DNA from: an uncultured Clostridia bacterium
Lineage (GTDB): Bacteria > Bacillota > Clostridia > Christensenellales > Aristaeellaceae
Assembly: GCA_946411525.1 (NCBI GenBank)
Contig: CAMKEI010000005.1
Coordinates: 1 to 64,000, forward strand
DNA length: 64,000 bases
Reading direction: 5' to 3'
Part shown: positions 1 to 64,000 of the stretch, piece by piece
How positions within the stretch are numbered: the first letter of the stretch is position 1
How the letters are laid out: each line of letters starts with the position of its first letter
The notes under the pieces: model-generated
What the model was told of the DNA's origin: nothing
What the model saw: the letters and a program-made list of their open reading frames with translations, nothing else
Database searches by the model: none
Program-made: the position numbers and the translations under genes

Positions 1-2827
1 GCGGGATCTCCTCCATAATGTAGCACTCGACAATATCGCCTTCCTTGATGTCGTTATGGCCTTCCAGGCTCATACCGCACTCATATCCGGCGGCCATTTC
101 CTTCACATCGTCCTTCAGATGGCGAAGGCTGCTCAGTTTCCCTTCGTGTACGACCACGTTGTCGCGCAGCAGGCGTACGCCGGCGTTCCGCTGTACCTTG
201 CCGTCCGTAACATAGCAGCCGGCGATGATGCCCGATCCGGTGATCTTGAACACATTCCTGACCTCGGCATGGCCCAGCAGCACCTCACGGTACTCCGGTT
301 CCAGCATGCCCTTCATGGCCAGTTCCATATCCTCGATCGCTTTGTAGATCACCGTGTACATCCGGATATCGACCTTCTGTTTCTCGGCGGCTTCCCTCGC
401 GGAAGCGTCCGGCCGGATATTGAATCCGATAATGATCGCGTTGAAGGCGGACGCCAGGTTGACGTCGTCCTTGGTGATCGCGCCGGCCGCGCTGTGCAGG
501 ACGCGGATCTTCACCTCGTCGCTGCTCAGTTTTTCCATGGCCTGCTTCACCGCTTCCACCGAGCCCTGCACGTCGGCTTTGATGATCAGGTTCAGCGTGG
601 TCACCTTGCCCGCCTCTATGGAGGAGAACAGGTTCTCCATGCTCATCTTGGCCATGGTCGCCTCGCGGCTGGCTCTGATCTTTTCACGGCGCTCGTCCGC
701 CACCTGGCGGCTCAGGTGATCGTCGCCCACGGCAATCATCTCGTCACCGGCGCTCGGCACGTCGTCAAAGCCCATGATTTCGACCGGCATGGACGGACCC
801 GCTTCGGATACCCGTTCGCCCTTGTCGTTGATCAGCGCGCGGACCTTTCCCGAAGCCAGTCCGGCAATAATGCTGTCGCCCACGTGAAGCGTACCGTTCT
901 GCAGCAGCACGGTGGCCAGCGGTCCGCGGGCCTTGTCCAGTTTCGCCTCGATGATAACACCCCTGCCCAGGCGGTTCGGATTTGCCTGCAGCTGCAGCAT
1001 GTCCGCCTGCAGCAGGATCATCTCGAGCAATTCGTTCACGCCCTGGCCGGTTACCGCGGACACGGGTACGCAGATTGTCTCGCCGCCCCAGTCCTCGCAG
1101 ACCAGGCCGTACTGGGTCAGGTCCTGCTTCACCCGATCGGGATTGGCGTCCGGTTTGTCCATCTTGTTGATTGCCACGATGACCGGCACTTCTGCCGCCT
1201 TCGCATGGTTGATGGATTCAACCGTCTGGGGCATCACGGAGTCGTCCGCTGCGACCACCAGGACGGCGATATCCGTCGCTTGGGTACCGCGGGCGCGCAT
1301 CGCCGTGAAGGCCTCGTGTCCGGGGGTGTCCAGGAAGGTGATTTTCCGTCCGTCGTCGACTTCCACCGTGTAGGCGCCAATATGCTGCGTGATCCCACCG
1401 GCTTCGCCGGCCGTCACGCGGCTTTTGCGGATATAGTCCAGCAGGCTCGTCTTGCCGTGGTCGACATGGCCCATAATGGTCACGACCGGCGGCCTGGGCT
1501 GCAGGTTCTCTTCCGCGTCGTCAAAGTCTTCCGCGACCAGTGCCGCTTCGGCTGTCTGTTCCTGCTTGCGTTCAAGCGTGATCTCGAAATCCGAGCACAC
1601 CAGCTGCGCCGTATCGAAGTCAATTTCACTGTTGATGGTCGCCATATTTCCCAGCAGGAACAGCTTCTTGATGATCTCGCTGGCGGATTTGCCGATCTTT
1701 TCCGTCAGATCGCGCACGGTGATCGTATCGCCGGCCATATAGGCGGTTTCGATCTTGATCGGTGCCATCATCTGCTGGGCACTGGGCTTCTTGGCCCGGG
1801 CGCGCTTGCCGCCGCGGATCGGCTCGTCGTCATAGCCGTTGAACTGGCTGCTGTTTCCTCTCGCCTGCTGTTTCCGGCCCTTGCTCACGTGTTCCGGATC
1901 ATGCTGGCGGACGTAATTCTTCTTGTTCGGGTCATAGTTGGAAACCCGTTCCTTTTCCATGGGGACAGCCAGTTCGGGAGTGCGCTGTCTCGCGCCGCCC
2001 ATGCCGCCCTGACGGGCATTGAATCCGCCCTGGGGACGGGCTCCTCCGGGCTGGCCCGCGGGACGGCCGTACTGGCCCTGCTGGCCCGCGGGACGTCCGT
2101 ACTGACCCGGCTGGCCTGCGGGACGGCCGTATTGGCCCTGCTGGCTGGCGGGACGGCCGTACTGACCCTGCTGGCCCGCGGGACGGCCGTACTGGCCCTG
2201 CTGGCCTGCGGGCCGTCCGTACTGGCCCTGCTGACCTGCGGGGCGGCCATACTGGCCCTGCTGACCCGCGGGACGGCCATACTGACCGGGCTGACCGGCG
2301 GGACGGGCGGGTCTGGGCGCGTCGCCCGGCCTGCTGATGATCTGTCCGATAGCCGGCTTCTTCGGCGCGGCGGGTCTTGTCGGATCGGGATCGTCCGGCG
2401 TCGCCACGTATGATTCGATTTTCTTCGAGGGCTTTTTCTCTTCCGCGGGCTTTTCGGCAGGCACTTCCTCCTGCTTCACCGCGGCCGGGGCCGGCTCTTC
2501 AGGTTTGGAAGGTTCCTGCTCGGGCTTCACAGGTTCTTTTTCCGCCGGTTTGGATTCGGCTTCCTTCTGCGCCGCTTCCATCATCTGCTTCTCATCATCG
2601 TCCAGCATCGTGAATGCTTTCGTATGCGCAGACTGCGCCTTCAGCTGTTCCTGCTGCCTGCGGCGGGCGGCTTCCTCTTCCGCCTGACGGTTCATTTCCA
2701 TGTCAAGACGCTTCAGCGTCTCGAACAGCCCGTCCGCTTCCTTCCGGATCCTGGTCGCTTCCTGAAGAATGCCGGAAGCCTCTTCCACCAGTTCTTTCGT
2801 GGCGTCTTTCAAATTCACGTTTGCCAT
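1..2827 (-). CDS. infB: Translation initiation factor IF-2, partial (C-terminus beyond the window edge)
   Basis: Minus-strand frame starting [41 protein letters not shown] at CAT 2825-2827; N-terminal PAEKP/GQ-rich linker, then conserved IF-2 and GTPase-domain sequence; follows nusA-ylxR-ylxQ. Absent from the ORF track because it has no stop in the window. Confidence 0.96.
2053..2311 (-). repeat. 30-bp tandem repeat inside infB (8 full units plus a partial one), encoding ([10 protein letters not shown])n
   Basis: Direct reading: GGCCCGCGGGACGGCCGTACTGGCCCTGCT and close variants repeat every 30 bp from 2053 to 2292, with a partial unit to about 2311. Confidence 0.95.
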
Positions 2828-2882
2828 TCGGTATTGTTTCCCCCCGCCTTAACAGGCTTTATTGATTATATAAGCTCATCAT

Positions 2883-3209
2883 TCAGGATTCAGAATGATA
2901 AACCGGTTGACCTTCTTCCTTCATCCTCAGGAACTGCTCCGCGAAAGGGCCGTTCCGGACCGCGATAACCATGCAGCTTTTCCCGGTGGCCTTTTCGATC
3001 AGCCCGGGCGGCAGGATTGTCAGTGGCGTCCCCGCCTGCCTGCACAGGTCTTCCGCTTTCTTCCGGGTATTGGGCGCCGCTTCTCCGTCCAGCAGCAGCA
3101 CGCCGCAATTGCCGGAACGGATCAAGATCCTGCAGGCTTCCATACCCGCCGCGGTCTGCCTGGCCCGCACCGCGAGCCCCAGCATCCCGGTCAGTTTTCC
3201 CCCGTTCAC
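2883..3209 (-). CDS. ylxQ: YlxQ-like ribosomal protein L7Ae/eL8-family RNA-binding protein
   Basis: [66 protein letters not shown] start at 3209 overlaps the ylxR stop (GTGA); conserved position between ylxR and infB. The 149-aa ORF in the track over-extends upstream. Confidence 0.85.
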
Positions 3210-3493
3210 TGCGGCCTGCTCCCGGCATTCAGCCGTTCCATCTCCACCGTAAGCGCCTCGGTAATCTCCGGCGTCATGGTAATCTCCAGCTGGCGTTCCA
3301 GCTGTTTCTGCCGGATGGACCGTCTGAGGCACTCAGCCTGCCTGCACACATAAGCGCCGCGGCCCGACTTCTTGCCTGTGGGATCCAGGGCGACCTCCCC
3401 CTCCGGGGTCCGGACAATCCGGATCAGCTCCCGCTTTTCTTTCATTTCACGGCAGCCCACGCACATCCTCATCGGAATTTTCTTCGGCTTCAT
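3206..3493 (-). CDS. ylxR: YlxR family RNA-binding protein (DUF448)
   Basis: [51 protein letters not shown] is a typical YlxR signature (CVGCR, GRGAY). Confidence 0.93.
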
Positions 3494-3514
3494 CAGGTTC
3501 CTCCTGCGGGCGGA

Positions 3515-4702
3515 TTACATGGTGTCGTCGTCTCCGCCGACGCTCGCGTCAAAGTCCATCGTGAAACTGTCGTAGCTCGGTGTCTCCACCTGGACGAACT
3601 CGGTCATCTCGCCGTTTTCGTCCACCATGTCGTCCATCTCGGCCGCCTGGCTCTGGCTCTTGATATCGATCTTCCAGCCGGTCAGCTTCGCGGCCAGGCG
3701 GGCGTTCTGTCCTTCCTTGCCGATGGCCAGGCTCAGCTGGTTATCCGGAACGATCACGCGGAAAGCCTTTTCATCCTTCGCCTGGTACACACTCAGCACA
3801 TGGGCGGGATTCAGTGCGTTGGCCACAAACTCCGCCGGATTGCTGGACCATTTGATAATGTCGATCTTCTCGCCCTTCAGCTCGGTAACCACACGGTCAA
3901 CACGGCCGCCGCGCTGTCCGACGCAGGCGCCCACGGGATCGATCATCACGTCCGCGCTGTGTACGGCAATCTTCGTCCGGCTGCCGGCTTCTCGGGCAAT
4001 GTTCTTGATCGTCACGATACCGCCGGCAATCTCGGGCACTTCCATCTCAAACAGGCGCTTGACCAGGTTGGGATGGATCCGGCTGACGTATACCTGGGGC
4101 GTATAGCCGGCATTCTGGCTGGTCTTGTGCACCTCCAGGATATAGACCTTGATATGGTCTCCGTCGTGCAGCTCCTCGCCGGGAATCATCTCGTCCCGCT
4201 CGAGCACGCCTTCCGTCCGTCCCAGGTCGATGTAGGCGGCCTTGGGCTCGATCCGCTCAACAATACCGGTCAGGATCTCGCTTTCTTTCTCAATATACTC
4301 ATCATAGATCTTGCCGCGCTCCGCCTCACGGATATGCTGGATGATCACCTGCTTTGCTGTCTGGGCGGCCACGCGCAGGAAACCGGTCGGCGTCACGTCA
4401 ACTTCAGCGATGTCGCCCATCTGGTAGGTCGGCTTGATCTTCTGCGCGTCCTTCAGGGAGATCTGGTTCGTGGGATCCTCGATTTCCTCGTCCTCAAGAA
4501 TCAGTTTCCGGGCGTAAACGGAGATGGAACCGTCCTGACGGTTCACGGTAACATCCAGATTGTTGGGAGCAGTCTCGCTCTTGGGCAGGTTCTTCTTGTA
4601 CGCCGCCTTGAGCGCTTCCTCGATCGTATGGAACAGGGATTCCTCCGGGATTTCCTTCTCCTTTGCGAGCATTCTGATGGCTTCTATGACTTCGGACTTC
4701 AT
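3515..4702 (-). CDS. nusA: Transcription termination/antitermination protein NusA
   Basis: 395 aa; N-terminal NusA domain, S1 domain ([22 protein letters not shown]) and KH domains ([44 protein letters not shown]). Confidence 0.97.
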
Positions 4703-4717
4703 GGTTGTTTTCCTTTC

Positions 4718-5221
4718 TCACGTTTCATCCGTGCTGTTATCTTCTTCACCCAGGTCTACGTCTTCAATGCCTTCCATATCCACGACGGGTTTCACCAGCG
4801 CGGCGGCTTTCCGCGGAACAAACATCCGGCCTTCCGCCGTATCGATCAAAATGTTTCCCTCCTCAAGCCCTGCCAGCACGCCGGTGATCACCCTGGTACC
4901 GTCAACCGGCCTGAAGAGCCTGACCTCAATCTCGCAGCCGAGGTTCCGGTCAAAATCACGGTCCTTCTTCAGCGGCCTGTCAATCCCCGGAGAGGATACT
5001 TCCATAAAATCGTAGTCCAACGTGTCCGTCAGCGGACGGACGGCCTTGTGGAAAGCCTCGCAGTCGTCCAGTGTCACGCCCTCTTCCTTGTCGATATACA
5101 GGCGGAGATATCTGCCGGTGGGCTCCCTGTCGAGGCAGACGTCAACCAGTTCATACCCCATCCGTTCCGCAATCGGGCTGCACGCCGCTTCCAGGCCGGC
5201 TGTTCCTGTCGCTTTGGCCAT
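4718..5221 (-). CDS. rimP: Ribosome maturation factor RimP
   Basis: 167 aa; [45 protein letters not shown]...[22 protein letters not shown]; directly upstream of nusA. Confidence 0.95.
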
Positions 5222-5413
5222 GATTCAGTCTCACGCTTTCCGGGCAATGAAAAAGAGCGGAAAACAAGCCCTCCATCAGCCGACAGCGACCGTTTCCGGG
5301 GATCTGTCTCCCGGGCGGTTCCCGAAGGCCTTCAGGCTGTTTCCGTTCCTTACGTTAAACCCTTCTTTCAAGGCATAATGCCGCTTTATTGATGCGGAAA
5401 ACCGCACGACGGG

Positions 5414-5442
5414 AGTATAACACACATCCCGTCGCATGGCAA
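5414..5442 (-). promoter_or_regulatory. Sigma-A type promoter of the rimP-nusA-ylxR-ylxQ-infB operon
   Basis: Minus strand TTGCCA-17 bp-TATACT; the -10 lies inside an 8-12-8 inverted repeat (5407-5434). Confidence 0.75.
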
Positions 5443-5484
5443 GCCTTATTTTTCCGTAGTTGCAGAGGATTTTCAGAGGGATTT

Positions 5485-7497
5485 TCAGGCCCTTTCGAAT
5501 ACAGGGATCACATCGATGGGCGTCTGGGCGGTAACAGTCTGTCCGCCTTCAAGTATTTCACCGCTGCTGACGTTCTTCCAGCGGCCCGCAGGAAGATAGA
5601 CCTCCCGTTCCCTCGCGTGCAGTTCAAGGACAGGCGCGACAAGATACCGGTCTCCGAACATGTACTGGTCCTGGAGCGTCCAGCAGGTTTCGTCCTCCGG
5701 GAACTCGAAGAACATCGTTCTGATCAGCGGAGCGCCGGTTTCGTGCGCTTCGCGGTACAGTTTCCGGATATAATCCTTCATCCCGATCCGGACGTCGTAA
5801 TACTTCCGCATGATGCGGTAGTTCTCCTCGCCGTAGCTCCACAGTTCATTCGGCTGGCCGGTGTGCAGGTAGCCGCCGCCCCAGTCCCGGTCATCCAGCG
5901 GCGGAATATCGTAAGGACCGCGGTCCCCGTGCATCCGGAGCACCGCGCTGTAGACAGCGAACTGATACCAGCGGATCAGCAGCTCCTGGAAATCCGGATC
6001 GTTCACATCGTCCGTCATGAAGCCGCCGATATCCGTCGTCCACCACGGGATGCCGGCCAGGCCCATATTCAGGCCGGCCTGGATCTGTTCCCGGAAGGAT
6101 TCGAAGGTGCTCGGCACATCACCGGACCAGATGACGTTTCCGTATTTCTGGCTGCCGGCCCATCCGCAGCGCAGCAGGTTGACTGCGTCGATGCCTTTGT
6201 CCGCGGCCATCGGCTCAAAGAAGGCACGGGAAAAAAGCTGCGGGTACAGGTTGCTGCAGCTCAGGGCGGGACCGGCGCAGTACCGGAAATTGTCAAAATC
6301 ATATACGCCGTAATCCGGTTCTGAATTGTCGAGCCAGAATCCGTCGATGCCCAGGTCGTAGTAGTTCTTTTTGCACACATCCCAGATGTACTGCCGGGTT
6401 TCCGGGTTGAAGGGATCAATCTCCACGCAGTCGCCCTGGTAATCATACGTCTGGGCAGCGCCCCGTTCCGTGCGGATCAGCAGCCCACGCTCCGCCATCG
6501 GGCCGAAATTCTCGCTACGTCGGTCCACGCTGGGCCAGACGGAAACAATCACGCGGATCCCCATGTCGTGCAGTTCGTCCACCATGGCTTTCGGATCCGG
6601 CCAGTAGGTTTTGTCGAATTTCCAGTCTCCCTGGACGGTCCAGTGGAAGAAGTCGATCACGATCTGATCGATCCTGATCCCTTCCTTCCGGTACTGTCTG
6701 GCGACGGTCAGCACCTCTTCCTGGGTGCGGTAACGAAGCTTGCACTGCCACAGGCCCATCAGGCTGTCCGGAAACATCGGTGCCCGTCCGGTGACTGACG
6801 TATACTTCTCCAGAATATCCTTCGGGTTTTCACCGGCGCAGATCCAGTAATCCATCTGCCGGGTGCTGCGCGCGATCCACTCCGTCATATTGGCGGCAAA
6901 GGTCGCCCGGCCCACGGCCGGATTGTTCCACAGAAAACCGTACCCCAGCGAACTGACCATAAACGGCACGGAAATCTGGCTGTTGCGCTGGGCGAGCTCC
7001 AGCATGGTTCCTTTCCGGTCCAGACCCTCATGCTGATACTGGCCCATCCCGAAGATCTTTTCATTCGGGTTCGGATCGAAACGTACGGTCAGCGTATAGT
7101 CTCTTCCGCCGATATTGCCCTTCCATTCGCGGTTCACCAGCTTCAGGCACCGGCTGGAATTGACGAGCGTACCGCCGTATGAGCGGAAATACTCGCGCAG
7201 GATCAGCGTTCCGTCACGGTAGAAACTGATGACGCCGGCAAAGTTCACCGTCGCGCGGATGCGTCCGTTCACGATCTCCGCGCAGGGAAGCCCGGAGCCG
7301 TCCCGCGTATCCTCCGTACCGGTCGTGACCGTGCAGGAAACCGGTTCCGGGGAATCGGCCAGCGCCCAGTCGCAGGCACAGCGGTTATCGTCCATATACG
7401 CCCTGACGCGCAGGGCATCCTTTCCCCAGCCTTCGATACGCAGGGTTTCTCCTGCGCGGCGGGCAGTCAGCGCGTTGTTTTCAGCCTGAAAAATCAT
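5485..7497 (-). CDS. Glycoside hydrolase family 31 (alpha-glucosidase/alpha-xylosidase type)
   Basis: 670 aa; GLWQCKLRYRTQEEVLTVARQYRKEGIRIDQIVIDFFHW, DGFWLDNSEPDYG (nucleophile region) and WWTTDIGGF are GH31 hallmarks. Confidence 0.93.
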   Translation of the reverse strand: MIFQAENNALTARRAGETLRIEGWGKDALRVRAYMDDNRCACDWALADSPEPVSCTVTTGTEDTRDGSGLPCAEIVNGRIRATVNFAGVISFYRDGTLILREYFRSYGGTLVNSSRCLKLVNREWKGNIGGRDYTLTVRFDPNPNEKIFGMGQYQHEGLDRKGTMLELAQRNSQISVPFMVSSLGYGFLWNNPAVGRATFAANMTEWIARSTRQMDYWICAGENPKDILEKYTSVTGRAPMFPDSLMGLWQCKLRYRTQEEVLTVARQYRKEGIRIDQIVIDFFHWTVQGDWKFDKTYWPDPKAMVDELHDMGIRVIVSVWPSVDRRSENFGPMAERGLLIRTERGAAQTYDYQGDCVEIDPFNPETRQYIWDVCKKNYYDLGIDGFWLDNSEPDYGVYDFDNFRYCAGPALSCSNLYPQLFSRAFFEPMAADKGIDAVNLLRCGWAGSQKYGNVIWSGDVPSTFESFREQIQAGLNMGLAGIPWWTTDIGGFMTDDVNDPDFQELLIRWYQFAVYSAVLRMHGDRGPYDIPPLDDRDWGGGYLHTGQPNELWSYGEENYRIMRKYYDVRIGMKDYIRKLYREAHETGAPLIRTMFFEFPEDETCWTLQDQYMFGDRYLVAPVLELHAREREVYLPAGRWKNVSSGEILEGGQTVTAQTPIDVIPVFERA

Positions 7498-7512
7498 CCG
7501 GTTTCTCCCTTC

Positions 7513-9540
7513 TCAGTCTCCGATTCTTTCCAGCACCATGGCGGTGCGGCACGGACTGTATACGTCAAAGCCGAGTCCCCGGCCTTCAGCGTAAGCGGTA
7601 TGATATTCGTAACCGTGGTCGATCAGGCCCGGTCCGCCGAAACGTTCCTCGTCAGTACTCAGGATGACCCTGTATGTGCCTTCTCCGGTGGTGTGCGCGT
7701 GGAGGAAAAAGCGCTGTTCCGAATAACTGTTGTGGAAGTTGAACAGGAACAGCAGGCCGCCCCGGCTGAAGGTGATGATCTTCCGTTCTGGATCGATCCA
7801 CAGGCTGACAGCGTAGGGATCGTTCAGCAGCTTCCGGTCTTTGGCCAGATTAATCATAGCCTTGTCAAAGTCGTTCAGCCATTCGTATTTCAGGCGTTTG
7901 TCGTCCACGAGGGACCATTGCCTCCGGCAGTACTTATAGCTCCAGCCGTTGCCTTCCCGCGGAAAATCAATCCATTCCGGATGGCCGAATTCATTGCCCA
8001 TGAAATTCAGATAGCCGTTTCCGCCGAGGCTCATCGTGTAAAGCCGGATGATCTTGTGCAGCTCGATGGCCCGGTCCATGGTGATGGAATGATACTCCTT
8101 CATCATGCCGGTATACATTTCGGCGTCTGCCATACGGAAAATGATGGTCTTGTCGCCCACCAGCGCCTGGTCATGGCTCTCGCAGTAACCGATGACCTTC
8201 TCCTGCGGGCGGCGTGTGGTCATTTCATGCCAGAGGGCATTCATGTTCCAGTCCTCGTCACGCGTATCCTTCAGGAGCTTGATCCAGTAATCCGGCTCAC
8301 CCATAGCCAGGCGGTAATCAAAGCCGATGCCGCCCTGCTCGACCGGCAGGCACATGCCCGGCATGCCGCTCATGTCCTCGGATACGGTGGTGGCGTACGG
8401 GTTCACCTCATGGATCAGTTCGTTCGCCAGCTGGAGGTAGTTCAGGGCTTCCAGATCCGTATTCATGTTGAAATACATGTCATAGTTGGTGAACGCGCTT
8501 CCCAGGCCGTGATCGTGATAGATCATACTGGTGACGCCGTCGAAACGGAAACCGTCAAAATGGTATTCCGTCTGCCAGAATTTGAGGTTGCTCAGAAGGA
8601 AATGCAGCACTTCCACCCGGCCGTAATTGAACAGTTTCGTACCCCAGGCCGGATGCCATCCCTGGCCGCCTTCGAGGAAATACTGGTTCTCGGTGCCATC
8701 CTGCAGCTGCAGGCCTTCCCCGACGTTTGGGCATGCGTGGCTGTGCACTACGTCCAGCAGGACCCGGATTTCCATGCTGTGCGCCTTGTTTACCAGGTAT
8801 TTCAGATCGTCCGGTTCGCCGTACCAATGAGCTGCGGCGAAGAAATTCGTTACCTGATAGCCGAAGGAGCCGTAATAGGGGTGCTCCTGGATGGCCATCA
8901 GCTGAACTGTGTTATAGCCGAGATCACGGACCCGCGGCAGTACGTTGTCCGCGAACTCCCGGTAGGTGCCGATCCCTTCCTTGTCCTGGCTCATGCCGAC
9001 GTGCGCCTCATAAATCAGCGGGGCGTCCGGCTTCCGCGCGGTGAATTCCGCGTCTGTCCACGGATAGGGTTCCTCCGGATCCCACACCTGGCTGCACAGG
9101 GTCTTTGTCTCATCGTCCATCGCAACCCGGGTGCTGTAAGCCGGCAGCCGGGCAAACCATTCGTCCCCGTGGCGGACCCAGAGCTTGACGTTCTGGCCGT
9201 TTTTCAGGCTGTCCTTCCCTTCCAGGGCTATTTCCCAGACGCCGTTGTCGACCCGGTCGAGCGGATGGCTGTCCCTGTTCCATCCATTGAACTCGCCGAA
9301 AAGATGAACCTCGTCAGCGCCGGGCATCCATTCCCGGAAAACCCAGCCCTTCTTCGTCCGGTGAAAGCCGAAGAACAGATGACCGTTTGCGAAGCTCTCC
9401 AGCGTAGGCGCGTCAGCCACCAGCTGCCAGCGTTTCTCCTTGAAACGATCCATACGCAGCTCAATATCTCCGGCATGGGGAGCGAGCCAGGGATCGATCT
9501 CCGTGATCTGGTAGGGTGCGTACAGTTTTCCGATATCCAT
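7513..9540 (-). CDS. glgB: 1,4-alpha-glucan branching enzyme (CBM48 + GH13), similar to the eukaryote-type form
   Basis: 675 aa; N-terminal CBM48 (WVFREWMPGADEVHLFGEFNGWNRDSHPL), VLLDVVHSHACPN, DGFRFDGVTSMIYHDHG, SEDMSGMPG, ESHDQALVGDKT. Confidence 0.93.
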   Translation of the reverse strand: MDIGKLYAPYQITEIDPWLAPHAGDIELRMDRFKEKRWQLVADAPTLESFANGHLFFGFHRTKKGWVFREWMPGADEVHLFGEFNGWNRDSHPLDRVDNGVWEIALEGKDSLKNGQNVKLWVRHGDEWFARLPAYSTRVAMDDETKTLCSQVWDPEEPYPWTDAEFTARKPDAPLIYEAHVGMSQDKEGIGTYREFADNVLPRVRDLGYNTVQLMAIQEHPYYGSFGYQVTNFFAAAHWYGEPDDLKYLVNKAHSMEIRVLLDVVHSHACPNVGEGLQLQDGTENQYFLEGGQGWHPAWGTKLFNYGRVEVLHFLLSNLKFWQTEYHFDGFRFDGVTSMIYHDHGLGSAFTNYDMYFNMNTDLEALNYLQLANELIHEVNPYATTVSEDMSGMPGMCLPVEQGGIGFDYRLAMGEPDYWIKLLKDTRDEDWNMNALWHEMTTRRPQEKVIGYCESHDQALVGDKTIIFRMADAEMYTGMMKEYHSITMDRAIELHKIIRLYTMSLGGNGYLNFMGNEFGHPEWIDFPREGNGWSYKYCRRQWSLVDDKRLKYEWLNDFDKAMINLAKDRKLLNDPYAVSLWIDPERKIITFSRGGLLFLFNFHNSYSEQRFFLHAHTTGEGTYRVILSTDEERFGGPGLIDHGYEYHTAYAEGRGLGFDVYSPCRTAMVLERIGD

Positions 9541-9558
9541 TCTTTTCCCCTCCGCGTT

Positions 9559-10773
9559 TTATTCAGACCGGACCTGTTTTCCGTTCAGATCATAGTACTG
9601 CGTTGACGTCAGCGTTTTTGTGCTGTCGTAGCTGTACCTGATTTCACTGTATCCGCCGGGAATCTCGACCGGCATTCCGTCCGTACCGAGATAAGTGCGG
9701 GCTACGGTCGCGCCGTCATCGTCTTTCGTATCCCGGTATCCGGCGTATCCGGACAGGCAACGGACGGCATTTCCCTCCGTATCCTGATAAGTTACCGTTT
9801 CCAGGCTTCCCTGGAGATCATAGCCGTACAGTACCGCCCCGACCCCCGCGCTGTTGAGCGTCCGGTTTCCGTCCCCGTCCAGGAAGCTTTCCTTTACGAT
9901 CAGGTCGTCCTTCATCTCACGGACCGTCGTCACGACGCCCGAATCGTCGGCAATCGGTTTCCCGTCCAGGCTGAAACGGGTGACCTTTACGACGCTGTCC
10001 CCTTCCCAGGCATACTCCTCCCAGGCGTATCCGGCGCCGCGGTCAGTCAGCTGAGTGTTCACGTCATAGTATTTTATACAGGTAATCCTGCCTTTTCCGT
10101 CTCGGTCCTTGGTGCAGCGGAACCACCCGTCGGGACCTGTGGCCGGCGAACCGTCCGCGTGATCGTACCGGATGGAAATCACCCTGTAAAGCTTGTCTGT
10201 TTTCTGCCTGAGAATCGCATAGCCGTCCGCACTGTCAACCGGATTCTTTTTTTCATCCCGGAACGTCCGGGCGGTCAGGGTTTTGGCGCTGTATTCATAC
10301 AGAACGGACGCGTAGCCGAGTGAGGGAACGATGACCGGTTTCCTTTTGTCCAGTCCGTAGTAGGTCACCAGCTGAAGGTCGCCGAACCGGTAATAGGTCA
10401 TGGTGACCAGTCCGTATCCCTGACGGTTCAGGACGCGGCTTCCGTTCCGGTCCAGATACTCGATCTCCGTAATGTTGCCGCTTCCGTCCTTCATGACCCT
10501 GCGTCCGTAGTATCCGCCGTTTGACCTGCAGGGCTGCCCGTCTGCGTCGTAATATGTTTCATAGGTGTTTTCCTTTTTGTAGGTATAATGAACGGAACAG
10601 TAGCCTTCTGGTCCTTCGGCCGGCCTGCCGTTGTCGTCCTCCCAGACCGTTTCCGTGATCTTTCCGTTCTCTTCAATGTTCCGGGACTGCAGTTCTCCGA
10701 TGGCCGTAAAAGGAATCAGCAGGCACAGTACAAGCGCTGCGATCCCGGCCGGAAATCTCTTCTTCATCAACAT
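9559..10773 (-). CDS. Secreted repeat protein of unknown function with ~45-aa YD/WG-like repeats
   Basis: 404 aa; signal peptide MLMKKRFPAGIAALVLCLLIPFTAIGE; recurrent YYDxxGxxVxxxxGYAxxxYxY units. Confidence 0.8.
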   Translation of the reverse strand: MLMKKRFPAGIAALVLCLLIPFTAIGELQSRNIEENGKITETVWEDDNGRPAEGPEGYCSVHYTYKKENTYETYYDADGQPCRSNGGYYGRRVMKDGSGNITEIEYLDRNGSRVLNRQGYGLVTMTYYRFGDLQLVTYYGLDKRKPVIVPSLGYASVLYEYSAKTLTARTFRDEKKNPVDSADGYAILRQKTDKLYRVISIRYDHADGSPATGPDGWFRCTKDRDGKGRITCIKYYDVNTQLTDRGAGYAWEEYAWEGDSVVKVTRFSLDGKPIADDSGVVTTVREMKDDLIVKESFLDGDGNRTLNSAGVGAVLYGYDLQGSLETVTYQDTEGNAVRCLSGYAGYRDTKDDDGATVARTYLGTDGMPVEIPGGYSEIRYSYDSTKTLTSTQYYDLNGKQVRSE

Positions 10774-10880
10774 TGTTCACCTGTCTCATCTGCCGGACCG
10801 CAAAACGGTAAACCGGACGTTTTTCCTTCAGATAATTATATCAAAAAACGCTGTATAACACAAGACAAGACCCGGAACAA

Positions 10881-10911
10881 AAAAATACAGAACCCCGGCG
10901 TAAAGCCGGGG
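10881..10911 (-). terminator. Rho-independent terminator of the AGCS symporter gene
   Basis: Minus strand CCCCGGC-TTTAC-GCCGGGG followed by TTCTGTATTTTTTTG. Confidence 0.88.
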
Positions 10912-10934
10912 ATCTGCTGATCTGAACGGAGCAA

Positions 10935-12542
10935 TCAGTCGTCCTCGTCGGTGGGAGGAGCGACCTCTTCTTCATGCTGTACATCGGGGAAGGCGGAGTA
11001 CATCGGCTCCACCTGCAGGCCGCGCAGATGGCGGTCCACATAGTTCTTCGTGATTTTCGCCACGGTTCCGGACAGAACGATCACGCCGATCAGGTTCGGA
11101 ATCATCATCAGTCCGTTGAAGGTGTCCGCCAGGTCCCAGGCCAGGTTGTCGCCCATCGTCGCGCCGCCGAAAACCAGCAGCACAAACAGCACGCGGTAGA
11201 TGATGGTCCATTTCTCACCGAGCAGGTACTCGCATGCTTTGGTGCCGTAATGGCTCCAGCCAAGCACCGTGGAGAAAGCAAACAGCATGATCGAAACCGC
11301 GATGAACGCGGAACCGATGAAACCGAACTGCTGGTTGAATACGGCGGATACCAGATTCGCCTTGCTCAGCGTTATTTCTGCACCGGCCTGCGTCATAAAG
11401 GTGGCGCTGACCAGTTCGCCGGTTTCCAGGTTGATCAGCCCGGAGGACAGCACCGCGAAGGCGGTCAGGGTACAGACCACAATCGTGTCGGCAAACACCT
11501 CAAAGATGCCCCACATGCCCTGCTTGACGGGCTCCTTGACGTTGGAGTTGGAGTGAACCATGACCGAGGAGCCGAGGCCGGCTTCGTTGGAGAACACACC
11601 GCGCTTCATGCCCCATTCGATGGCGAGCTTGATGCCGTAACCGACCACGCCGCCCGCTGCGGCCTGCATGCCGAAGGCGCCTTTGAAGATGGATGTAAAT
11701 ACCGAGCCGACATGAGAGATATTGATAAAGAAGATCGCGATCGTTCCGACCATATACAGGATCACCATGAAGGGAACGATTTTCTCGGTCACCGCGGCAA
11801 TCCGCTTCAGTCCTCCGACAACCACGAGGCCGACCAGGATCATGATCACCAGACCGGTCACCCAGGACGGCACGCCGAAGACGGCGTCCATGTTCCCTGA
11901 AATGGAATTGACCTGCGTCATGTTTCCGATGCCGAAGGAAGCAACCAGGCAGAAGAAGGCAAACAGCCCGGCCAGCACGAGACCGATCCATTTGCAGCCT
12001 TTCTTTGCGCCGAGTCCGTCGCGCAGGTAGTACATCGCGCCGCCTGACCACTCACCCTTTGAGTTCTTGCGGCGGTAGAAAATACCCAGTACGTTCTCCG
12101 AATAGTTGGTCATCATGCCCAGGAAAGCCATGACCCACATCCAGAACACAGCGCCCGGTCCGCCCATCAGGATGGCGCCGGATACGCCGACAATGTTACC
12201 GGTGCCGACGGTCGCGGCCAGCGCCGTGCATAGGCTCTGGAACTGGGAAATGCTTCTGTCCTTCGTATGGGACGTGACCTGTTTGTCACGGAAAACCGCG
12301 CCGATGGTCTTCTTCATCCAGTGGCCGAAATGAGACACCTGGAAAACCTTGGTGAGCACGGTCATCAGGATGCCGACAAAAGCCAGCAGCGCAAGGGCGG
12401 GAACTCCCCAGACAACGCCGTTCACCGCATTATTCACGTTTTCGACGCCCTTCAGGAAACCGCCGGTTTCCTCAGCGGCAGCCGTCACCGTCCATGCAAG
12501 GCTTCCCAGCAGAACGCCGGCCATTCCGGTGCTTTTCTTCAT
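10935..12542 (-). CDS. Sodium:alanine/glycine symporter, AGCS family
   Basis: 535 aa; SLCTALAATVGTGNIVGVSGAILMGGPGAVFWMWVMAFLGMMTNYSE and NEAGLGSS motifs are typical of AGCS. Confidence 0.96.
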   Translation of the reverse strand: MKKSTGMAGVLLGSLAWTVTAAAEETGGFLKGVENVNNAVNGVVWGVPALALLAFVGILMTVLTKVFQVSHFGHWMKKTIGAVFRDKQVTSHTKDRSISQFQSLCTALAATVGTGNIVGVSGAILMGGPGAVFWMWVMAFLGMMTNYSENVLGIFYRRKNSKGEWSGGAMYYLRDGLGAKKGCKWIGLVLAGLFAFFCLVASFGIGNMTQVNSISGNMDAVFGVPSWVTGLVIMILVGLVVVGGLKRIAAVTEKIVPFMVILYMVGTIAIFFINISHVGSVFTSIFKGAFGMQAAAGGVVGYGIKLAIEWGMKRGVFSNEAGLGSSVMVHSNSNVKEPVKQGMWGIFEVFADTIVVCTLTAFAVLSSGLINLETGELVSATFMTQAGAEITLSKANLVSAVFNQQFGFIGSAFIAVSIMLFAFSTVLGWSHYGTKACEYLLGEKWTIIYRVLFVLLVFGGATMGDNLAWDLADTFNGLMMIPNLIGVIVLSGTVAKITKNYVDRHLRGLQVEPMYSAFPDVQHEEEVAPPTDEDD

Positions 12543-12577
12543 ATACTTTTCCGCCTTTCTTCCGGTTGAACTGAAAA

Positions 12578-12606
12578 GCGTCTCCGAGCAGAATGCCCGA
12601 AGACGC
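12578..12606 (-). promoter_or_regulatory. Leader hairpin followed by U4 between promoter and start codon of the AGCS gene (possible attenuator)
   Basis: Minus strand GCGTCTTCGGGCATTCTGCTCGGAGACGC then TTTTC; about 12 nt after the expected transcription start. Confidence 0.45.
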
Positions 12607-12624
12607 CCTTGTCTCTTGCGGAAA

Positions 12625-12654
12625 AGTATACAACCTTGTTTTTTGGCATGTCAA
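12625..12654 (-). promoter_or_regulatory. Sigma-A type promoter for the AGCS symporter
   Basis: Minus strand TTGACA-18 bp-TATACT. Confidence 0.8.
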
Positions 12655-12936
12655 TTCTTCCGGAAAACCCGAACAACGAAAAAACACAAACAGTGTCGTA
12701 TCGCGGGACTGTTCTGTCCTGATTCGGTGTCCCGGTCAGCTGTTCCCTTTATGAACGCTGAAAAAGCTGTTCAAACAGCATGTTTGGTAGTATAATAAAT
12801 TGATTATAAATGATGAAGGCATCCATCTGCGACATGGTTTCGGGATCAATGAAAGATCGCCGGAATCGCGTTTCCCGTTCGGCCTGAGGCCCGGTTGACG
12901 CGGATGCTGTATATGTTTATCTGAAAGGAGTTCTCC

Positions 12937-14757
12937 ATGAACCTCTGGCTGAACCGTCTGGTCCCGTCCGTTCCCGCGGATCTGACCGGCCCCGCTGACC
13001 TCGCCCGTTACGAACTGAACAATGCCGGAATTCGCGCCGAATTTAACGAGAATTCAGCCATGGGAGACGCCTGGCGCGTCGAGCCGCGCTTGGACGGTTC
13101 TTTTCTCCTTACCGGCGGACAAACCGGCCTGCTCTATGCCTCCTACCGGCTGATTACCGGGCTCGTTTGCGGAGAAGAGTTCCTCGGCTCCCTGTCGTCC
13201 GCGCCGAAATACGCGCTTCGGATGATCAACTGCTGGGACAATATGGACGGAAGCATTGAGCGGGGCTATGCCGGCCGGAGCCTGTTTTTCCGGGACGGCC
13301 GGATCTCCTATGATCCGGACAGGATGCGGACGCTGGGCCGGGCTATGGCTTCCGCCGGCCTCAACGTCCTGTGCGTCAACAACGTCAACGTGCATGATCC
13401 CGCCCAGCGTCTCCTCGAAGACTTTTTGCCCGGCCTCGCGGCCCTGGCGGATCTGTTCCGCCCTTTCGGTGTCCGCCTGATGCTCAGTATAGACTTCTCG
13501 CAGCCCATGCGCCATGGCGTCTCTTCCGCCGATCCGCTGGATCCTGCCGTCCGCGCCTGGTGGAAGGAAACAGCTGCACGCGTATACGCAGCGATCCCGG
13601 ATCTTGCCGGTTTTCTTGTCAAGGCGGACAGTGAGGGACGTCCCGGGCCATTCTCCTACGGCCGGAACCATGCGGACGGCGCGAACATGCTTGCTGAAGC
13701 CCTGAAGCCTTTCGGCGGATATGTCGTCTGGCGCTGCTTCGTGTACAACTGCCGCCAGGATTGGCGCGACACGAGAACAGACCGTCCGAAGGCCGCCTGG
13801 GATCACTACGCGTGCCTGGACGGAACTTTTGCCGGGAACGTGATCCTCCAGGTCAAGCACGGCCCCTTCGATTTCCAGGTAAGGGAACCGCTGAGTCCCT
13901 TGCTGCTCGGAATGAAACATACAAACCTTGCTATGGAAATACAGCTTGCGCAGGAATATACCGGCCACCAGATCGATCTGTACACGATGATCCCGATGTG
14001 GAAGGAACTGTTTGACGAACTGCCTGCGGACAGCATCATGTCCATCGCGGCGGTTTCCAATCTCGGAGATGACGAAAACTATACCGGTCATCCGCTGGCT
14101 GCGGTCAATCTGTACACCTACGGCCTGATGGCCTGGGATCCGGAAACGGACGCGAAAGAAGCCGTCACCAGATGGATCCGGCTGACCTACCGATTCGCTC
14201 CGGAGCAGGAGCAGACGCTGGCCGGCCTGTTGCTCTCTTCCCGGAGGATCTATGAAAAATACACCGCGCCGCTGGGTATTGGCTGGATGGTCACGCCGCA
14301 CAGCCACTACGGTCCGAACCCTTCCGGCTATGAATACGATCTGTGGGGCACTTATCATAAAGCGGACAGAAACGCCGTCGGCATCGACAGGACCCACGCC
14401 GGCACCGGCTACCTGGATCAGTATCCGGAGTCGTTCCGGACAAAATACGGGGATCCCGCCGTCTGTCCGGATCTGTTCCTGCTGTTCTTCCACCGCCTGC
14501 CCTATTCCTTCCGGATGAAGGACGGCCGGACGCTCATTCAGCGCATCTACGACGATCATTTTGAGGGGCTGGAGGAAACCCGGGACCTTGCCCGGGAACT
14601 GGCGGCCATCCCCTTCCCCGAACCGGACGCAACCGTGATCCGCGCCAGGATGAAGCTGCAGCTATACAATGCCGGCGAATGGTGCGATGTGATCAACACT
14701 TTCTTCCATCGCCTCAGCGGCGTTCCGGATGACAGAGGCCGTATCATATACGACTGA
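12937..14757 (+). CDS. aguA: Alpha-glucuronidase, GH67 type
   Basis: 606 aa, no signal peptide; YALRMINCWDNMDGSIERGYAGRSLFF, GLNVLCVNNVNVHDPAQRL, GFLVKADSEGRPGPFSYGRNHADGANMLAEAL, VWRCFVYNCRQDWRDTRTDRPKAAWDHYACLDGTFAGNVILQVKHGPFDFQVREP. Confidence 0.93.
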   Translation: MNLWLNRLVPSVPADLTGPADLARYELNNAGIRAEFNENSAMGDAWRVEPRLDGSFLLTGGQTGLLYASYRLITGLVCGEEFLGSLSSAPKYALRMINCWDNMDGSIERGYAGRSLFFRDGRISYDPDRMRTLGRAMASAGLNVLCVNNVNVHDPAQRLLEDFLPGLAALADLFRPFGVRLMLSIDFSQPMRHGVSSADPLDPAVRAWWKETAARVYAAIPDLAGFLVKADSEGRPGPFSYGRNHADGANMLAEALKPFGGYVVWRCFVYNCRQDWRDTRTDRPKAAWDHYACLDGTFAGNVILQVKHGPFDFQVREPLSPLLLGMKHTNLAMEIQLAQEYTGHQIDLYTMIPMWKELFDELPADSIMSIAAVSNLGDDENYTGHPLAAVNLYTYGLMAWDPETDAKEAVTRWIRLTYRFAPEQEQTLAGLLLSSRRIYEKYTAPLGIGWMVTPHSHYGPNPSGYEYDLWGTYHKADRNAVGIDRTHAGTGYLDQYPESFRTKYGDPAVCPDLFLLFFHRLPYSFRMKDGRTLIQRIYDDHFEGLEETRDLARELAAIPFPEPDATVIRARMKLQLYNAGEWCDVINTFFHRLSGVPDDRGRIIYD

Positions 14758-14804
14758 CCGTCCCGTTTCCCCCTGAACATGTACACTGATCTGGAGGTGA
14801 TCCT

Positions 14805-16271
14805 TTGCCCGTCTGGATGAACTGGCTGAGCGACAGCGGTTCCGCTGTACCGGTTACGATCATTTCCATCGCGCTGATGCTGGCCGCAGGCTTCCTGATG
14901 ACCCGGGTCACGAAAAAGCTCCGCCTGCCCAACGTGACGGCCTATATCGTCGGAGGCATCCTCTGCGGACCGTTTGTCCTGAACCTGATTCCGCAGACCG
15001 TGGTGAAAGGCACCTCTTTCCTGCCCGATATTGCCCTGGCCTTCATCGCCTTCAGCACCGGTGAGTTCTTCCGCATTTCAGCGCTGAAGAAAAACGGCGG
15101 AAAAGTCATCACGATTACTGTGCTGGAATCCTGCGGCGCCGCGGTCCTGGTCTTCCTGGTCTGTCATCTGGCGCTTGGGCTCAGCTTCGCGTTTTCCGTC
15201 GTACTCGGTGCTCTGGCGACCGCCACCGCGCCGGCTTCGACGATCATGACCATCCGCCAGACAGGCGCGAAGGGAGATTTTGTCGAAACCCTGCTCCAGG
15301 TTGTCGCGCTGGACGACGTAGTCGGCCTTGTACTGTATTCCGTCGCGATCTCCATCGCCACAGCGGTCTTTTCCAGCATCGGTTTCCGTCTTTCTTCCGT
15401 ATTGATTCCTGTCGGAAAAAATCTGATCCTGCTGCTGCTTGGGTGCGGCTTCGGTCTTCTCCTCAAAGCGCTGATCGGCTCAAAACGTTCCACCGACAAC
15501 CGGCTCATTATCGCTATCGCAGTGCTGTTCTCCTACTGCGGCATCTGTGCGGTCATCGACGTTTCGCCCCTGCTGGGCTGCATGGCGATGGGCATGGTCT
15601 ATATCAACACCACGGAGGACGACCGGATGTTCCGCCAGCTGAACTACTTCAGCCCTCCGATCCTGCTGCTTTTTTTCTTCCGCAGCGGCGTGTCCTTTGA
15701 TCTCGGTTCCCTGCTGGGCAACACAGGCAGCATCGGAGCCGTTCCTCTGCTGGTGATCGGCATCGTCTATTTCCTCGTCCGCATTCTCGGTAAGTACGCC
15801 GGCGCGTGGCTTGGCTGCAGCCTGGCGGGCAAAACGCCGAAAGTCCGGAACTATCTGGGCCTGGCCCTGATTCCGCAGGCGGGCGTCGCCATCGGCCTCG
15901 CCGCGCTGGGTGCCCGCGCGCTCGGAGGGGAAACAGGGCACGCGCTTGAAACAATCATCCTCTCTTCGAGCGTCCTGTACGAACTGATCGGCCCGGGCAC
16001 CGCAAAATTGTCCCTGTGGCTTTCCGGTTCCTATTCGAACGAACTGGAAGAGATGGCTCCCGTACCGGAAGTCACCGAGACCGGAGAAAAGAAATCGGAG
16101 CTGGAACTGCTCATCGAGCGGATCAAAAAGATACAGGATGAACTGCCCGCACACACGGAGAACGAGAATGAGCGAGCGTTCACCGAAGCCGCCGAAGAAT
16201 ATTACCGGGAACAGACGCAGGCCCGTAATTTCCGGTCCCGCCGTCCCGGCATCCGCAGCGGTCCATTCTGA
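14805..16271 (+). CDS. Cation:proton antiporter, CPA2/Kef-like
   Basis: 488 aa, TTG start with upstream GGAGGTGAT; multi-TM, LPNVTAYIVGGILCGPF, GALATATAPASTIMTIRQTGAKG, PQAGVAIGLAALG. Confidence 0.88.
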   Translation: MPVWMNWLSDSGSAVPVTIISIALMLAAGFLMTRVTKKLRLPNVTAYIVGGILCGPFVLNLIPQTVVKGTSFLPDIALAFIAFSTGEFFRISALKKNGGKVITITVLESCGAAVLVFLVCHLALGLSFAFSVVLGALATATAPASTIMTIRQTGAKGDFVETLLQVVALDDVVGLVLYSVAISIATAVFSSIGFRLSSVLIPVGKNLILLLLGCGFGLLLKALIGSKRSTDNRLIIAIAVLFSYCGICAVIDVSPLLGCMAMGMVYINTTEDDRMFRQLNYFSPPILLLFFFRSGVSFDLGSLLGNTGSIGAVPLLVIGIVYFLVRILGKYAGAWLGCSLAGKTPKVRNYLGLALIPQAGVAIGLAALGARALGGETGHALETIILSSSVLYELIGPGTAKLSLWLSGSYSNELEEMAPVPEVTETGEKKSELELLIERIKKIQDELPAHTENENERAFTEAAEEYYREQTQARNFRSRRPGIRSGPF

Positions 16272-16342
16272 AGTTCCGCCGTCCGGCTTCCCACCTGCTG
16301 TCCCGCGCATAACAAAGAATCTTGATTCCCGGAGGTGTTTTC

Positions 16343-17086
16343 ATGGAACTGATTTCGTCCTTTACCGTTGGCCGGGATCCCATCGCCGATCTGCTCGGCC
16401 CCTGGGCTTCTGAAGTCATTGCCGTCACTATCTTGCTGCGGATCTTCCTTTCCCTTCTTCTTGGCGCGGTTATCGGCTGGGAACGTTCCAACAAGCGGCA
16501 TTCCGCAGGCCTGCGCACCTTTATGCTGGCCTTTGTAACCGGCACGGTCGCGGCGATCCAGGACTGCTGTATCTACGCCGCGTCCGGAAAGAGCGGGATC
16601 TTCATCCTGTCCGCCTGCGTGATCATCGGCGCGGCGATCATCGCGGTTCACTCCATGTTCTATACTTCCAGGAACCAGATCAAAGGATTGACCACTGCCG
16701 TCGGCCTGTGGGTATCCGTGTTGATCGGAATAGCGCTCGGCCTGGGGTTCTACACCGCCGCACTGGTCTCCTACGCGGCGCTGCTGTGCATCCTGTTCTG
16801 GTTCCCGCCGCTGGAGATTGCCTTCAATAACCGCTCCAACCATTTTGACGTGCACCTGGAGCTGACCAGCAGCGTCTGCCTGCAGGACTTCGTCACTGTC
16901 ATCCGGCGACTGGGTCTGAAAATCGATGAGATCGAGCAGAATCCGGCTTATGTGGGCAGTGGCCTTTCGGTCTATACGGTCTCCATCTCTGTTTCCAGCG
17001 AGATTCTGAAGAAATATAAAACCCACGCGGAAATCATCGAAGCCCTGAAATCCCTGGATTATGTATACCATATCGAAGAGATCTGA
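16343..17086 (+). CDS. MgtC/SapB family membrane protein
   Basis: LRIFLSLLLGAVIGWERSNKRHSAGLRTFMLAFVTGTVA is the MgtC signature; ATG 16343 preceded by GGAGGTG; C-terminal ACT-like domain. Confidence 0.9.
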   Translation: MELISSFTVGRDPIADLLGPWASEVIAVTILLRIFLSLLLGAVIGWERSNKRHSAGLRTFMLAFVTGTVAAIQDCCIYAASGKSGIFILSACVIIGAAIIAVHSMFYTSRNQIKGLTTAVGLWVSVLIGIALGLGFYTAALVSYAALLCILFWFPPLEIAFNNRSNHFDVHLELTSSVCLQDFVTVIRRLGLKIDEIEQNPAYVGSGLSVYTVSISVSSEILKKYKTHAEIIEALKSLDYVYHIEEI

Positions 17087-17110
17087 CCGCAAAACCGGAG
17101 GCGTACAGAG

Positions 17111-18181
17111 ATGAAAGTTTTTAAAAGAATCCTGAAAATCCTCGGATGTGTCCTGCTGGCACTGATCCTGCTGGTCGCCGCTGCGCTGGGCGTGTTCACA
17201 ATCGCGGAATACCGGCCGGCTGATATGGAAGCAGTCATTGAGGACCATGAAACCGAAGCCGTTCTGGAGACAGGAAAATCGCTGACCATCGTCAGTTGGA
17301 ACTGCGGATACGGTGCGCTGGGCGATAACGCCGACTTCTTCATGGACGGCGGCTCCTCAGTCTATACTGCGGACAGGGAACGTGTCAGCAGCAACCTGGC
17401 CGGAATCCGTGACAAACTCTCAGCGCTCTCACCGGATCTGATCCTCCTGCAGGAAGTGGACATCAATTCCTCCCGCAGCTACGGAATCGATGAGCGCACC
17501 GTGCTTCGCGAGGCGCTGCCAGGCGCGTCCGAAGCATTCGCCTATAATTTCAACGCCCTGTATGTGCCTTACCCCGTCCCGCCGATCGGACATGTGGAAG
17601 GAGGCCTGTACACTCTCAGCGCCGCGCAGCCGCGGACAGCGGAGCGGATCTCCCTGCCGGTTCCCTTCACATGGCCCGTCCGGCTGATGAACCTGAAGCG
17701 GTGCCTGCTTGTCAGCCGCTTCCCGGTGAAAGGCTCCGATCATGAACTGGTACTGATCAATCTGCATCTGGAAGCCTATGACAGCGGCGAAGGCAAGGAA
17801 AAGCAGACCCGTCAGCTGGTCTCCCTGATGCAGGAGGAATTTGGAAAAGGCAACTGGGTCATCGCCGGCGGAGACTTCAATCAGCGCTTCTCCAACGTTG
17901 ACCAGAGTGCCTGGCCGCTTTATGAAGGGACATGGCAGCCCGGCGAGATTAATACCGACGCGTTCGGCAGCGATTTCAGGCTGTTGATGGATTCCACGTC
18001 CCCCACCTGCCGTTCCCTGGACAGGCCCTGGGCCGGTGAAGAGAAGGATGGTTTCCAGTTCTATCTGATCGACGGCTATATCGTATCGGCCAACGTAACG
18101 CCGGACGCTGTCGAGACGCTGGATTTCAGTTTCATCTGTTCAGACCACAATCCCGTCCGCATGACTTTCACGCTTGAATGA
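17111..18181 (+). CDS. Endonuclease/exonuclease/phosphatase family protein with N-terminal TM
   Basis: 356 aa; TIVSWNCGYGALGD, LILLQEVDINSSRSYGI, LINLHLEAYD, WVIAGGDFNQRF, CSDHNPVRMTF. Confidence 0.9.
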   Translation: MKVFKRILKILGCVLLALILLVAAALGVFTIAEYRPADMEAVIEDHETEAVLETGKSLTIVSWNCGYGALGDNADFFMDGGSSVYTADRERVSSNLAGIRDKLSALSPDLILLQEVDINSSRSYGIDERTVLREALPGASEAFAYNFNALYVPYPVPPIGHVEGGLYTLSAAQPRTAERISLPVPFTWPVRLMNLKRCLLVSRFPVKGSDHELVLINLHLEAYDSGEGKEKQTRQLVSLMQEEFGKGNWVIAGGDFNQRFSNVDQSAWPLYEGTWQPGEINTDAFGSDFRLLMDSTSPTCRSLDRPWAGEEKDGFQFYLIDGYIVSANVTPDAVETLDFSFICSDHNPVRMTFTLE

Positions 18182-18195
18182 CCGTCTCACGGCGG

Positions 18196-18236
18196 AAGAA
18201 AAGCACGGGCAATCAATCCATGCCCGTGCTTTCTTC
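18196..18236. terminator. Bidirectional terminator between the EEP protein gene and the convergent ABC operon
   Basis: AAGCACGGGCA-ATCAATCCA-TGCCCGTGCTT with a flanking GAAGAA/TTCTTC. Confidence 0.75.
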
Positions 18237-18334
18237 ATGTCCCTGACGCATCGGTGAACGCCGTCTTCCGGACGGGATTCACCCTGTGCCGGTATTGATG
18301 GTCCGGCGGACAGTTTCCTGCCGTGCCGGCGGAA

Positions 18335-19426
18335 TCAGGTTTCAAGCAGATGCGCGCATTCGCTGCGGAATGAGATAAACGCGTCGTCCCCGACCTGGAA
18401 GGTTTTCTTTCCGATGGGGCAGTTGTCCGCAATCTTGATCAGCGTGTCGCCCACCCTGACGTGATAATTCTGATAGGAGCCCATAAAGCAGCTCAGCTCC
18501 ACCTTGCAGGGAAGCTGTCCCTGATCTGCAATCTCAATGGCCTCTGGACGGAGGACGATCTCCTTGCCTCCGCCTGTCCTGTCGTTTTCAGATCGCACTT
18601 TGACCGGACGACCGTAAACCTCCGCGACGACATCCTCGCCTTCCCTTCCGGTGACCGTACAGGGAAGGAAGTTGCATTCGCCGATGAAATCAGCCACGAA
18701 CTCACTGTTCGGATGATAATAGATTTCTGTCGGCGAACCCATCTGGGCGATCACGCCGCCCTTCATCAGGATAATATTGTCGGAAATCGCCATAGCCTCG
18801 CTCTGGTCATGGGTCACGTAGATCGCCGTAATCCCGAGGGTCTGCTGAATCCGTCGGATTTCCGTGCGCATCTGCACGCGCAGTTTCGCGTCCAGGTTGC
18901 TCAGCGGCTCGTCGAACAGCAGAACGCCGGGCTCCACTACCAGCGCGCGGGCCAGCGCCACGCGCTGCTGCTGCCCGCCGGAAAGCTGGTTGGTCATCCG
19001 CTGTTCCATGTCCGACAGTTCAACGAGTTTCAGGATATTGGTGACCTTCTCCTTGATCACAGTTTTAGACATTCCGCGCAGTTTCAGTCCGTAAGCTACG
19101 TTATCGAACACGTTGTAATGCGGGAAAAGGGCGTAGCTCTGGAAGACCATCGCGGTGTCACGTTTGTTCGGGGTCAGTTCGTTGATCGGTTCACCGCCGA
19201 GATATATTTCTCCTTCGTCCGGGCTCTCAAATCCCGCAATCATTCGCAGCGTTGTCGTCTTGCCGCATCCGGAAGGACCGAGAAGCGTCACGAAACTGCC
19301 GGGCTCGATATCCAGTTCCACGTCATGGACTGCGTAAAAGTCCTGGCCTGTTTTCGGATTCTTGTAGATCTTACTGATATGATCCAGGCGAACGCCCTTG
19401 GGTTCCTTTGCCTGCGTTCCACTCAT
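18335..19426 (-). CDS. ABC transporter ATP-binding protein (FbpC/PotA-like)
   Basis: 363 aa; Walker A GPSGCGKTTTLR, signature LSGGQQQRVALARAL, Walker B VLLFDEPLSNLD, C-terminal TOBE-like region. Confidence 0.96.
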   Translation of the reverse strand: MSGTQAKEPKGVRLDHISKIYKNPKTGQDFYAVHDVELDIEPGSFVTLLGPSGCGKTTTLRMIAGFESPDEGEIYLGGEPINELTPNKRDTAMVFQSYALFPHYNVFDNVAYGLKLRGMSKTVIKEKVTNILKLVELSDMEQRMTNQLSGGQQQRVALARALVVEPGVLLFDEPLSNLDAKLRVQMRTEIRRIQQTLGITAIYVTHDQSEAMAISDNIILMKGGVIAQMGSPTEIYYHPNSEFVADFIGECNFLPCTVTGREGEDVVAEVYGRPVKVRSENDRTGGGKEIVLRPEAIEIADQGQLPCKVELSCFMGSYQNYHVRVGDTLIKIADNCPIGKKTFQVGDDAFISFRSECAHLLET

Positions 19427-19428
19427 GT

Positions 19429-21144
19429 TTATTCAACCTCCTTGACTTTACGGCTGGTGCCGAAGTGTTTGATAATAAAGTTCATCAGCAGGACCGATCC
19501 GTAAGTGATAATAATCAGGATCGTCGCGAAGGCACATGCGATACCGTACGATCCTTTTTCCGCGAATTCGTTGATCTGTACGGTAATCAGCAGATAACTG
19601 GGAGTCACCAGCAGGATGATCGCCGAAATGGCCGTGATGGAACGGACAAAAGCGGTGACCAGGCCGGACAGGAAGGAATCCTTGATCAGCGGCAAGGTTA
19701 CGGAGGTGAAAACCTTCAGGCTTCCGGCACCCATATCGTAAGCGCTTTCCTCGATCGATTTGTCAATCTGCCGAAGGGCTGAGATACCGGAACGCGTACC
19801 GGTCGGCAGCGAACGGACGACAAAGACGATTACCAGGATTACGCCGGTACCGTAAATCCCCTGCAAGAAACCGGAATGGAACACGCCGCCGGCAAAACCC
19901 CGGATGTACCCGATACCAAGAACGGTTCCGGGCACCGCCATGGCCAGCATGGAGACTACTTCGATAAAGCCTTTCGTCTTGAATTTGCGCTTCACGACCA
20001 GGTACGAGATGATCATGGAGAGCAGCGCGGTAATCGGCGCGGCAATAAGCGACAGCAGGAAAGAATCCTGGAACGCTTTGAAGCCCTTATATCGTGTGAA
20101 CACCTGTTCGAACCAGCGGGTCGTAAGCGTAAAATCGCGGCCCCATGTACGGAACAGCGCGCCGAAGGGTACGCATACGTACATCAGAACCACAAAGAGC
20201 GCAATGGCCGAGCAGAAAACGGTCAGCGGAACCGTAACGCTCTTGTCCTCAATCAGCATCCTCGCGCGGGATGCTTTTCCGGTCAGTGTGGCGGCGGTCT
20301 TCCGCTCAAGATAGAATTTCTGAACAAGGAACATGATCATCGTGATACCGAGCAGCACGACCGCCATGGCGCAGGCGCCGTTTTTATCATAAGCGCCGGT
20401 AATCTGCAGGTAAATGGTGGTTGCCAGGGTGTCATAGCTTCCACCGATGATCATCGGGTTGGCAAAGTCCGCAATGGATTCTATGAATGTGACCAGGAAG
20501 GCGTTTCCGATTCCGGGAAGCAGCAGCGGCAGCGTAACAGAGGTAAAGACCTTGAAGCGGCTGGCACCCATATCCCTGGCCGCTTCCTCCATCGACGGGT
20601 CAATATTCTTCAGCAGGCCGCGGAACATCATGTAGCAGACCGGGAAGAATGTCATCGTCTGGACGATGGCGATTCCCCAGAAACCGTAAACATTATTGTC
20701 ATAGATACCCAGCATATGCCGGGTGATAATGCCGGCCTTGCCGAATAGCATAATCATCGACAGGGAAAGCACGAACGGAGGAGAGACGACCGGCAGCATG
20801 GAAACTACCTTGAACAGGCCGCTCATGAACCTCGTCCGCACCTTTACATAAACCTCCACATACGCGAACAGAAGGCCAACAAGCGCGGACAGGATGCCGA
20901 CCAGGAAACCGACCTTCAGCGTATTGGTAATCGCGCGAATGAAAGTATACTTCGAAAAGCTCTCCTGGAAAAAACGGAGTGTCAGTCCGCCCTCCGGCGA
21001 ATAGATGCTGTCAACCAGCAGGATCGCCAGCGGATAGAGAATAAACAGGGTCAGGAACGCGATGAGTACCACGATGGTTGTGACCATGACCGGATCAGCA
21101 AACAGTTTTTTGCGGTCCAGTGAGGCGCTTTGAGCTCTGGCCAC
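19429..21144 (-). CDS. ABC transporter permease, fused two-domain FbpB type
   Basis: 571 aa; two BPD_transp_1-like halves (EEAARDMGASRFKVFTSVTLPLLLPG and EESAYDMGAGSLKVFTSVTLPLIKDS). Confidence 0.95.
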   Translation of the reverse strand: MARAQSASLDRKKLFADPVMVTTIVVLIAFLTLFILYPLAILLVDSIYSPEGGLTLRFFQESFSKYTFIRAITNTLKVGFLVGILSALVGLLFAYVEVYVKVRTRFMSGLFKVVSMLPVVSPPFVLSLSMIMLFGKAGIITRHMLGIYDNNVYGFWGIAIVQTMTFFPVCYMMFRGLLKNIDPSMEEAARDMGASRFKVFTSVTLPLLLPGIGNAFLVTFIESIADFANPMIIGGSYDTLATTIYLQITGAYDKNGACAMAVVLLGITMIMFLVQKFYLERKTAATLTGKASRARMLIEDKSVTVPLTVFCSAIALFVVLMYVCVPFGALFRTWGRDFTLTTRWFEQVFTRYKGFKAFQDSFLLSLIAAPITALLSMIISYLVVKRKFKTKGFIEVVSMLAMAVPGTVLGIGYIRGFAGGVFHSGFLQGIYGTGVILVIVFVVRSLPTGTRSGISALRQIDKSIEESAYDMGAGSLKVFTSVTLPLIKDSFLSGLVTAFVRSITAISAIILLVTPSYLLITVQINEFAEKGSYGIACAFATILIIITYGSVLLMNFIIKHFGTSRKVKEVE

Positions 21145-21234
21145 GGCGTGCCCTCCTTTCTGAAATGAAACAGAGAACGGGGGACGATGAGGTCACCGTC
21201 CCCCGGGATTGAATGATTGAATGCCTGCCGGCTG

Positions 21235-22317
21235 TTATTCAGTCTTGAAACGATCGTCCGCGGCGGAGCCCAGCGCTTCCATCACTTCGCCGATGTACTT
21301 GGTGGTGTTCTCTTTCGCGTCTTCGAAATCGTAATCCATCACGTTTTCGGGATCAAGGCCGAATTTTGCGGCCTGTTCCGGCTGCTCGGCGTTATCCAGT
21401 ACCAGGAACTGATAGCTGCCGTATTCATCTGCCTGGTTGACGCAATCCGGAGAAAGAGCATATTCGATCCACAGTTTTGCGGCATTAATATGCTTCGCAC
21501 CCTTGAAGATGGCAGTCGCGCCGATTTCATAGCTGGTGCCGGTGGACGGAATAACCAGGCCGATATTGTCATAGCCGTTATCCACGATCTGATAAATACC
21601 GTCATGCAGGAAGCCGATGCCGATCACGCACTCGCCGGTGCCTACATTTTTGGAGGGGCCGGAACCGGACTTGGTATAAACCTGGATGTTTTTGTCGAGG
21701 TCGACCAGGTACTGGATTCCTTCGTCATGGCCGTACTTCTGGATCATGGTGTTGATAACCAGCTTGGCTGTACCGGCGGTGTTGTAGTTGGAAAGCCAGA
21801 TCAGCCCCTTGTACTCGGGTTTGAGCAGATCCTGCCAGTCGGCGGGCGTTTCCAGGTTCATCCGTTCAAGTTCCTCGGTGTTTACCATGAAGCCCAGGAT
21901 GCCCTTATAGATGCCGTACCAGGCTCCGTCCTTGTCGCGATAGGCAGCGCCCAGCAGGTGGGCGGCGTTCTTCGCTTCGTAGGTCTCAAGCAGGCCTTCC
22001 TTCGCGCAGATGTTGTAGGGGTCGGTCGTGCCGCCGAACCATACGTCAGCGCTGGGATTGCCGTTTTCCTCTTCAATCTTCGCCTGCACTTCACCGGTGC
22101 TCAGGCGCTGATGGGTCACTTTGATGCCATAGAGGTTTTCAAAGCCGTCACAGGCTGCCTGAAGATACTCTTCCTCACAGGAGCCGTAAACAACCAGTTC
22201 CCCTTCTTCCTTGGCGGCGGCGATCAGCTCGGCGTCAATTTCGCTCTCCGCGGCGGAGAAGGACATCAGCCCGAGCAGCATCGATACTGCCACTAATACA
22301 GCAAACAGTTTTTTCAT
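21235..22317 (-). CDS. ABC transporter substrate-binding protein (Fe3+/FbpA-like)
   Basis: MKKLFAVLVAVSMLLGLMSFSAAES signal peptide; EGELVVYGSCEEEYLQAACDGFENLYGIKVTHQRLSTGEVQAKIEEENGNPSADVWFGG. ATG 22317 preceded by GGAGGTTCATTTCC; the track ORF over-extends upstream. Confidence 0.93.
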   Translation of the reverse strand: MKKLFAVLVAVSMLLGLMSFSAAESEIDAELIAAAKEEGELVVYGSCEEEYLQAACDGFENLYGIKVTHQRLSTGEVQAKIEEENGNPSADVWFGGTTDPYNICAKEGLLETYEAKNAAHLLGAAYRDKDGAWYGIYKGILGFMVNTEELERMNLETPADWQDLLKPEYKGLIWLSNYNTAGTAKLVINTMIQKYGHDEGIQYLVDLDKNIQVYTKSGSGPSKNVGTGECVIGIGFLHDGIYQIVDNGYDNIGLVIPSTGTSYEIGATAIFKGAKHINAAKLWIEYALSPDCVNQADEYGSYQFLVLDNAEQPEQAAKFGLDPENVMDYDFEDAKENTTKYIGEVMEALGSAADDRFKTE

Positions 22318-22423
22318 GGAAATGAACCTCCTTTTATTTATTTCGCCGCGATGACACGCAGCGGAATATACAACAAATAACACGCCTTCCGGCGCGATGA
22401 TATGTTACATCTGATCTGCGCAC

Positions 22424-22452
22424 ATATTATCACGTGTAAGTCCGCATGTCAA
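22424..22452 (-). promoter_or_regulatory. Sigma-A type promoter of the Fe3+-type ABC operon
   Basis: Minus strand TTGACA-17 bp-TAATAT. Confidence 0.8.
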
Positions 22453-22757
22453 TACGGAGATCCGGACTGCGGCTCATCTTCCCAGTCCAGGGTGAAATAC
22501 CATTCGCTGGGCTGGATATGCTTGAAGTTCGGTTCAAAACTCACGTCGTAGCCCTGGTTGAAGTACAGTTCTTTGAACAGTTCCCTGTGCTGAACAACAT
22601 AATGCTTCGGCGGAAAAGCAATCTTTACGCATTTTTCCCCGAGTTTCACGGCCTTGCGGATCTCCTCGTTGATCCGTCCGCAGTACCAGATGCAGCGCAG
22701 GGAACGGCTGCCCGGATTCTTCCGCCTGCTTTCCTCGTTGGCCTGCTGCCTGTCCAT
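22449..22757 (-). CDS. Conserved-looking hypothetical protein (102 aa)
   Basis: ORF MDRQQANEESRRKNPGSRSLRCIWYCGRINEEIRKAVKLGEKCVKIAFPPKHYVVQHRELF; 15 bp downstream of the M16C gene, same strand. Confidence 0.7.
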   Translation of the reverse strand: MDRQQANEESRRKNPGSRSLRCIWYCGRINEEIRKAVKLGEKCVKIAFPPKHYVVQHRELFKELYFNQGYDVSFEPNFKHIQPSEWYFTLDWEDEPQSGSPY

Positions 22758-22772
22758 CCCTGATGCCTCCTT

Positions 22773-25652
22773 TTACAGATCCCTGACCGTCAGCCCTTCG
22801 CAGTCCTTCAGCGCGTCATGATGCGCCACCACGCATACGGCGCCTTCCCGGCTGAAGACTTCCAGCCAGCCTGCGCATCGCTCCAGGTCCTCCGGCGCCG
22901 CATACAGGATCTGTCTGCGGATCCGTTCCGCCTCAGCGCGGGTATAGCCGTTCATGTGCCGCCTGTCCGCCAGGGCTCCTTTATCCCGCGGGCTCAGCAG
23001 CGGATTGAGCGAGTTCAGCGCTGAGATGATATACTGATCCAGCGCTTCTCCCTGTTCCGCGAACCTCCTCAGATAATCCGCTGCGCCAGTGTCTGCATCG
23101 AGGGTCTTTGCGGGTGTCGGATCACGGAAGGAATAGGAAAAGAGATTGCCGCTCCGGTCGACCTGTATCCCGGCGCCGTACGCGCCTCCCTGTACGCGGA
23201 CGCGGTTCCAGAGATATTCCAGGGTCAGGATGGACATCGCCAGCCACATGCTTCCTTCAAACTCCGTTCCGAGCCTGCTCAGGCGGAATCCGCGCGCAGC
23301 GAATCCGATCTGGGCCGGAATCCGGAATCCGGCAGCAGTCGGCGTGTCGACCCAGTACGCCCGGTTCTCCGGAACCGGCGTTCCATCCGGAAAAGCCTCC
23401 GCCAGCCGCTCCGGCAGCGGCCCGCCGGCGGATGTAATGCTCAGAGTCAGCCTGCTGCGGCAGAAAGTTCCGTGCATCAGGCGTTCCGACAGGCGGTGAA
23501 GTTCCGGCATCTCCTTCTTCGGCTCCCGCGCCAGCTGATGGACGTACGCCACGGCTGCGTCGCCGTCCAGGGCATTCTTCACCGCGTTCTCCGCGCAGAA
23601 ATGGCTCAGCACGTTTTTGACGCCGATCATATGGCCGGCGCCGAGAATCCGCTGACGGGCGTCCATCTCGTTCTGGCGGAACATCTCCGTCATCCTCTCC
23701 TCATCCTCAAAGCGCGTGGATGTCAGGATTTCCGCCAGCAGCGCCCAGGCTTTTTCCGCATTCTCCTCCAGCGCGCTGACAAACGCGGTCAGATAGGGCG
23801 TACAGGTCTCGTCCTGTCCCTGTTCCGCCCGCGTGATAATTGTAAATCCGACGGATCCGGTCCAGCGCTTGATCTCCTGCTGCAGCGTCAGGGCGTCATG
23901 TTCCGCGGTGGGCAGGTGACCCAGCAGGCCAACCAGCTGCGACAGCCTTGTCAGTTCCTCCAGGTTGTAATCCGTCAGCGAGAAATAGGCGCGCAGATAA
24001 ACTACGCCGTTGCAGTTCAGCCGGTGCGTCATCAGCGGAACGCCTCCGCAGTCCTGCATGTCCGTATCTACCCACTCCGATTCCACATCCGCATCTTCCC
24101 GGGTCAGCTTCGGCAGGGTCTTCAGGCTTTCCGGACTGTCCGGTTTGTTCTGCCATGCCCAGATCTCTTCGATCAGCCGGTCATTCTCTTCCTTTTCCAC
24201 GTCCGTCCATGTGCCGGTGATCTTCCGAAGACGTTCCGCTTCCCGACGGCGCTTTTCTTCGCCGACCGTTCTGGAAGGCAGCGTATGCAGGATCACCAGA
24301 CCCTCGCGATTCAGGAGCATGTCCGCAGCCAGTTCGTCGAACCGTCCGTTTTCCAGGTACTCCTTCAGCTCACGCACGATGCCGGCAGTTTCCAGAGAAT
24401 CGGTGGGATCGGCGCCGTAAATCCAGTTTCCGACGCAGCGGATGCACCGCTCTATACCCTGGGGCTCGTCCTCTTCGCGAAGCATATAGATCGCCCGGTT
24501 CAGGGAGGCTTCCACCATGTGTCGGTCCAGGCCTTCCCGCCGGATCGTTTCTCCGGTTTCCCGCAGCAGGTCCGCCAGTTCAGCCTCCCTGCCGTCCGTT
24601 ACGTTGTCCGCGTGAAAGGTGACCCAGCTCTGAAGGGTCGTATCGTCCACGGAGGCGGAGAAATCCTCTGCCAGTCCGCGTTCCAGTGCGGCTCGCTTCA
24701 GAATCGCTTCGTTGCCCCCCGTAAGCACATCGCAGATGATCCCGCGGGCCATGTTGTCCGTCCGGTCCTTCCAGGTTCCCGTAATCCGGGCAAGGGTCAG
24801 ATGTCCCCGGTTTTCGTCCGGTTCCTCCTGTCCGAGCTCATATCGGATGGTATCCTCGGAAGCGACAGGCTTCTGATATTCATATTCCGGCAGGTCTGTC
24901 CGCCGCTCATAACGGTCCAGGTAGGACGCGATCAGGGGCAGCATCTCCTCCATCGGTACAGCTCCGTCCAGATAAATCAGCGCGTTGCTCGGATGGTAGC
25001 ACCGCCGGTACTGTTCGCAGAAACGTTCATAGGTCAGTTCCGGTATTTCCTCTGGATCGCCGCCGCTGTTGAAACCGTAGCAGGTGTCCGGAAACATTTG
25101 CTGCATGATACGACGGTCGATCAGCGTGTCTGTATCGCTCATGGCGCCTTTCATTTCATTGAAAACCACGCCTTTGTAGACCGGTTCCCCGCTTCCGTCC
25201 CGGTTGATATGCCATCCTTCCTGGCAGAAGATCCGGCGGTCCGTAAGCACTTTCGGTGCAAACACGGCGTCAAGATAGACGCCTGTCAGGTTCAGCAGGT
25301 CCCGTGGATTCCGGCTGGCGACCGGATACATGGTCATATCCTGAAAAGTAAGCGCGTTCAGAAAGGTGTTCATGCTGCTTTTGAGCAGTTCAACAAAGGG
25401 TTCCTTCACCGGATACTTTTCGCTGCCGCACAGCACGCTGTGCTCCAGAATGTGGAACACGCCGGTACTGTCTTCCGGCAGCGTCCGGAAAGTCACAGAA
25501 AAGACCATGTTTTCCGCGTCGTTATCCACCCAGAAGACGCATGCGCCGGTCCGGTCGTGCTCCAGCAGCACCGTCTTTCCGTGCAGTTCTTCGCTTTCCC
25601 GGACTGTTTTTACAGTATAACCGTACAGCTTCTGATTCGCTTCAATCATCAT
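22773..25652 (-). CDS. Peptidase M16C family, presequence protease/HypA-like
   Basis: 959 aa; inverted zinc motif HILEH in STGVFHILEHSVLCGSEKYPVKEPFVELLKSSMNTFLNALTFQDMTMYPVASRN. Confidence 0.95.
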   Translation of the reverse strand: MMIEANQKLYGYTVKTVRESEELHGKTVLLEHDRTGACVFWVDNDAENMVFSVTFRTLPEDSTGVFHILEHSVLCGSEKYPVKEPFVELLKSSMNTFLNALTFQDMTMYPVASRNPRDLLNLTGVYLDAVFAPKVLTDRRIFCQEGWHINRDGSGEPVYKGVVFNEMKGAMSDTDTLIDRRIMQQMFPDTCYGFNSGGDPEEIPELTYERFCEQYRRCYHPSNALIYLDGAVPMEEMLPLIASYLDRYERRTDLPEYEYQKPVASEDTIRYELGQEEPDENRGHLTLARITGTWKDRTDNMARGIICDVLTGGNEAILKRAALERGLAEDFSASVDDTTLQSWVTFHADNVTDGREAELADLLRETGETIRREGLDRHMVEASLNRAIYMLREEDEPQGIERCIRCVGNWIYGADPTDSLETAGIVRELKEYLENGRFDELAADMLLNREGLVILHTLPSRTVGEEKRRREAERLRKITGTWTDVEKEENDRLIEEIWAWQNKPDSPESLKTLPKLTREDADVESEWVDTDMQDCGGVPLMTHRLNCNGVVYLRAYFSLTDYNLEELTRLSQLVGLLGHLPTAEHDALTLQQEIKRWTGSVGFTIITRAEQGQDETCTPYLTAFVSALEENAEKAWALLAEILTSTRFEDEERMTEMFRQNEMDARQRILGAGHMIGVKNVLSHFCAENAVKNALDGDAAVAYVHQLAREPKKEMPELHRLSERLMHGTFCRSRLTLSITSAGGPLPERLAEAFPDGTPVPENRAYWVDTPTAAGFRIPAQIGFAARGFRLSRLGTEFEGSMWLAMSILTLEYLWNRVRVQGGAYGAGIQVDRSGNLFSYSFRDPTPAKTLDADTGAADYLRRFAEQGEALDQYIISALNSLNPLLSPRDKGALADRRHMNGYTRAEAERIRRQILYAAPEDLERCAGWLEVFSREGAVCVVAHHDALKDCEGLTVRDL

Positions 25653-25815
25653 GCAGCGTCAACCAACTCCCTGAAGAAGCCTTTCTTTCAGTTTTTCATG
25701 CAGATTCATTGTAGCGGTTTCAAATTCCTTGTCAAGGCAGGAATTACGCGGTTTATGTTGTATTATATCTTTGTGTTGAAAAGGATTCTGTCCGGGGCCG
25801 AAAGGGGGCTTTGAT

Positions 25816-26820
25816 GTGACGATCCGCGAAAGACAGGAGCAGCAGGAAAAGGCCTTGCTTGCGCCGTGGGCTTCCCGTTCCGCCGAGACCGCCGGACGTG
25901 ACCGGCCTGTGACTCCCTGCGACCTTCGGACTGAGTATCAGCGCGACCGGGACCGCATTATTCATTGCAAGTCCTTCCGCCGGCTCAAGTTCAAAACGCA
26001 GGTGTTTCTTTCTCCGGAGGGCGACCACTACCGTACCAGGCTGACCCATACGCTCGAGGTGTCTCAGGTTGCCCGGACGCTCGCCCGTTCCCTCTGCCTG
26101 AACGAGGACCTGACCGAGGCCATCGCCCTGGGACACGATCTGGGACACACTCCCTACGGGCATATCGGGGAGCGCACACTGAACGACCTGCTTCCCGAGG
26201 GTTTCCGGCATAACGAGCAGAGTCTCCGTGTGGTCGAGCTCCTGGAAAACCACGGCGAAGGGTTGAACCTGACGAAAGAGGTCCGGCAGGGCATCCTCTC
26301 CCATTCCGGCAGAACCAAACCGGCCACCGCTGAGGCGGAATGCGTCCGGCGGGCGGACAGGATCGCCTATCTGAACCATGATCTTGACGACGCGCTGCGC
26401 GCCGGCATTCTCAAGCCGTTTGAGCTTCCGGAGGACTGCCTGAATATTCTCGGCCACAGCCACCGTGAACGGATCAATACCATGATTACGGACATCGTGT
26501 CATGCAGTGAGGATCAGCCTCACCTGTCCATGAGCGAACCGGTTGAAACCGCGATGAACGGCCTGCGGGAATTCATGTTCGACCGCGTCTATTGGGACGG
26601 CTGGCGTGATCCGGAGGAGGCCCGCTGCGACTATGTGCTGCGCCACCTGTTTGAGTATTACTGCGAGCATCCCGGTGAAATGCCTGAGGAGTTCGTCATG
26701 ATTGGCTATCGCGACGGAACGGAACGCAGCGTATGCGATTTCCTCTCCTGTATGACCGACCGGTACGCCACCCGCAAGTTCCAGGAGTTGTTTGTTCCGT
26801 CGGCTTTCCCTGCGTTTTAG
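25816..26820 (+). CDS. dgt: Deoxyguanosinetriphosphate triphosphohydrolase-like HD protein
   Basis: 334 aa; FRRLKFKTQVFLSPEGDHYRTRLTHTLEVSQVARTLAR, GHDLGHTPYGHIGE; directly upstream of dnaG. Confidence 0.94.
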   Translation: MTIRERQEQQEKALLAPWASRSAETAGRDRPVTPCDLRTEYQRDRDRIIHCKSFRRLKFKTQVFLSPEGDHYRTRLTHTLEVSQVARTLARSLCLNEDLTEAIALGHDLGHTPYGHIGERTLNDLLPEGFRHNEQSLRVVELLENHGEGLNLTKEVRQGILSHSGRTKPATAEAECVRRADRIAYLNHDLDDALRAGILKPFELPEDCLNILGHSHRERINTMITDIVSCSEDQPHLSMSEPVETAMNGLREFMFDRVYWDGWRDPEEARCDYVLRHLFEYYCEHPGEMPEEFVMIGYRDGTERSVCDFLSCMTDRYATRKFQELFVPSAFPAF

Positions 26821-26866
26821 TTTCCTTTTACATATTCCCTGTCCAAAGGAAAGGTGATCTCCGCTC

Positions 26867-28633
26867 ATGTCTTCACGCTACCCCGCCTCCTGGCTGGACG
26901 AGCTCCGGAGCCGTTCTGATATCGTTCAGATCGTTTCCGGCTATGTGGCGCTGAACAAAAAAGGCCGGAAATACTGGGGGCTTTGTCCGTTTCACGGCGA
27001 AAAAACCCCTTCGTTTTCCGTGGACGGAGAACACCAGCTCTATTACTGTTTCGGCTGCAAAGCCGGCGGCAACGTATTCCATTTTTATATGGAAATGGAA
27101 CACTGTTCCTTCAGTGAAGCCGTCACTCAGCTGGCGGAACGGGCGCATATGGCCCTTCCGGAGATGGAGAAGGACGAGGGCTATGAGCGCCGCCGCACCC
27201 AGCGGGAACGCCTCCTGGCTGCCAACAGGGAAGCCGCCCGGTTTTATCATGAAACGCTGTTTACGCCTGCCGGCGCTGCTTCCCTCGCCTATCTGCGAAG
27301 ACGTGGGCTGAACGATGGGGTGATCCGGAAGTTCGGCCTGGGCGCCTCGCCCGACGAATGGAGCATGCTGAGCGACCGTCTGATGGAAAAGGGTTTTACG
27401 CTGGACGAACTGGCCCTTGCCGGGCTCACGGTCCGGAAAAAGGCGGATAACGGCAGGGACCGTTACTACGATATGTTCCGCAGCCGGGCAATGTTTCCGA
27501 TTATCGACTCATACGGCAATGTACTGGCCTTCGGCGGGCGCACGCTGGAGAAGCGGGAACCCAAGTATCTGAACACGGCCGACACACCGGTATTCAACAA
27601 ACGCAAAGGCGTTTTCGCCGCCAATCTTCTCCGGCGGCAGCGCCATCTGGACCGCGTTATTCTTGTGGAAGGCTATATGGACGTTGTCAGCCTGACCCAG
27701 TTCGGTGTGGAAGGTGTCTGTGCAACCCTCGGTACCGCGCTGACCGCTGAACAGGCCCGTCTGCTGAAACGTTTCGCTCCACAGGTTTTTCTCGGCTATG
27801 ACGGCGATTCTGCCGGGCAGCACGCCATTCTCAGAGGGCTTGAAATCCTGGAACAGGAGAATGTCCCTGCCAGGGTGTTGGATTTTCCGGATGGACTCGA
27901 TCCGGATGAGTTTATCCGAAGGGATGGGGTCGAAGGTTTCCGCAGCCTGCCCGCCATATCACCGGCTGCTTACCGTCTGCGCCGCCTGAAAGAACAGTTT
28001 GATCTCTCCGCACAGGATGGGAGGCTGGCCTATGCCCGCGGCGCTGCCGAAATCGTCTCCACAGCGGATCCGCTGGAACGGGATCTGCTCCTGGACCGGC
28101 TTTCGCTGGAAACGGGCTTTTCAAGGGAAACGCTCGCGGAGCAGATGAAGCTTTCCGTACCTAAACCGGCAGCCGCTTCCCGGAATCCTGCCTCGCGGAT
28201 CCGGACTGCCCGTCCGGAAGCTTCCGGAACGACTTCCGGGGGTGACCTGAAAGCGCAGGAACTGCTTCTCTGCCTCTTTGCTTCAGGTCATATCCCGAAA
28301 GATATGATCGAGGAAAAGGATTTTGACGATGACGAGTTGAAATCATTATATAGGGAACTGGCAGCCGGAGCTTCTCCCGCGTCCCTTCCGGATCTCGCTC
28401 CGGACGATGCCGCCCGTTCCCGCTATACGCGCCTGTTGCTGACCCCGACGGCCGGCAGCACGGACGAAATGATTACCATGGCGAACGACTGCCTTATCCG
28501 CATCCGCAGGACAAAGCTTGAAAGGCAATACGAAGAACTGTCACAGGAGATCGCTTCCGCTTCAGGAGAGCAGCTTGATTCACTCCTTCAGGAAGCCCGG
28601 GAGATCTCTGATAAGCTGAAAAAGCTGAAATGA
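26867..28633 (+). CDS. dnaG: DNA primase
   Basis: 588 aa; CHC2 zinc finger ([36 protein letters not shown]), [36 protein letters not shown]. Confidence 0.97.
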
Positions 28634-28704
28634 ACCACCGTTCCCGAAAGGATTGCCCTTCCGGGACCGACCGGCTTGCGCCGCATCAGAAGGAGAGGAT
28701 TCCA

Positions 28705-29826
28705 TTGTCGCTGTCACCCGATTCCAGGCAGAACCGCATGGACGAGCTGTATGAATACGGCAAATCCAAGGGCACGATTACCTATAAAGAGATCATGGAC
28801 CGCGTTTCCGGCATGGAACTGGACGCCGACCAGCTGGACCATGTGCTTGAAACGCTTGAAGCCTACGGTGTATCCGTTGTCAACGACAGCGCGGACCGTC
28901 AGGTTACCCTGACGGACGAACAGGCGGCGGACCAGGCGGCTGAAGTTGCCCGGATCGAGGGGGACACTCCGATCGACCTGACCGTCCCGGAAGGCATCAG
29001 CATCGACGATCCGGTGCGTATGTATCTCAAGGAGATCGGCAAGGTTCCGCTGTTGACTGCGGAAGAGGAAATCGAAATTGCAAAGCAGCTCGAGGCCGGG
29101 GATGAGAGCGCCAAGCAGAAACTGGCCGAAGCCAACCTGCGCCTGGTAGTATCCATCGCCAAACGCTATGTGGGCCGCGGCATGCTCTTCCTTGATCTGA
29201 TTCAGGAAGGCAATCTCGGGCTGATCAAAGCCGTCGAAAAGTTCGACTACCGCAAAGGTTTCAAGTTCTCCACCTATGCCACCTGGTGGATCCGCCAGGC
29301 CATCACCCGGGCTATTGCGGATCAGGCGCGTACGATCCGTATCCCGGTACATATGGTGGAAACCATCAACAAGCTGATCCGCATTTCCCGTCAGCTGCTT
29401 CAGGAATACGGCCGGGAACCCACCCCCGAGGAGATTGCCAGGGAGATGGGCATTTCCGAATCAAAAGTCCGGGAAATCATCAAGATCGCACAGGAACCTG
29501 TCTCTCTGGAAACCCCGATCGGAGAAGAAGAGGACAGTCATCTGGGTGATTTCATTCCCGACGAAGACGCTCCCGCCCCTGCCGAGGCCGCTTCCTTTGC
29601 CCTGATGAAGGAACAGCTGATGGATGTGCTGGACACGCTGACTCCCCGTGAGGAGAAAGTCCTTCGCCTGCGCTTCGGCCTGGACGACGGACATCAGCGG
29701 ACGCTGGAAGAAGTCGGCAAGGAATTCAACGTTACCCGGGAGCGCATCCGTCAGATCGAGGCGAAAGCCCTGCGGAAACTCCGTCATCCCTCACGCAGCA
29801 AAAAACTGCGCGATTATCTGGACTGA
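28705..29826 (+). CDS. rpoD: RNA polymerase primary sigma factor (SigA/RpoD)
   Basis: [88 protein letters not shown]. Likely TTG start at 28705 (RBS AGGAGAGG 7 nt upstream); the longer frame begins at 28630. Confidence 0.96.
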
Positions 29827-29829
29827 GCA

Positions 29830-30549
29830 ATGTCACACATGATCCGGCTGGATGCCCGCCTGTCGCTCGCCTACGATCTCTATGACCCGTGCGCGCTGGC
29901 GGCGGACATCGGAACAGACCACGCACATTTACCGGCCGCGCTCCTGCAGCGCGGCCGGTGTCAGCATATGATTCTGACGGACCTGAGCCCGGACGCTCTG
30001 CGCAAAGCACGGGATGAGATGATCCGGTTCGGCCTTTCGGACCGGGTATGCCTGCGTTTGGGAAACGGCTTCGCGCCGCTGAACGAAACCTGCGGCGTAA
30101 TCTCTGTTACCGGGATGGGCGGGCGTACAATCCGGGATATTCTGCTCTCTGGCATGGAAAAGCTTCGCGGCGCCTCGCTGGTCCTTTCCGCGCACACCGA
30201 CCTTCCCCTGATCCGGGAAACCATTTGTCAGATCGGCTATCATACCGACCGTGAAGAACCCTGTATCTGCGCCGGCCGGTATTATCTCGTACTGCGCGCC
30301 AGGCCTGGTTCAAAACCCGTAACTCCGCGGGAGATTCGCCTGGGCGGCCCGCTGTTTGACTCCCGCTCGGATCAGTTAATCCCCTATCTGAAGCGCCGTA
30401 AGGAAGTACTTGAAAACAGTCTTCTCGGGCTGATCAGTGCTGAAATGCCGGACAGGGCGCTGATTGAGCAGGTTCGGGAGGATATCGAATGCTATGGCGA
30501 CTACATTATGAAAGGAAGGAATCCCCATGACCGTTCAGGATCTGTATGA
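29830..30549 (+). CDS. trmK: tRNA (adenine(22)-N1)-methyltransferase
   Basis: 239 aa; RLSLAYDLYDPCALAADIGTDHAHLPAALL, GNGFAPLNETCGVISVTGMGGRTIRDIL; canonical position downstream of rpoD. Confidence 0.93.
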   Translation: MSHMIRLDARLSLAYDLYDPCALAADIGTDHAHLPAALLQRGRCQHMILTDLSPDALRKARDEMIRFGLSDRVCLRLGNGFAPLNETCGVISVTGMGGRTIRDILLSGMEKLRGASLVLSAHTDLPLIRETICQIGYHTDREEPCICAGRYYLVLRARPGSKPVTPREIRLGGPLFDSRSDQLIPYLKRRKEVLENSLLGLISAEMPDRALIEQVREDIECYGDYIMKGRNPHDRSGSV

Positions 30550-31291
30550 AATGGTTGACCGGATCGCGCCTTTCACGTCGCAGGCCGAAGGCGACAATTC
30601 CGGTTTGCTGGTCGGATCCTCCGTGCAGGAGGTTACCGCCGTCCTGTTTGCGCTGGACGTCACGGAACAGGTCATCAGCGAAGCGGTCTCCCTCGGTGCG
30701 CAGCTGATCGTGACCCATCATCCCCTGATGTTCACGCCGGTTCACACGCTGACCGACGCGGAATATGAAAGCCGGCTCATCCGCCGCCTGACCCGGGAAA
30801 ATATCAGCCTGATTGCCGCTCACACAAACCTTGACCAGGCACCCGGCGGCATCAACGACGTCCTGGCAGAATGCTGCGGCCTGACGGAAACCGGCGGCGA
30901 AGGTTTTTTCCGCTGTGGCCTGCTGCCTCAGCCCCGCACCGCGAAAGAATACGCGGATGATCTGAAGAAACGCCTTTGCACAGAAGTCCGCCTGATGGGT
31001 CCCGAAGACGCGGTCATCCGGAAAGTCGGGCTGTGCAGCGGCGGCGGCAGTTCCGAATGGAGCAGTGCCGCCGGGGCGGAATGCGACGCCTTCGTCAGCG
31101 GTGAAATCAAACATCACATCGGCCTTGCCCTCGCGGACAGCGGGATTGTCGGACTGGAATGCGGTCACTTTGCGACCGAGGAGCCCGGTATCCGCGCGCT
31201 TGCTTCCGCTTTACAAAAGATCCTCGATCAGGTAGAATGTAATGTGCGGATTTATGTGTCGGAAAAATCCGCCTATTCCTTTCCCCGGTAA
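30527..31291 (+). CDS. Nif3-like dinuclear metal center protein
   Basis: 254 aa; DNSGLLVGSSVQEVTAVLFALDVTEQVISEA, QLIVTHHPLMF, AHTNLDQAPGGINDVLAE, ECGHFATEEPGI. Overlaps trmK by 23 bp. Confidence 0.94.
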   Translation: MTVQDLYEMVDRIAPFTSQAEGDNSGLLVGSSVQEVTAVLFALDVTEQVISEAVSLGAQLIVTHHPLMFTPVHTLTDAEYESRLIRRLTRENISLIAAHTNLDQAPGGINDVLAECCGLTETGGEGFFRCGLLPQPRTAKEYADDLKKRLCTEVRLMGPEDAVIRKVGLCSGGGSSEWSSAAGAECDAFVSGEIKHHIGLALADSGIVGLECGHFATEEPGIRALASALQKILDQVECNVRIYVSEKSAYSFPR

Positions 31292-31330
31292 CCGCGGCAG
31301 GCGGTGATCCTGTCAGAAGGAGGCTCCTTT

Positions 31331-32032
31331 ATGGAAAAGTTCGAAGCGCTGTGGGCTTACCAGCAGGAAGATATGAAGGCGGACGCTATTGCCACGGCAA
31401 TCAAGCGCTCGCCCACCAGGCAGAAACTGGAAAAGGCCCGTGATTTTATCCTTGATCGTCAGAAGCAGTATAAGCAGATCGAGGAAGACGTGGGCGCCAT
31501 GGTCGACCGTAAGGACATCATTGCCCAGGCGATCGCCCGTTCCCGCGAGCAGATCGAGACCCTGCAGAAACGTTTTGAGGCCAATCCCCCGCAGACCGCG
31601 GAGGAGATCAAGGCGCTGCTCTCCGAAGTCAGCCGCTGCCGCGACACCATCCGCCAGTATGAGGTCGAAATCAGCCGCATTGTAAAGGAAACAGAAACGA
31701 ACGAAAAGCTTTCCCGCAGTGTCCGCCTCGAAGCGGCAAACGCCAAAAAGGCTTTCGATCAGCTCAAGTCCGAGTATGAGGAGGAGTCCAGAAGCAAAAA
31801 GGGCGAGCTGGAAGCGCAGCGCGCCAAAGCAAAGGAACTTCTGGATCAGGTTGATCCCAAACTGCTGGAGGAGTATGAAACCATAAAAAAGCATATCTCT
31901 CCTCCCGTAGCCCGCCTCGCTTACGGCCAGTGCTCCGGCTGCAATACTTCCCTGCCTTCAGCGATCCTGTCGAAAATCAGGGGCGGCGCGCTGGTGGAAT
32001 GTGAAACCTGCGGACGGATGATTATTCAGTAA
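31331..32032 (+). CDS. C4-type zinc ribbon / coiled-coil protein (COG1579-like)
   Basis: Long coiled coil then PPVARLAYGQCSGCNTSLPSAILSKIRGGALVECETCGRMIIQ; ATG 31331 preceded by AGAAGGAGG. Confidence 0.88.
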   Translation: MEKFEALWAYQQEDMKADAIATAIKRSPTRQKLEKARDFILDRQKQYKQIEEDVGAMVDRKDIIAQAIARSREQIETLQKRFEANPPQTAEEIKALLSEVSRCRDTIRQYEVEISRIVKETETNEKLSRSVRLEAANAKKAFDQLKSEYEEESRSKKGELEAQRAKAKELLDQVDPKLLEEYETIKKHISPPVARLAYGQCSGCNTSLPSAILSKIRGGALVECETCGRMIIQ

Positions 32033-32084
32033 ACTGAATCATATGTACACCCCGGACAGCCTGCTGTCCGGGGTGATTCAGTTT
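32024..32084 (+). terminator. Terminator-like nested inverted repeat after the zinc-ribbon gene
   Basis: CACCCCGGACAGC(32048-32060)-CT-GCTGTCCGGGGTG(32063-32075), flanked by AAACTGAAT/ATTCAGTTT arms; no clear U tract. Confidence 0.55.
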
Positions 32085-32176
32085 CACGGCGTCCATGCCC
32101 GATGGACAGCCTCGGTCCGTTCCGTGCAGGATGCCTTCTTCAGACAGGATAATTGCCTGAAATAACGGCAAAGGGA

Positions 32177-32205
32177 TTGACGGATGCTTCCTGTTGTGAT
32201 AAAGT
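32177..32205 (+). promoter_or_regulatory. Sigma-A type promoter upstream of lacI-malQ-glgP
   Basis: TTGACG-17 bp-TAAAGT. Confidence 0.65.
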
Positions 32206-32211
32206 TTGGCT

Positions 32212-32234
32212 GAAAACGTTACCGTTATCGTTTC
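32212..32234 (+). promoter_or_regulatory. Candidate LacI-family operator
   Basis: GAAAACGTTACCGTTATCGTTTC, containing AAACG-N10-CGTTT, just downstream of the -10 of the lacI-malQ-glgP promoter. Confidence 0.5.
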
Positions 32235-32272
32235 CGGAACGCGCCAGAGGAAGGAATACGAAAGGGGTATCC

Positions 32273-33292
32273 ATGATGAAAATCTATACAATCAAAGACA
32301 TAGCCGCCATGGCCGGCGTTTCCGTAACCACCGTCAGCCGTGTGCTGAATCACCGCCCGGATGTTAACAGCGCCACCCGGGAAAAGGTTGAGCAGATTAT
32401 CCGGGACTGCCATTTTGTTGGCAATACCAACGCCCGTGGCCTGAAACAGGGAAACGAAGTGATCGGCGTGGTGATCCGCGGCCGCTCCAACCCTTTCCTC
32501 AGTTCTCTGGCCGAAGCGATCCTGGAGCGGGCTGACAATGTGCCGGATACTTTCATTACGGAATATATCGACGAACGGGCGGATGAATTCAGCACCGCCC
32601 TGCGTATGACCAGGCAGAATCATGTCAAGGGACTGATTTTCGTCGGCAGCCTGATCGATGAACGCGTTGAGGCAATCCGCAGCCTGGATCTCCCCATGGT
32701 GTTCACTACGGTAAACGCAGAATCCGCTTCCCTTTCACGTGCCTCTTCCGTAGCGGTGGATGACAGGAATATGGGGCGTCTGGTGGCAGAGGAACTGCTT
32801 GACTGCGGTCATCGGAACATTGCTGTTTTTGGTTCCAATCCCGTTGCGGGAGATTCGCTAGCCATGCGTTTCCAGGGATTCTGCGATGCCTTCGCCGACC
32901 GCGGGCTTTCCTATGACCGTTCGATGTTCAGGGAGACCCGGTTCTCGTTTGAAGCCGGATATAATGTGGCCCGGACCTTCTTCTCCGAGCGTCCGGGTGC
33001 GACCGCGCTGTTCGCCATGAGCGACACGGTTGCGGTCGGCGCGATCCGCGCCCTGAAGGATCTGGGCAAAGATGTCCCCGGGGACGTCAGCATCGTCGGT
33101 TTCGACGGCGTGGACATCGGCCGCTTTACGCTCCCCCGGCTCACGACCGTGGAGCAGCCTGTGGATGAGATTGCTCGCCGCAGCGTCAACCTGCTCCTGG
33201 ATATGATGGAAAAAGGAGCTGCACCCAGGCATATTCTGGTGGAAGCCTCCTTCCGCAGGAGAGAATCCGTAGCACCGTGCCATCGCGTATAA
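32273..33292 (+). CDS. LacI family transcriptional regulator
   Basis: MMKIYTIKDIAAMAGVSVTTVSRVLNHRPDVNSATREKVEQII HTH and periplasmic-binding-like effector domain; start reassigned from 32153 to ATG 32273. Confidence 0.96.
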   Translation: MMKIYTIKDIAAMAGVSVTTVSRVLNHRPDVNSATREKVEQIIRDCHFVGNTNARGLKQGNEVIGVVIRGRSNPFLSSLAEAILERADNVPDTFITEYIDERADEFSTALRMTRQNHVKGLIFVGSLIDERVEAIRSLDLPMVFTTVNAESASLSRASSVAVDDRNMGRLVAEELLDCGHRNIAVFGSNPVAGDSLAMRFQGFCDAFADRGLSYDRSMFRETRFSFEAGYNVARTFFSERPGATALFAMSDTVAVGAIRALKDLGKDVPGDVSIVGFDGVDIGRFTLPRLTTVEQPVDEIARRSVNLLLDMMEKGAAPRHILVEASFRRRESVAPCHRV

Positions 33293-33312
33293 CAGAAAGG
33301 AAGTATGATACT

Positions 33313-34788
33313 ATGCGCACCAGCGGGATATTATTGCACATTTCCTCCCTGCCTTCTTCCGGCGGGATCGGATCCCTCGGTCCGGAAGCGTATGCTTTCG
33401 CCGATTTCCTGCAGGCGGCCGGTATGCGGATCTGGCAGGTGCTGCCTGTCGGACCGACCGGTTACGGGGAAAGTCCTTACCAGTCCTCTTCAGTCTTTGC
33501 CGGTAACCCCTTGCTGATCTCGTGTGCCAGGCTGCGGGAGGAGGGCCTGCTGAACTATCGTGACGAGGAGGAGTTTCAGCCTGCCGATCCGGAAAAAGTG
33601 GACTATGAATCCGTCCGTACAAACAAGGAAATGCTTCTGCGCCGCTGTTACGCGCAGTCACGGGAGACTCTCTCCGGGCAGATCGGCGAGTTTGTCCGGA
33701 GCAATCCCTGGGTGAACGACTTTGCGCTTTTTACAGCCCTCAAGCAGCATTTTGGCGGTGTCATGTGGACAAAATGGCCGGACCGGGACATCCGGTTCCG
33801 GAAGCCGGAAGCGGTCACCCACTGGCAGCAGGAGCTCGGAAAGGAAATTGACTATCATATCTTCTGCCAGTATCTTTTCCGTCGCCAGTGGTTCGATCTG
33901 AAAAAATACTGCAACGAAAAGTCTCTCCTGCTCTTCGGTGACATGCCGATCTACGTGGCGGAAGATTCTGCGGATACATGGACACATCCTGACATCTTCC
34001 AGCTGGACCGGGACCTCATACCGACCCATGTGGCAGGCGTTCCACCGGATTACTTCTGCGAGGACGGGCAGCTCTGGGGCAATCCGCTGTACCGGTGGAC
34101 TTATCTTCGTTTCTGCCGGAAATTCGACTGGTGGGTGGAACGGATGAAGGGCATGGCCCAGCTGTTCGATATGATTCGGATTGATCACTTCATCGGCTTC
34201 GCCAATTATTATTCTGTAAAAAACGGCATGCCGAATGCCCGGAAGGGCAAATGGATCGTCGGCCCGGGGAAATCGCTCTTCCGCAGGCTGGAGCAGGAAG
34301 TGCCGGATATCCGGATCGTCGCGGAAGATCTTGGCTGTGTGAATAATCGCGTGCAGAAGCTGCTGCAGTGGTGCGGATATCCCGGCATGAAGGTGCTGAC
34401 ATTCGGGTTTGACTCAGACGAATCAAATCCTCATTTCATCGGTCACTATGAGAAGAACACCGTAGCGTATACCGGCACCCATGACAACGACACAACGCTG
34501 GGATGGGCGGAAAAGGCCGACCCGAAGGCGCTTGCCTTCGCTGAAAAGACCCTGGGCTTCTCCGGCGCGGCCGAAGCCCCCGAAGCCTTTATCCGGGCCC
34601 TGTTCAAAAGTCCCTGCGACACCGTGATCATTCCCCTGCAGGACGTGCTCGGCCTCGGAAGTTACGCCCGGATGAATTATCCGGGAAGCACCGGAGGCAA
34701 CTGGCTCTGGCGCATGAAGCCCGACCAGCTTTCGCTGGAGCTTTCCATGAAGTATTACAGACTGAACAGAGAAACAGAACGGGGTTAA
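33313..34788 (+). CDS. malQ: 4-alpha-glucanotransferase
   Basis: MRTSGILLHISSLPSSGGIGSLGPEAYAFADFLQAAGMRIWQVLPVGPTGYGESPYQSSSVFAGNPLLIS; GH77 signature throughout. Confidence 0.97.
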   Translation: MRTSGILLHISSLPSSGGIGSLGPEAYAFADFLQAAGMRIWQVLPVGPTGYGESPYQSSSVFAGNPLLISCARLREEGLLNYRDEEEFQPADPEKVDYESVRTNKEMLLRRCYAQSRETLSGQIGEFVRSNPWVNDFALFTALKQHFGGVMWTKWPDRDIRFRKPEAVTHWQQELGKEIDYHIFCQYLFRRQWFDLKKYCNEKSLLLFGDMPIYVAEDSADTWTHPDIFQLDRDLIPTHVAGVPPDYFCEDGQLWGNPLYRWTYLRFCRKFDWWVERMKGMAQLFDMIRIDHFIGFANYYSVKNGMPNARKGKWIVGPGKSLFRRLEQEVPDIRIVAEDLGCVNNRVQKLLQWCGYPGMKVLTFGFDSDESNPHFIGHYEKNTVAYTGTHDNDTTLGWAEKADPKALAFAEKTLGFSGAAEAPEAFIRALFKSPCDTVIIPLQDVLGLGSYARMNYPGSTGGNWLWRMKPDQLSLELSMKYYRLNRETERG

Positions 34789-34793
34789 TAACG

Positions 34794-37136
34794 ATGATGA
34801 ATGCAAAACAGCTGATCAGAGGCGCGGAACAGCGCCTGATGACCGAATACCACAAAAGTCTGACAGGCGCTTCCGCACAGGAACTGCACAACGCTGTTTC
34901 CGGCGCTGCCATGGAAGCGCTTGCGCCTCTGTGGACCAGGAAGGAAGCCGCGCGCTTCCCTCGCCGTCAGGCCGCCTACCTGTCCATGGAATTCCTTGTC
35001 GGACGGCTTGTTTACAACAACCTTTACTGCATGGGTTTGCTGGAAGAGGTGAAAGCGCTTCTGAAAGAGAAGGGCGTGGATATCGCTGTAATGGAAGACG
35101 TTGAGGACGACGCTTTCGGCAACGGCGGTCTTGGCCGTCTGGCCGCCTGTTTCCTGGACAGCGCCGTCACATGCAATGTGCCGCTGACCGGTTACGGTCT
35201 CCGTTTCCGATACGGCCTGTTCAAACAGGATTTTGTGGACGGCCGCCAGGTGGAAATGCCTGACGACTGGTCAAAGTACGGTGATCCCTGGTCCATTCGC
35301 CGGCTCGACGAGGCTGTCGTCGTTTCCATGAAGACCGGCGACGTGCTGGCCGTGCCGTATGATATGCCCATTGTAGGCTTTGGGGCAAAAAACATCGGTA
35401 CGCTGCGTCTGTGGCAGACGGAAAGTCTGCGCGAGGTTGATTTCGCCGTTTTCAACAGCCAGGATTACGCCAAAGCCGCCGCAAACAAGAATCAGGCTGA
35501 GGATATCACGAAATTCCTCTATCCCAATGACACCAGAAAAGAAGGCAGGCAGCTGCGCGTGAAACAGCAGTATGTACTTGTGTCTGCCACGATGCAGGAT
35601 ATTCTCCGCGCTTACCGAAGGCGTCACGGGAATGACTATTCCTTCTTCGCCGGAGAAGTGGCCGCCCAACTGAACGATACTCATCCCACCATGGCGATTC
35701 CCGAACTGATCCGCCTGCTCGGTGAAGACGGCGTACCGTTCGAGGACGCGTTCCAGATCGCGCGGGATACTTTCGCCTATACGAACCACACCGTCATGCA
35801 GGAAGCGCTGGAAAAATGGGATCTGTCCCTGCTTTCCTCCGTCTGTCCTCAGATCGTGTCCGTCATTCGGAAGATCGACGCCCGTTTCCGCAGGGAAATG
35901 AAGAAAGCCGGGAAAGAGATCACGCCGTCCCTGTGTATCATCCTGGACGGCCGTGTCCATATGGCGGAACTGGCCGTTTACGCCACACACGCAATCAACG
36001 GCGTGGCCGCCCTGCACAGCGAGATCCTGAAAAACGATGTGTTCGCCGACTGGTACCGGCTTTATCCGGAACGTTTCCAGAACAAGACAAACGGCATCAC
36101 CCAGCGGCGCTGGCTGGGTCTGTGCAACCCTGAACTGTGCGAACTGATTACGGATCAGATCGGACCGGGTTTCGAAACGGACCTGGACAGGCTGAAACTG
36201 CTCGTTCCGAAGATCGGCAAACCGCTGTGCGGAAAATTCCGTACGGTGAAGAAAATCAAGAAAAAGCAGCTTTGCGCGGAGATCCTGAAACGCGAAGGCA
36301 TCATCCTTGATCCGGATATGGTCTTCGACGTACAGATCAAACGGCTGCATGAGTATAAGCGCCAGTTCATGAACGCGCTGAGCATCCTGGCCATCTATGA
36401 CCAGCTGAAGCGCGGTCTGCTGGAGGATCTGCCGCCGGTTGCCTTCATCTTCGGCGCGAAAGCCGCGCCCGGGTACGACCGTGCCAAGGCAGTCATTCAC
36501 CTGATCAACATGATTGCCGACAGGGTGAATAATGATCCTGAAACAAAGGATCGCCTGAAAGTCGTCTTTGTCAGGAACTACAACTGCTCCTGGGCGGAAA
36601 AGATCATCCCCGCAGCGGATATCTCCGAGCAGATCTCACCCGCCGGCACCGAAGCCTCCGGCACGGGCAACATGAAGCTGATGCTGAACGGTGCGGTTAC
36701 GCTGGGCACCTTTGACGGCGCCAACGTCGAGATTGTCGAGGAAGCCGGACTGGAAAACAACTATATCTTCGGTGCCACGGTGGAGGAACTGGAGAAAATC
36801 AGAAACACCTATGACCCTGTGAAGATCTATCATGAAAACGCCTTGCTGCGCCGCGCGCTGGATACCCTGACCGACGGCACCTTCCCGGATGACGACGGCC
36901 GCCTGCAGGAACTGCATGACGCGATTCTGAAAGGCGCGTCCTGGCACAAGCCGGATCACTACTATGTGATGAAGGATTTTGAATCCTACTATGAAACAAA
37001 GCTCCGGGCCATCCGCGACGCGAAAGCCGATGAGACCTCCTTCGCACGGAAATGCCTGATGAATGTCGCCTGCGCCGGAAAGTTCTCCTCCGACCGCACC
37101 ATTCGTCAGTACGCAAAGGAAATCTGGAACGTGTGA
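34794..37136 (+). CDS. glgP: Glycogen/starch/alpha-glucan phosphorylase
   Basis: 780 aa; AYLSMEFLVGRLVYNNL, NGGLGRLAACFLDS, FDVQIKRLHEYKRQFMNALSI, PAADISEQISPAGTEASGTGNMKLMLNGAVTLGTFDGANVEI. Confidence 0.98.
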   Translation: MMNAKQLIRGAEQRLMTEYHKSLTGASAQELHNAVSGAAMEALAPLWTRKEAARFPRRQAAYLSMEFLVGRLVYNNLYCMGLLEEVKALLKEKGVDIAVMEDVEDDAFGNGGLGRLAACFLDSAVTCNVPLTGYGLRFRYGLFKQDFVDGRQVEMPDDWSKYGDPWSIRRLDEAVVVSMKTGDVLAVPYDMPIVGFGAKNIGTLRLWQTESLREVDFAVFNSQDYAKAAANKNQAEDITKFLYPNDTRKEGRQLRVKQQYVLVSATMQDILRAYRRRHGNDYSFFAGEVAAQLNDTHPTMAIPELIRLLGEDGVPFEDAFQIARDTFAYTNHTVMQEALEKWDLSLLSSVCPQIVSVIRKIDARFRREMKKAGKEITPSLCIILDGRVHMAELAVYATHAINGVAALHSEILKNDVFADWYRLYPERFQNKTNGITQRRWLGLCNPELCELITDQIGPGFETDLDRLKLLVPKIGKPLCGKFRTVKKIKKKQLCAEILKREGIILDPDMVFDVQIKRLHEYKRQFMNALSILAIYDQLKRGLLEDLPPVAFIFGAKAAPGYDRAKAVIHLINMIADRVNNDPETKDRLKVVFVRNYNCSWAEKIIPAADISEQISPAGTEASGTGNMKLMLNGAVTLGTFDGANVEIVEEAGLENNYIFGATVEELEKIRNTYDPVKIYHENALLRRALDTLTDGTFPDDDGRLQELHDAILKGASWHKPDHYYVMKDFESYYETKLRAIRDAKADETSFARKCLMNVACAGKFSSDRTIRQYAKEIWNV

Positions 37137-37200
37137 GCTTGCGTCTCCGCCCGGAACAGGTTATAATTCATAAAAACGTAGACCTGCGGAGGTGATTGCC

Positions 37201-37521
37201 GTGCTGGAAACTGCGGAATCTGTTTTTGATCTTGTGATTCATTACAGCATCCTGATTATGGAAATCATCGGCGCCGCACTGATTCTTTACCGCTGCGTCT
37301 TTGCCGTAATCCGCCTGATCCGGGGAAACTCAAAGCTCTGCCGGGCGTCCATCACGGACGGAATCACCACCGGACTTAGCTTCCTGCTGGTCAGCGAGGT
37401 GCTGAAGACTATCAGCGACCGGGACTGGACCTCGATCGGCATGACCTGTGCCATTCTCCTCATGCGCGCCGCGATTTCCTTTCTTGTTCACTGGGAAAGC
37501 AAAGCAGAGCATCATGACTGA
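37201..37521 (+). CDS. DUF1622-like small membrane protein
   Basis: VLETAESVFDLVIHYSILIMEIIGAALILYRCVFAVIRLI...ITDGITTGLSFLLVSEVLKTI; probable GTG start at 37201 after CGGAGGTGATTGCC. Confidence 0.75.
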   Translation: MLETAESVFDLVIHYSILIMEIIGAALILYRCVFAVIRLIRGNSKLCRASITDGITTGLSFLLVSEVLKTISDRDWTSIGMTCAILLMRAAISFLVHWESKAEHHD

Positions 37522-37532
37522 CACCGTCTTTC

Positions 37533-37566
37533 ACCGTCCCTGCCAGCAGGCAGGGATGGTTTTTTG
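37533..37566 (+). terminator. Rho-independent terminator
   Basis: ACCGTCCCTGCC-AGCA-GGCAGGGATGGT followed by TTTTTT. Confidence 0.9.
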
Positions 37567-37577
37567 TGCGTATAGCC

Positions 37578-37606
37578 TTGAATATTTATGCTCTACGTAT
37601 TAAAAT
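37578..37606 (+). promoter_or_regulatory. Sigma-A type promoter of the 1307-aa peptidase gene
   Basis: TTGAAT-17 bp-TAAAAT in an AT-rich intergenic stretch. Confidence 0.65.
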
Positions 37607-37643
37607 ATAAAAAATTACAACATCAGATCCGGAGGGGACAAAA

Positions 37644-40600
37644 ATGAAGAAAAACGTTGCGCTACCCATTATTGCCATTCTTGCGGTGGCAGCTGTTGTG
37701 CTGGGCGTCCTGTTCGTGACAAACAATGCGGACAAGACCGCTCAGATCACCTCGCTGAACGCCGACGTGGCTGACAAAGCCGGTCAGATCGAGACGCTCA
37801 ACGCCGACGTGGCCGACAAGGCCGGCCAGATCGAGACGCTCAACGCCGACGTGGCCGACAAGGCCGGTCAGATCGAAACACTCAGCACCGACGTGGCCGA
37901 CAAATCCGGCCAGATCGAAACGCTCAGCGCTGACGTGGCCGACAAGGCCGGTCAGATCGAAATGCTCAGCGCTGACGTGGCCGATAAGGCCGATCAGATT
38001 GAGACACTGAACGCCGACGTGGCCGACAAAGCCGGTCAGATCGAAACGCTGAACGCTGATATTGCAGATAAGGCAGGACAGATCGAAGCGCTTTCCGCGG
38101 ATCAGAAAAGCAAGGAAGAACAGATCGCCGGGCTGACCGAAACCGTTGAACAGCAGAAAAAGCTGCTTGCCTACGATCATATGACTGAGGCAGAACTGCA
38201 GGATCTGGTTGAGCAGATCGCTCCGCCGTTGGAATCCTATGATTATGACATCAACCTGAAAAAGCTCTGGCCGGTTGAAGTCGGAGACGTTGTCAGGGGC
38301 TTTGAAGTAAAAGAAATCCGGGCCTTCGACATGATCGGTGCCCAGCTTGTGCTCTTTGAGCATCAGAAAACCGGCGCGAAACTCCTCTACATTGCCAACG
38401 AGGATACCAACCGCGCCTTCCAGCTGACCTTTCCGACCCGTCCGGTTGACAATACCGGCCTACCGCACGTATTCGAGCACGCGACGCTTTCAGGCTCGGA
38501 AAAGTATCCCAGCACAGGTCTGTGGTTTAATCTGAACTATCAGACCTACAACACCTACATGAACGCCTATACCACCGACGCCATGACCAGCTATCCGATC
38601 GCTTCCCTGTCCGAGAAGCAGCTGCTCCGTCTGGCGGATTTCTACACCGATTGCTGTCTGCATCCGATCATCATGGAACGCGAGGATATCTACCGGACCG
38701 AAGCCTGGCGTTATGAAATGACGGACGCGGACAGCCCTCTGACGCTCAACGGGACCGTCTACAGCGAAATGACCGGCGCCATGGATCTGCAGCGCGCCGC
38801 ACTGAGTAACGCCAACGGGATCACCTTCCCCGGCGCTGCGCTGACCTTCGATTACGGCGGCAATCCGGAGTTTATTCCGGACATGACCTGGGAAGCGCTG
38901 AAAGACTACCACAATAAATACTATCATCCGTCCAACTGCATCGCCTTCCTGTACGGTTCCTTCGATAACTACACCGCTTTCCTGAAGCTGCTGGATGAGG
39001 CGTTCAGCAATTATGAAAAGCAGGAATTTTCCTTCACTGACAGCGGCTATACCCGCATCACGGAACCTGTTACTGTCAGCGTTCCCTACGGCGTGGCCGA
39101 AGGAACCGATACGGCGAACCAGTCTTCCGTCTATTACTATGTTCTCTGTCCCGGGCTCAGGGAGAACAAGGCGATGCAGCGCGCTGTCGATCATGCCTGC
39201 ACACTGCTGAACTCTGACAGTTCCCTGCTGATGCAGAACCTGAAAAAAGCCTTCCCCGCCGGAAGCTTCTCCTGCGGCCGGGAAGTCGCCGCTCCTGACG
39301 ATGCGATCGTCTTTTCTGCGGACAACGTGAACGATTCGGACGCCGAGACATTCCGCACCGTTGTGAACGACTCCCTGAAGCAGGTTGTACAGGACGGCTT
39401 CGATCCCGTTCAGCTGGATTCCATCCTTGCCTCCCAGCAGCTGACCAACAAGCTGGCAATGGAGAACGGAGATCCCGTAGAAAGCGTTCTGTATTCCACC
39501 GCCTACTACTATGCGGTTACCGGAAATCCCTTTGACTACGCCGAGCAGATGGCTGATATCGCCGGAATCAAGGATGAAAACGAAAAAGGCAAGCTGACCG
39601 GTGCGATCAGCGCCTGGCTGACCGATCCGGCCCTCTATACGCTGACGACCACCTATCCCGTCCCCGGTGGGAAGGAAAAGCAGGACGCCGCGCTGGCGGA
39701 AAAGCTGGCAGCCGTCAAAGCCGGCATGATCGACGAGGAAAAGCAGGCGGTCATTGACGCCACCAACGCCGAATCGGCTGAAGAAGACAATACTGAGATG
39801 ATCGCTTCCCTGACAGCCGTGTCCGTGGCGGATCTTCCCGAAGAAATCCGCGAATACCAGGTGACGGACGAGACCGGCGAGGACGGAGTGCGCCGTATGA
39901 ACGCCGTCGCTGGCGTGGACGGCGTCGGAAAAGTCAGCCTGTATCTGGACGCCCGCGCCCTGCCGCAGGAAGACATCCATTATCTGCGTCTCTTTACCCG
40001 CCTGATGGGTCAGCTGGACACAGACGCCCATACCAGCGAGGAACTGGCTGTTCTCACGGAACGGTATCTGATGGGCCGGACCATCGGCGTGGACACTTTC
40101 GATTCGCCTGAGAGGGATGACGTCCGCGTCATGCTGGTAGCGGAATGGATTGCGCTGGATGAGGACCTGTCTGCCGGCTATGATCTGATCAGCGAAATCC
40201 TCTTCCGGACTCAGTTCACCGATATCCAGAAGCTTTCCGACAAGATCGCCGCCCAGAAATCCTATGTACGCAATCAGATCAACGCCGATCCGTATACAGC
40301 GCTCTGGGCCCGGATGGAAGGCATTACGGATCCCCGGTTCAGGTATTATGATTATCTGAACTACACCGCCTATTACTCCTTCCTGGATAAACTGGAACAG
40401 CAGATCGCGGCCGATCCGCAGGCTGTCGTGGCGCGCCTGCAGGGCGTTCAGTCCTTCCTGGCCAACCGGACCGGCGCAGTCATGACTTTCGCCGGAAACG
40501 AAGCTTCCATCGCGCTGAACACCCCTCTGGCGGATGCTTTCTTTGCGAACCTGCCTGCCGAAGCGCGCGAATACCCGGTTTACAATCTGCCGGAACCTCG

Positions 40601-41567
40601 GATGAGGGAAGCTGTTGCTGTTGACGGAAACATCCAGTTCAATCTGAACGTTGCCACCTTTAAGCAGATGGGCACCGATCCGGACTATTCCCTGAACGTC
40701 ATCGGAACGCTGATCCAGGATCAGCTGCTGATTCCTGTTCTGCGGGATCAGCTGGGCGCCTACGGCGCGTGGTGCGGAATGGATGACGATATCGGCATGT
40801 ATCTGATCTCCTACAGAGACCCGAATGTCCAGGCGACCTTCGATGTATATGACTCCATTTCCCAGAAGCTCGCCGAATTTGATTCCTCTCAGGAAACGCT
40901 GGACGGCTATATCCTCCAGGCATATTCCGGCCTGGCCAAGCCGGCCGGTGAACTGTCCGGCGCCGTCGATAAACTGGTAAATATTCTCCACGGCATCCCT
41001 GCGGATGAAACGCTGCGGAAAATGCGCGCCTACAAGAGTGTGACGCCTGAATCCGTCAGAGCTTCTTCCTCCGTCTTCGCGCTCCTGGCTGAAAAGGGCG
41101 CCCGCGGCACGGTCGGCGGCATCGGTACCCTGCAGGAAAACGCTGCTCTGTACGACGTGATCATGAACCCCTTCAACACCGAAATCCAGGCCCCTGCCGA
41201 AATGACCGACGTGGCCGAAGACCATGAACACTATACCGCCATCCGCTTTGTCCTGGACAACGGATATATGTCCCTGAAAGGCGAAGGCCTTTTCGCACCG
41301 GACGATCCCGCCACCCTGGGAGACTTCCTTGGCTCAATGAATGTACTGTTCGGTCTGGGAAGCAGCGATCCCGAGGCCGCCAGAGACATGTTTGCCCAGT
41401 ACGGCCTGGTCAGCAGCAGCGAGGATCTCACTGCTGAACTGCATGAGGATTATATGTGCAGATTCCTGAAAAACGCCACCGGCCAGGATGTCCTGACGAC
41501 TGATACCCCGGACGCGGCTGTTCCGCGCGGCGATCTGGCCGACCTGCTCTGGCGGTTCAATCAGTAA
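37644..41567 (+). CDS. Surface-anchored M16C-type metallopeptidase with N-terminal TM, tandem coiled coil and C-terminal SLH-like domain
   Basis: 1307 aa; TM segment VALPIIAILAVAAVVLGVLFV; 8 x 14-aa repeats; HVFEH zinc motif in NTGLPHVFEHATLSGSEKYPSTGLWFNLNYQTYNTYMNAYTTDAMTSYPIAS; C-terminal TDVAEDHEHYTAIRFVLDNGYMSLKGEGLFAPDDPATLGDFLGSMNVLFG resembles an SLH domain. Confidence 0.88.
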   Translation: MKKNVALPIIAILAVAAVVLGVLFVTNNADKTAQITSLNADVADKAGQIETLNADVADKAGQIETLNADVADKAGQIETLSTDVADKSGQIETLSADVADKAGQIEMLSADVADKADQIETLNADVADKAGQIETLNADIADKAGQIEALSADQKSKEEQIAGLTETVEQQKKLLAYDHMTEAELQDLVEQIAPPLESYDYDINLKKLWPVEVGDVVRGFEVKEIRAFDMIGAQLVLFEHQKTGAKLLYIANEDTNRAFQLTFPTRPVDNTGLPHVFEHATLSGSEKYPSTGLWFNLNYQTYNTYMNAYTTDAMTSYPIASLSEKQLLRLADFYTDCCLHPIIMEREDIYRTEAWRYEMTDADSPLTLNGTVYSEMTGAMDLQRAALSNANGITFPGAALTFDYGGNPEFIPDMTWEALKDYHNKYYHPSNCIAFLYGSFDNYTAFLKLLDEAFSNYEKQEFSFTDSGYTRITEPVTVSVPYGVAEGTDTANQSSVYYYVLCPGLRENKAMQRAVDHACTLLNSDSSLLMQNLKKAFPAGSFSCGREVAAPDDAIVFSADNVNDSDAETFRTVVNDSLKQVVQDGFDPVQLDSILASQQLTNKLAMENGDPVESVLYSTAYYYAVTGNPFDYAEQMADIAGIKDENEKGKLTGAISAWLTDPALYTLTTTYPVPGGKEKQDAALAEKLAAVKAGMIDEEKQAVIDATNAESAEEDNTEMIASLTAVSVADLPEEIREYQVTDETGEDGVRRMNAVAGVDGVGKVSLYLDARALPQEDIHYLRLFTRLMGQLDTDAHTSEELAVLTERYLMGRTIGVDTFDSPERDDVRVMLVAEWIALDEDLSAGYDLISEILFRTQFTDIQKLSDKIAAQKSYVRNQINADPYTALWARMEGITDPRFRYYDYLNYTAYYSFLDKLEQQIAADPQAVVARLQGVQSFLANRTGAVMTFAGNEASIALNTPLADAFFANLPAEAREYPVYNLPEPRMREAVAVDGNIQFNLNVATFKQMGTDPDYSLNVIGTLIQDQLLIPVLRDQLGAYGAWCGMDDDIGMYLISYRDPNVQATFDVYDSISQKLAEFDSSQETLDGYILQAYSGLAKPAGELSGAVDKLVNILHGIPADETLRKMRAYKSVTPESVRASSSVFALLAEKGARGTVGGIGTLQENAALYDVIMNPFNTEIQAPAEMTDVAEDHEHYTAIRFVLDNGYMSLKGEGLFAPDDPATLGDFLGSMNVLFGLGSSDPEAARDMFAQYGLVSSSEDLTAELHEDYMCRFLKNATGQDVLTTDTPDAAVPRGDLADLLWRFNQ
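37758..38093 (+). repeat. Eight tandem 42-bp units encoding (N/S)ADVADKAGQIETL
   Basis: In-frame reading of consecutive 42-bp units 37758-37799 through 38052-38093; first three units are identical at protein level. Confidence 0.96.
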
Positions 41568-41583
41568 CGGTATCCTAATCAAA

Positions 41584-41614
41584 GGGGGCACTGTCGGACA
41601 GTGCCCCCTGATTT
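41584..41614 (+). terminator. Rho-independent terminator after the SLH-peptidase gene
   Basis: GGGGGCACTGT-CGG-ACAGTGCCCCC followed by TGATTTT. Confidence 0.85.
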
Positions 41615-41629
41615 TGCCTCCTGAGGTAT

Positions 41630-42481
41630 TCAAAACAGTTTTTTCAGCGTAAGCGCGGCCTGCTTGACCGCGTTCTTTTTTTCTCCGCCGGCAATCAGCG
41701 TCTCCTGGGCTTCCCGCAGGGACTTCCCCTGTTTCATCTCCTCGATGAGTTTCGCCTCGACCGGCCATTCAGCGGCCTCCGTTTCCTGTTCAGGCAGGGT
41801 TACCGCGTGGAGATCGAGCACGACGCAGTACTCCCCTTTTTTCGTTTTCTCATCCGCCTTCAGCGCGCGCAAAACCTCATCGGGATTTCCACGGAGTGTT
41901 TTTTCATGCAGTTTCGTCAAATCGCAGCAGACTGTCATTTTCACGCCGGGAAGCGTCTGCGCGATCACTTCAGTCAGTTCGATGATCCGGAAAGGTGACT
42001 CATGAAGTACCGCCACCTTTGCGCCTCGGGCAATTTCCTCCAGTTTCGCGCGGATATCCTTCTTCTCACGCGGCAGGAACCCGTAGAAAGCGAACTCCCT
42101 GGCGTCGTATCCGCTGATGGAAACGGCGGTAATGCCTGCGCAGCATCCGGGGATCGGGATCACCGGGATGCCGGCGTCCGCGCATTCGCGGACCACTTCG
42201 CTGCCCGGATCTGAAATGCAGGGCGTCCCTGCGTCCGTCACCAGCGCGGCAGTCAGGTCCTCTTCCAGTATTTTTCGCGCAAGCCCTGGCGCCTTACCGC
42301 CCTCGCTGTGGCGGTGGCAGCTGATCAGTGGTGCTTTCAGGCCGAATACCTGGCACAGTTTCATCGTCACCCGGGTATCTTCCGCGATAATCAGATCGGC
42401 GTTCCGAAGGGTATCAGCTCCCCGGGGGGAAAGGTCCTGCAGATTGCCGATCGGTGTAGCCACGACATACAGGATCGCCAC
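41630..42481 (-). CDS. rsmI: 16S rRNA (cytidine(1402)-2'-O)-methyltransferase
   Basis: VAILYVVATPIGNLQDLSPRGADTLRNADLIIAEDTRVTMKLCQVFG...ISCHRHSEGGKAPGLARKI...VTDAGTPCISDPGSEVV; GTG start at 42481 preceded by GGAGGCGTAATT. Confidence 0.95.
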   Translation of the reverse strand: MAILYVVATPIGNLQDLSPRGADTLRNADLIIAEDTRVTMKLCQVFGLKAPLISCHRHSEGGKAPGLARKILEEDLTAALVTDAGTPCISDPGSEVVRECADAGIPVIPIPGCCAGITAVSISGYDAREFAFYGFLPREKKDIRAKLEEIARGAKVAVLHESPFRIIELTEVIAQTLPGVKMTVCCDLTKLHEKTLRGNPDEVLRALKADEKTKKGEYCVVLDLHAVTLPEQETEAAEWPVEAKLIEEMKQGKSLREAQETLIAGGEKKNAVKQAALTLKKLF

Positions 42482-42483
42482 AA

Positions 42484-43437
42484 TTACGCCTCCGTCTTTC
42501 TCTTCTCCGCCGCCCGCAGTTTGGCGCTGCGGGAACGAGGGTTCCCTGATATCTCTTCCGCGGTCGGCGCGACTGCGCCGCCGGCGAGCACCTTTAGCAC
42601 AGGCTTCCGTCCGCAGGTACAGACCGGTGCCTTCGGCGGGCAGATGCATGGGTTTTCGAGTGTTCTGAAACAGCGTTTCACAATCCGGTCCTCCAGCGAA
42701 TGAAACGTAATCACGCAGATCCGGCCGCCAGGCTTCAGGCAGTCCGTCAGGTCCTTCAGGGCCTGCTCAAGCGGATTCAGTTCGTCGTTTACCGCGATGC
42801 GCACCGCCTGAAACGTCCGCCGGGCCGGATGACCGTCCTCTTTCCGGCGCACCGCCTTCGGAATGGCCGCATCCACCGCGCGAACCAGGTCAAAGGTCGT
42901 TTCAAAGGGTTTTTCAGCCCGGTGCTCGCAGATCATACGTGCGATTCTCGCCGCCCATTTTTCTTCTCCGAAATCCCGGATGATTTCGGTCAGTTCCCTT
43001 TCATCCGCTGTATTCAGGAGATCTGCGGCCGTCATGCCCCCGCTCTGATCCATACGCATATCAAGCGGTGCGTTCTCATGATAGCTAAACCCCCGTTCCG
43101 CATGATCAAGCTGTGGGCTGGATACGCCCAGGTCAAGCAGTACGCCGTCCAGCGGGCCGGCGCCGGCTTCCTCCAGCAGTTTCTTCGCGTCGTGAAAGTT
43201 TCCGCGGATCGCTGTAAACCCGGGATAGTCCTTCAGCCGTTCCGAAGCTGCGCGGACGGCGTGCTCGTCCCGGTCGATTCCGTACAGCCGCGCTGTTCCG
43301 CCGGAAGCTTTCATGATCGCCTCGCTGTGTCCGCCCCCGCCCAGGGTCCCGTCGCAGTATATGCCGTTTTCCCTGACATTCATCCACTGCAGCACTTCCT
43401 GCAGCAGCACCGGTTCATGCCGGAATTCCATTGTCAT
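42484..43437 (-). CDS. rsmH: 16S rRNA (cytosine(1402)-N4)-methyltransferase
   Basis: MTMEFRHEPVLLQEVLQWMNVRENGIYCDGTLGGGGHSEAIMKAS; DLGVSSPQLDHAERGFSYHENAPLDMRMDQS. Confidence 0.97.
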   Translation of the reverse strand: MTMEFRHEPVLLQEVLQWMNVRENGIYCDGTLGGGGHSEAIMKASGGTARLYGIDRDEHAVRAASERLKDYPGFTAIRGNFHDAKKLLEEAGAGPLDGVLLDLGVSSPQLDHAERGFSYHENAPLDMRMDQSGGMTAADLLNTADERELTEIIRDFGEEKWAARIARMICEHRAEKPFETTFDLVRAVDAAIPKAVRRKEDGHPARRTFQAVRIAVNDELNPLEQALKDLTDCLKPGGRICVITFHSLEDRIVKRCFRTLENPCICPPKAPVCTCGRKPVLKVLAGGAVAPTAEEISGNPRSRSAKLRAAEKRKTEA

Positions 43438-43458
43438 CCGATTTCTCCTTCAGTCCCA

Positions 43459-43489
43459 AGCGGGGCCGCGGAATCCCGCAGCCCCTGCT
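43459..43489 (-). terminator. Hairpin between rsmH and valS (possible valS terminator)
   Basis: Minus strand AGCAGGGGCTGCGG-GATT-CCGCGGCCCCGCT; weak U tract. Confidence 0.45.
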
Positions 43490-43513
43490 TTTTGCCTGTC
43501 CCGGTGGTCGAAT

Positions 43514-46168
43514 TTACAGATTCTCCTTCAGTTCCGCAATTCGGTTTTCCAATGCGGCCGCTTTGGCTTTCGCGGCTTCCAGCTTGTCCTTCTCCTGCTG
43601 CACCAGCTGGGCTGGCGCCTTGGCCAGGAAACCCTGATTGTTCAGCATGCCGTTTGAGCGGGCGATTTCCTTCTTCAGGTTCTCCAGCTCTTTGGTCAGC
43701 CGGGCGGTTTCTTTCTCAAAGTCCACCAGGTCTCCCAGGGGGATGAACAGCTCGCCGGCCGCCACCACCGCGGACACGTTCTTGCCGGTCACGTCTTCCC
43801 GGTTCTCGATCAGCTGCACCTGCTCCGCGCCGGCCAGTTTCTTGAAGTAACCCTCGCCTTCCCGCAGGGTTTCCGCCCAGCCTTCCGTCGGCAGCATCAT
43901 AAGGTGGGTCCGCTTGGAGGGCGCCACGTTCATCTCGCTGCGCAGGTTCCGGATCGTGCGGATGATCTCCATCACGCCCTGCATTTTCTGCTCATCCTCG
44001 GCGAAGACGTAGTCCGTACGGTCTTCCGGCCAGGACTGGAGCATCAGAAAGCCTTCGCTGCCCGGCAGGTATTTGTACACCTGTTCCGTCAGGAAAGGCA
44101 TGAAGGGATGCAGGAGCTTGAGCAGGTTCTCCAGCACGAAGAGCAGCACCGCCTTCACGGTCTCCTTGCTCTCGCCGTCCTCGCCCAGCAGGCGGGATTT
44201 GCTCAGCTCGATATACCAGTCGCAGAACTCGCTCCAGGCGAAGTCATAGATCTTCGTGGCGGCCAAGCCGAAATCGCCGTCCTCCATATGCGCGGAGATA
44301 TCCTTCACTGCGTCCTGCAGTCGGGTCAGGATCCACTTGTCGGCAGTTTCCAGCTTCGCCGGGTCAAAGGCTTTCCGCTCGTTCACATTCATCAGCACGA
44401 AACGGCTGGCGTTCCACACCTTATTTGCGAAGTTGCGGGCGGCTTCCACCTTGTCCTTCGAGTAGCGGGTGTCGTTTCCGGGGCTCACGCCCATCACCAG
44501 GCTGAAGCGCAGCGCATCGGCGCCGTATTCCTCCACCACTTCCAGTGGATCCACGCCGTTACCCAGTGACTTGGACATCTTCCGTCCCAGTTCATCCCGC
44601 ACCAGGCCGTGGATCAGCACCGTGTCAAAAGGCGGGATGCCCATCTGTTCAATGCCGGAAACCATCATCCGGGACACCCAGAAGGTGATGATATCATAAC
44701 CGGTCACCAGCATATTGGTGGGATAAAAATATTTCAGATCCTCGGTATTGTCCGGCCAGCCCAGCGTGGAGAAAGGCCACAGGGCAGAGGAGAACCAGGT
44801 GTCCAGCACATCCTCGTCCTGCCGCAGCTTGCCGCCGCACTTCGGACACGCGGCCGGATCTTCACGGCTCACGGTCATCTCGCCGCAGTCATCGCAGTAC
44901 CACACGGGAATCCGGTGGCCCCACCACAGCTGGCGGCTGATGCACCAGTCGCGGATATTCTCCATCCAGTTGTAGTACATCTTGCTGAACCGTTCGGGCA
45001 CGAACTTCGTCCGGCCCTCCCTCACCGCGGCGATGGCCGGTTCCGCCAGGGTCTTCATCTTCACGAACCACTGTTCGCTCAGCCGGGGCTCCACAGGGGT
45101 ATCGCCATGGCGGTAGCAGAAGCCCACGTTATGGCTGTAATCTTCGATCTTCACCAGCAGGCCGAGCTTCTCCAGCTCCTCCACCACAGCCCTGCGGCAT
45201 TCCATCGGATCCATGCCGGCGTAGCGGCCGGCGTTCTCATTCATGGTGCCGTCGTCATTGGTCACGGTGATGATCTCCAGGTTGTGCCTCTGGGCCACCT
45301 CGAAGTCGTTCGGGTCGTGGGCGGGCGTCATCTTCACCGCGCCGGTGCCGAATTCCATCTCCACATAGTCGTCCGCGACCACGGGGATTTCTCTGTTCAT
45401 AATGGGCAGAATCACCTTCTTACCCACCAGGTCCGTATAGCGCTCGTCCGCGGGATTCACGGCCACGCCGGTATCGCCCAGCATGGTTTCCGGACGGGTG
45501 GTGGCCACCACAACGCCTTTGCTGCCGTCGGTGCCGGGATAGCGGATATGCCACAGGTGGCTGGCCACGTCCTTGTAAACCACTTCAGCGTCGCTGATGG
45601 CGCTCTGGCAGGCGGGACACCAGTTGACCATCCGGTTTCCGCGGTAGATCAATCCTTTTTCATAAAGGCGCACGAACACTTCCCGCACGGCGCGGCTGCA
45701 GCCCTCGTCCATCGTGAACCGTTCCCGCGTCCAGTCGCAGCTGATGCCCATCTTCCGCTGCTGGTGTACAATCCGTCCGCCGTATTCCTTCTTCCAGTTC
45801 CAGGCACGCTCCAGGAAAGCTTCCCGGCCGATGCTCTCCTTGGTCAGGCCTTCCTTGCGCATCTCGTTCACGATCCTGACCTCCGTGGCAATCGCCGCGT
45901 GGTCGGTTCCGGGCAGCCACAGGGTGGGATCCCCCTTCATCCGGTGATAGCGGATCGGCGCGTCCTGCAGAACACAGTCCATGGCATGACCCATATGCAG
46001 CTGGCCCGTGATGTTGGGCGGCGGCATAACGATGGTGAAGGGCTTCTTCCCTTCCACCCGGTGCGCGGTAAACGCGCCGGATTCCTCCCAGGCTTTGTAC
46101 AGGTCCGCTTCAATCTCCTGCGGGTTGAATCGGGTCGCCATATCGGCGCCGGTCATTTTCTTCTCCAT
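43514..46168 (-). CDS. valS: Valyl-tRNA synthetase
   Basis: 884 aa; PPPNITGQLHMGHAMDCVLQD, DTWFSSALWPFSTLGWP, GRKMSKSLGNGVDPLEVVEEYGADALRF, C-terminal coiled coil. Confidence 0.98.
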   Translation of the reverse strand: MEKKMTGADMATRFNPQEIEADLYKAWEESGAFTAHRVEGKKPFTIVMPPPNITGQLHMGHAMDCVLQDAPIRYHRMKGDPTLWLPGTDHAAIATEVRIVNEMRKEGLTKESIGREAFLERAWNWKKEYGGRIVHQQRKMGISCDWTRERFTMDEGCSRAVREVFVRLYEKGLIYRGNRMVNWCPACQSAISDAEVVYKDVASHLWHIRYPGTDGSKGVVVATTRPETMLGDTGVAVNPADERYTDLVGKKVILPIMNREIPVVADDYVEMEFGTGAVKMTPAHDPNDFEVAQRHNLEIITVTNDDGTMNENAGRYAGMDPMECRRAVVEELEKLGLLVKIEDYSHNVGFCYRHGDTPVEPRLSEQWFVKMKTLAEPAIAAVREGRTKFVPERFSKMYYNWMENIRDWCISRQLWWGHRIPVWYCDDCGEMTVSREDPAACPKCGGKLRQDEDVLDTWFSSALWPFSTLGWPDNTEDLKYFYPTNMLVTGYDIITFWVSRMMVSGIEQMGIPPFDTVLIHGLVRDELGRKMSKSLGNGVDPLEVVEEYGADALRFSLVMGVSPGNDTRYSKDKVEAARNFANKVWNASRFVLMNVNERKAFDPAKLETADKWILTRLQDAVKDISAHMEDGDFGLAATKIYDFAWSEFCDWYIELSKSRLLGEDGESKETVKAVLLFVLENLLKLLHPFMPFLTEQVYKYLPGSEGFLMLQSWPEDRTDYVFAEDEQKMQGVMEIIRTIRNLRSEMNVAPSKRTHLMMLPTEGWAETLREGEGYFKKLAGAEQVQLIENREDVTGKNVSAVVAAGELFIPLGDLVDFEKETARLTKELENLKKEIARSNGMLNNQGFLAKAPAQLVQQEKDKLEAAKAKAAALENRIAELKENL

Positions 46169-46194
46169 GGTGATCCCTCCGTTAATACAGAAAC

Positions 46195-46219
46195 AGCTCC
46201 GACCCTGAAGGGCGGAGCT
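46195..46219 (-). terminator. Rho-independent terminator-like hairpin downstream of rpmF
   Basis: Minus strand AGCTCCGCCCTTCAGGGTCGGAGCT followed by GTTTCTG. Confidence 0.6.
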
Positions 46220-46257
46220 GCAATTCTTTACATCCTGGCCAAAAAAGCAGTCGACAA

Positions 46258-46452
46258 TCAGGCGTTCTTCTCTTCGTCCTTGTTGACGACGACCTGGACG
46301 CCGTTATAATAACCGCAATTCTTGCACACGCGATGGGACAGCTTCATCTGTCCGCACTGGGGGCACTTGCCGATTCCCGGCAGGGTCAGCTTCCAGTTGG
46401 CGCGGCGGCTGTGCTTGCGAGCCTTCGAGATTTTCCCTTTCGGAAGAGCCAT
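46258..46452 (-). CDS. rpmF: 50S ribosomal protein L32
   Basis: [55 protein letters not shown]. Confidence 0.97.
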
Positions 46453-46455
46453 GAG

Positions 46456-46947
46456 TCACACCTCCTCATTCTTTTCAAGCAATTGCTGCAGTCCCGCGAA
46501 GGGGTATTGGATCCCCGGTTCGGAAGGGGCTGCTTCCGGGTCCCTGTATTCAAAGCCCGGACAATCCTCTCTGCAGAGAAAGCGGATCGGCAGAGCCATG
46601 ACGGCGTATGACATAACCAGCTTGTCCAGGAAGACCTCGTGCCCTTGGTAGGCAAAGATCTCATCATCCTCCATATCGCCGTTCCGGCGGAACACTTCGT
46701 CGAACTCGTTTTCGACTTCGGCCTGTGCGTCCTCCAGGCAGTTGGCGCAGGGAGCATGGGCAACGGTCCTGAGCTTGCCCTTGACCGAAATGTTTCCCTC
46801 TTCATCCGACAGGAACCCGCCCTCAACGGCACAATCGTCTATCCGGACGGTATCGCCGCTGATCTCCTGATCCGCAATGGCCTGCAGACCTGAGAAAAGG
46901 TACTCCTGACCGGGATGGGCTAAAGCATCCGATACGTCAAGTTTCAT
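46456..46947 (-). CDS. YceD family protein (DUF177)
   Basis: 163 aa directly upstream of rpmF; PCANCLEDAQAEVENEFDEVF. Confidence 0.9.
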   Translation of the reverse strand: MKLDVSDALAHPGQEYLFSGLQAIADQEISGDTVRIDDCAVEGGFLSDEEGNISVKGKLRTVAHAPCANCLEDAQAEVENEFDEVFRRNGDMEDDEIFAYQGHEVFLDKLVMSYAVMALPIRFLCREDCPGFEYRDPEAAPSEPGIQYPFAGLQQLLEKNEEV

Positions 46948-46975
46948 GTCCTCACCTCAAAAGTGACCGGTTGAT

Positions 46976-47004
46976 ATTATAGTTCGATGCAAATCGTTTG
47001 TCAA
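46976..47004 (-). promoter_or_regulatory. Fully consensus sigma-A promoter for yceD-rpmF
   Basis: Minus strand TTGACA-17 bp-TATAAT. Confidence 0.88.
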
Positions 47005-47023
47005 CAAAAGATTTGCGCCGTTT

Positions 47024-48262
47024 TCACTCGTCCCGGACCTTGCCGGTTGTGACCAGATCGAGCGTATCGCGGGCAATCATGATCTCCTCATTCGTGGGAA
47101 TCACACATACGGTGACCTTGCTGTCATCCGCGGAGATCACTGCTTCCTTGCGGGTCCTGTTCTTTTCCGGGTCGATCTTCGCGCCCAAGAATTCAAGGCC
47201 TTCAATCACCTTCGCGCGCAGATCGGCGTTGTTCTCACCGATGCCAGCAGTAAAGACGATGATATCCACACCGCCAAGGGCCGCCGCGTAGGAACCGATA
47301 TACTTCTTGATGCCGTAAATCAGCATCTCCTGCGCCAGTCTGGCGTTCGGATCCCCATTTGCTGCCAGTTCGTCAATATCCCGGCAGTCACTGCTCTTGC
47401 CGCTGATGCCCAGCAGTCCGCTCTTCTTGTTCATCATAGTCAGCACCTCGTCCACGCTGACCGGATGGCCCACAGGCGTTCCGTCATCATTCAGGGGATT
47501 GTTGGCGATAAACTGCACCACGGCGGGATCGCAGCTGCCACAGCGGGTGCCCATCAGCAGGCCCTCCAGAGGCGTCAGGCCCATGGAAGTATCCTGGCAC
47601 TTGCCGTCCATGACCGCGCTCAGGCTGGAGCCGTTGCCCAGATGGCAGATGATGATTTTCTTTCCTTTGGGGCTGATCCCCAGGAACTCGCATACCCGGC
47701 GGCTGACATACCGGTGGCTGGTGCCATGGAAGCCGTAGCGGCGGACGTGCAGCTTTTCCTCGTACATCTTCGGTACGCCGTACATATATGCCTTCGGGGG
47801 CATGGTCTGATGGAAGGCAGTATCGAACACCGCAACCTGAGGTGTTCCCTTCATGACTTTTTCACAGGCTTCAATACCCATCAGGTTTGCAGGATTGTGA
47901 AGCGGCCCCAGCGGGAAACAATCGCGGATCGCCTGCTTGGCCGCGTCGTTGACAATGACGGAAGCCGTGAACGCGCTGCCGCCGTGCAGCACCCGGTGCC
48001 CCACAGCGCCGATCTCGTCAGTGCTTTTGATTACGCCGAACTCCGGATCCTGGAGGATCTTGAGCATCAGCTGGGCGGCAGCTTCATGATCCGGAATCTC
48101 CTGGGAGATCTCCGTCTTTTTGTCGCCTGCGCTGTGCTTGAGCCTGCTGCCCTCAATGCCGATCCGCTCGACCAGACCCTTGGCCAGCTCCTTCTCACCG
48201 TCCATGTCGATCAGCTGGTACTTCAGGGAGGATGAACCTGCATTCACAACCAGAATCTTCAT
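47024..48262 (-). CDS. ackA: Acetate kinase
   Basis: MKILVVNAGSSSLKYQLIDM...GHRVLHGG...FDTAFHQTMP...RRYGFHGTSHRYVS...CHLGNGSSLSAV; start reassigned from 48361 to ATG 48262. Confidence 0.97.
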   Translation of the reverse strand: MKILVVNAGSSSLKYQLIDMDGEKELAKGLVERIGIEGSRLKHSAGDKKTEISQEIPDHEAAAQLMLKILQDPEFGVIKSTDEIGAVGHRVLHGGSAFTASVIVNDAAKQAIRDCFPLGPLHNPANLMGIEACEKVMKGTPQVAVFDTAFHQTMPPKAYMYGVPKMYEEKLHVRRYGFHGTSHRYVSRRVCEFLGISPKGKKIIICHLGNGSSLSAVMDGKCQDTSMGLTPLEGLLMGTRCGSCDPAVVQFIANNPLNDDGTPVGHPVSVDEVLTMMNKKSGLLGISGKSSDCRDIDELAANGDPNARLAQEMLIYGIKKYIGSYAAALGGVDIIVFTAGIGENNADLRAKVIEGLEFLGAKIDPEKNRTRKEAVISADDSKVTVCVIPTNEEIMIARDTLDLVTTGKVRDE

Positions 48263-48429
48263 ATTGATCTTGCTCCTTTTTTTATTTGAGAACCAAATAA
48301 TATTATACTCCCGTTTCGCTTGAAAAGGAAGACCTAAAATGCTAAACTCAACAGGAATCATAGGCTCCCGGGCCCGCCATCCGGCCGCATGGACACCCGG
48401 TCCGGGACCGGCTGAAGGAGGTGTCCGCC

Positions 48430-49623
48430 GTGAAGATCCTCGGTATCATCGCTGAATACGATCCTTTTCATAACGGACACCTGTATCATCTTACAGAAGC
48501 AAAAAAACAGACCTGCCCGGATCTGACTTACGTCGTGCTGTCCCCCTGTGTCAAGCAGCGGGGCGGACTGTCGCTCCTTTCGCCTGCTGACCGGGCGCGC
48601 TGTGCGCTGGCCGCAGGCGCGGATGCGGTCTTCTGTCTGCCGGTGTGCTGGACACTCCGTGACGCTGAGCATTACGCCCTCGGAGCCGTTGCACTGCTGT
48701 CCCGGCTCGGCGTTACCCATCTCGCTTTCGGAGCCGAAACAGCGGATCTCACCCTGCTCAGCCGTGCGGCGCTTCTCCTGGAAGAACCGCCTGCAGCCTT
48801 TGATGCCATCCTGAAGGAACACCTTGGCAGCGGCAAAGGCTGGCCTGCCGCGGTATCCTCCGCGCTCTCCGCCGTCCTTCCGGAGGCGGCAGGACTGCTG
48901 GACGCGCCCAACAATATCCTTGCCGTCTGTTACCTCCGGGCTTGCCGTCGTCTGGGCGCGCCCCTTCATCCTATGGTGATTCACCGCTCAGGCAGCTATC
49001 ACGACGCCGCCGTCAATCCGGCTTCCCCTTCCGCCTCGGCGCTGCGGGAAGCGCTTCTTTCAGGCAATTATGCCGCAGCGGACACAGCTGTTCCGGATTG
49101 TACTGCCTCAATACTGCGCCGCCGGTTTCTGGAGGGCCGTATCCCGGATGAACGGATTCTCGACAGCCTCCTTCTCTCCGAACTCCGGGCCATGAGCGAA
49201 GAAGACTGCCGTCTCCTCCCCGATCTTTCCGAAGGAATGGAAAACGCCCTGCGTACCGCTGCTGCCGCCGCGCGTACCCGCCGCGAACTGATATCCGCCC
49301 TCACCGGGAAGCGTTACCCGGCGGCGCGGATCAGCCGCCTGTGCGCCTGTGCGCTGCTTGGCCTGACGGAAAGCCTTCTGAAAAGCGCTCCCCTTCCGGA
49401 AAGCGCGTTGCTGCTGGGACTCCGGTCAAATCCTGAAATGACCGCCCTGTGGAAGGATTCATCCTTCCCTGTTATTTCTTCCTTCACGGAATGGAAAACG
49501 GCGGCGCATCCTGCTGATCTGGCCGCCTGGCGCCTGTGGGCGCAGTGCTGCCGCCTGCCTGATACGCTGCCGTTCAGCGAAAAAATATCCAATATTCGGG
49601 AACCCGCCGGCCCGGTACGGTAA
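48430..49623 (+). CDS. tRNA(Met) cytidine acetate ligase TmcAL-like nucleotidyltransferase
   Basis: VKILGIIAEYDPFHNGHLYHLTEAKKQTCPDLTYVVLSPCVKQRG...; GTG start preceded by AAGGAGGTG; divergent from ackA. Confidence 0.9.
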   Translation: MKILGIIAEYDPFHNGHLYHLTEAKKQTCPDLTYVVLSPCVKQRGGLSLLSPADRARCALAAGADAVFCLPVCWTLRDAEHYALGAVALLSRLGVTHLAFGAETADLTLLSRAALLLEEPPAAFDAILKEHLGSGKGWPAAVSSALSAVLPEAAGLLDAPNNILAVCYLRACRRLGAPLHPMVIHRSGSYHDAAVNPASPSASALREALLSGNYAAADTAVPDCTASILRRRFLEGRIPDERILDSLLLSELRAMSEEDCRLLPDLSEGMENALRTAAAAARTRRELISALTGKRYPAARISRLCACALLGLTESLLKSAPLPESALLLGLRSNPEMTALWKDSSFPVISSFTEWKTAAHPADLAAWRLWAQCCRLPDTLPFSEKISNIREPAGPVR

Positions 49624-51393
49624 TCAGATCCGCATCGTCAGCACGTTCATTCCGAGCAGATTCTGATAGCTGATCCGGCTGGCCATTTTCAGAACCAGGT
49701 GAATCCCGACGTTTCTGCCCAGGTCGTCCATCTCCATGGTCGCGGCGTATTCGGTGGGGTTGAAAGCCCTGCAGTTGTCCCGGATCCGGAGGATGATCTC
49801 ATTTCCGCTGTGGACCACGCGGATATCTACGGAATGTTTCTTCTGGTCTTTTGTAAAGCCGTGGGCAATCACGTTTCCCGCCATCTCTTCAAGGCAGAGG
49901 CCTGCCAGGTACGTCCTGCGGCTGTCGATGCCCCGCTTTCCGCAGAAGTCCATGACCTGCCGGGATACGCTGACGACTTCTTCCATGTTTCTGACGGTAA
50001 TGTCGATACGCTTCTCCTCTGTGGCCCCGAAGTCCTCCGGAATCGCCATCAGGTCCTCCAGCGTCCGCGGGCAGCGCTTCAGCGAAAGCCAGGCGCCGGT
50101 CACAATCACAGCCGCGCACAGCACTCCGTTCAGCACGTTGGAAACATACAGGCCGTTCATCTTCATCAGCGGAATCAGCAGAAAACTGAACAGCACCACG
50201 CCGACCATGCCGTCGATCACCGGCAGGATGATTGACATGGCTTTCTTTTCAATTGTCTGCGTATAGCCGGCAAAATGCAGGCTGAGCATGGCCGGAGGCA
50301 TGCACAGTGGCAGGATCCGGAATCCCATGACTGTCATCATATACACCGGATCGGTCTGATCCCGGTAAAACAGCTGCGTCAGCGGCTCCGCCAGGAGGAT
50401 CAGGAGCGCTACAATCACGCACATCACCATCATGCCCTTCGTCATCGCGATTTTCAGCGTGTCAATCAGGGATCTGCGGTCTTCCTCCCCGATGCTGATA
50501 CTGAAGAGCATCCGCGAAACGGCGACCATTCCGAAGGGAACCGCCCAGATCACAGCCAGCAGCGAGTTTGACGCGGCGAAAGCGGAAAGGCCGACGCTGC
50601 CGACATATTTCAGCACCAGCCCGTTCACGATCAGGCAGCGGAACATTTCCACGAAGCGGGAAAGCGCGCCGGGATATCCAAGGCGGACAATCTGCGGAGC
50701 GTCTTTCCACCGGCATTTCCGAAACGAAAACTTCCACTCGGATCTTCCCGTCAGATACCATACCGACAGAACCGCCAGAAAAGTCCACGAAGCGATGGAT
50801 GTGCTGAGTCCGAGTCCGAAAGTACCCATGGAAAAGGTCACCACAAACAGATGATCCAGAACGGCGTTCACAGCAAAACAGGCGATACTGGCAATCATCG
50901 TGCGCCTTGTCTGGTTTTCCAGCGAAAGAAACGCAAACAGCTGCTGGCCGATCACCAGCGCTGGGATTCCGATCGCCTGTCCGAGGATATACTGATTCAG
51001 CATCTTCAGATCAGGCTCCTGGGAAACCAGGATACAGGTCGCGTTTGTCAGAACGCCGGTGACCAGAATGACGGACGTCAGCAGCGACAGCCCGGCGGAA
51101 ATCAGCAGGTTGACGGTAAACAGACCGTGGATCTGCTCACGGTTCCTGGCCAGGTACCGGCCGTAGAGGATCTGGGAGCCGCTGACAAACATGATGCTCG
51201 CCGCATACAGAAAGTGATTGAGCGGACCGAACAGTCCGATGGCGCTCATCGCGGTCTTTCCAATTACATTGCTGGCATACAGGCTGTCCACAATCCCGTT
51301 GACGGCGTTGATCACAATCAGCAGCACCTGGAAAGGAAGCAGCCTGAAAAACAGTCCGGTCAGCAGTTTATAGTCGGATGATCCCTGTTTCAT
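49624..51393 (-). CDS. MATE family efflux transporter with C-terminal RsbW-like HATPase domain
   Basis: 589 aa; N-terminal ~450 aa multi-TM MATE-like; C-terminal domain with N-box LCLEEMAGNVIAHGF, RDNCRAFNP and DDLGRNVGIHLVLKMASRISYQNLLGMNVLTMRI. Confidence 0.85.
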   Translation of the reverse strand: MKQGSSDYKLLTGLFFRLLPFQVLLIVINAVNGIVDSLYASNVIGKTAMSAIGLFGPLNHFLYAASIMFVSGSQILYGRYLARNREQIHGLFTVNLLISAGLSLLTSVILVTGVLTNATCILVSQEPDLKMLNQYILGQAIGIPALVIGQQLFAFLSLENQTRRTMIASIACFAVNAVLDHLFVVTFSMGTFGLGLSTSIASWTFLAVLSVWYLTGRSEWKFSFRKCRWKDAPQIVRLGYPGALSRFVEMFRCLIVNGLVLKYVGSVGLSAFAASNSLLAVIWAVPFGMVAVSRMLFSISIGEEDRRSLIDTLKIAMTKGMMVMCVIVALLILLAEPLTQLFYRDQTDPVYMMTVMGFRILPLCMPPAMLSLHFAGYTQTIEKKAMSIILPVIDGMVGVVLFSFLLIPLMKMNGLYVSNVLNGVLCAAVIVTGAWLSLKRCPRTLEDLMAIPEDFGATEEKRIDITVRNMEEVVSVSRQVMDFCGKRGIDSRRTYLAGLCLEEMAGNVIAHGFTKDQKKHSVDIRVVHSGNEIILRIRDNCRAFNPTEYAATMEMDDLGRNVGIHLVLKMASRISYQNLLGMNVLTMRI

Positions 51394-51409
51394 CGGTTCA
51401 CGCTCCCGT

Positions 51410-52786
51410 TCAGTTGTTTCCCAGGATTATTCTCGCCACATGCACGCCGCTTGCACTCGCGTGAGACAGGCTGTGTGTCACGCCGCTGCCGTCTCCGATA
51501 ATAAACAGGCCGGGATATGCGGTTTCGAGGTTTTCATCCAGTTCCGCCTCCATATTGTAGAACTTGACCTCCACACCGTAGAGAAGCGTATCGTCGTTCG
51601 CCGTCCCTGGCGCGATCTTGTCCAGCGCATAGATCATCTCGATGATCCCGTCGAGGATCCGCTTGGGGATTACCAGGCTCAGGTCCCCCGGAGTCGCGGC
51701 CAGCGTCGGTGTGACAAACGAGTCCGCAATCCGTGAGGGAGTGCTCCTGCGACCCCGGACCAGATCGCCGAAGCGCTGCACGATCACGCCTCCCCCGAGC
51801 ATGTTGCTCAGCCGGGCGATGGATTCGCCGTATCCGTTCGAGTCCTTGAAAGGCTCCGAGAAATGCTTGCTCACCAGCAGGGCGAAATTCGTGTTCTCCG
51901 TGTGCTTTGAGGGATCCTCATAGCTGTGGCCGTTCACCGTTACGATGCCGTTCGTGTTTTCACTGACCACCGCCCCGTACGGATTCATGCAGAAGGTCCG
52001 GACAAGATCCTCAAATTTCTCTGTCCTGTAGACGATCTTGCTCTCATAAAGCTCGTCCGTAAGATGGCTGAATACCTGCGCGGGCAGTTCCACACGCACG
52101 CCGATGTCGACGCGGTTGCTTTTTGTGGGAATACCCATTTCCCGGCAGATCCCTTCCATCCACTTGCTGCCGCTTCTTCCGACGGAAATCACGCATTTCG
52201 GCGCGGTAAAGCTTCTGCCGTCCTCCAAGGACACTCGGTATGTCTCTCCCTCGCGGGAAACAGATGTTACGGCGGTCTCGAAGTAGAAATCGACTTTTTC
52301 CTTCAGCTCTTTGTAAAGATTCTCCAGCACGACATAGTTGATGTCGGTTCCCAGATGGCGCACCTGTGCGTCCAGCAGATGCAGTCCGTTCTGCAGGCAG
52401 ATCTTCCGGATAGACGTATCGGCGGTGGAATACAGTTTCGTCCCTTCGCCGCCGTATTTGAGGTTGATCGCGTCCACGTACCGCATCAGCTCGAGCGCGC
52501 GGGCTTTGCCGACGTGTTCATGCAGACTGCCGCCGAAGTCGTTGGTAATGTTGTATTTCCCGTCGGAAAAAGCGCCTGCACCTCCGAAACCGCTCATGAT
52601 AGAGCAGGTTTTGCAGCGGACGCAGGATTTAATCTTTTTCCCGTCGATGGGGCATTTTCTTTTATCCAGGGTCCGGCCCAGTTCAAACACGGCAGTTCTC
52701 AGCGGTTTTCCCGCCTTCTCCGTCAGTTCATAGGCGGTAAAGATCCCTCCGGGACCCGCACCGATAATCAGCACGTCATATTCCAT
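51410..52786 (-). CDS. NAD(P)/FAD-dependent oxidoreductase (COG2509-like)
   Basis: 458 aa; MEYDVLIIGAGPGGIFTAYELTEKAGK, FSDGKYNITNDFGG, GLFIIGDGSGVTHSLSHASASGVHVARII. Confidence 0.9.
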   Translation of the reverse strand: MEYDVLIIGAGPGGIFTAYELTEKAGKPLRTAVFELGRTLDKRKCPIDGKKIKSCVRCKTCSIMSGFGGAGAFSDGKYNITNDFGGSLHEHVGKARALELMRYVDAINLKYGGEGTKLYSTADTSIRKICLQNGLHLLDAQVRHLGTDINYVVLENLYKELKEKVDFYFETAVTSVSREGETYRVSLEDGRSFTAPKCVISVGRSGSKWMEGICREMGIPTKSNRVDIGVRVELPAQVFSHLTDELYESKIVYRTEKFEDLVRTFCMNPYGAVVSENTNGIVTVNGHSYEDPSKHTENTNFALLVSKHFSEPFKDSNGYGESIARLSNMLGGGVIVQRFGDLVRGRRSTPSRIADSFVTPTLAATPGDLSLVIPKRILDGIIEMIYALDKIAPGTANDDTLLYGVEVKFYNMEAELDENLETAYPGLFIIGDGSGVTHSLSHASASGVHVARIILGNN

Positions 52787-52995
52787 GAATCATTCAGTTC
52801 TTTCTGTTAATCGTCCGGTTTTCTCCGGCTCTTGATTATAACATCTGCCTCGGTAAAAAGAAAATATTTTTTGCTTTTCTTTTCAGAATTGTTTCATCTT
52901 CTTGTCGAATTTGCGAATTTCCTCTTCCTTCTTTTTTCTATCTATAGTATAATGATAGTTGTATCTTCAGTAATCTTCGAAGGAGTGTTGCATTC

Positions 52996-54177
52996 ATGCG
53001 AAAACTCTTTGTCCTGATCCTCGCGCTTTTGCTGCTGCCCCTTTCACCTGTTTTCGCAGAAGAGGCTGCTCAGTCGGAACCGTCGGTCACGCTTTCGCCC
53101 GAGGAATGGGCCAAACAGGTCATGAATGAAAACTCGCCGCTGTCGATTGACGTCATTCCCTATGACGAGCTGCCGCCGGTTGTCGAGGGACAGCATCATT
53201 ATCTGCTGCTCTGTATCGACCAGTGGGCCAGGGACGCCCGCCCGGACGGCATAAAGGTTCCTACCTATGCAAACGGCAGCCGGAAGGATATGTACGGCAA
53301 TACGGACGGTATCGTGCTGGTCACTCTGGATACCAGGGCCCACCGGATTATGCTTACATCGATTATCCGGGACGCGTTGATCAAAAAAACGAATCTGGAA
53401 GAATCCGACGGGGACAAATACGGACGGATCAACCGGGTCTACAACGACTACGGTCCTGAGACGCTCTGTCAGATTATCAGCCAGCATCTGGGCGTCCGGG
53501 TTGAGAAATATATCCTGTTCACCTTTAAGCAGATCGCCAACATCGTCGACTATATGGGCGGCGTACAGATTGAGCTGACAGACGCCGAGATCAGCGCGCT
53601 GAGATACACGGTCCTTCAGGGAACCGTTACCGACCCGAATGGTCATGATATTCAGTCCGGCGGACACCATCCGGCCGGCCTCTACACCTTTAAAACAACA
53701 GCCTGGGCCGAGGAAAAGAACAAAACCACTGAGAAGAATCAGAAAAATGACCCGTCCAAGGTTGTCAAGCGGACCGGGGGATGCTCCGCAGTACTCTATA
53801 TGCGTATCCGCAAATTCGGCGGCGGCGGTGATTTTATGCGGACTGCCCGCGCGCGCAAAGTCCTGAGCCTTCTGGCGGACAAGTGCCGGTCCATGACCTG
53901 GGAGGATGCGCAGGCTCTGGCTAACAACATCCTTGAGAATAACAATAAAACCAATATGAATGTTGCGGATATGCTCCAGGCGGCTGAATATGCTTTCTCC
54001 CTGCGGGAATGCACGATCGAGGAACTGCGGATCCCGATTGATGGCGCGGTCCGTTCCCATCATTATGCCGGCATGGCCACGCAGGAAATCAACTGGCCTT
54101 ATTGCCGCGAAGCAATGGAGGACTATCTGCAGAACAGTTTCCTTGTGGCTGATGATGAAGACGACGATGACTTCTGA
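52996..54177 (+). CDS. LytR-CpsA-Psr (LCP) family protein
   Basis: 393 aa; signal peptide; YLLLCIDQWARD...GNTDGIVLVTLDTRAHRIMLTSIIRDALI...RINRVYNDYGPETLCQIISQHLGVRVEKYILFTFKQIANIVDYMGGVQIEL...FMRTARARKVLSLL; acidic C-terminus ADDEDDDDF. Confidence 0.88.
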   Translation: MRKLFVLILALLLLPLSPVFAEEAAQSEPSVTLSPEEWAKQVMNENSPLSIDVIPYDELPPVVEGQHHYLLLCIDQWARDARPDGIKVPTYANGSRKDMYGNTDGIVLVTLDTRAHRIMLTSIIRDALIKKTNLEESDGDKYGRINRVYNDYGPETLCQIISQHLGVRVEKYILFTFKQIANIVDYMGGVQIELTDAEISALRYTVLQGTVTDPNGHDIQSGGHHPAGLYTFKTTAWAEEKNKTTEKNQKNDPSKVVKRTGGCSAVLYMRIRKFGGGGDFMRTARARKVLSLLADKCRSMTWEDAQALANNILENNNKTNMNVADMLQAAEYAFSLRECTIEELRIPIDGAVRSHHYAGMATQEINWPYCREAMEDYLQNSFLVADDEDDDDF

Positions 54178-54193
54178 TGGATAGGAGCATGCG

Positions 54194-56002
54194 ATGAAAT
54201 GTCCGGAATGCGGTCAGTGGAACCGCGCGTCCATGCCTCATTGCACAAAATGCGGTGCGCCGCTGAATATTGATGAAGCTTCCCGGCTCCAGTGGAAGGA
54301 TACGCTGAAGGACAGCGGACCTTCCACCGCTTATCTGCGCGCGGATGAATTCGGCCAGATGGATAATACCCCGGACGCCCGTGACGAGCTGGCCGGAGAA
54401 ATGCAGGACCTGAAAAAGCGCAAACGTGAAGGCGAAGCGCGTCAGAGCAGCATGAGCGGAAAGGCGCGGAGCCGTTCCGCTTCCGAAGTGGTCGTAACGG
54501 AGGAACCCGCAGCTGCTGCCCGTTCCCGCAGAGCCAGGCACGATGACGTTCCCGCTACGGCAGTTCGTGTACAGCCCGCCCCCCGAAGCGACCGGGCCCG
54601 CCGGGAAGAATCCGAGATCTGGCACCGCGTCCGTTTCATGAATGAAAACGGCGCTTTCGCAGAGAGCAGGACTTACGATCCGGCGCCTTCCGGCACCTAT
54701 ACACAGGGAACCGGATCCTGGCATCTTGCCGGCCCGCTGGGCAGGCAGATTGTTCCCCCGCCCGAGCATAAACACCGTTTTCTGAAGTTTCTGCTCGCCC
54801 TGATCCTGATAGCGGCGGTCGGTGCCGGCGGATATTTCGCGTATAATTATTTTTCACGCGGCAGCCAGCCCGCCGTCAATCAGAACGCCATCGTAACGGC
54901 CACCCTGATGGACGACCTGCCTGCCCACACGATCCTGATCCCCGGCGAGGATGGAACGACCATATATATCCGGGAACTGCACGCCAGCTATGTGGTTGTG
55001 GACGGATTCGCGTCGATCGAAGTGGCGGACCATACATGGTACGACAATCTGGAAGGTTCTCTGGAAGAGACCATGGAAGTGACCCTGTCGCCTTTCCTGA
55101 AAACTGCTTCGGGCAAACAGACGCCGTTGGATCTGGTGACTTACCAGATTACGATTCCGCTCAGCCCGATCACGCTGGAATCTCCCGAAGCGCTCCGCAC
55201 GACGGTTTCAACCACTATGTCGGCCATCCGGATCGTTGTGCGGCCCGGTTCCCGGGTCCTGGTCAATGATGAGGACTGCAGCGACACGATCAACTCCGAA
55301 ACAGGTGAGATGACGAAGAACGTTACTGTTCAGCCCATCGGAGACAATCCGTATAAGATCGTGGTCCGGTCCCAGTACTGCCGCGAGAACACCATCACCG
55401 TTGTCCTCTACCGCGAGCCTCAGGAGATTCCGCTGGATCTGGCTGTCGGTACCTTCGGCAGTACGGACCAGGATTATATGAAAGTAACAGCCACCACGCT
55501 GCCGGGTGCCTATGTGGAAGTCCTTACGCCGCATTCTGACCTGAACATCACCGATCTGGATTCCACTGGAAAATTCTCTTTCAACGCAATCTTCGGCGAC
55601 AACATTGGCTACAACACCATTACCATCAGGGCTTCCTACGGAGATAAAAAGCCTTCTGTCGTCAACTATGAGGTTTATTACCTGCCGCCGCCGGATAAAT
55701 ATACCACGAAAGCCTGGCGGCTGAACGCAGACGGATACAGCGAGCTGCTGAGCAATCTGCAGGTGCGGATCGCGAAGCACCAGATCTATGAGGTCAAGGG
55801 CGTTGTGCAGTACTCCGTTTCCGACAAGCCGCAGCGTGTGGTGATCAACACCAGCGAAGACGGAAAAACTCAGCCGGTCCTGGTCGAAAACTTCACCAAA
55901 ATCCACTGGGAAGTGGGCAAGTATTACCGGATTTTCGCCGATGCCGCCTCCTCCTATAACAGCATGCCATGGCTGAACGCGCGGTATACTTACCTCAAAT
56001 AA
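54194..56002 (+). CDS. Zinc-ribbon, single-TM protein with large extracytoplasmic beta-rich region
   Basis: 602 aa; MKCPECGQWNRASMPHCTKCGAPL; Arg/Ser-rich linker; TM FLKFLLALILIAAVGAGGYFAYNYF; beta-rich Ig-like C-terminal region. Confidence 0.82.
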   Translation: MKCPECGQWNRASMPHCTKCGAPLNIDEASRLQWKDTLKDSGPSTAYLRADEFGQMDNTPDARDELAGEMQDLKKRKREGEARQSSMSGKARSRSASEVVVTEEPAAAARSRRARHDDVPATAVRVQPAPRSDRARREESEIWHRVRFMNENGAFAESRTYDPAPSGTYTQGTGSWHLAGPLGRQIVPPPEHKHRFLKFLLALILIAAVGAGGYFAYNYFSRGSQPAVNQNAIVTATLMDDLPAHTILIPGEDGTTIYIRELHASYVVVDGFASIEVADHTWYDNLEGSLEETMEVTLSPFLKTASGKQTPLDLVTYQITIPLSPITLESPEALRTTVSTTMSAIRIVVRPGSRVLVNDEDCSDTINSETGEMTKNVTVQPIGDNPYKIVVRSQYCRENTITVVLYREPQEIPLDLAVGTFGSTDQDYMKVTATTLPGAYVEVLTPHSDLNITDLDSTGKFSFNAIFGDNIGYNTITIRASYGDKKPSVVNYEVYYLPPPDKYTTKAWRLNADGYSELLSNLQVRIAKHQIYEVKGVVQYSVSDKPQRVVINTSEDGKTQPVLVENFTKIHWEVGKYYRIFADAASSYNSMPWLNARYTYLK

Positions 56003-56083
56003 AGCTGAGCCTCGGCCGCCTTTTGTTTTCCCGAAGCGGCGCTGTACTGTCACCGGATATATTATTGTTAGGAGTACCATCCC

Positions 56084-56833
56084 ATGAAAAGAATCTTTCT
56101 CATCCTGTTGGTAATGGCCCTGTTTACGGTTTCCGCGCTGGCGGATCCGCTGGAGCTCCTGGAGGATTATGCCCAGGAAATTTCTGAGCTGTATGATGAA
56201 AGCGACCCCGGCGTTGGGGCTTTTACGTACAGCTACCGCTATCCTCATGTGGATGAGGAAGCAGAAGGCGCCGCTAATATCAATGAGTTTTATTCCTATC
56301 TGATGTACGAACAGGAATTCTATATTGAGATGGCTCAGGGTTCCTTTGAGGGAGAAGACGACTCGACGGTGATCACGTATACCGTCACCTGCAATAACGA
56401 CGAGTTTTTTTCCGTCCTGCTCCGGACTGAAAAGCGCAATCCCGATTTATCCCGTGTCTCATGGACGGGCAATGTTTTTTCGCGAAAGCACGGGGCGGAC
56501 GGGAAATCCTATTCGCTTCCGAAGCTGCTCGGTATCCTCGACCCTGATGAAACCGAGGAATGGAAGCAGGATTACCAGACTGAAAAGGCGGATAATCTGA
56601 TCCGTGAGATGGTCTGGGACATGATTGAGGAAAACGAGGCGGGCCTCGACTACGGCAGCTTGACGGAAGAGGATCTGTCACATGTTTTTTTTCCCGAAGA
56701 AAGCTTTTATCTGGATGAAAACGGCGACCCGGTTTTCTATATCCAGCCCGGAGACGTTCTGGAGGTAGTGCCGGAAGGAACGGATCTGTTCATCTTCCCG
56801 ATCCCGCTGGAGGACATACTGGACGAATTGTGA
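56084..56833 (+). CDS. Secreted protein, possibly DUF3298/RsiV-like
   Basis: 249 aa; signal peptide MKRIFLILLVMALFTVSALAD; C-terminal LSHVFFPEESFYLDENGDPVFYIQPGDVLEVVPEGTDLFIFPIPLEDI resembles a DUF3298-type end. Confidence 0.65.
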   Translation: MKRIFLILLVMALFTVSALADPLELLEDYAQEISELYDESDPGVGAFTYSYRYPHVDEEAEGAANINEFYSYLMYEQEFYIEMAQGSFEGEDDSTVITYTVTCNNDEFFSVLLRTEKRNPDLSRVSWTGNVFSRKHGADGKSYSLPKLLGILDPDETEEWKQDYQTEKADNLIREMVWDMIEENEAGLDYGSLTEEDLSHVFFPEESFYLDENGDPVFYIQPGDVLEVVPEGTDLFIFPIPLEDILDEL

Positions 56834-56925
56834 CAAACGGGAAGAATACAGAAAAAATCCGTGCATTTCCGCCTGAACGGACGTATAATAATTCCAATCA
56901 TTTAATCGGGAAAGAGGGAACCGTC

Positions 56926-57993
56926 ATGCTGGATATCAAAGTCACCCTTTCACAGAATCTCAAACAGAAGCCCGCGGATGAGTCCGCCCTTGGCTTCGGC
57001 CGGATTTTTACCGACCATATGTTCCTGATGGATTATGAGCAGGGCGTCGGCTGGCACAACGCCCGTATCGTCCCCTACGGCGATTTCGCAATGGATCCCG
57101 CTGCAATGGTCCTCCATTACGGTCAGGCCATTTTTGAGGGCTCCAAGTGCTACCGTCGCTCCGACGGCGGGCTTCAGCTCTTCCGGCCGCAGGACAACCT
57201 GGCCCGGATGAGCCGCAGCGCGGAGCGCATGGGCATGCCGGCGCTGGATGAGGAATCCGCCCTGGAGGGTCTCAAACAGCTGATTAAGATTGAGGAAGCC
57301 TGGGTTCCGCATCGCGACGGCACCTCCCTGTATATCCGTCCGACCATGATTTCCATGGATGTCGGCCTTGGCGTGCACGCATCAAAAAAGTATCTGTTTT
57401 TCATCATCCTCAGCCCCGTAGGCGCCTACTACAAGGAAGGCCTGAAACCCGTCAGCATCTACGTCGAGGATAAATATGTCCGTGCGGTCCGCGGCGGCGT
57501 CGGCTTCACCAAGTGCGCGGGAAACTATGCCGCCTCCATTCTTGCCGGCTCGGTTGCGGAGGAAAAAGGCTTCTCACAGGTGCTCTGGCTTGACGGTGTG
57601 GAGCAGAAATACGTTGAGGAAGTCGGCTCCATGAACATGATGTTCGCCTATGGCAATAAGATCGTCACCCCGATGCTGAACGGCTCCATCCTGCCCGGCA
57701 TCACGCGTGACAGCGTGCTGAAGCTTGCCCGCACCATGGGTTACGAAACGGAAGAGACTCGTCTGGATATCAATGAGATTTTTGCCGACGCAAAATCCGG
57801 CAAACTGACCGAAGCTTTCGGAACCGGCACTGCCGCGGTCATCAGTCCCGTCGGAACGCTGGCCATGGAAGACGAGAAGATCACGATCGGCGACGGCGGC
57901 ATCGGAAAAGTCGCCCAGAGTCTGTACGATACCCTGACCGGTATCCAGTACGGCCGTCTTGAAGATAAATTCGGCTGGATCGTAAAACTGTAA
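56926..57993 (+). CDS. ilvE: Branched-chain amino acid aminotransferase
   Basis: FGRIFTDHMFLMDYEQGVGWHNARIVPYGDFAMDPAAMVLHYGQAIFEGSKCYRRSDGG; KCAGNYAASILAG; EVGSMNMMFAYGNKIVTPMLNGSILPGITRDSVL; start reassigned to ATG 56926. Confidence 0.97.
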   Translation: MLDIKVTLSQNLKQKPADESALGFGRIFTDHMFLMDYEQGVGWHNARIVPYGDFAMDPAAMVLHYGQAIFEGSKCYRRSDGGLQLFRPQDNLARMSRSAERMGMPALDEESALEGLKQLIKIEEAWVPHRDGTSLYIRPTMISMDVGLGVHASKKYLFFIILSPVGAYYKEGLKPVSIYVEDKYVRAVRGGVGFTKCAGNYAASILAGSVAEEKGFSQVLWLDGVEQKYVEEVGSMNMMFAYGNKIVTPMLNGSILPGITRDSVLKLARTMGYETEETRLDINEIFADAKSGKLTEAFGTGTAAVISPVGTLAMEDEKITIGDGGIGKVAQSLYDTLTGIQYGRLEDKFGWIVKL

Positions 57994-58097
57994 TCTCCCC
58001 CGGTTCATCCCGATCGGAAGAGGTGCCCTGTCAATTGCTTTCTGCATTGTTTCGGCGGCGTATCGGGATCGGATCAATAGGAAAAGGAATTCTTAAA

Positions 58098-59144
58098 ATG
58101 CTGAGACAACGTGACACCCGCCCCCTCCACTGGGCTGACAAGACCATGAGCGTCATGCGGGCAGATCAGCTGGAGGCCTGTGAGAAAGATCTCGCAGGCC
58201 TTCCTTCCCGTTGTCTTTTTGAGCCGGAATGCAGCAATGTGGACGCCGAAAAGCTGTACGAGCTTTCTTTCCTGGCCGGGGAGGACAGTAAAGCCTCCGG
58301 CCGTGCGCTCCGTCCGGCCCTTCATACGGTGGAACAACTGCGCAACCGCGTACTGCATACTTTTGTTCAGGAATGCGCTTTGCTTTCTGTGGAAGAGCAT
58401 GATCTGCTTGTCCGCGCAGTGCTTTTCGGCGGCCATACGCTCCTGACCGACTGGAATGAACTGATCCCGGCGCGCGCGCTGGTCCGCCGCCTCTGGTGCC
58501 GTGTGGAAGGTTCCGGGGAAAACACCGTCCTCATCCTGCCCCACCAGTTGTGCGCCTCCGCGCTCCTGCTGCTCGCGGGTGACAGCCATAAGGCTGTCCG
58601 GAATATTGTCGAGCAGGTCCACGACACGATTGAGAACACCCTCTACCTGCTCGGCGCTGCTAGATCGGCAGGTCCCGCCCGCCATCTTGCGTCGCTGCTG
58701 AAAGGTACCTGCGCCGATGGCCATCCGAACCTGATCGACCGTTTCCTGCTTGCCGGCTATGACTATGTCTATGACCGCGGCGGAAACCTGCTTCTGATCC
58801 ACCCGGGTCTTGCCGATCCGGAAAGGATGATGGGAATCACCAATACCGAAATGAATCCGGAGGCGCTCAGCAAGGCCTCTGACAGCATCAGTGATCTGGA
58901 ATCCCCGCTGTATGAACGGATGCTCAGTCTGCTGATAGACGTCACCAGGCCGGAGATCACCCCGGAGGACGCAGTCGAGGATCTGATCATCCTGGCCAAG
59001 CAGGAAGTCCCCTGGAACGATATGCTGGAAGTGCTCTCCTCCCTGCTGATCTGTCAGCCGACGCCGGAAATGCGTTCCGCTCTGAAGGAACTGAGCGACC
59101 GTATCCCACGCTGGCTGAGTTTGAGTACTTCCCGGGTGCAGTGA
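58098..59144 (+). CDS. Hypothetical protein of no recognised family (~348 aa)
   Basis: MLRQRDTRPLHWADKTMSVMRADQLEACEKDLAGLPSRCLFEPECSNVDAEKLYELSFLAGEDSKASGRALRPALHTVEQLRNRVLHTFVQECALLS; 1 bp upstream of the pseudouridine synthase gene. Confidence 0.75.
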   Translation: MLRQRDTRPLHWADKTMSVMRADQLEACEKDLAGLPSRCLFEPECSNVDAEKLYELSFLAGEDSKASGRALRPALHTVEQLRNRVLHTFVQECALLSVEEHDLLVRAVLFGGHTLLTDWNELIPARALVRRLWCRVEGSGENTVLILPHQLCASALLLLAGDSHKAVRNIVEQVHDTIENTLYLLGAARSAGPARHLASLLKGTCADGHPNLIDRFLLAGYDYVYDRGGNLLLIHPGLADPERMMGITNTEMNPEALSKASDSISDLESPLYERMLSLLIDVTRPEITPEDAVEDLIILAKQEVPWNDMLEVLSSLLICQPTPEMRSALKELSDRIPRWLSLSTSRVQ

Positions 59145-59145
59145 T

Positions 59146-60030
59146 ATGGCGCTGAAAGAAACCGTTATTCCTCCGGAAACCGCGGGAAAGCGCGTTGCCG
59201 ACTGCGTACGGGAGCTTCTGCCGGATTTGCCGGAGAGCGTAATTCGCAGAATCTTCGATGCCCGGGACGTCAAGCTGGACGGAATTCGGGTCTCCCGCAG
59301 CCAGGCTGTGCAGGCTGGCCAGACCCTGAAAATCTACATTCCCGATGTGTACGGTGCAGGCGCTGATACCGCGCCGGCGCTTTCAGTCGTCTATGAGGAT
59401 GAGGATGTACTGCTCGTCAACAAACGGGCAGGCATCAGCGTACAGCCTGACGTGCGCGGCGGCGTTTCCCTGACGGCTCTGTGCGCCGCGTACGTCGCGC
59501 AGAGGGATCCGGATGCCTTCCCTCCGGCAGCGTGTCACCGTCTGGACAATCGTACCTGCGGGCTCTGCCTGTTCGCGAAGAATCAGCAGGCGCTGGATAT
59601 CCTTCAGGATGTGTTTCGTAGGCGACAGCTTGAAAAATATTACGTCTGCCTGGTCCGCGGGATCATGAAGCCTCCGTTCGCCGTATGCCGCGCCTGGCTG
59701 GTTAAGGACGCCCGCAGAGCGGTCGTCCGCATTACTGATCGTCCGGAACCTGACGCGAAGCCGATCGAAACCGGATATGAAACGCTGGAAAGCGGACCGG
59801 TTTCCCGTCTGCGCGTTCATCTGATCACAGGCCGCACGCATCAGATCAGGGCTCATCTCGCCGCTCTCGGTCATCCTGTGCTTGGGGATGATCTTTACGG
59901 CGATCGTGAGTTCAATCGCCGGGAGAAAGTGCGCGCGCTGAAGCTCTGCGCCGTCTCCCTGAAACTGGATACCGGCGGTCGTCTTCCTGCCCTCGACGGG
60001 CGTGAGTTTTCCATTGATCCGCCTTTCTGA
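59146..60030 (+). CDS. RluA family pseudouridine synthase
   Basis: 294 aa; S4-like N-terminus, VQPDVRGGVSLTALCAAYV..ACHRLDNRTCGLCLFAKN, LITGRTHQIRAHLAALGHPVLGDDLYGD. Confidence 0.94.
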   Translation: MALKETVIPPETAGKRVADCVRELLPDLPESVIRRIFDARDVKLDGIRVSRSQAVQAGQTLKIYIPDVYGAGADTAPALSVVYEDEDVLLVNKRAGISVQPDVRGGVSLTALCAAYVAQRDPDAFPPAACHRLDNRTCGLCLFAKNQQALDILQDVFRRRQLEKYYVCLVRGIMKPPFAVCRAWLVKDARRAVVRITDRPEPDAKPIETGYETLESGPVSRLRVHLITGRTHQIRAHLAALGHPVLGDDLYGDREFNRREKVRALKLCAVSLKLDTGGRLPALDGREFSIDPPF

Positions 60031-60081
60031 TCCCGCGGTTCGCAGGATGAATCATGAACATAAAAACAAGGAGGTATCCCT

Positions 60082-61272
60082 ATGCTGGCATCTCGTCCCC
60101 CGCTCGGATGGAATTCCTGGAACACCTTCGGAGAGCATATCAGCGATTCCCTGATCCGTGAAATGGCGGATTACATGGTTGACAATGGCTGGCTTGAAGC
60201 CGGTTATGAGTACCTGGTGATCGACGACTGCTGGTCTCTGCGGGACCGCGATCAGGACGGGCTGCTGGTGCCGGATCCGGAAAAATTCCCTTACGGCATG
60301 AAAGCGTTGGCGGATTACGTCCATTCAAAAGGCCTGAAATTCGGAATGTATTCCTGCGCCGGAGTAATGACCTGCGCCTCCTACCCTTCCAGCTATGATC
60401 ATGAGTTTGTCGACGCGAATACTTTTGCATCCTGGGGCGTGGACTTCCTGAAATATGATTTCTGTAATTTCCCGGAATCCGGCAACTGCCGCAACCGCTA
60501 TCAGACCATGTCCATGGCGCTGAAAGCGTCCGGCCGTGAGATTCTGTTCTCCGCCTGTAACTGGGGACGGTATGATCCGTGGAAATGGATGCGGGGCGTC
60601 GGCGCCCATATGTATCGCTCCACCGGCGACATAATGGACAATTATGTTTCCTTTACCGAAATTTTCAAGTCCCAGCTGGAGAACCTGTGCATGAGCGGCA
60701 CCGCCTGTTTCAATGACATGGACATGTTGACCGTCGGCATGTGCGGAAAGGGCAACGTTGGCTTTGGGAAAGTCTGCAGCTATGAGGAATACCGCATGCA
60801 GTTCGCCCTCTGGTGCCTGTGCGGTGTTCCGCTGATGCTGGGTGCTGATCTGCGCACCCTGAGGCCCGAATATACCGCCCTGATGCAGAACAGGAATCTG
60901 CTCCGGATTGACCAGGACGAGGAATGCCGTCCGCCTTTCCTGATCAGGAGAGGCTCTGTCTTTACGTCCAACCCGGATCCGAAGGAAGGCGAAATGCCCT
61001 GGCGCGAGCTTCCGGACACTTCCTTCACGCTGTTCCGTCATCTTTCAGGCGGCGAGTTTGCTCTGGCTTTCATCAATATGTCCGAAGCAGAGACCCTCAT
61101 GCACTGCGAACTAGTGGATCTCGGCCTGCCGGTATCGTCAGGGTTCGCGCTGGAACTGCGCGACGCTTTTACCGGCGAACTGACCGGCAGGAAATCCGAC
61201 TACTTCAACCCGACAGTCGCGGGGCATGACATGAAACTGTATCTTTGCAGGATGGTGCCCGCCTGTGACTGA
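60082..61272 (+). CDS. Alpha-galactosidase, GH27
   Basis: 396 aa; RPPLGWNSWNTFGEHISDSLIREMADYMVDNGWLEAGYEYLVIDDCWS, FLKYDFCN, FNDMDMLTVG; no signal peptide. Confidence 0.95.
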   Translation: MLASRPPLGWNSWNTFGEHISDSLIREMADYMVDNGWLEAGYEYLVIDDCWSLRDRDQDGLLVPDPEKFPYGMKALADYVHSKGLKFGMYSCAGVMTCASYPSSYDHEFVDANTFASWGVDFLKYDFCNFPESGNCRNRYQTMSMALKASGREILFSACNWGRYDPWKWMRGVGAHMYRSTGDIMDNYVSFTEIFKSQLENLCMSGTACFNDMDMLTVGMCGKGNVGFGKVCSYEEYRMQFALWCLCGVPLMLGADLRTLRPEYTALMQNRNLLRIDQDEECRPPFLIRRGSVFTSNPDPKEGEMPWRELPDTSFTLFRHLSGGEFALAFINMSEAETLMHCELVDLGLPVSSGFALELRDAFTGELTGRKSDYFNPTVAGHDMKLYLCRMVPACD

Positions 61273-61465
61273 GACAGTTCGCTGCGCCCGGTGCGGCGCT
61301 CCCCTCGGGAAGGATGACGTCGCGATGACGCGGAAAATGATCAACCGGGGAACGGATACGTTTTTCTGCGTTCCCTGCCTGGCGGATCATTTTGAGCTGA
61401 CAGAGGAAGTGCTCCGGGAAAAGATCAGGGAGTTCAAGGCGATGGGTTGTACACTGTTCTCATGA
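61265..61465 (+). CDS. Small zinc-ribbon-like protein (66 aa)
   Basis: VTETVRCARCGAPLGKDDVAMTRKMINRGTDTFFCVPCLADHFELTEEVLREKIREFKAMGCTLFS; GTG start overlaps the GH27 gene end by 8 bp. Confidence 0.7.
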   Translation: MTETVRCARCGAPLGKDDVAMTRKMINRGTDTFFCVPCLADHFELTEEVLREKIREFKAMGCTLFS

Positions 61466-61466
61466 A

Positions 61467-61506
61467 AAATCAGGCGCGGGAATCATCCCGCGCCTGATTT
61501 GTTCTT
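61467..61506 (+). terminator. Rho-independent terminator after the GH27 operon
   Basis: AAATCAGGCGCGGGA-ATCA-TCCCGCGCCTGATTT followed by GTTCTT. Confidence 0.85.
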
Positions 61507-61560
61507 CTGTCCATTCAGGATTATCCGATACGCCTGTTTTCCCGCCGGAAACCGTTCATG

Positions 61561-63486
61561 TTACGGGATATACTGCCAGTCTACGGATGCAACGTTCCCG
61601 TCCGGATCAATATTGTAATCCAGCTGGTACCAGTGCCCGTCGCTGCGGATTCTGTACCTGACAATATAGGTCTTTTTGTCCTCCTGCAGATAGATTCTTC
61701 CGTCGTTTCCGCTGTTAAGTGTATACAGTCTCCGGTTTCCGCTGGCGCTCTTCACCTGTCCGAGATCCTTGAACTTTCCGACGACAAAATCCATCGGGTC
61801 ACCGATTCCGGTTCCCCGCGGTGCTTTGAACGTCCCGTCTCTGAAATACAATTCCACCAATACCCAGTTTTTCCTGGACAGGTTCATGACAGCGTAACCC
61901 CAGGGGTATTCATACTTCCTGCATTCTGTCTCAAAATCCCCGCTCTGTTCCATCTCCGTCAGCGTTCCTTCACCATATGAAGACTGGAAATCAAGCATAG
62001 TGGTTTTATTCAGTTCAAACCCGCCGATCGTCTCCGTGATCTCCCAGGCAGTCAGCGGATAAGGCTTTGCTTCGATCTTGAAACTGCGTTCCAGCATGTT
62101 GGATACCTTGTTGTATTTGTTTACCGCAAATGCCTTGATGGTCACGGTATGACCGCTGGGCAGCTGAATGGGTTCACCGGTATAGATCGGGCAGTCCGCA
62201 TCCGGTGTGGATCCGTCCACTGTATAGTAAATCACGATATCGTCGTCGTTCAGGTTGTCCTGCCCCGGTTTAAGACGGATCTTCTGCCTGGTCTTGTACG
62301 TGCCAGGCGCGAGGTTGCACTGGGGTGTCTGGGGCGATGGCATAATAATCTTATAGGTGCCCCTCAGTTCGTCCGAAACCAGTTCGCCGTTCACGGCGAC
62401 CGCGCGCAGGTTCCAGATCCCCTCGTCCAGGAATACGCGTTCCGTCCAGAGGGTGCCTCCGCTGGGCAGCTCGGCGTCCTCGTCAAACGTCCAGTAAACT
62501 TCGTAGCCCTGATAGGATGTGATCGCGATATATTTTTTCGCCTCGTAGTAGCCGGCTGTCAGGTCCACTTCCGGCGGTGCGGGAAGAAGATCCCGGCGCT
62601 GCGTCTGGAAGCTGGCCTCTCCCGTTTTCTCATACGCGAGTTTCATCAGTTCCCCGGCCTTGGCCAGATCGCCCGTTTTTCCGCTGCTGCGCAGGATCCG
62701 GATATGATTGACGTATGCCTCCGTGCGGGAAGGCGTATTGGTATAGATTCGTTCATAAAGCGCGGCCGCCTCGTCCGTTTTGCCGACAGCCTCATACGCG
62801 CTGGCAAGCATCAGCAGACCGTCCACATCCTCGTGTTCTTCGGCTTCATCCTGTTTTTTTGCCTTTTCAAAATTGACGATGGCGCCTTCCATGTCGCCTG
62901 TATTCATCAGTTCCTCGCCTACGGACCAGAGCGCGGATGAAGTGGCTTTCCGGCCAAGCCGCGCCATCAGTTTCTGACCCTCGTCAGTATTCTCCAGGAA
63001 AAGCCATCCGCCGATCAGGGCCAGAATCAGCACCGATACGGTAATCAGTGTGATCTTCATCCAGTTGACCATCTTCAGGCGCTGCCGGCCGCCCTTCTCG
63101 ATCCATTCCGTATATGCCCGGGCCTGCTCCTCCAGCGCGGCGTCTTCGTCGTATACGGACCGGCGGCGCCGTTCAAAAGCCGGTTCCTCGCCATCTCCGG
63201 ATGTTTCCTGCTCCGAAACGGTAAAGGATGCAAATTCCTCTTCCCGGTCGTCCCTGATCAGGGGCATCTCGACTGTAGCATGGCTTGCGCCGCTGCGGCG
63301 TTTCCTTCGGGCTTCCGTGGTCTGCTTTGCGGCAGCGTCACGAATTGCCTGCCTGGCTCTTTTCCCCTGACGGATGGATTCGGCGCCTCCCGCGGGCTCA
63401 CCGGCGTTCGTGTTCACAATTTCTCTGCATTCGGGACAGACAGTCTCTTCCCTGTCCGTATAATATCCGCATTTGGGACACAGCAT
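61561..63486 (-). CDS. Zinc-ribbon, single-TM protein with TPR-like and CHB_HEX_C-like domains
   Basis: 641 aa; MLCPKCGYYTDREETVCPECREIV; TM WMKITLITVSVLILALIGGWLFL; TPR-like GMEGAIVNFEKAKKQ..GLLMLASAYEAVGKTDEAAALYERIYTNTP; IVIYYTVDGSTPDADCPIYTGEPIQLPSGHTVTIKAFAVN typical of CHB_HEX_C_1. Confidence 0.85.
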   Translation of the reverse strand: MLCPKCGYYTDREETVCPECREIVNTNAGEPAGGAESIRQGKRARQAIRDAAAKQTTEARRKRRSGASHATVEMPLIRDDREEEFASFTVSEQETSGDGEEPAFERRRRSVYDEDAALEEQARAYTEWIEKGGRQRLKMVNWMKITLITVSVLILALIGGWLFLENTDEGQKLMARLGRKATSSALWSVGEELMNTGDMEGAIVNFEKAKKQDEAEEHEDVDGLLMLASAYEAVGKTDEAAALYERIYTNTPSRTEAYVNHIRILRSSGKTGDLAKAGELMKLAYEKTGEASFQTQRRDLLPAPPEVDLTAGYYEAKKYIAITSYQGYEVYWTFDEDAELPSGGTLWTERVFLDEGIWNLRAVAVNGELVSDELRGTYKIIMPSPQTPQCNLAPGTYKTRQKIRLKPGQDNLNDDDIVIYYTVDGSTPDADCPIYTGEPIQLPSGHTVTIKAFAVNKYNKVSNMLERSFKIEAKPYPLTAWEITETIGGFELNKTTMLDFQSSYGEGTLTEMEQSGDFETECRKYEYPWGYAVMNLSRKNWVLVELYFRDGTFKAPRGTGIGDPMDFVVGKFKDLGQVKSASGNRRLYTLNSGNDGRIYLQEDKKTYIVRYRIRSDGHWYQLDYNIDPDGNVASVDWQYIP

Positions 63487-63524
63487 AGCCGGCAGCCTCC
63501 TTTCAGATTATTTTGACCCGTTTT

Positions 63525-64000
63525 TCAGGTCAGATCCAGGTCCCTGAGCGCTTCATACTCCGGATCGTCCTCATAGGTCCTTTCCGGGCAGATCCCGCCC
63601 AGCGTCTCAATCGCGTTCCGAATTTCAATAAACGTCAGGTACGGCAGTTTTTCCTCCTGCGCTGCGCTGATCAGATCAGGGAGTGCGCGGTCGTCTCCGA
63701 GCCTGGCCAGGTAACCCGCGAAAAGCGCCCGGCGTTCCTTTCTTTCCCGGAAAAGCCTGACGGCCAGTTTAAAGATCTGCTCGTTGCCGGGAAAATGGGA
63801 AAGCACTTCCAGCAGTGCTTCCTCGCCTTCCGCGTTGGCCCGGGGCAGTTCCTGCAGGATTGGCTGAACCACGCACTCGCCCATTTCCGTAAGTCCTTCC
63901 AGTGCGTTGTCCTTCAGTTCATCCTTGCCTTCCCTGTTCAGCTGCCACTGGATATACAGCATTTTGGGCAGCGTGCTCTCCATTTCCCTCAGCAGATTTA
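63525..64000 (-). CDS. HEAT-repeat-like protein, probably partial (frame open to window edge)
   Basis: LLREMESTLPKMLYIQWQLNREGKDELKDNALEGLTEMGECVVQPILQEL...GYLARLGDDRALPDLISAAQEEKLPYLTFIEIRNAIETLGG; reading frame upstream of Met 63983 stays open to base 64000. Confidence 0.6.
   Translation of the reverse strand, partial: NLLREMESTLPKMLYIQWQLNREGKDELKDNALEGLTEMGECVVQPILQELPRANAEGEEALLEVLSHFPGNEQIFKLAVRLFRERKERRALFAGYLARLGDDRALPDLISAAQEEKLPYLTFIEIRNAIETLGGICPERTYEDDPEYEALRDLDLT

Follow-up and report, generated by a model that had tools for sequence, protein, structure and literature searches.

How an M16C peptidase may be held at the bacterial cell surface is the question raised by one gene in the window, the whole stretch of 64,000 nucleotides analyzed here, which comes from a gut Clostridia bacterium. 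A preliminary description had read its product as a peptidase anchored by a transmembrane helix, displayed on an extensible repetitive stalk and docked to the wall by a C-terminal S-layer homology (SLH) domain. We confirmed the open reading frame of 1307 aa at 37644-41567 on the plus strand and found the order N-terminal anchor, coiled-coil repeats, M16C/PreP body, and SLH-type tail. The features of the locus are as follows:

37533..37560, plus strand: terminator-like hairpin separating the stalked M16C gene from the upstream DUF1622 gene
37578..37606, plus strand: promoter-like TTGAAT-17-TAAAAT (consensus match), 38-66 bases upstream of the gene
37631-37637, plus strand: ribosome-binding site GGAGGGG, just before the ATG at 37644
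37644..41567, plus strand: stalked M16C metallopeptidase gene, 1307 aa (ORF, Pfam, 2fge match)
37656..37721, plus strand: predicted hydrophobic anchor, residues 5-26, without a usable cleavage site after it (simple -3/-1 rule)
37728..38171, plus strand: predicted coiled-coil stalk, residues 29-176, 14-aa/42-bp repeats with heptad position a = I/V and d = L/K (TRF, heptad analysis)
38445..38741, plus strand: match to the Peptidase_M16 catalytic domain at residues 268-366, with HVFEH at 275-279 (Pfam)
38766..38768, plus strand: E375, third zinc ligand by sequence position, 96 residues past H279
38883..39425, plus strand: Peptidase_M16_C, residues 414-594 (Pfam)
39657..40394, plus strand: M16C_assoc, residues 672-917 (Pfam)
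40608..41057, plus strand: PreP_C, residues 989-1138, including R1034 and Y1040, the distal catalytic pair (Pfam, 2fge match)
41202..41327, plus strand: SLH unit 1, residues 1187-1228, TRAE arginine replaced (TLGD) (Pfam SLH)
41361..41483, plus strand: SLH unit 2, degenerate, at about residues 1240-1280, with HED in place of TRE (tail alignment)
41496..41564, plus strand: SLH unit 3, truncated and without its first helix, at about residues 1285-1307, with the arginine retained in PRGD (tail alignment)

The source genome is a draft, 85% complete and in 113 contigs. Promoter-like matches around the gene were no more frequent than expected from shuffled sequence. The gene directly upstream, at 37201-37521 on the plus strand, encodes a DUF1622 small membrane protein and has its own terminator-like hairpin.

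All four Pfam domains of the M16C body scored over their cut-offs (E-values of 4.9e-29 for M16C_assoc, 6.7e-16 for PreP_C, 1.7e-14 for Peptidase_M16_C, and 5.3e-6 for Peptidase_M16), and their order is complete; 22 of 22 relatives match the four domains as well. Among solved structures, the best relative was Arabidopsis PreP (2fge), collinear over residues 219-1152 with E=1e-73, followed by human PreP and falcilysin. The catalytic set is complete and consists of the inverted zinc motif HxxEH (H275, E278, H279), E375, R1034, and Y1040; E375 lies 96 residues past H279, the spacing of PreP, and is by this position the third zinc ligand. Domains, intact catalytic residues, and the collinear PreP match thus bear out the M16C identity proposed earlier. 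Nothing in the sequence points to an inactive enzyme, and the protein is presumably an active peptidase. The substrates of the M16C class are short unstructured peptides (PreP: PMC8983764).

At the N terminus, an uncharged stretch of 22 residues ends at VTNNADK, and the simple -3/-1 rule finds no small-x-small site beyond it. The sole such motif is AVA at residues 14-16, where cleavage would be possible in principle; because this motif sits in the middle of the stretch, an uncleaved anchor is by this rule of thumb more likely than a signal peptide, in agreement with the transmembrane helix of the preliminary description. The anchor is followed by nine to ten repeats of 14 residues (42 bp) with the consensus ADKAGQIETLNADV. 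At the DNA level, TRF detected 8.6 copies of the 42-bp unit at 37731-38092 (84% matches, score 444), and the core units 2-8 showed 74-93% identity. Codon differences across units 1-9 were more often synonymous (163) than non-synonymous (102), and the protein repeat therefore looks constrained. Heptad position a is I or V throughout, and position d alternates between L and K, with a and d together 71% hydrophobic; given this pattern, a coiled coil is the expected form of the stalk, and its 148 residues would, at 0.15 nm per residue, span about 22 nm. Both the TRF repeats and the heptad pattern agree with the repetitive coiled-coil stalk first described, while its supposed extensibility found no support, a coiled coil being what the repeat predicts. 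NCBIfam matches to SMC and similar families were ignored as coiled-coil cross-matches.

The C-terminal tail scored 19.8 bits against the Pfam SLH model (cut-off 20.8 bits) in the full protein, 24.1 bits when searched alone, and 25.6 bits in a search of the genome. When 29 tails were combined into a profile, it matched the SLH regions of SbsB (4.6e-10) and of Sap (4e-6), the latter along most of the profile, and 23 of the 29 tails matched Pfam SLH at E<=0.01; at E<=1, the match was seen in 15 of 22 relatives. Because of the profile matches and the 23 Pfam matches, we consider the homology of the tail to SLH trimers secure, and the SLH reading of the C terminus stands. The window tail is nevertheless short of a three-unit trimer and consists of one recognizable, one degenerate, and one truncated unit. 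The possible second degenerate unit noted previously is better described as two units, a degenerate unit 2 and a truncated unit 3. Tails in the family come in two lengths, about 170 residues with three SLH units (L070, L144, L162) and about 130-145 residues with a third unit lacking the first helix, and the window tail is one of the short ones. Structure prediction for the protein added little: the AlphaFold models, made with three to four alignment sequences, were poor (mean pLDDT 50 and 42), and a PDB fold search with a weak model gave SpaA-SLH (6cwl) as the likeliest structural match, with a program-assigned probability of 0.44 and a nonsignificant E=3.1, a match that is no more than suggestive.

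Published structures show Arg43 (in the TRAE motif), Gly29, and Trp13 as the residues that bind the ligand in SLH domains (PMC6081394). These residues are mostly lost in the window tail, where one of three TRAE-type arginines is left, in unit 3, and unit 1 is also without the equivalents of SLH-Gly29 and SLH-Trp13. Of 109 tails, 105 retain the unit-3 arginine, which argues that the tail still has some role. The window tail seemed to have changed fast on the stalked branch, but we rejected this as evidence of relaxed constraint: the relative-rate count was 39:3 with L038 as the outgroup but a symmetric 14:16 with L008, the latter indicating tail sequence common to both groups of secreted paralogues, for which gene conversion may be the cause. 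An accelerated change of tails on stalked branches was similarly dropped as inconsistent across six stalked lineages, with no excess in L026 and L090. The L038 locus itself holds two secreted M16C-SLH paralogues in tandem on the minus strand (7553-11008 and 11261-14731), and their tails are closer to the second paralogue group than their bodies are (L010-L038 tail 75%, body 68%), which suggests gene conversion of the tail.

Could such a tail dock the protein to the wall? Within the genus of the window, including genomes 95-99% complete, we found no SLH match outside the stalked M16C gene and its counterparts. In the whole set examined, no CsaB match exceeded the 213-bit cut-off, and the window genome and the near-complete genomes of the same genus agreed in this: CsaB-like scores were about 20-30 bits in the window's genome and in complete genomes of the genus, with 52 bits as the best of the genus. 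As proof against docking, the missing CsaB is weakened by the SLH-rich family genomes G408, G432, and G443, which are also without a CsaB match; as other SLH-bearing genera thus lack a recognizable CsaB, another wall ligand may serve the SLH tails. Still, with no other SLH protein in the genus, no CsaB, and most ligand residues gone, classical S-layer docking, as the preliminary description had proposed, is doubtful, which leaves the membrane anchor as the likely tether. Omp85 was not found in the genome of the window, which is consistent with a single-membrane envelope, and we therefore do not expect an OmpM-like tether to an outer membrane (PMC10628300).

The origin of the anchor and stalk was informed by two sets of proteins. 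The nearest M16C relatives, with bodies 73-76% identical, have classic signal peptides, e.g., MKKLLSLLLALALFVSVLPAIAEPAPA, and no stalk. The first 34 residues of the stalked M16C protein showed 50-62% identity to 7 of 10 differently headed stalk proteins of the genus; their alignments to the M16C relatives' signal peptides scored low, at 24-41% identity. The other heads carried on the MKK...TNN anchor and 14-aa repeats are SH3/SH3_3 (L047, L050, L051, L053), LRR_4 (L052), HAD hydrolase (L046), DUF6273 (L049), and unassigned domains. Across the genus, the set with this anchor and stalk comprises L045-L055 and L038:5356-6651, a possible surface-display cassette. The anchor-stalk looks like a swappable module for display, and the simplest account is that the M16C gene took it up in place of its signal peptide. 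A broader proposal is that the cassette is a genus-wide display platform with exchanged heads (M16C, HAD phosphatase-like, SH3b, LRR, DUF6273) and that it repeatedly captured the secreted M16C peptidases of the family, turning wall-associated (SLH) enzymes into membrane-stalked ones; this we offer tentatively, as somewhat less probable than its negation.

A close M16C protein was present in 138 of 300 family genomes, spanning 24 of 50 genera, and the family comparison covered 127 proteins, about 120 of them relatives from the same bacterial family. Most family relatives have the ordinary secreted layout of signal peptide, M16C body, and SLH tail, while a TM-like anchor and stalk were found in 7 of the 127 proteins (the window protein, L026, L069, L082, L090, L098, and L144). 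Stalked display thus holds for the window protein and six others and fails as a rule of the family, in which secretion by way of a signal peptide prevails. On a FastTree of the M16C body, the seven stalked members, most of them placed among secreted proteins, need six changes; as the tree has many open forks, "several times" is the safer wording, with the count leaving gains and losses inseparable. The stalks of L026 and L069 are rich in alanine and glutamate, unlike that of the window protein, and this dissimilarity points to separate stalk events. The stalked L069 carries no SLH tail, and the stalked L144 keeps a full-length tail of three units. In some secreted relatives, the signal peptide or the SLH tail is followed by long E/A/P repeats of low complexity (L104 tail, L120, L138). 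In L031 (G017:C2), the M16C-SLH gene has two in-frame TGA stops, possibly a sign of decay or an assembly error.

Taken together, the protein is probably a PreP-like M16C zinc peptidase that its anchor-stalk holds at the outside of the cell membrane, with an SLH tail that is eroding and is not the main tether, and it probably descends from a secreted ancestor that swapped its signal peptide for the cassette of the genus. The domains, the intact active site, the stalk, the SLH homology, the cassette common to other proteins, and the contrast with secreted relatives are all present in the sequence; from there we infer the direction of the exchange, the topology, the surface location, the activity, the substrates, and the oligomeric state. 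With the transmembrane helix and the ~22-nm stalk as its support, the protease, a chamber of two halves, would stand within the wall zone or at its edge and degrade short unstructured peptides there, whether from food, from the debris of signal peptides, or from the antimicrobial defenses of the host. The products might feed peptide uptake, or the enzyme might remove antimicrobial peptides, with neither favored, and the best reading is that of a surface-tethered peptide scavenger or detoxifier. The tail, inherited from an ancestor with a signal peptide, M16C body, and SLH tail, would be an eroding wall-binding module that may still make weak contact with the wall.

The principal alternative is a protein fixed at both ends, with the N terminus anchored in the membrane, the SLH tail bound to wall polymer, and the protease strung between them. 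The true SLH homology of the tail, the near-universal TRAE-type arginine of unit 3, the three-unit tail retained by the stalked L144, and the family genera that have several SLH proteins without a recognizable CsaB all speak for it. We nevertheless judge it unlikely, as the genus shows no other SLH protein and no CsaB over the cut-off, the window tail has lost the arginines of units 1 and 2, Gly29 and Trp13 of unit 1, and the first helix of unit 3, and the stalked L069 manages without any SLH tail. Should the N terminus be processed instead, the peptidase would be secreted, with the repeat-rich region as a spacer, and kept solely by its affinity for the wall. That model draws on the secretion of the relatives through signal peptides and on the low-complexity spacers behind the signal peptides of L120, L130, and L138, but it is improbable given that the only candidate cleavage site lies mid-helix, with none past VTNNADK, and that a whole set of stalk proteins has the same N terminus. 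An assembly or gene-prediction artefact fusing a stalk gene to an M16C gene is conceivable in a draft genome with repeats prone to misassembly; a single open frame, a good ribosome-binding site before the anchor, and fusions of this kind in six further assemblies, each time with stalk sequences unlike that of the window, make it very improbable indeed. The membrane-stalked peptidase with an eroding tail is therefore the reading we retain.

If this reading is true, a chamber peptidase known mainly from organelles and the cytoplasm is displayed on the bacterial surface, first by wall-binding domains and then, several times, on membrane stalks. The family would provide a natural series, from secreted proteins with three SLH units through secreted ones with a reduced tail to stalked ones with and without a tail, in which the choice between wall and membrane tethering in Gram-positive gut bacteria could be studied, and the cassette could be followed genus-wide in search of further enzymes on display. 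Of greater interest than the SLH tail are the stalk cassette shared with other proteins and its repeated exchange. Among the papers searched, none joined M16C or insulinase with S-layer homology (domain), which is weak evidence of novelty.

Compared with PreP and falcilysin (PDB 2fge, 4l3t, 3s5h), the stalked protein agrees in the full order of its M16C domains, in the zinc ligands and the catalytic base, and in the distal Arg/Tyr pair; PreP is soluble and resides in organelles, whereas the stalked protein has a predicted membrane anchor, coiled-coil stalk, and SLH-type tail. A soluble M16C paralogue in the window (22773-25652, minus strand; 959 aa) has the identical set of four Pfam domains at 24% identity, but is without signal peptide, anchor, stalk, and tail and is likely cytoplasmic. 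The secreted M16C-SLH orthologues (e.g., L010, L011, L070) share the body, at 73-76% identity for the nearest, and the SLH-type tail, with three full SLH units in L070 and L162; they differ in having a cleavable signal peptide and no stalk. With the SLH trimers of SpaA, Sap, and SbsB, the likeness lies in the tail profile, which matches Sap and SbsB, and the difference in the window tail being shortened and deprived of most ligand residues. The anchor-stalk proteins of the genus (L045-L055) have a homologous MKK..TNN anchor and a 14-aa repeat stalk, often much longer than that of the M16C protein, and carry other C-terminal heads. Against these systems, the stalked M16C peptidase appears as a genuine variation on known parts, modest though recurring, in which the means of surface retention has changed.

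Follow-up and report, generated by a model that had tools for sequence, protein, structure and literature searches.

A 589-residue protein encoded on the minus strand of the window, the 64,000-nucleotide stretch of DNA analysed here, belongs to the MATE family on the evidence of both Pfam assignment and fold, and its C-terminal tail falls in the HATPase_c_2 family. We regard this arrangement as a real and conserved variant, undescribed to judge by our searches, in which a MATE transporter incorporates the HATPase component of a STAS/SpoIIE partner switch; a literature search of open-licence papers returned none on a MATE–HATPase_c_2 fusion. The gene and its two parts are:

49624..51393, minus strand: MATE–HATPase_c_2 fusion gene, 589 aa, ATG start, stop included; one ORF also in relatives.
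50074..51393, minus strand: MATE transporter part, residues 1–440, modelled with about 12 long helices (PF01554, 1.1e-16).
49627..50028, minus strand: RsbW/SpoIIAB-like HATPase_c_2 domain, cytosolic, residues 456–589 (PF13581, 4.3e-11; domain model).

The open reading frame contains no internal stop between its ATG and its end, and both halves score above their Pfam gathering cut-offs, as the original prediction of a MATE transporter and an RsbW/HATPase_c_2-like domain in a single ORF would have it. MatE reaches 61.4 bits against a cut-off of 24.9, its best stretch being residues 31–180, and HATPase_c_2 reaches 43.4 bits against 27.4 over residues 471–588. The stricter NCBIfam MATE subfamily model, TIGR00797, matches residues 27–415 (6.6e-29), but its 101 bits lie below the cut-off of 147.4. 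A structural model of the full-length protein (pLDDT 73.5, moderate confidence) resembles PfMATE and DinF-type MATE structures (E 1.9e-12); with 6hfb, at that same E-value, the TM (target) is 0.81, which places the protein within the MATE fold. Modelled by itself (pLDDT 78.5), the C-terminal domain matches chains of UsfX, RsbW and SpoIIAB with Z scores of 14–16 (rmsd 1.9–3.2 over 102–130 residues), while histidine-kinase chains reach at most Z 8.3 among the matches listed. The nearest solved protein to the domain family by sequence profile is the kinase RsbW (6m36, E 0.005). The Z scores and the PF13581 match bear out the HATPase fold that had been proposed for this domain.

The host genome carries five full-length paralogous fusion ORFs, on contigs 5, 6, 15, 52 and 85. 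A search for further MATE–HATPase fusions, suggested as a check on the original prediction, returned at least 69 near-full-length loci in 61 related genomes, nearly all of the same genus, and, when a profile of the domain was run over about 398 Bacillota genomes, seven further intact fusions elsewhere in the phylum (genomes G075, G089, G194, G202, G306, G332 and G377). These distant fusions fall in families f28, f51, f63 and f64, and the same phylum-wide search found one broken or split relative (G457). At one locus (L004:5983–7753) the MATE–HATPase gene is split into two overlapping ORFs, by a frameshift or an assembly error.

The ATP-site motifs of the domain, and two acidic residues of the transporter part, are located as follows:

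49873..49890, minus strand: N-box EEMAGN, an E-x3-N motif, residues 502–507; E503 in 37/37 and N507 in 36/37 aligned fusions.
49756..49782, minus strand: G1-like box RDNCRAFNP, residues 538–546, with Cys541 replacing Gly; D539 in 37/37, C541 in 36/37.
49693..49713, minus strand: G2-like box NVGIHLV, residues 561–567; Gly563 in 37/37 aligned fusions.
51286..51288, minus strand: Asp36, aligned with Asp41 of Pyrococcus MATE; D in 34/37 fusions.
50854..50856, minus strand: Asp180, aligned with Asp184 of Pyrococcus MATE; kept in 89% of the 37 aligned fusions.

All three boxes had been read from the DNA earlier and were recovered here, and E503, N507, D539 and G563 provide the N-box E-x3-N, the G1 Asp and the G2 Gly of a Bergerat ATP site; the D-x-G form of the G1 box, which is common but not strictly defining, is replaced in the window protein by one with Cys541. 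When the comparison is widened to 50 MATE-fused domains, every one has the N-box Glu and the G2 Gly (50/50 each), the N-box Asn is present in 42 and lost in eight, and the G1 Asp is present in 44 and lost in six. The Cys at the usual G1 Gly position, which had also caught the eye earlier, is both real and family-wide. It occupies this position in 41 of the 50 MATE-fused domains, compared with Gly in all 21 homologues that stand alone or are fused to SpoIIE, and Cys541 is therefore a mark of the MATE-fused group and no random change. Because of this replacement, and of the losses of Asn or Asp in some lineages, kinase activity cannot be assumed. Cys484, like Cys541, is kept in 36 of 37 fusions, and to go by the alignment a redox or disulfide role for the two is possible.

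Asp41 and Asp184 of Pyrococcus MATE are ion-coupling residues. Their aligned counterparts are the sign seen here of efflux driven by Na+ or H+, and the conservation of these counterparts suggests a working transporter. Between orthologues dN/dS is 0.12–0.26, indicating purifying selection on the transporter half and the HATPase half alike. On the domain tree the MATE-fused label requires two changes, where shuffles need 18.6; a supported clade of 16 fusions includes the window gene.

In relatives, the fusions lie near genes for the other members of a partner switch. Among the matches listed, at least 24 of 69 fusions have a STAS (PF01740) or SpoIIE (PF07228) gene within 2 kb, compared with none of the 57 unfused MATE genes drawn as controls from the same genomes (Fisher p 7e-8, for loci that are not phylogenetically independent); 45 of the 69, mostly from one genus, have neither gene within 2 kb among these matches. 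Extending the distance to 5 kb gives, among the matches listed, at least 28 fusions compared with 2 unfused MATE genes, and in 27 of the 28 the genes share a strand. Each of the seven distant fusions is followed by a SpoIIE gene on its own strand, and three are preceded by STAS. This grouping on one strand with STAS and SpoIIE/PP2C genes supports the link to a partner switch that the original prediction had raised; the co-occurrence with STAS and PP2C genes holds for the family and fails at the window copy.

The clusters take several forms. Within the clade of the window gene, a 46% identical homologue lies at the end of a closely spaced, single-strand run SpoIIE – STAS/APH/HATPase – PHP – DUF218 – MATE–HATPase (L003), a 47% identical one in STAS – HATPase – HAD – MATE–HATPase – SpoIIE (L098), and a third (L112) follows a Nif11-like peptide gene and an ORF that is lipoprotein-like by eye, with SpoIIE beginning 1 bp further on. 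Elsewhere we find MATE–HATPase – STAS – H202 – HATPase (L099 and L102), STAS – H202 – SpoIIE – MATE–HATPase, the last two genes overlapping by 4 bp (L103), STAS – acyltransferase-like – MATE–HATPase – SpoIIE/HATPase (L097), STAS – MATE–HATPase – SpoIIE (L121 and L122), and STAS – ORF – MATE–HATPase – SpoIIE (L123). STAS, HATPase_c_2 and SpoIIE assignments in representative neighbours were confirmed by Pfam, and the other neighbour labels come from small home-made profiles. The STAS proteins of these clusters keep the S/T-S-A-G-L phospho-acceptor motif, mostly as YISSAGLR, and several of the SpoIIE proteins bear N-terminal sensor-like regions of their own.

Some members of these clusters have unusual architectures. 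In L003:2310–3863 the STAS domain is fused to an APH-type phosphotransferase and a HATPase_c_2 domain, and in many relatives STAS matches lie in ORFs of 400–450 aa that may likewise be STAS/APH-type fusions. The SpoIIE phosphatase adjoining the fusion gene in L098 (5943–8174) carries a HAMP domain and ends in a GNAT acetyltransferase domain. H202 (L099:5913–6518, with equivalents in L034, L100–L104, L107 and L108) is a family of about 200 aa encoded directly after STAS; its proteins have no match in Pfam or NCBIfam, and their E-E-M-M motif suggests a degenerate HATPase. Nif11-like leader genes (RiPP precursors; L046:782–1222 and L112:8667–8954) stand directly upstream of the fusion gene or two genes before it. 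On contig 15 of the host genome, a MATE–HATPase paralogue is accompanied within L027:9163–17512 by an ECF sigma gene, a SpoIIE/HATPase gene and two ABC genes for peptide export of the NHLM type; a STAS–H202 pair (L034:6864–7835) lies about 9 kb upstream.

The fusion, the predicted fold, the conserved ATP-site residues, the purifying selection and the nearby STAS and SpoIIE genes of relatives are the basis on which we consider it reasonably probable that the protein is a MATE secondary transporter with a C-terminal RsbW/SpoIIAB-type kinase-like domain, and that its family supplies the HATPase component of a STAS/SpoIIE partner switch. For the fusion protein itself we infer that it is an active kinase, that it binds STAS and that its transport is gated. 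Control of sigma factors is the best-known task of partner switches; in the RsbW/RsbV/RsbU system, a PP2C phosphatase yields the unphosphorylated STAS protein, which docks on the HATPase domain and is rephosphorylated by it with ATP. By analogy, (i) a sensor-linked SpoIIE (PP2C) phosphatase would remove the phosphate from the conserved Ser of the STAS protein; (ii) the unphosphorylated STAS protein would dock on the HATPase domain of the transporter, and transport would change; and (iii) with ATP, the fused HATPase domain, or a second HATPase of the operon, would rephosphorylate the STAS protein, which would then be released. The stand-alone or SpoIIE-fused HATPase encoded in many operons could be the real kinase. 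A rule that a broken fused ATP site always goes with another HATPase in the operon was considered and dropped as too weak (five of seven broken against five of 13 intact, by hand tally). The window transporter is probably gated post-translationally. That the membrane transporter is the direct output of the switch, unphosphorylated STAS docking on the RsbW-like domain and opening or closing the MATE protein while transcription is unchanged, is plausible, if somewhat short of probable; as part of this proposal, the switch may in some operons serve the export of a ribosomally made peptide, an idea that arises because Nif11-like precursors or NHLM exporters adjoin some members.

Several known systems share parts of this design. 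With RsbW, SpoIIAB and UsfX, which work with RsbV, SpoIIAA or RsfB and with SpoIIE or RsbU, the domain has in common its predicted fold, the N-box Glu and Asn, the G1 Asp and the G2 Gly, and STAS and PP2C genes likewise lie beside members of the fusion family in relatives. Unlike those proteins, it is tied to a 12-helix transporter, has Cys in place of the G1 Gly, and no dedicated sigma-B/F target for it was found. Pyrococcus MATE and DinF-BH, of the MOP superfamily, share the transporter fold and the two N-lobe Asp residues; the matched solved MATE proteins align over the transporter part, to which the fusion adds a signalling domain of about 135 residues. In Pseudomonas aeruginosa, SiaA, SiaB, SiaC and SiaD form a switch in which a SpoIIE-type phosphatase and a HATPase-like kinase govern a partner acting on a diguanylate cyclase, and the domain-only model matches the SiaB–SiaC structure 6kko at Z 12.6. 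As in our proposal, the target there is no sigma factor; it is an enzyme, the diguanylate cyclase, and a soluble protein of its own acts as the kinase, whereas here the kinase-like domain is fused to the transporter. CbrA-type sensor kinases combine a transporter-like domain with a histidine kinase, and mycobacterial MurJ/MviN carries a pseudokinase domain. Both thus join a transporter-type membrane domain to an ATP-binding regulatory domain, as the fusion does; however, CbrA belongs to another transporter family, MurJ has another kinase fold, and neither is known to have a STAS/PP2C partner switch.

The main rival to STAS-gated transport is a flow in the reverse direction, from transport state to STAS. 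The MATE part would then be a sensor (a transceptor) whose substrate or transport state controls the HATPase kinase, with an output through STAS, H202, a stand-alone HATPase or an ECF sigma factor. The MATE domain does form the first half of a signalling polypeptide, several operons contain extra HATPases and the H202 protein, an ECF-type sigma gene adjoins the host's own contig-15 cluster, and ORFs resembling ECF sigma genes (by eye only) lie near the L121 and L122 clusters. However, the conserved transport Asp residues speak for a transporter at work, the sensor-like regions of several SpoIIE proteins make a second sensor unneeded, and no sigma-B/F/G target scores over its cut-off. We consider this rival unlikely, though it deserves to be kept in view.

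STAS-gated transport would require the window protein to find its partner at a distance. Neither a STAS nor a SpoIIE gene lies within 6 kb of the window copy; those relatives in our set that are most similar to it (at least 55% identity) likewise lack a STAS or SpoIIE neighbour, so that any partner would act in trans. The upstream neighbour is:

51410..52786, minus strand: FAD-dependent oxidoreductase (context), ending 16 bp upstream of the fusion gene on the same strand.

A functional link to this gene was rejected, as the adjacency is not conserved at orthologous loci. STAS and SpoIIE genes are both present elsewhere in the host genome, with STAS domains encoded on contigs 15, 16 and 30. Contig 16 (L035) carries SpoIIE – STAS/APH – PHP, homologous to the L003 cluster and without an adjoining MATE–HATPase gene; its STAS domain is fused to an APH-type phosphotransferase (L035:3972–5147), and no HATPase domain was detected in that protein. 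Since the L003 homologue of this operon ends in a MATE–HATPase gene, the contig-16 STAS is a candidate partner in trans of the window protein.

The isolation of the window copy and its closest orthologues from STAS and SpoIIE genes also agrees with a reading in which this copy is an ordinary MATE exporter and its HATPase domain, a remnant or scaffold, neither binds ATP nor has a STAS partner, and fused domains of some distant lineages have indeed lost ATP-site residues. Against this, the 37 aligned fusions show almost no variation at the ATP-site residues and selection on the domain is much like that on the transporter part, and we judge such decay improbable.

It is very improbable that the domain is an anti-sigma factor, holding a sigma factor at the membrane until displaced by STAS. 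The fold and Pfam family are those of RsbW and SpoIIAB, and the contig-15 paralogue does adjoin an ECF sigma gene; however, the domain scores far below curated anti-sigma cut-offs (12.3 bits against 135 for the SpoIIAB model TIGR01925), and the window copy has no adjoining sigma gene. With the sigma-B/F/G models, no gene over the family cut-off was found in the host genome, which is 85% complete, making a sigma-factor target less likely; the best of the sub-cut-off matches, at 29104–29787 of contig 5, looks like the housekeeping sigma factor. The usual anti-sigma role, cited in the original prediction, is thus not supported.

Finally, the joining of two neighbouring genes by a sequencing or assembly error, conceivable in principle for any draft assembly such as this one of 113 contigs, is ruled out for practical purposes by the recurrence of the same one-ORF architecture in the at least 69 loci of 61 related genomes and in the seven distant ones.

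Generic annotation likely calls these fused genes plain transporters or ATP-binding proteins, for which the partner-switch reading offers a concrete hypothesis. The operons of relatives, with their matching phosphatase and switch protein, suggest from gene content that the transporter is wired directly to a phosphorylation switch. The set of STAS, SpoIIE and MATE–HATPase genes in gut and rumen Clostridia, where a single genome may encode five such transporters, offers testable material, and, if the proposal is true, a conserved family would have its HATPase member covalently joined to a drug/peptide-type transporter and the partner-switch mechanism would extend from sigma factors to the direct control of membrane transport.
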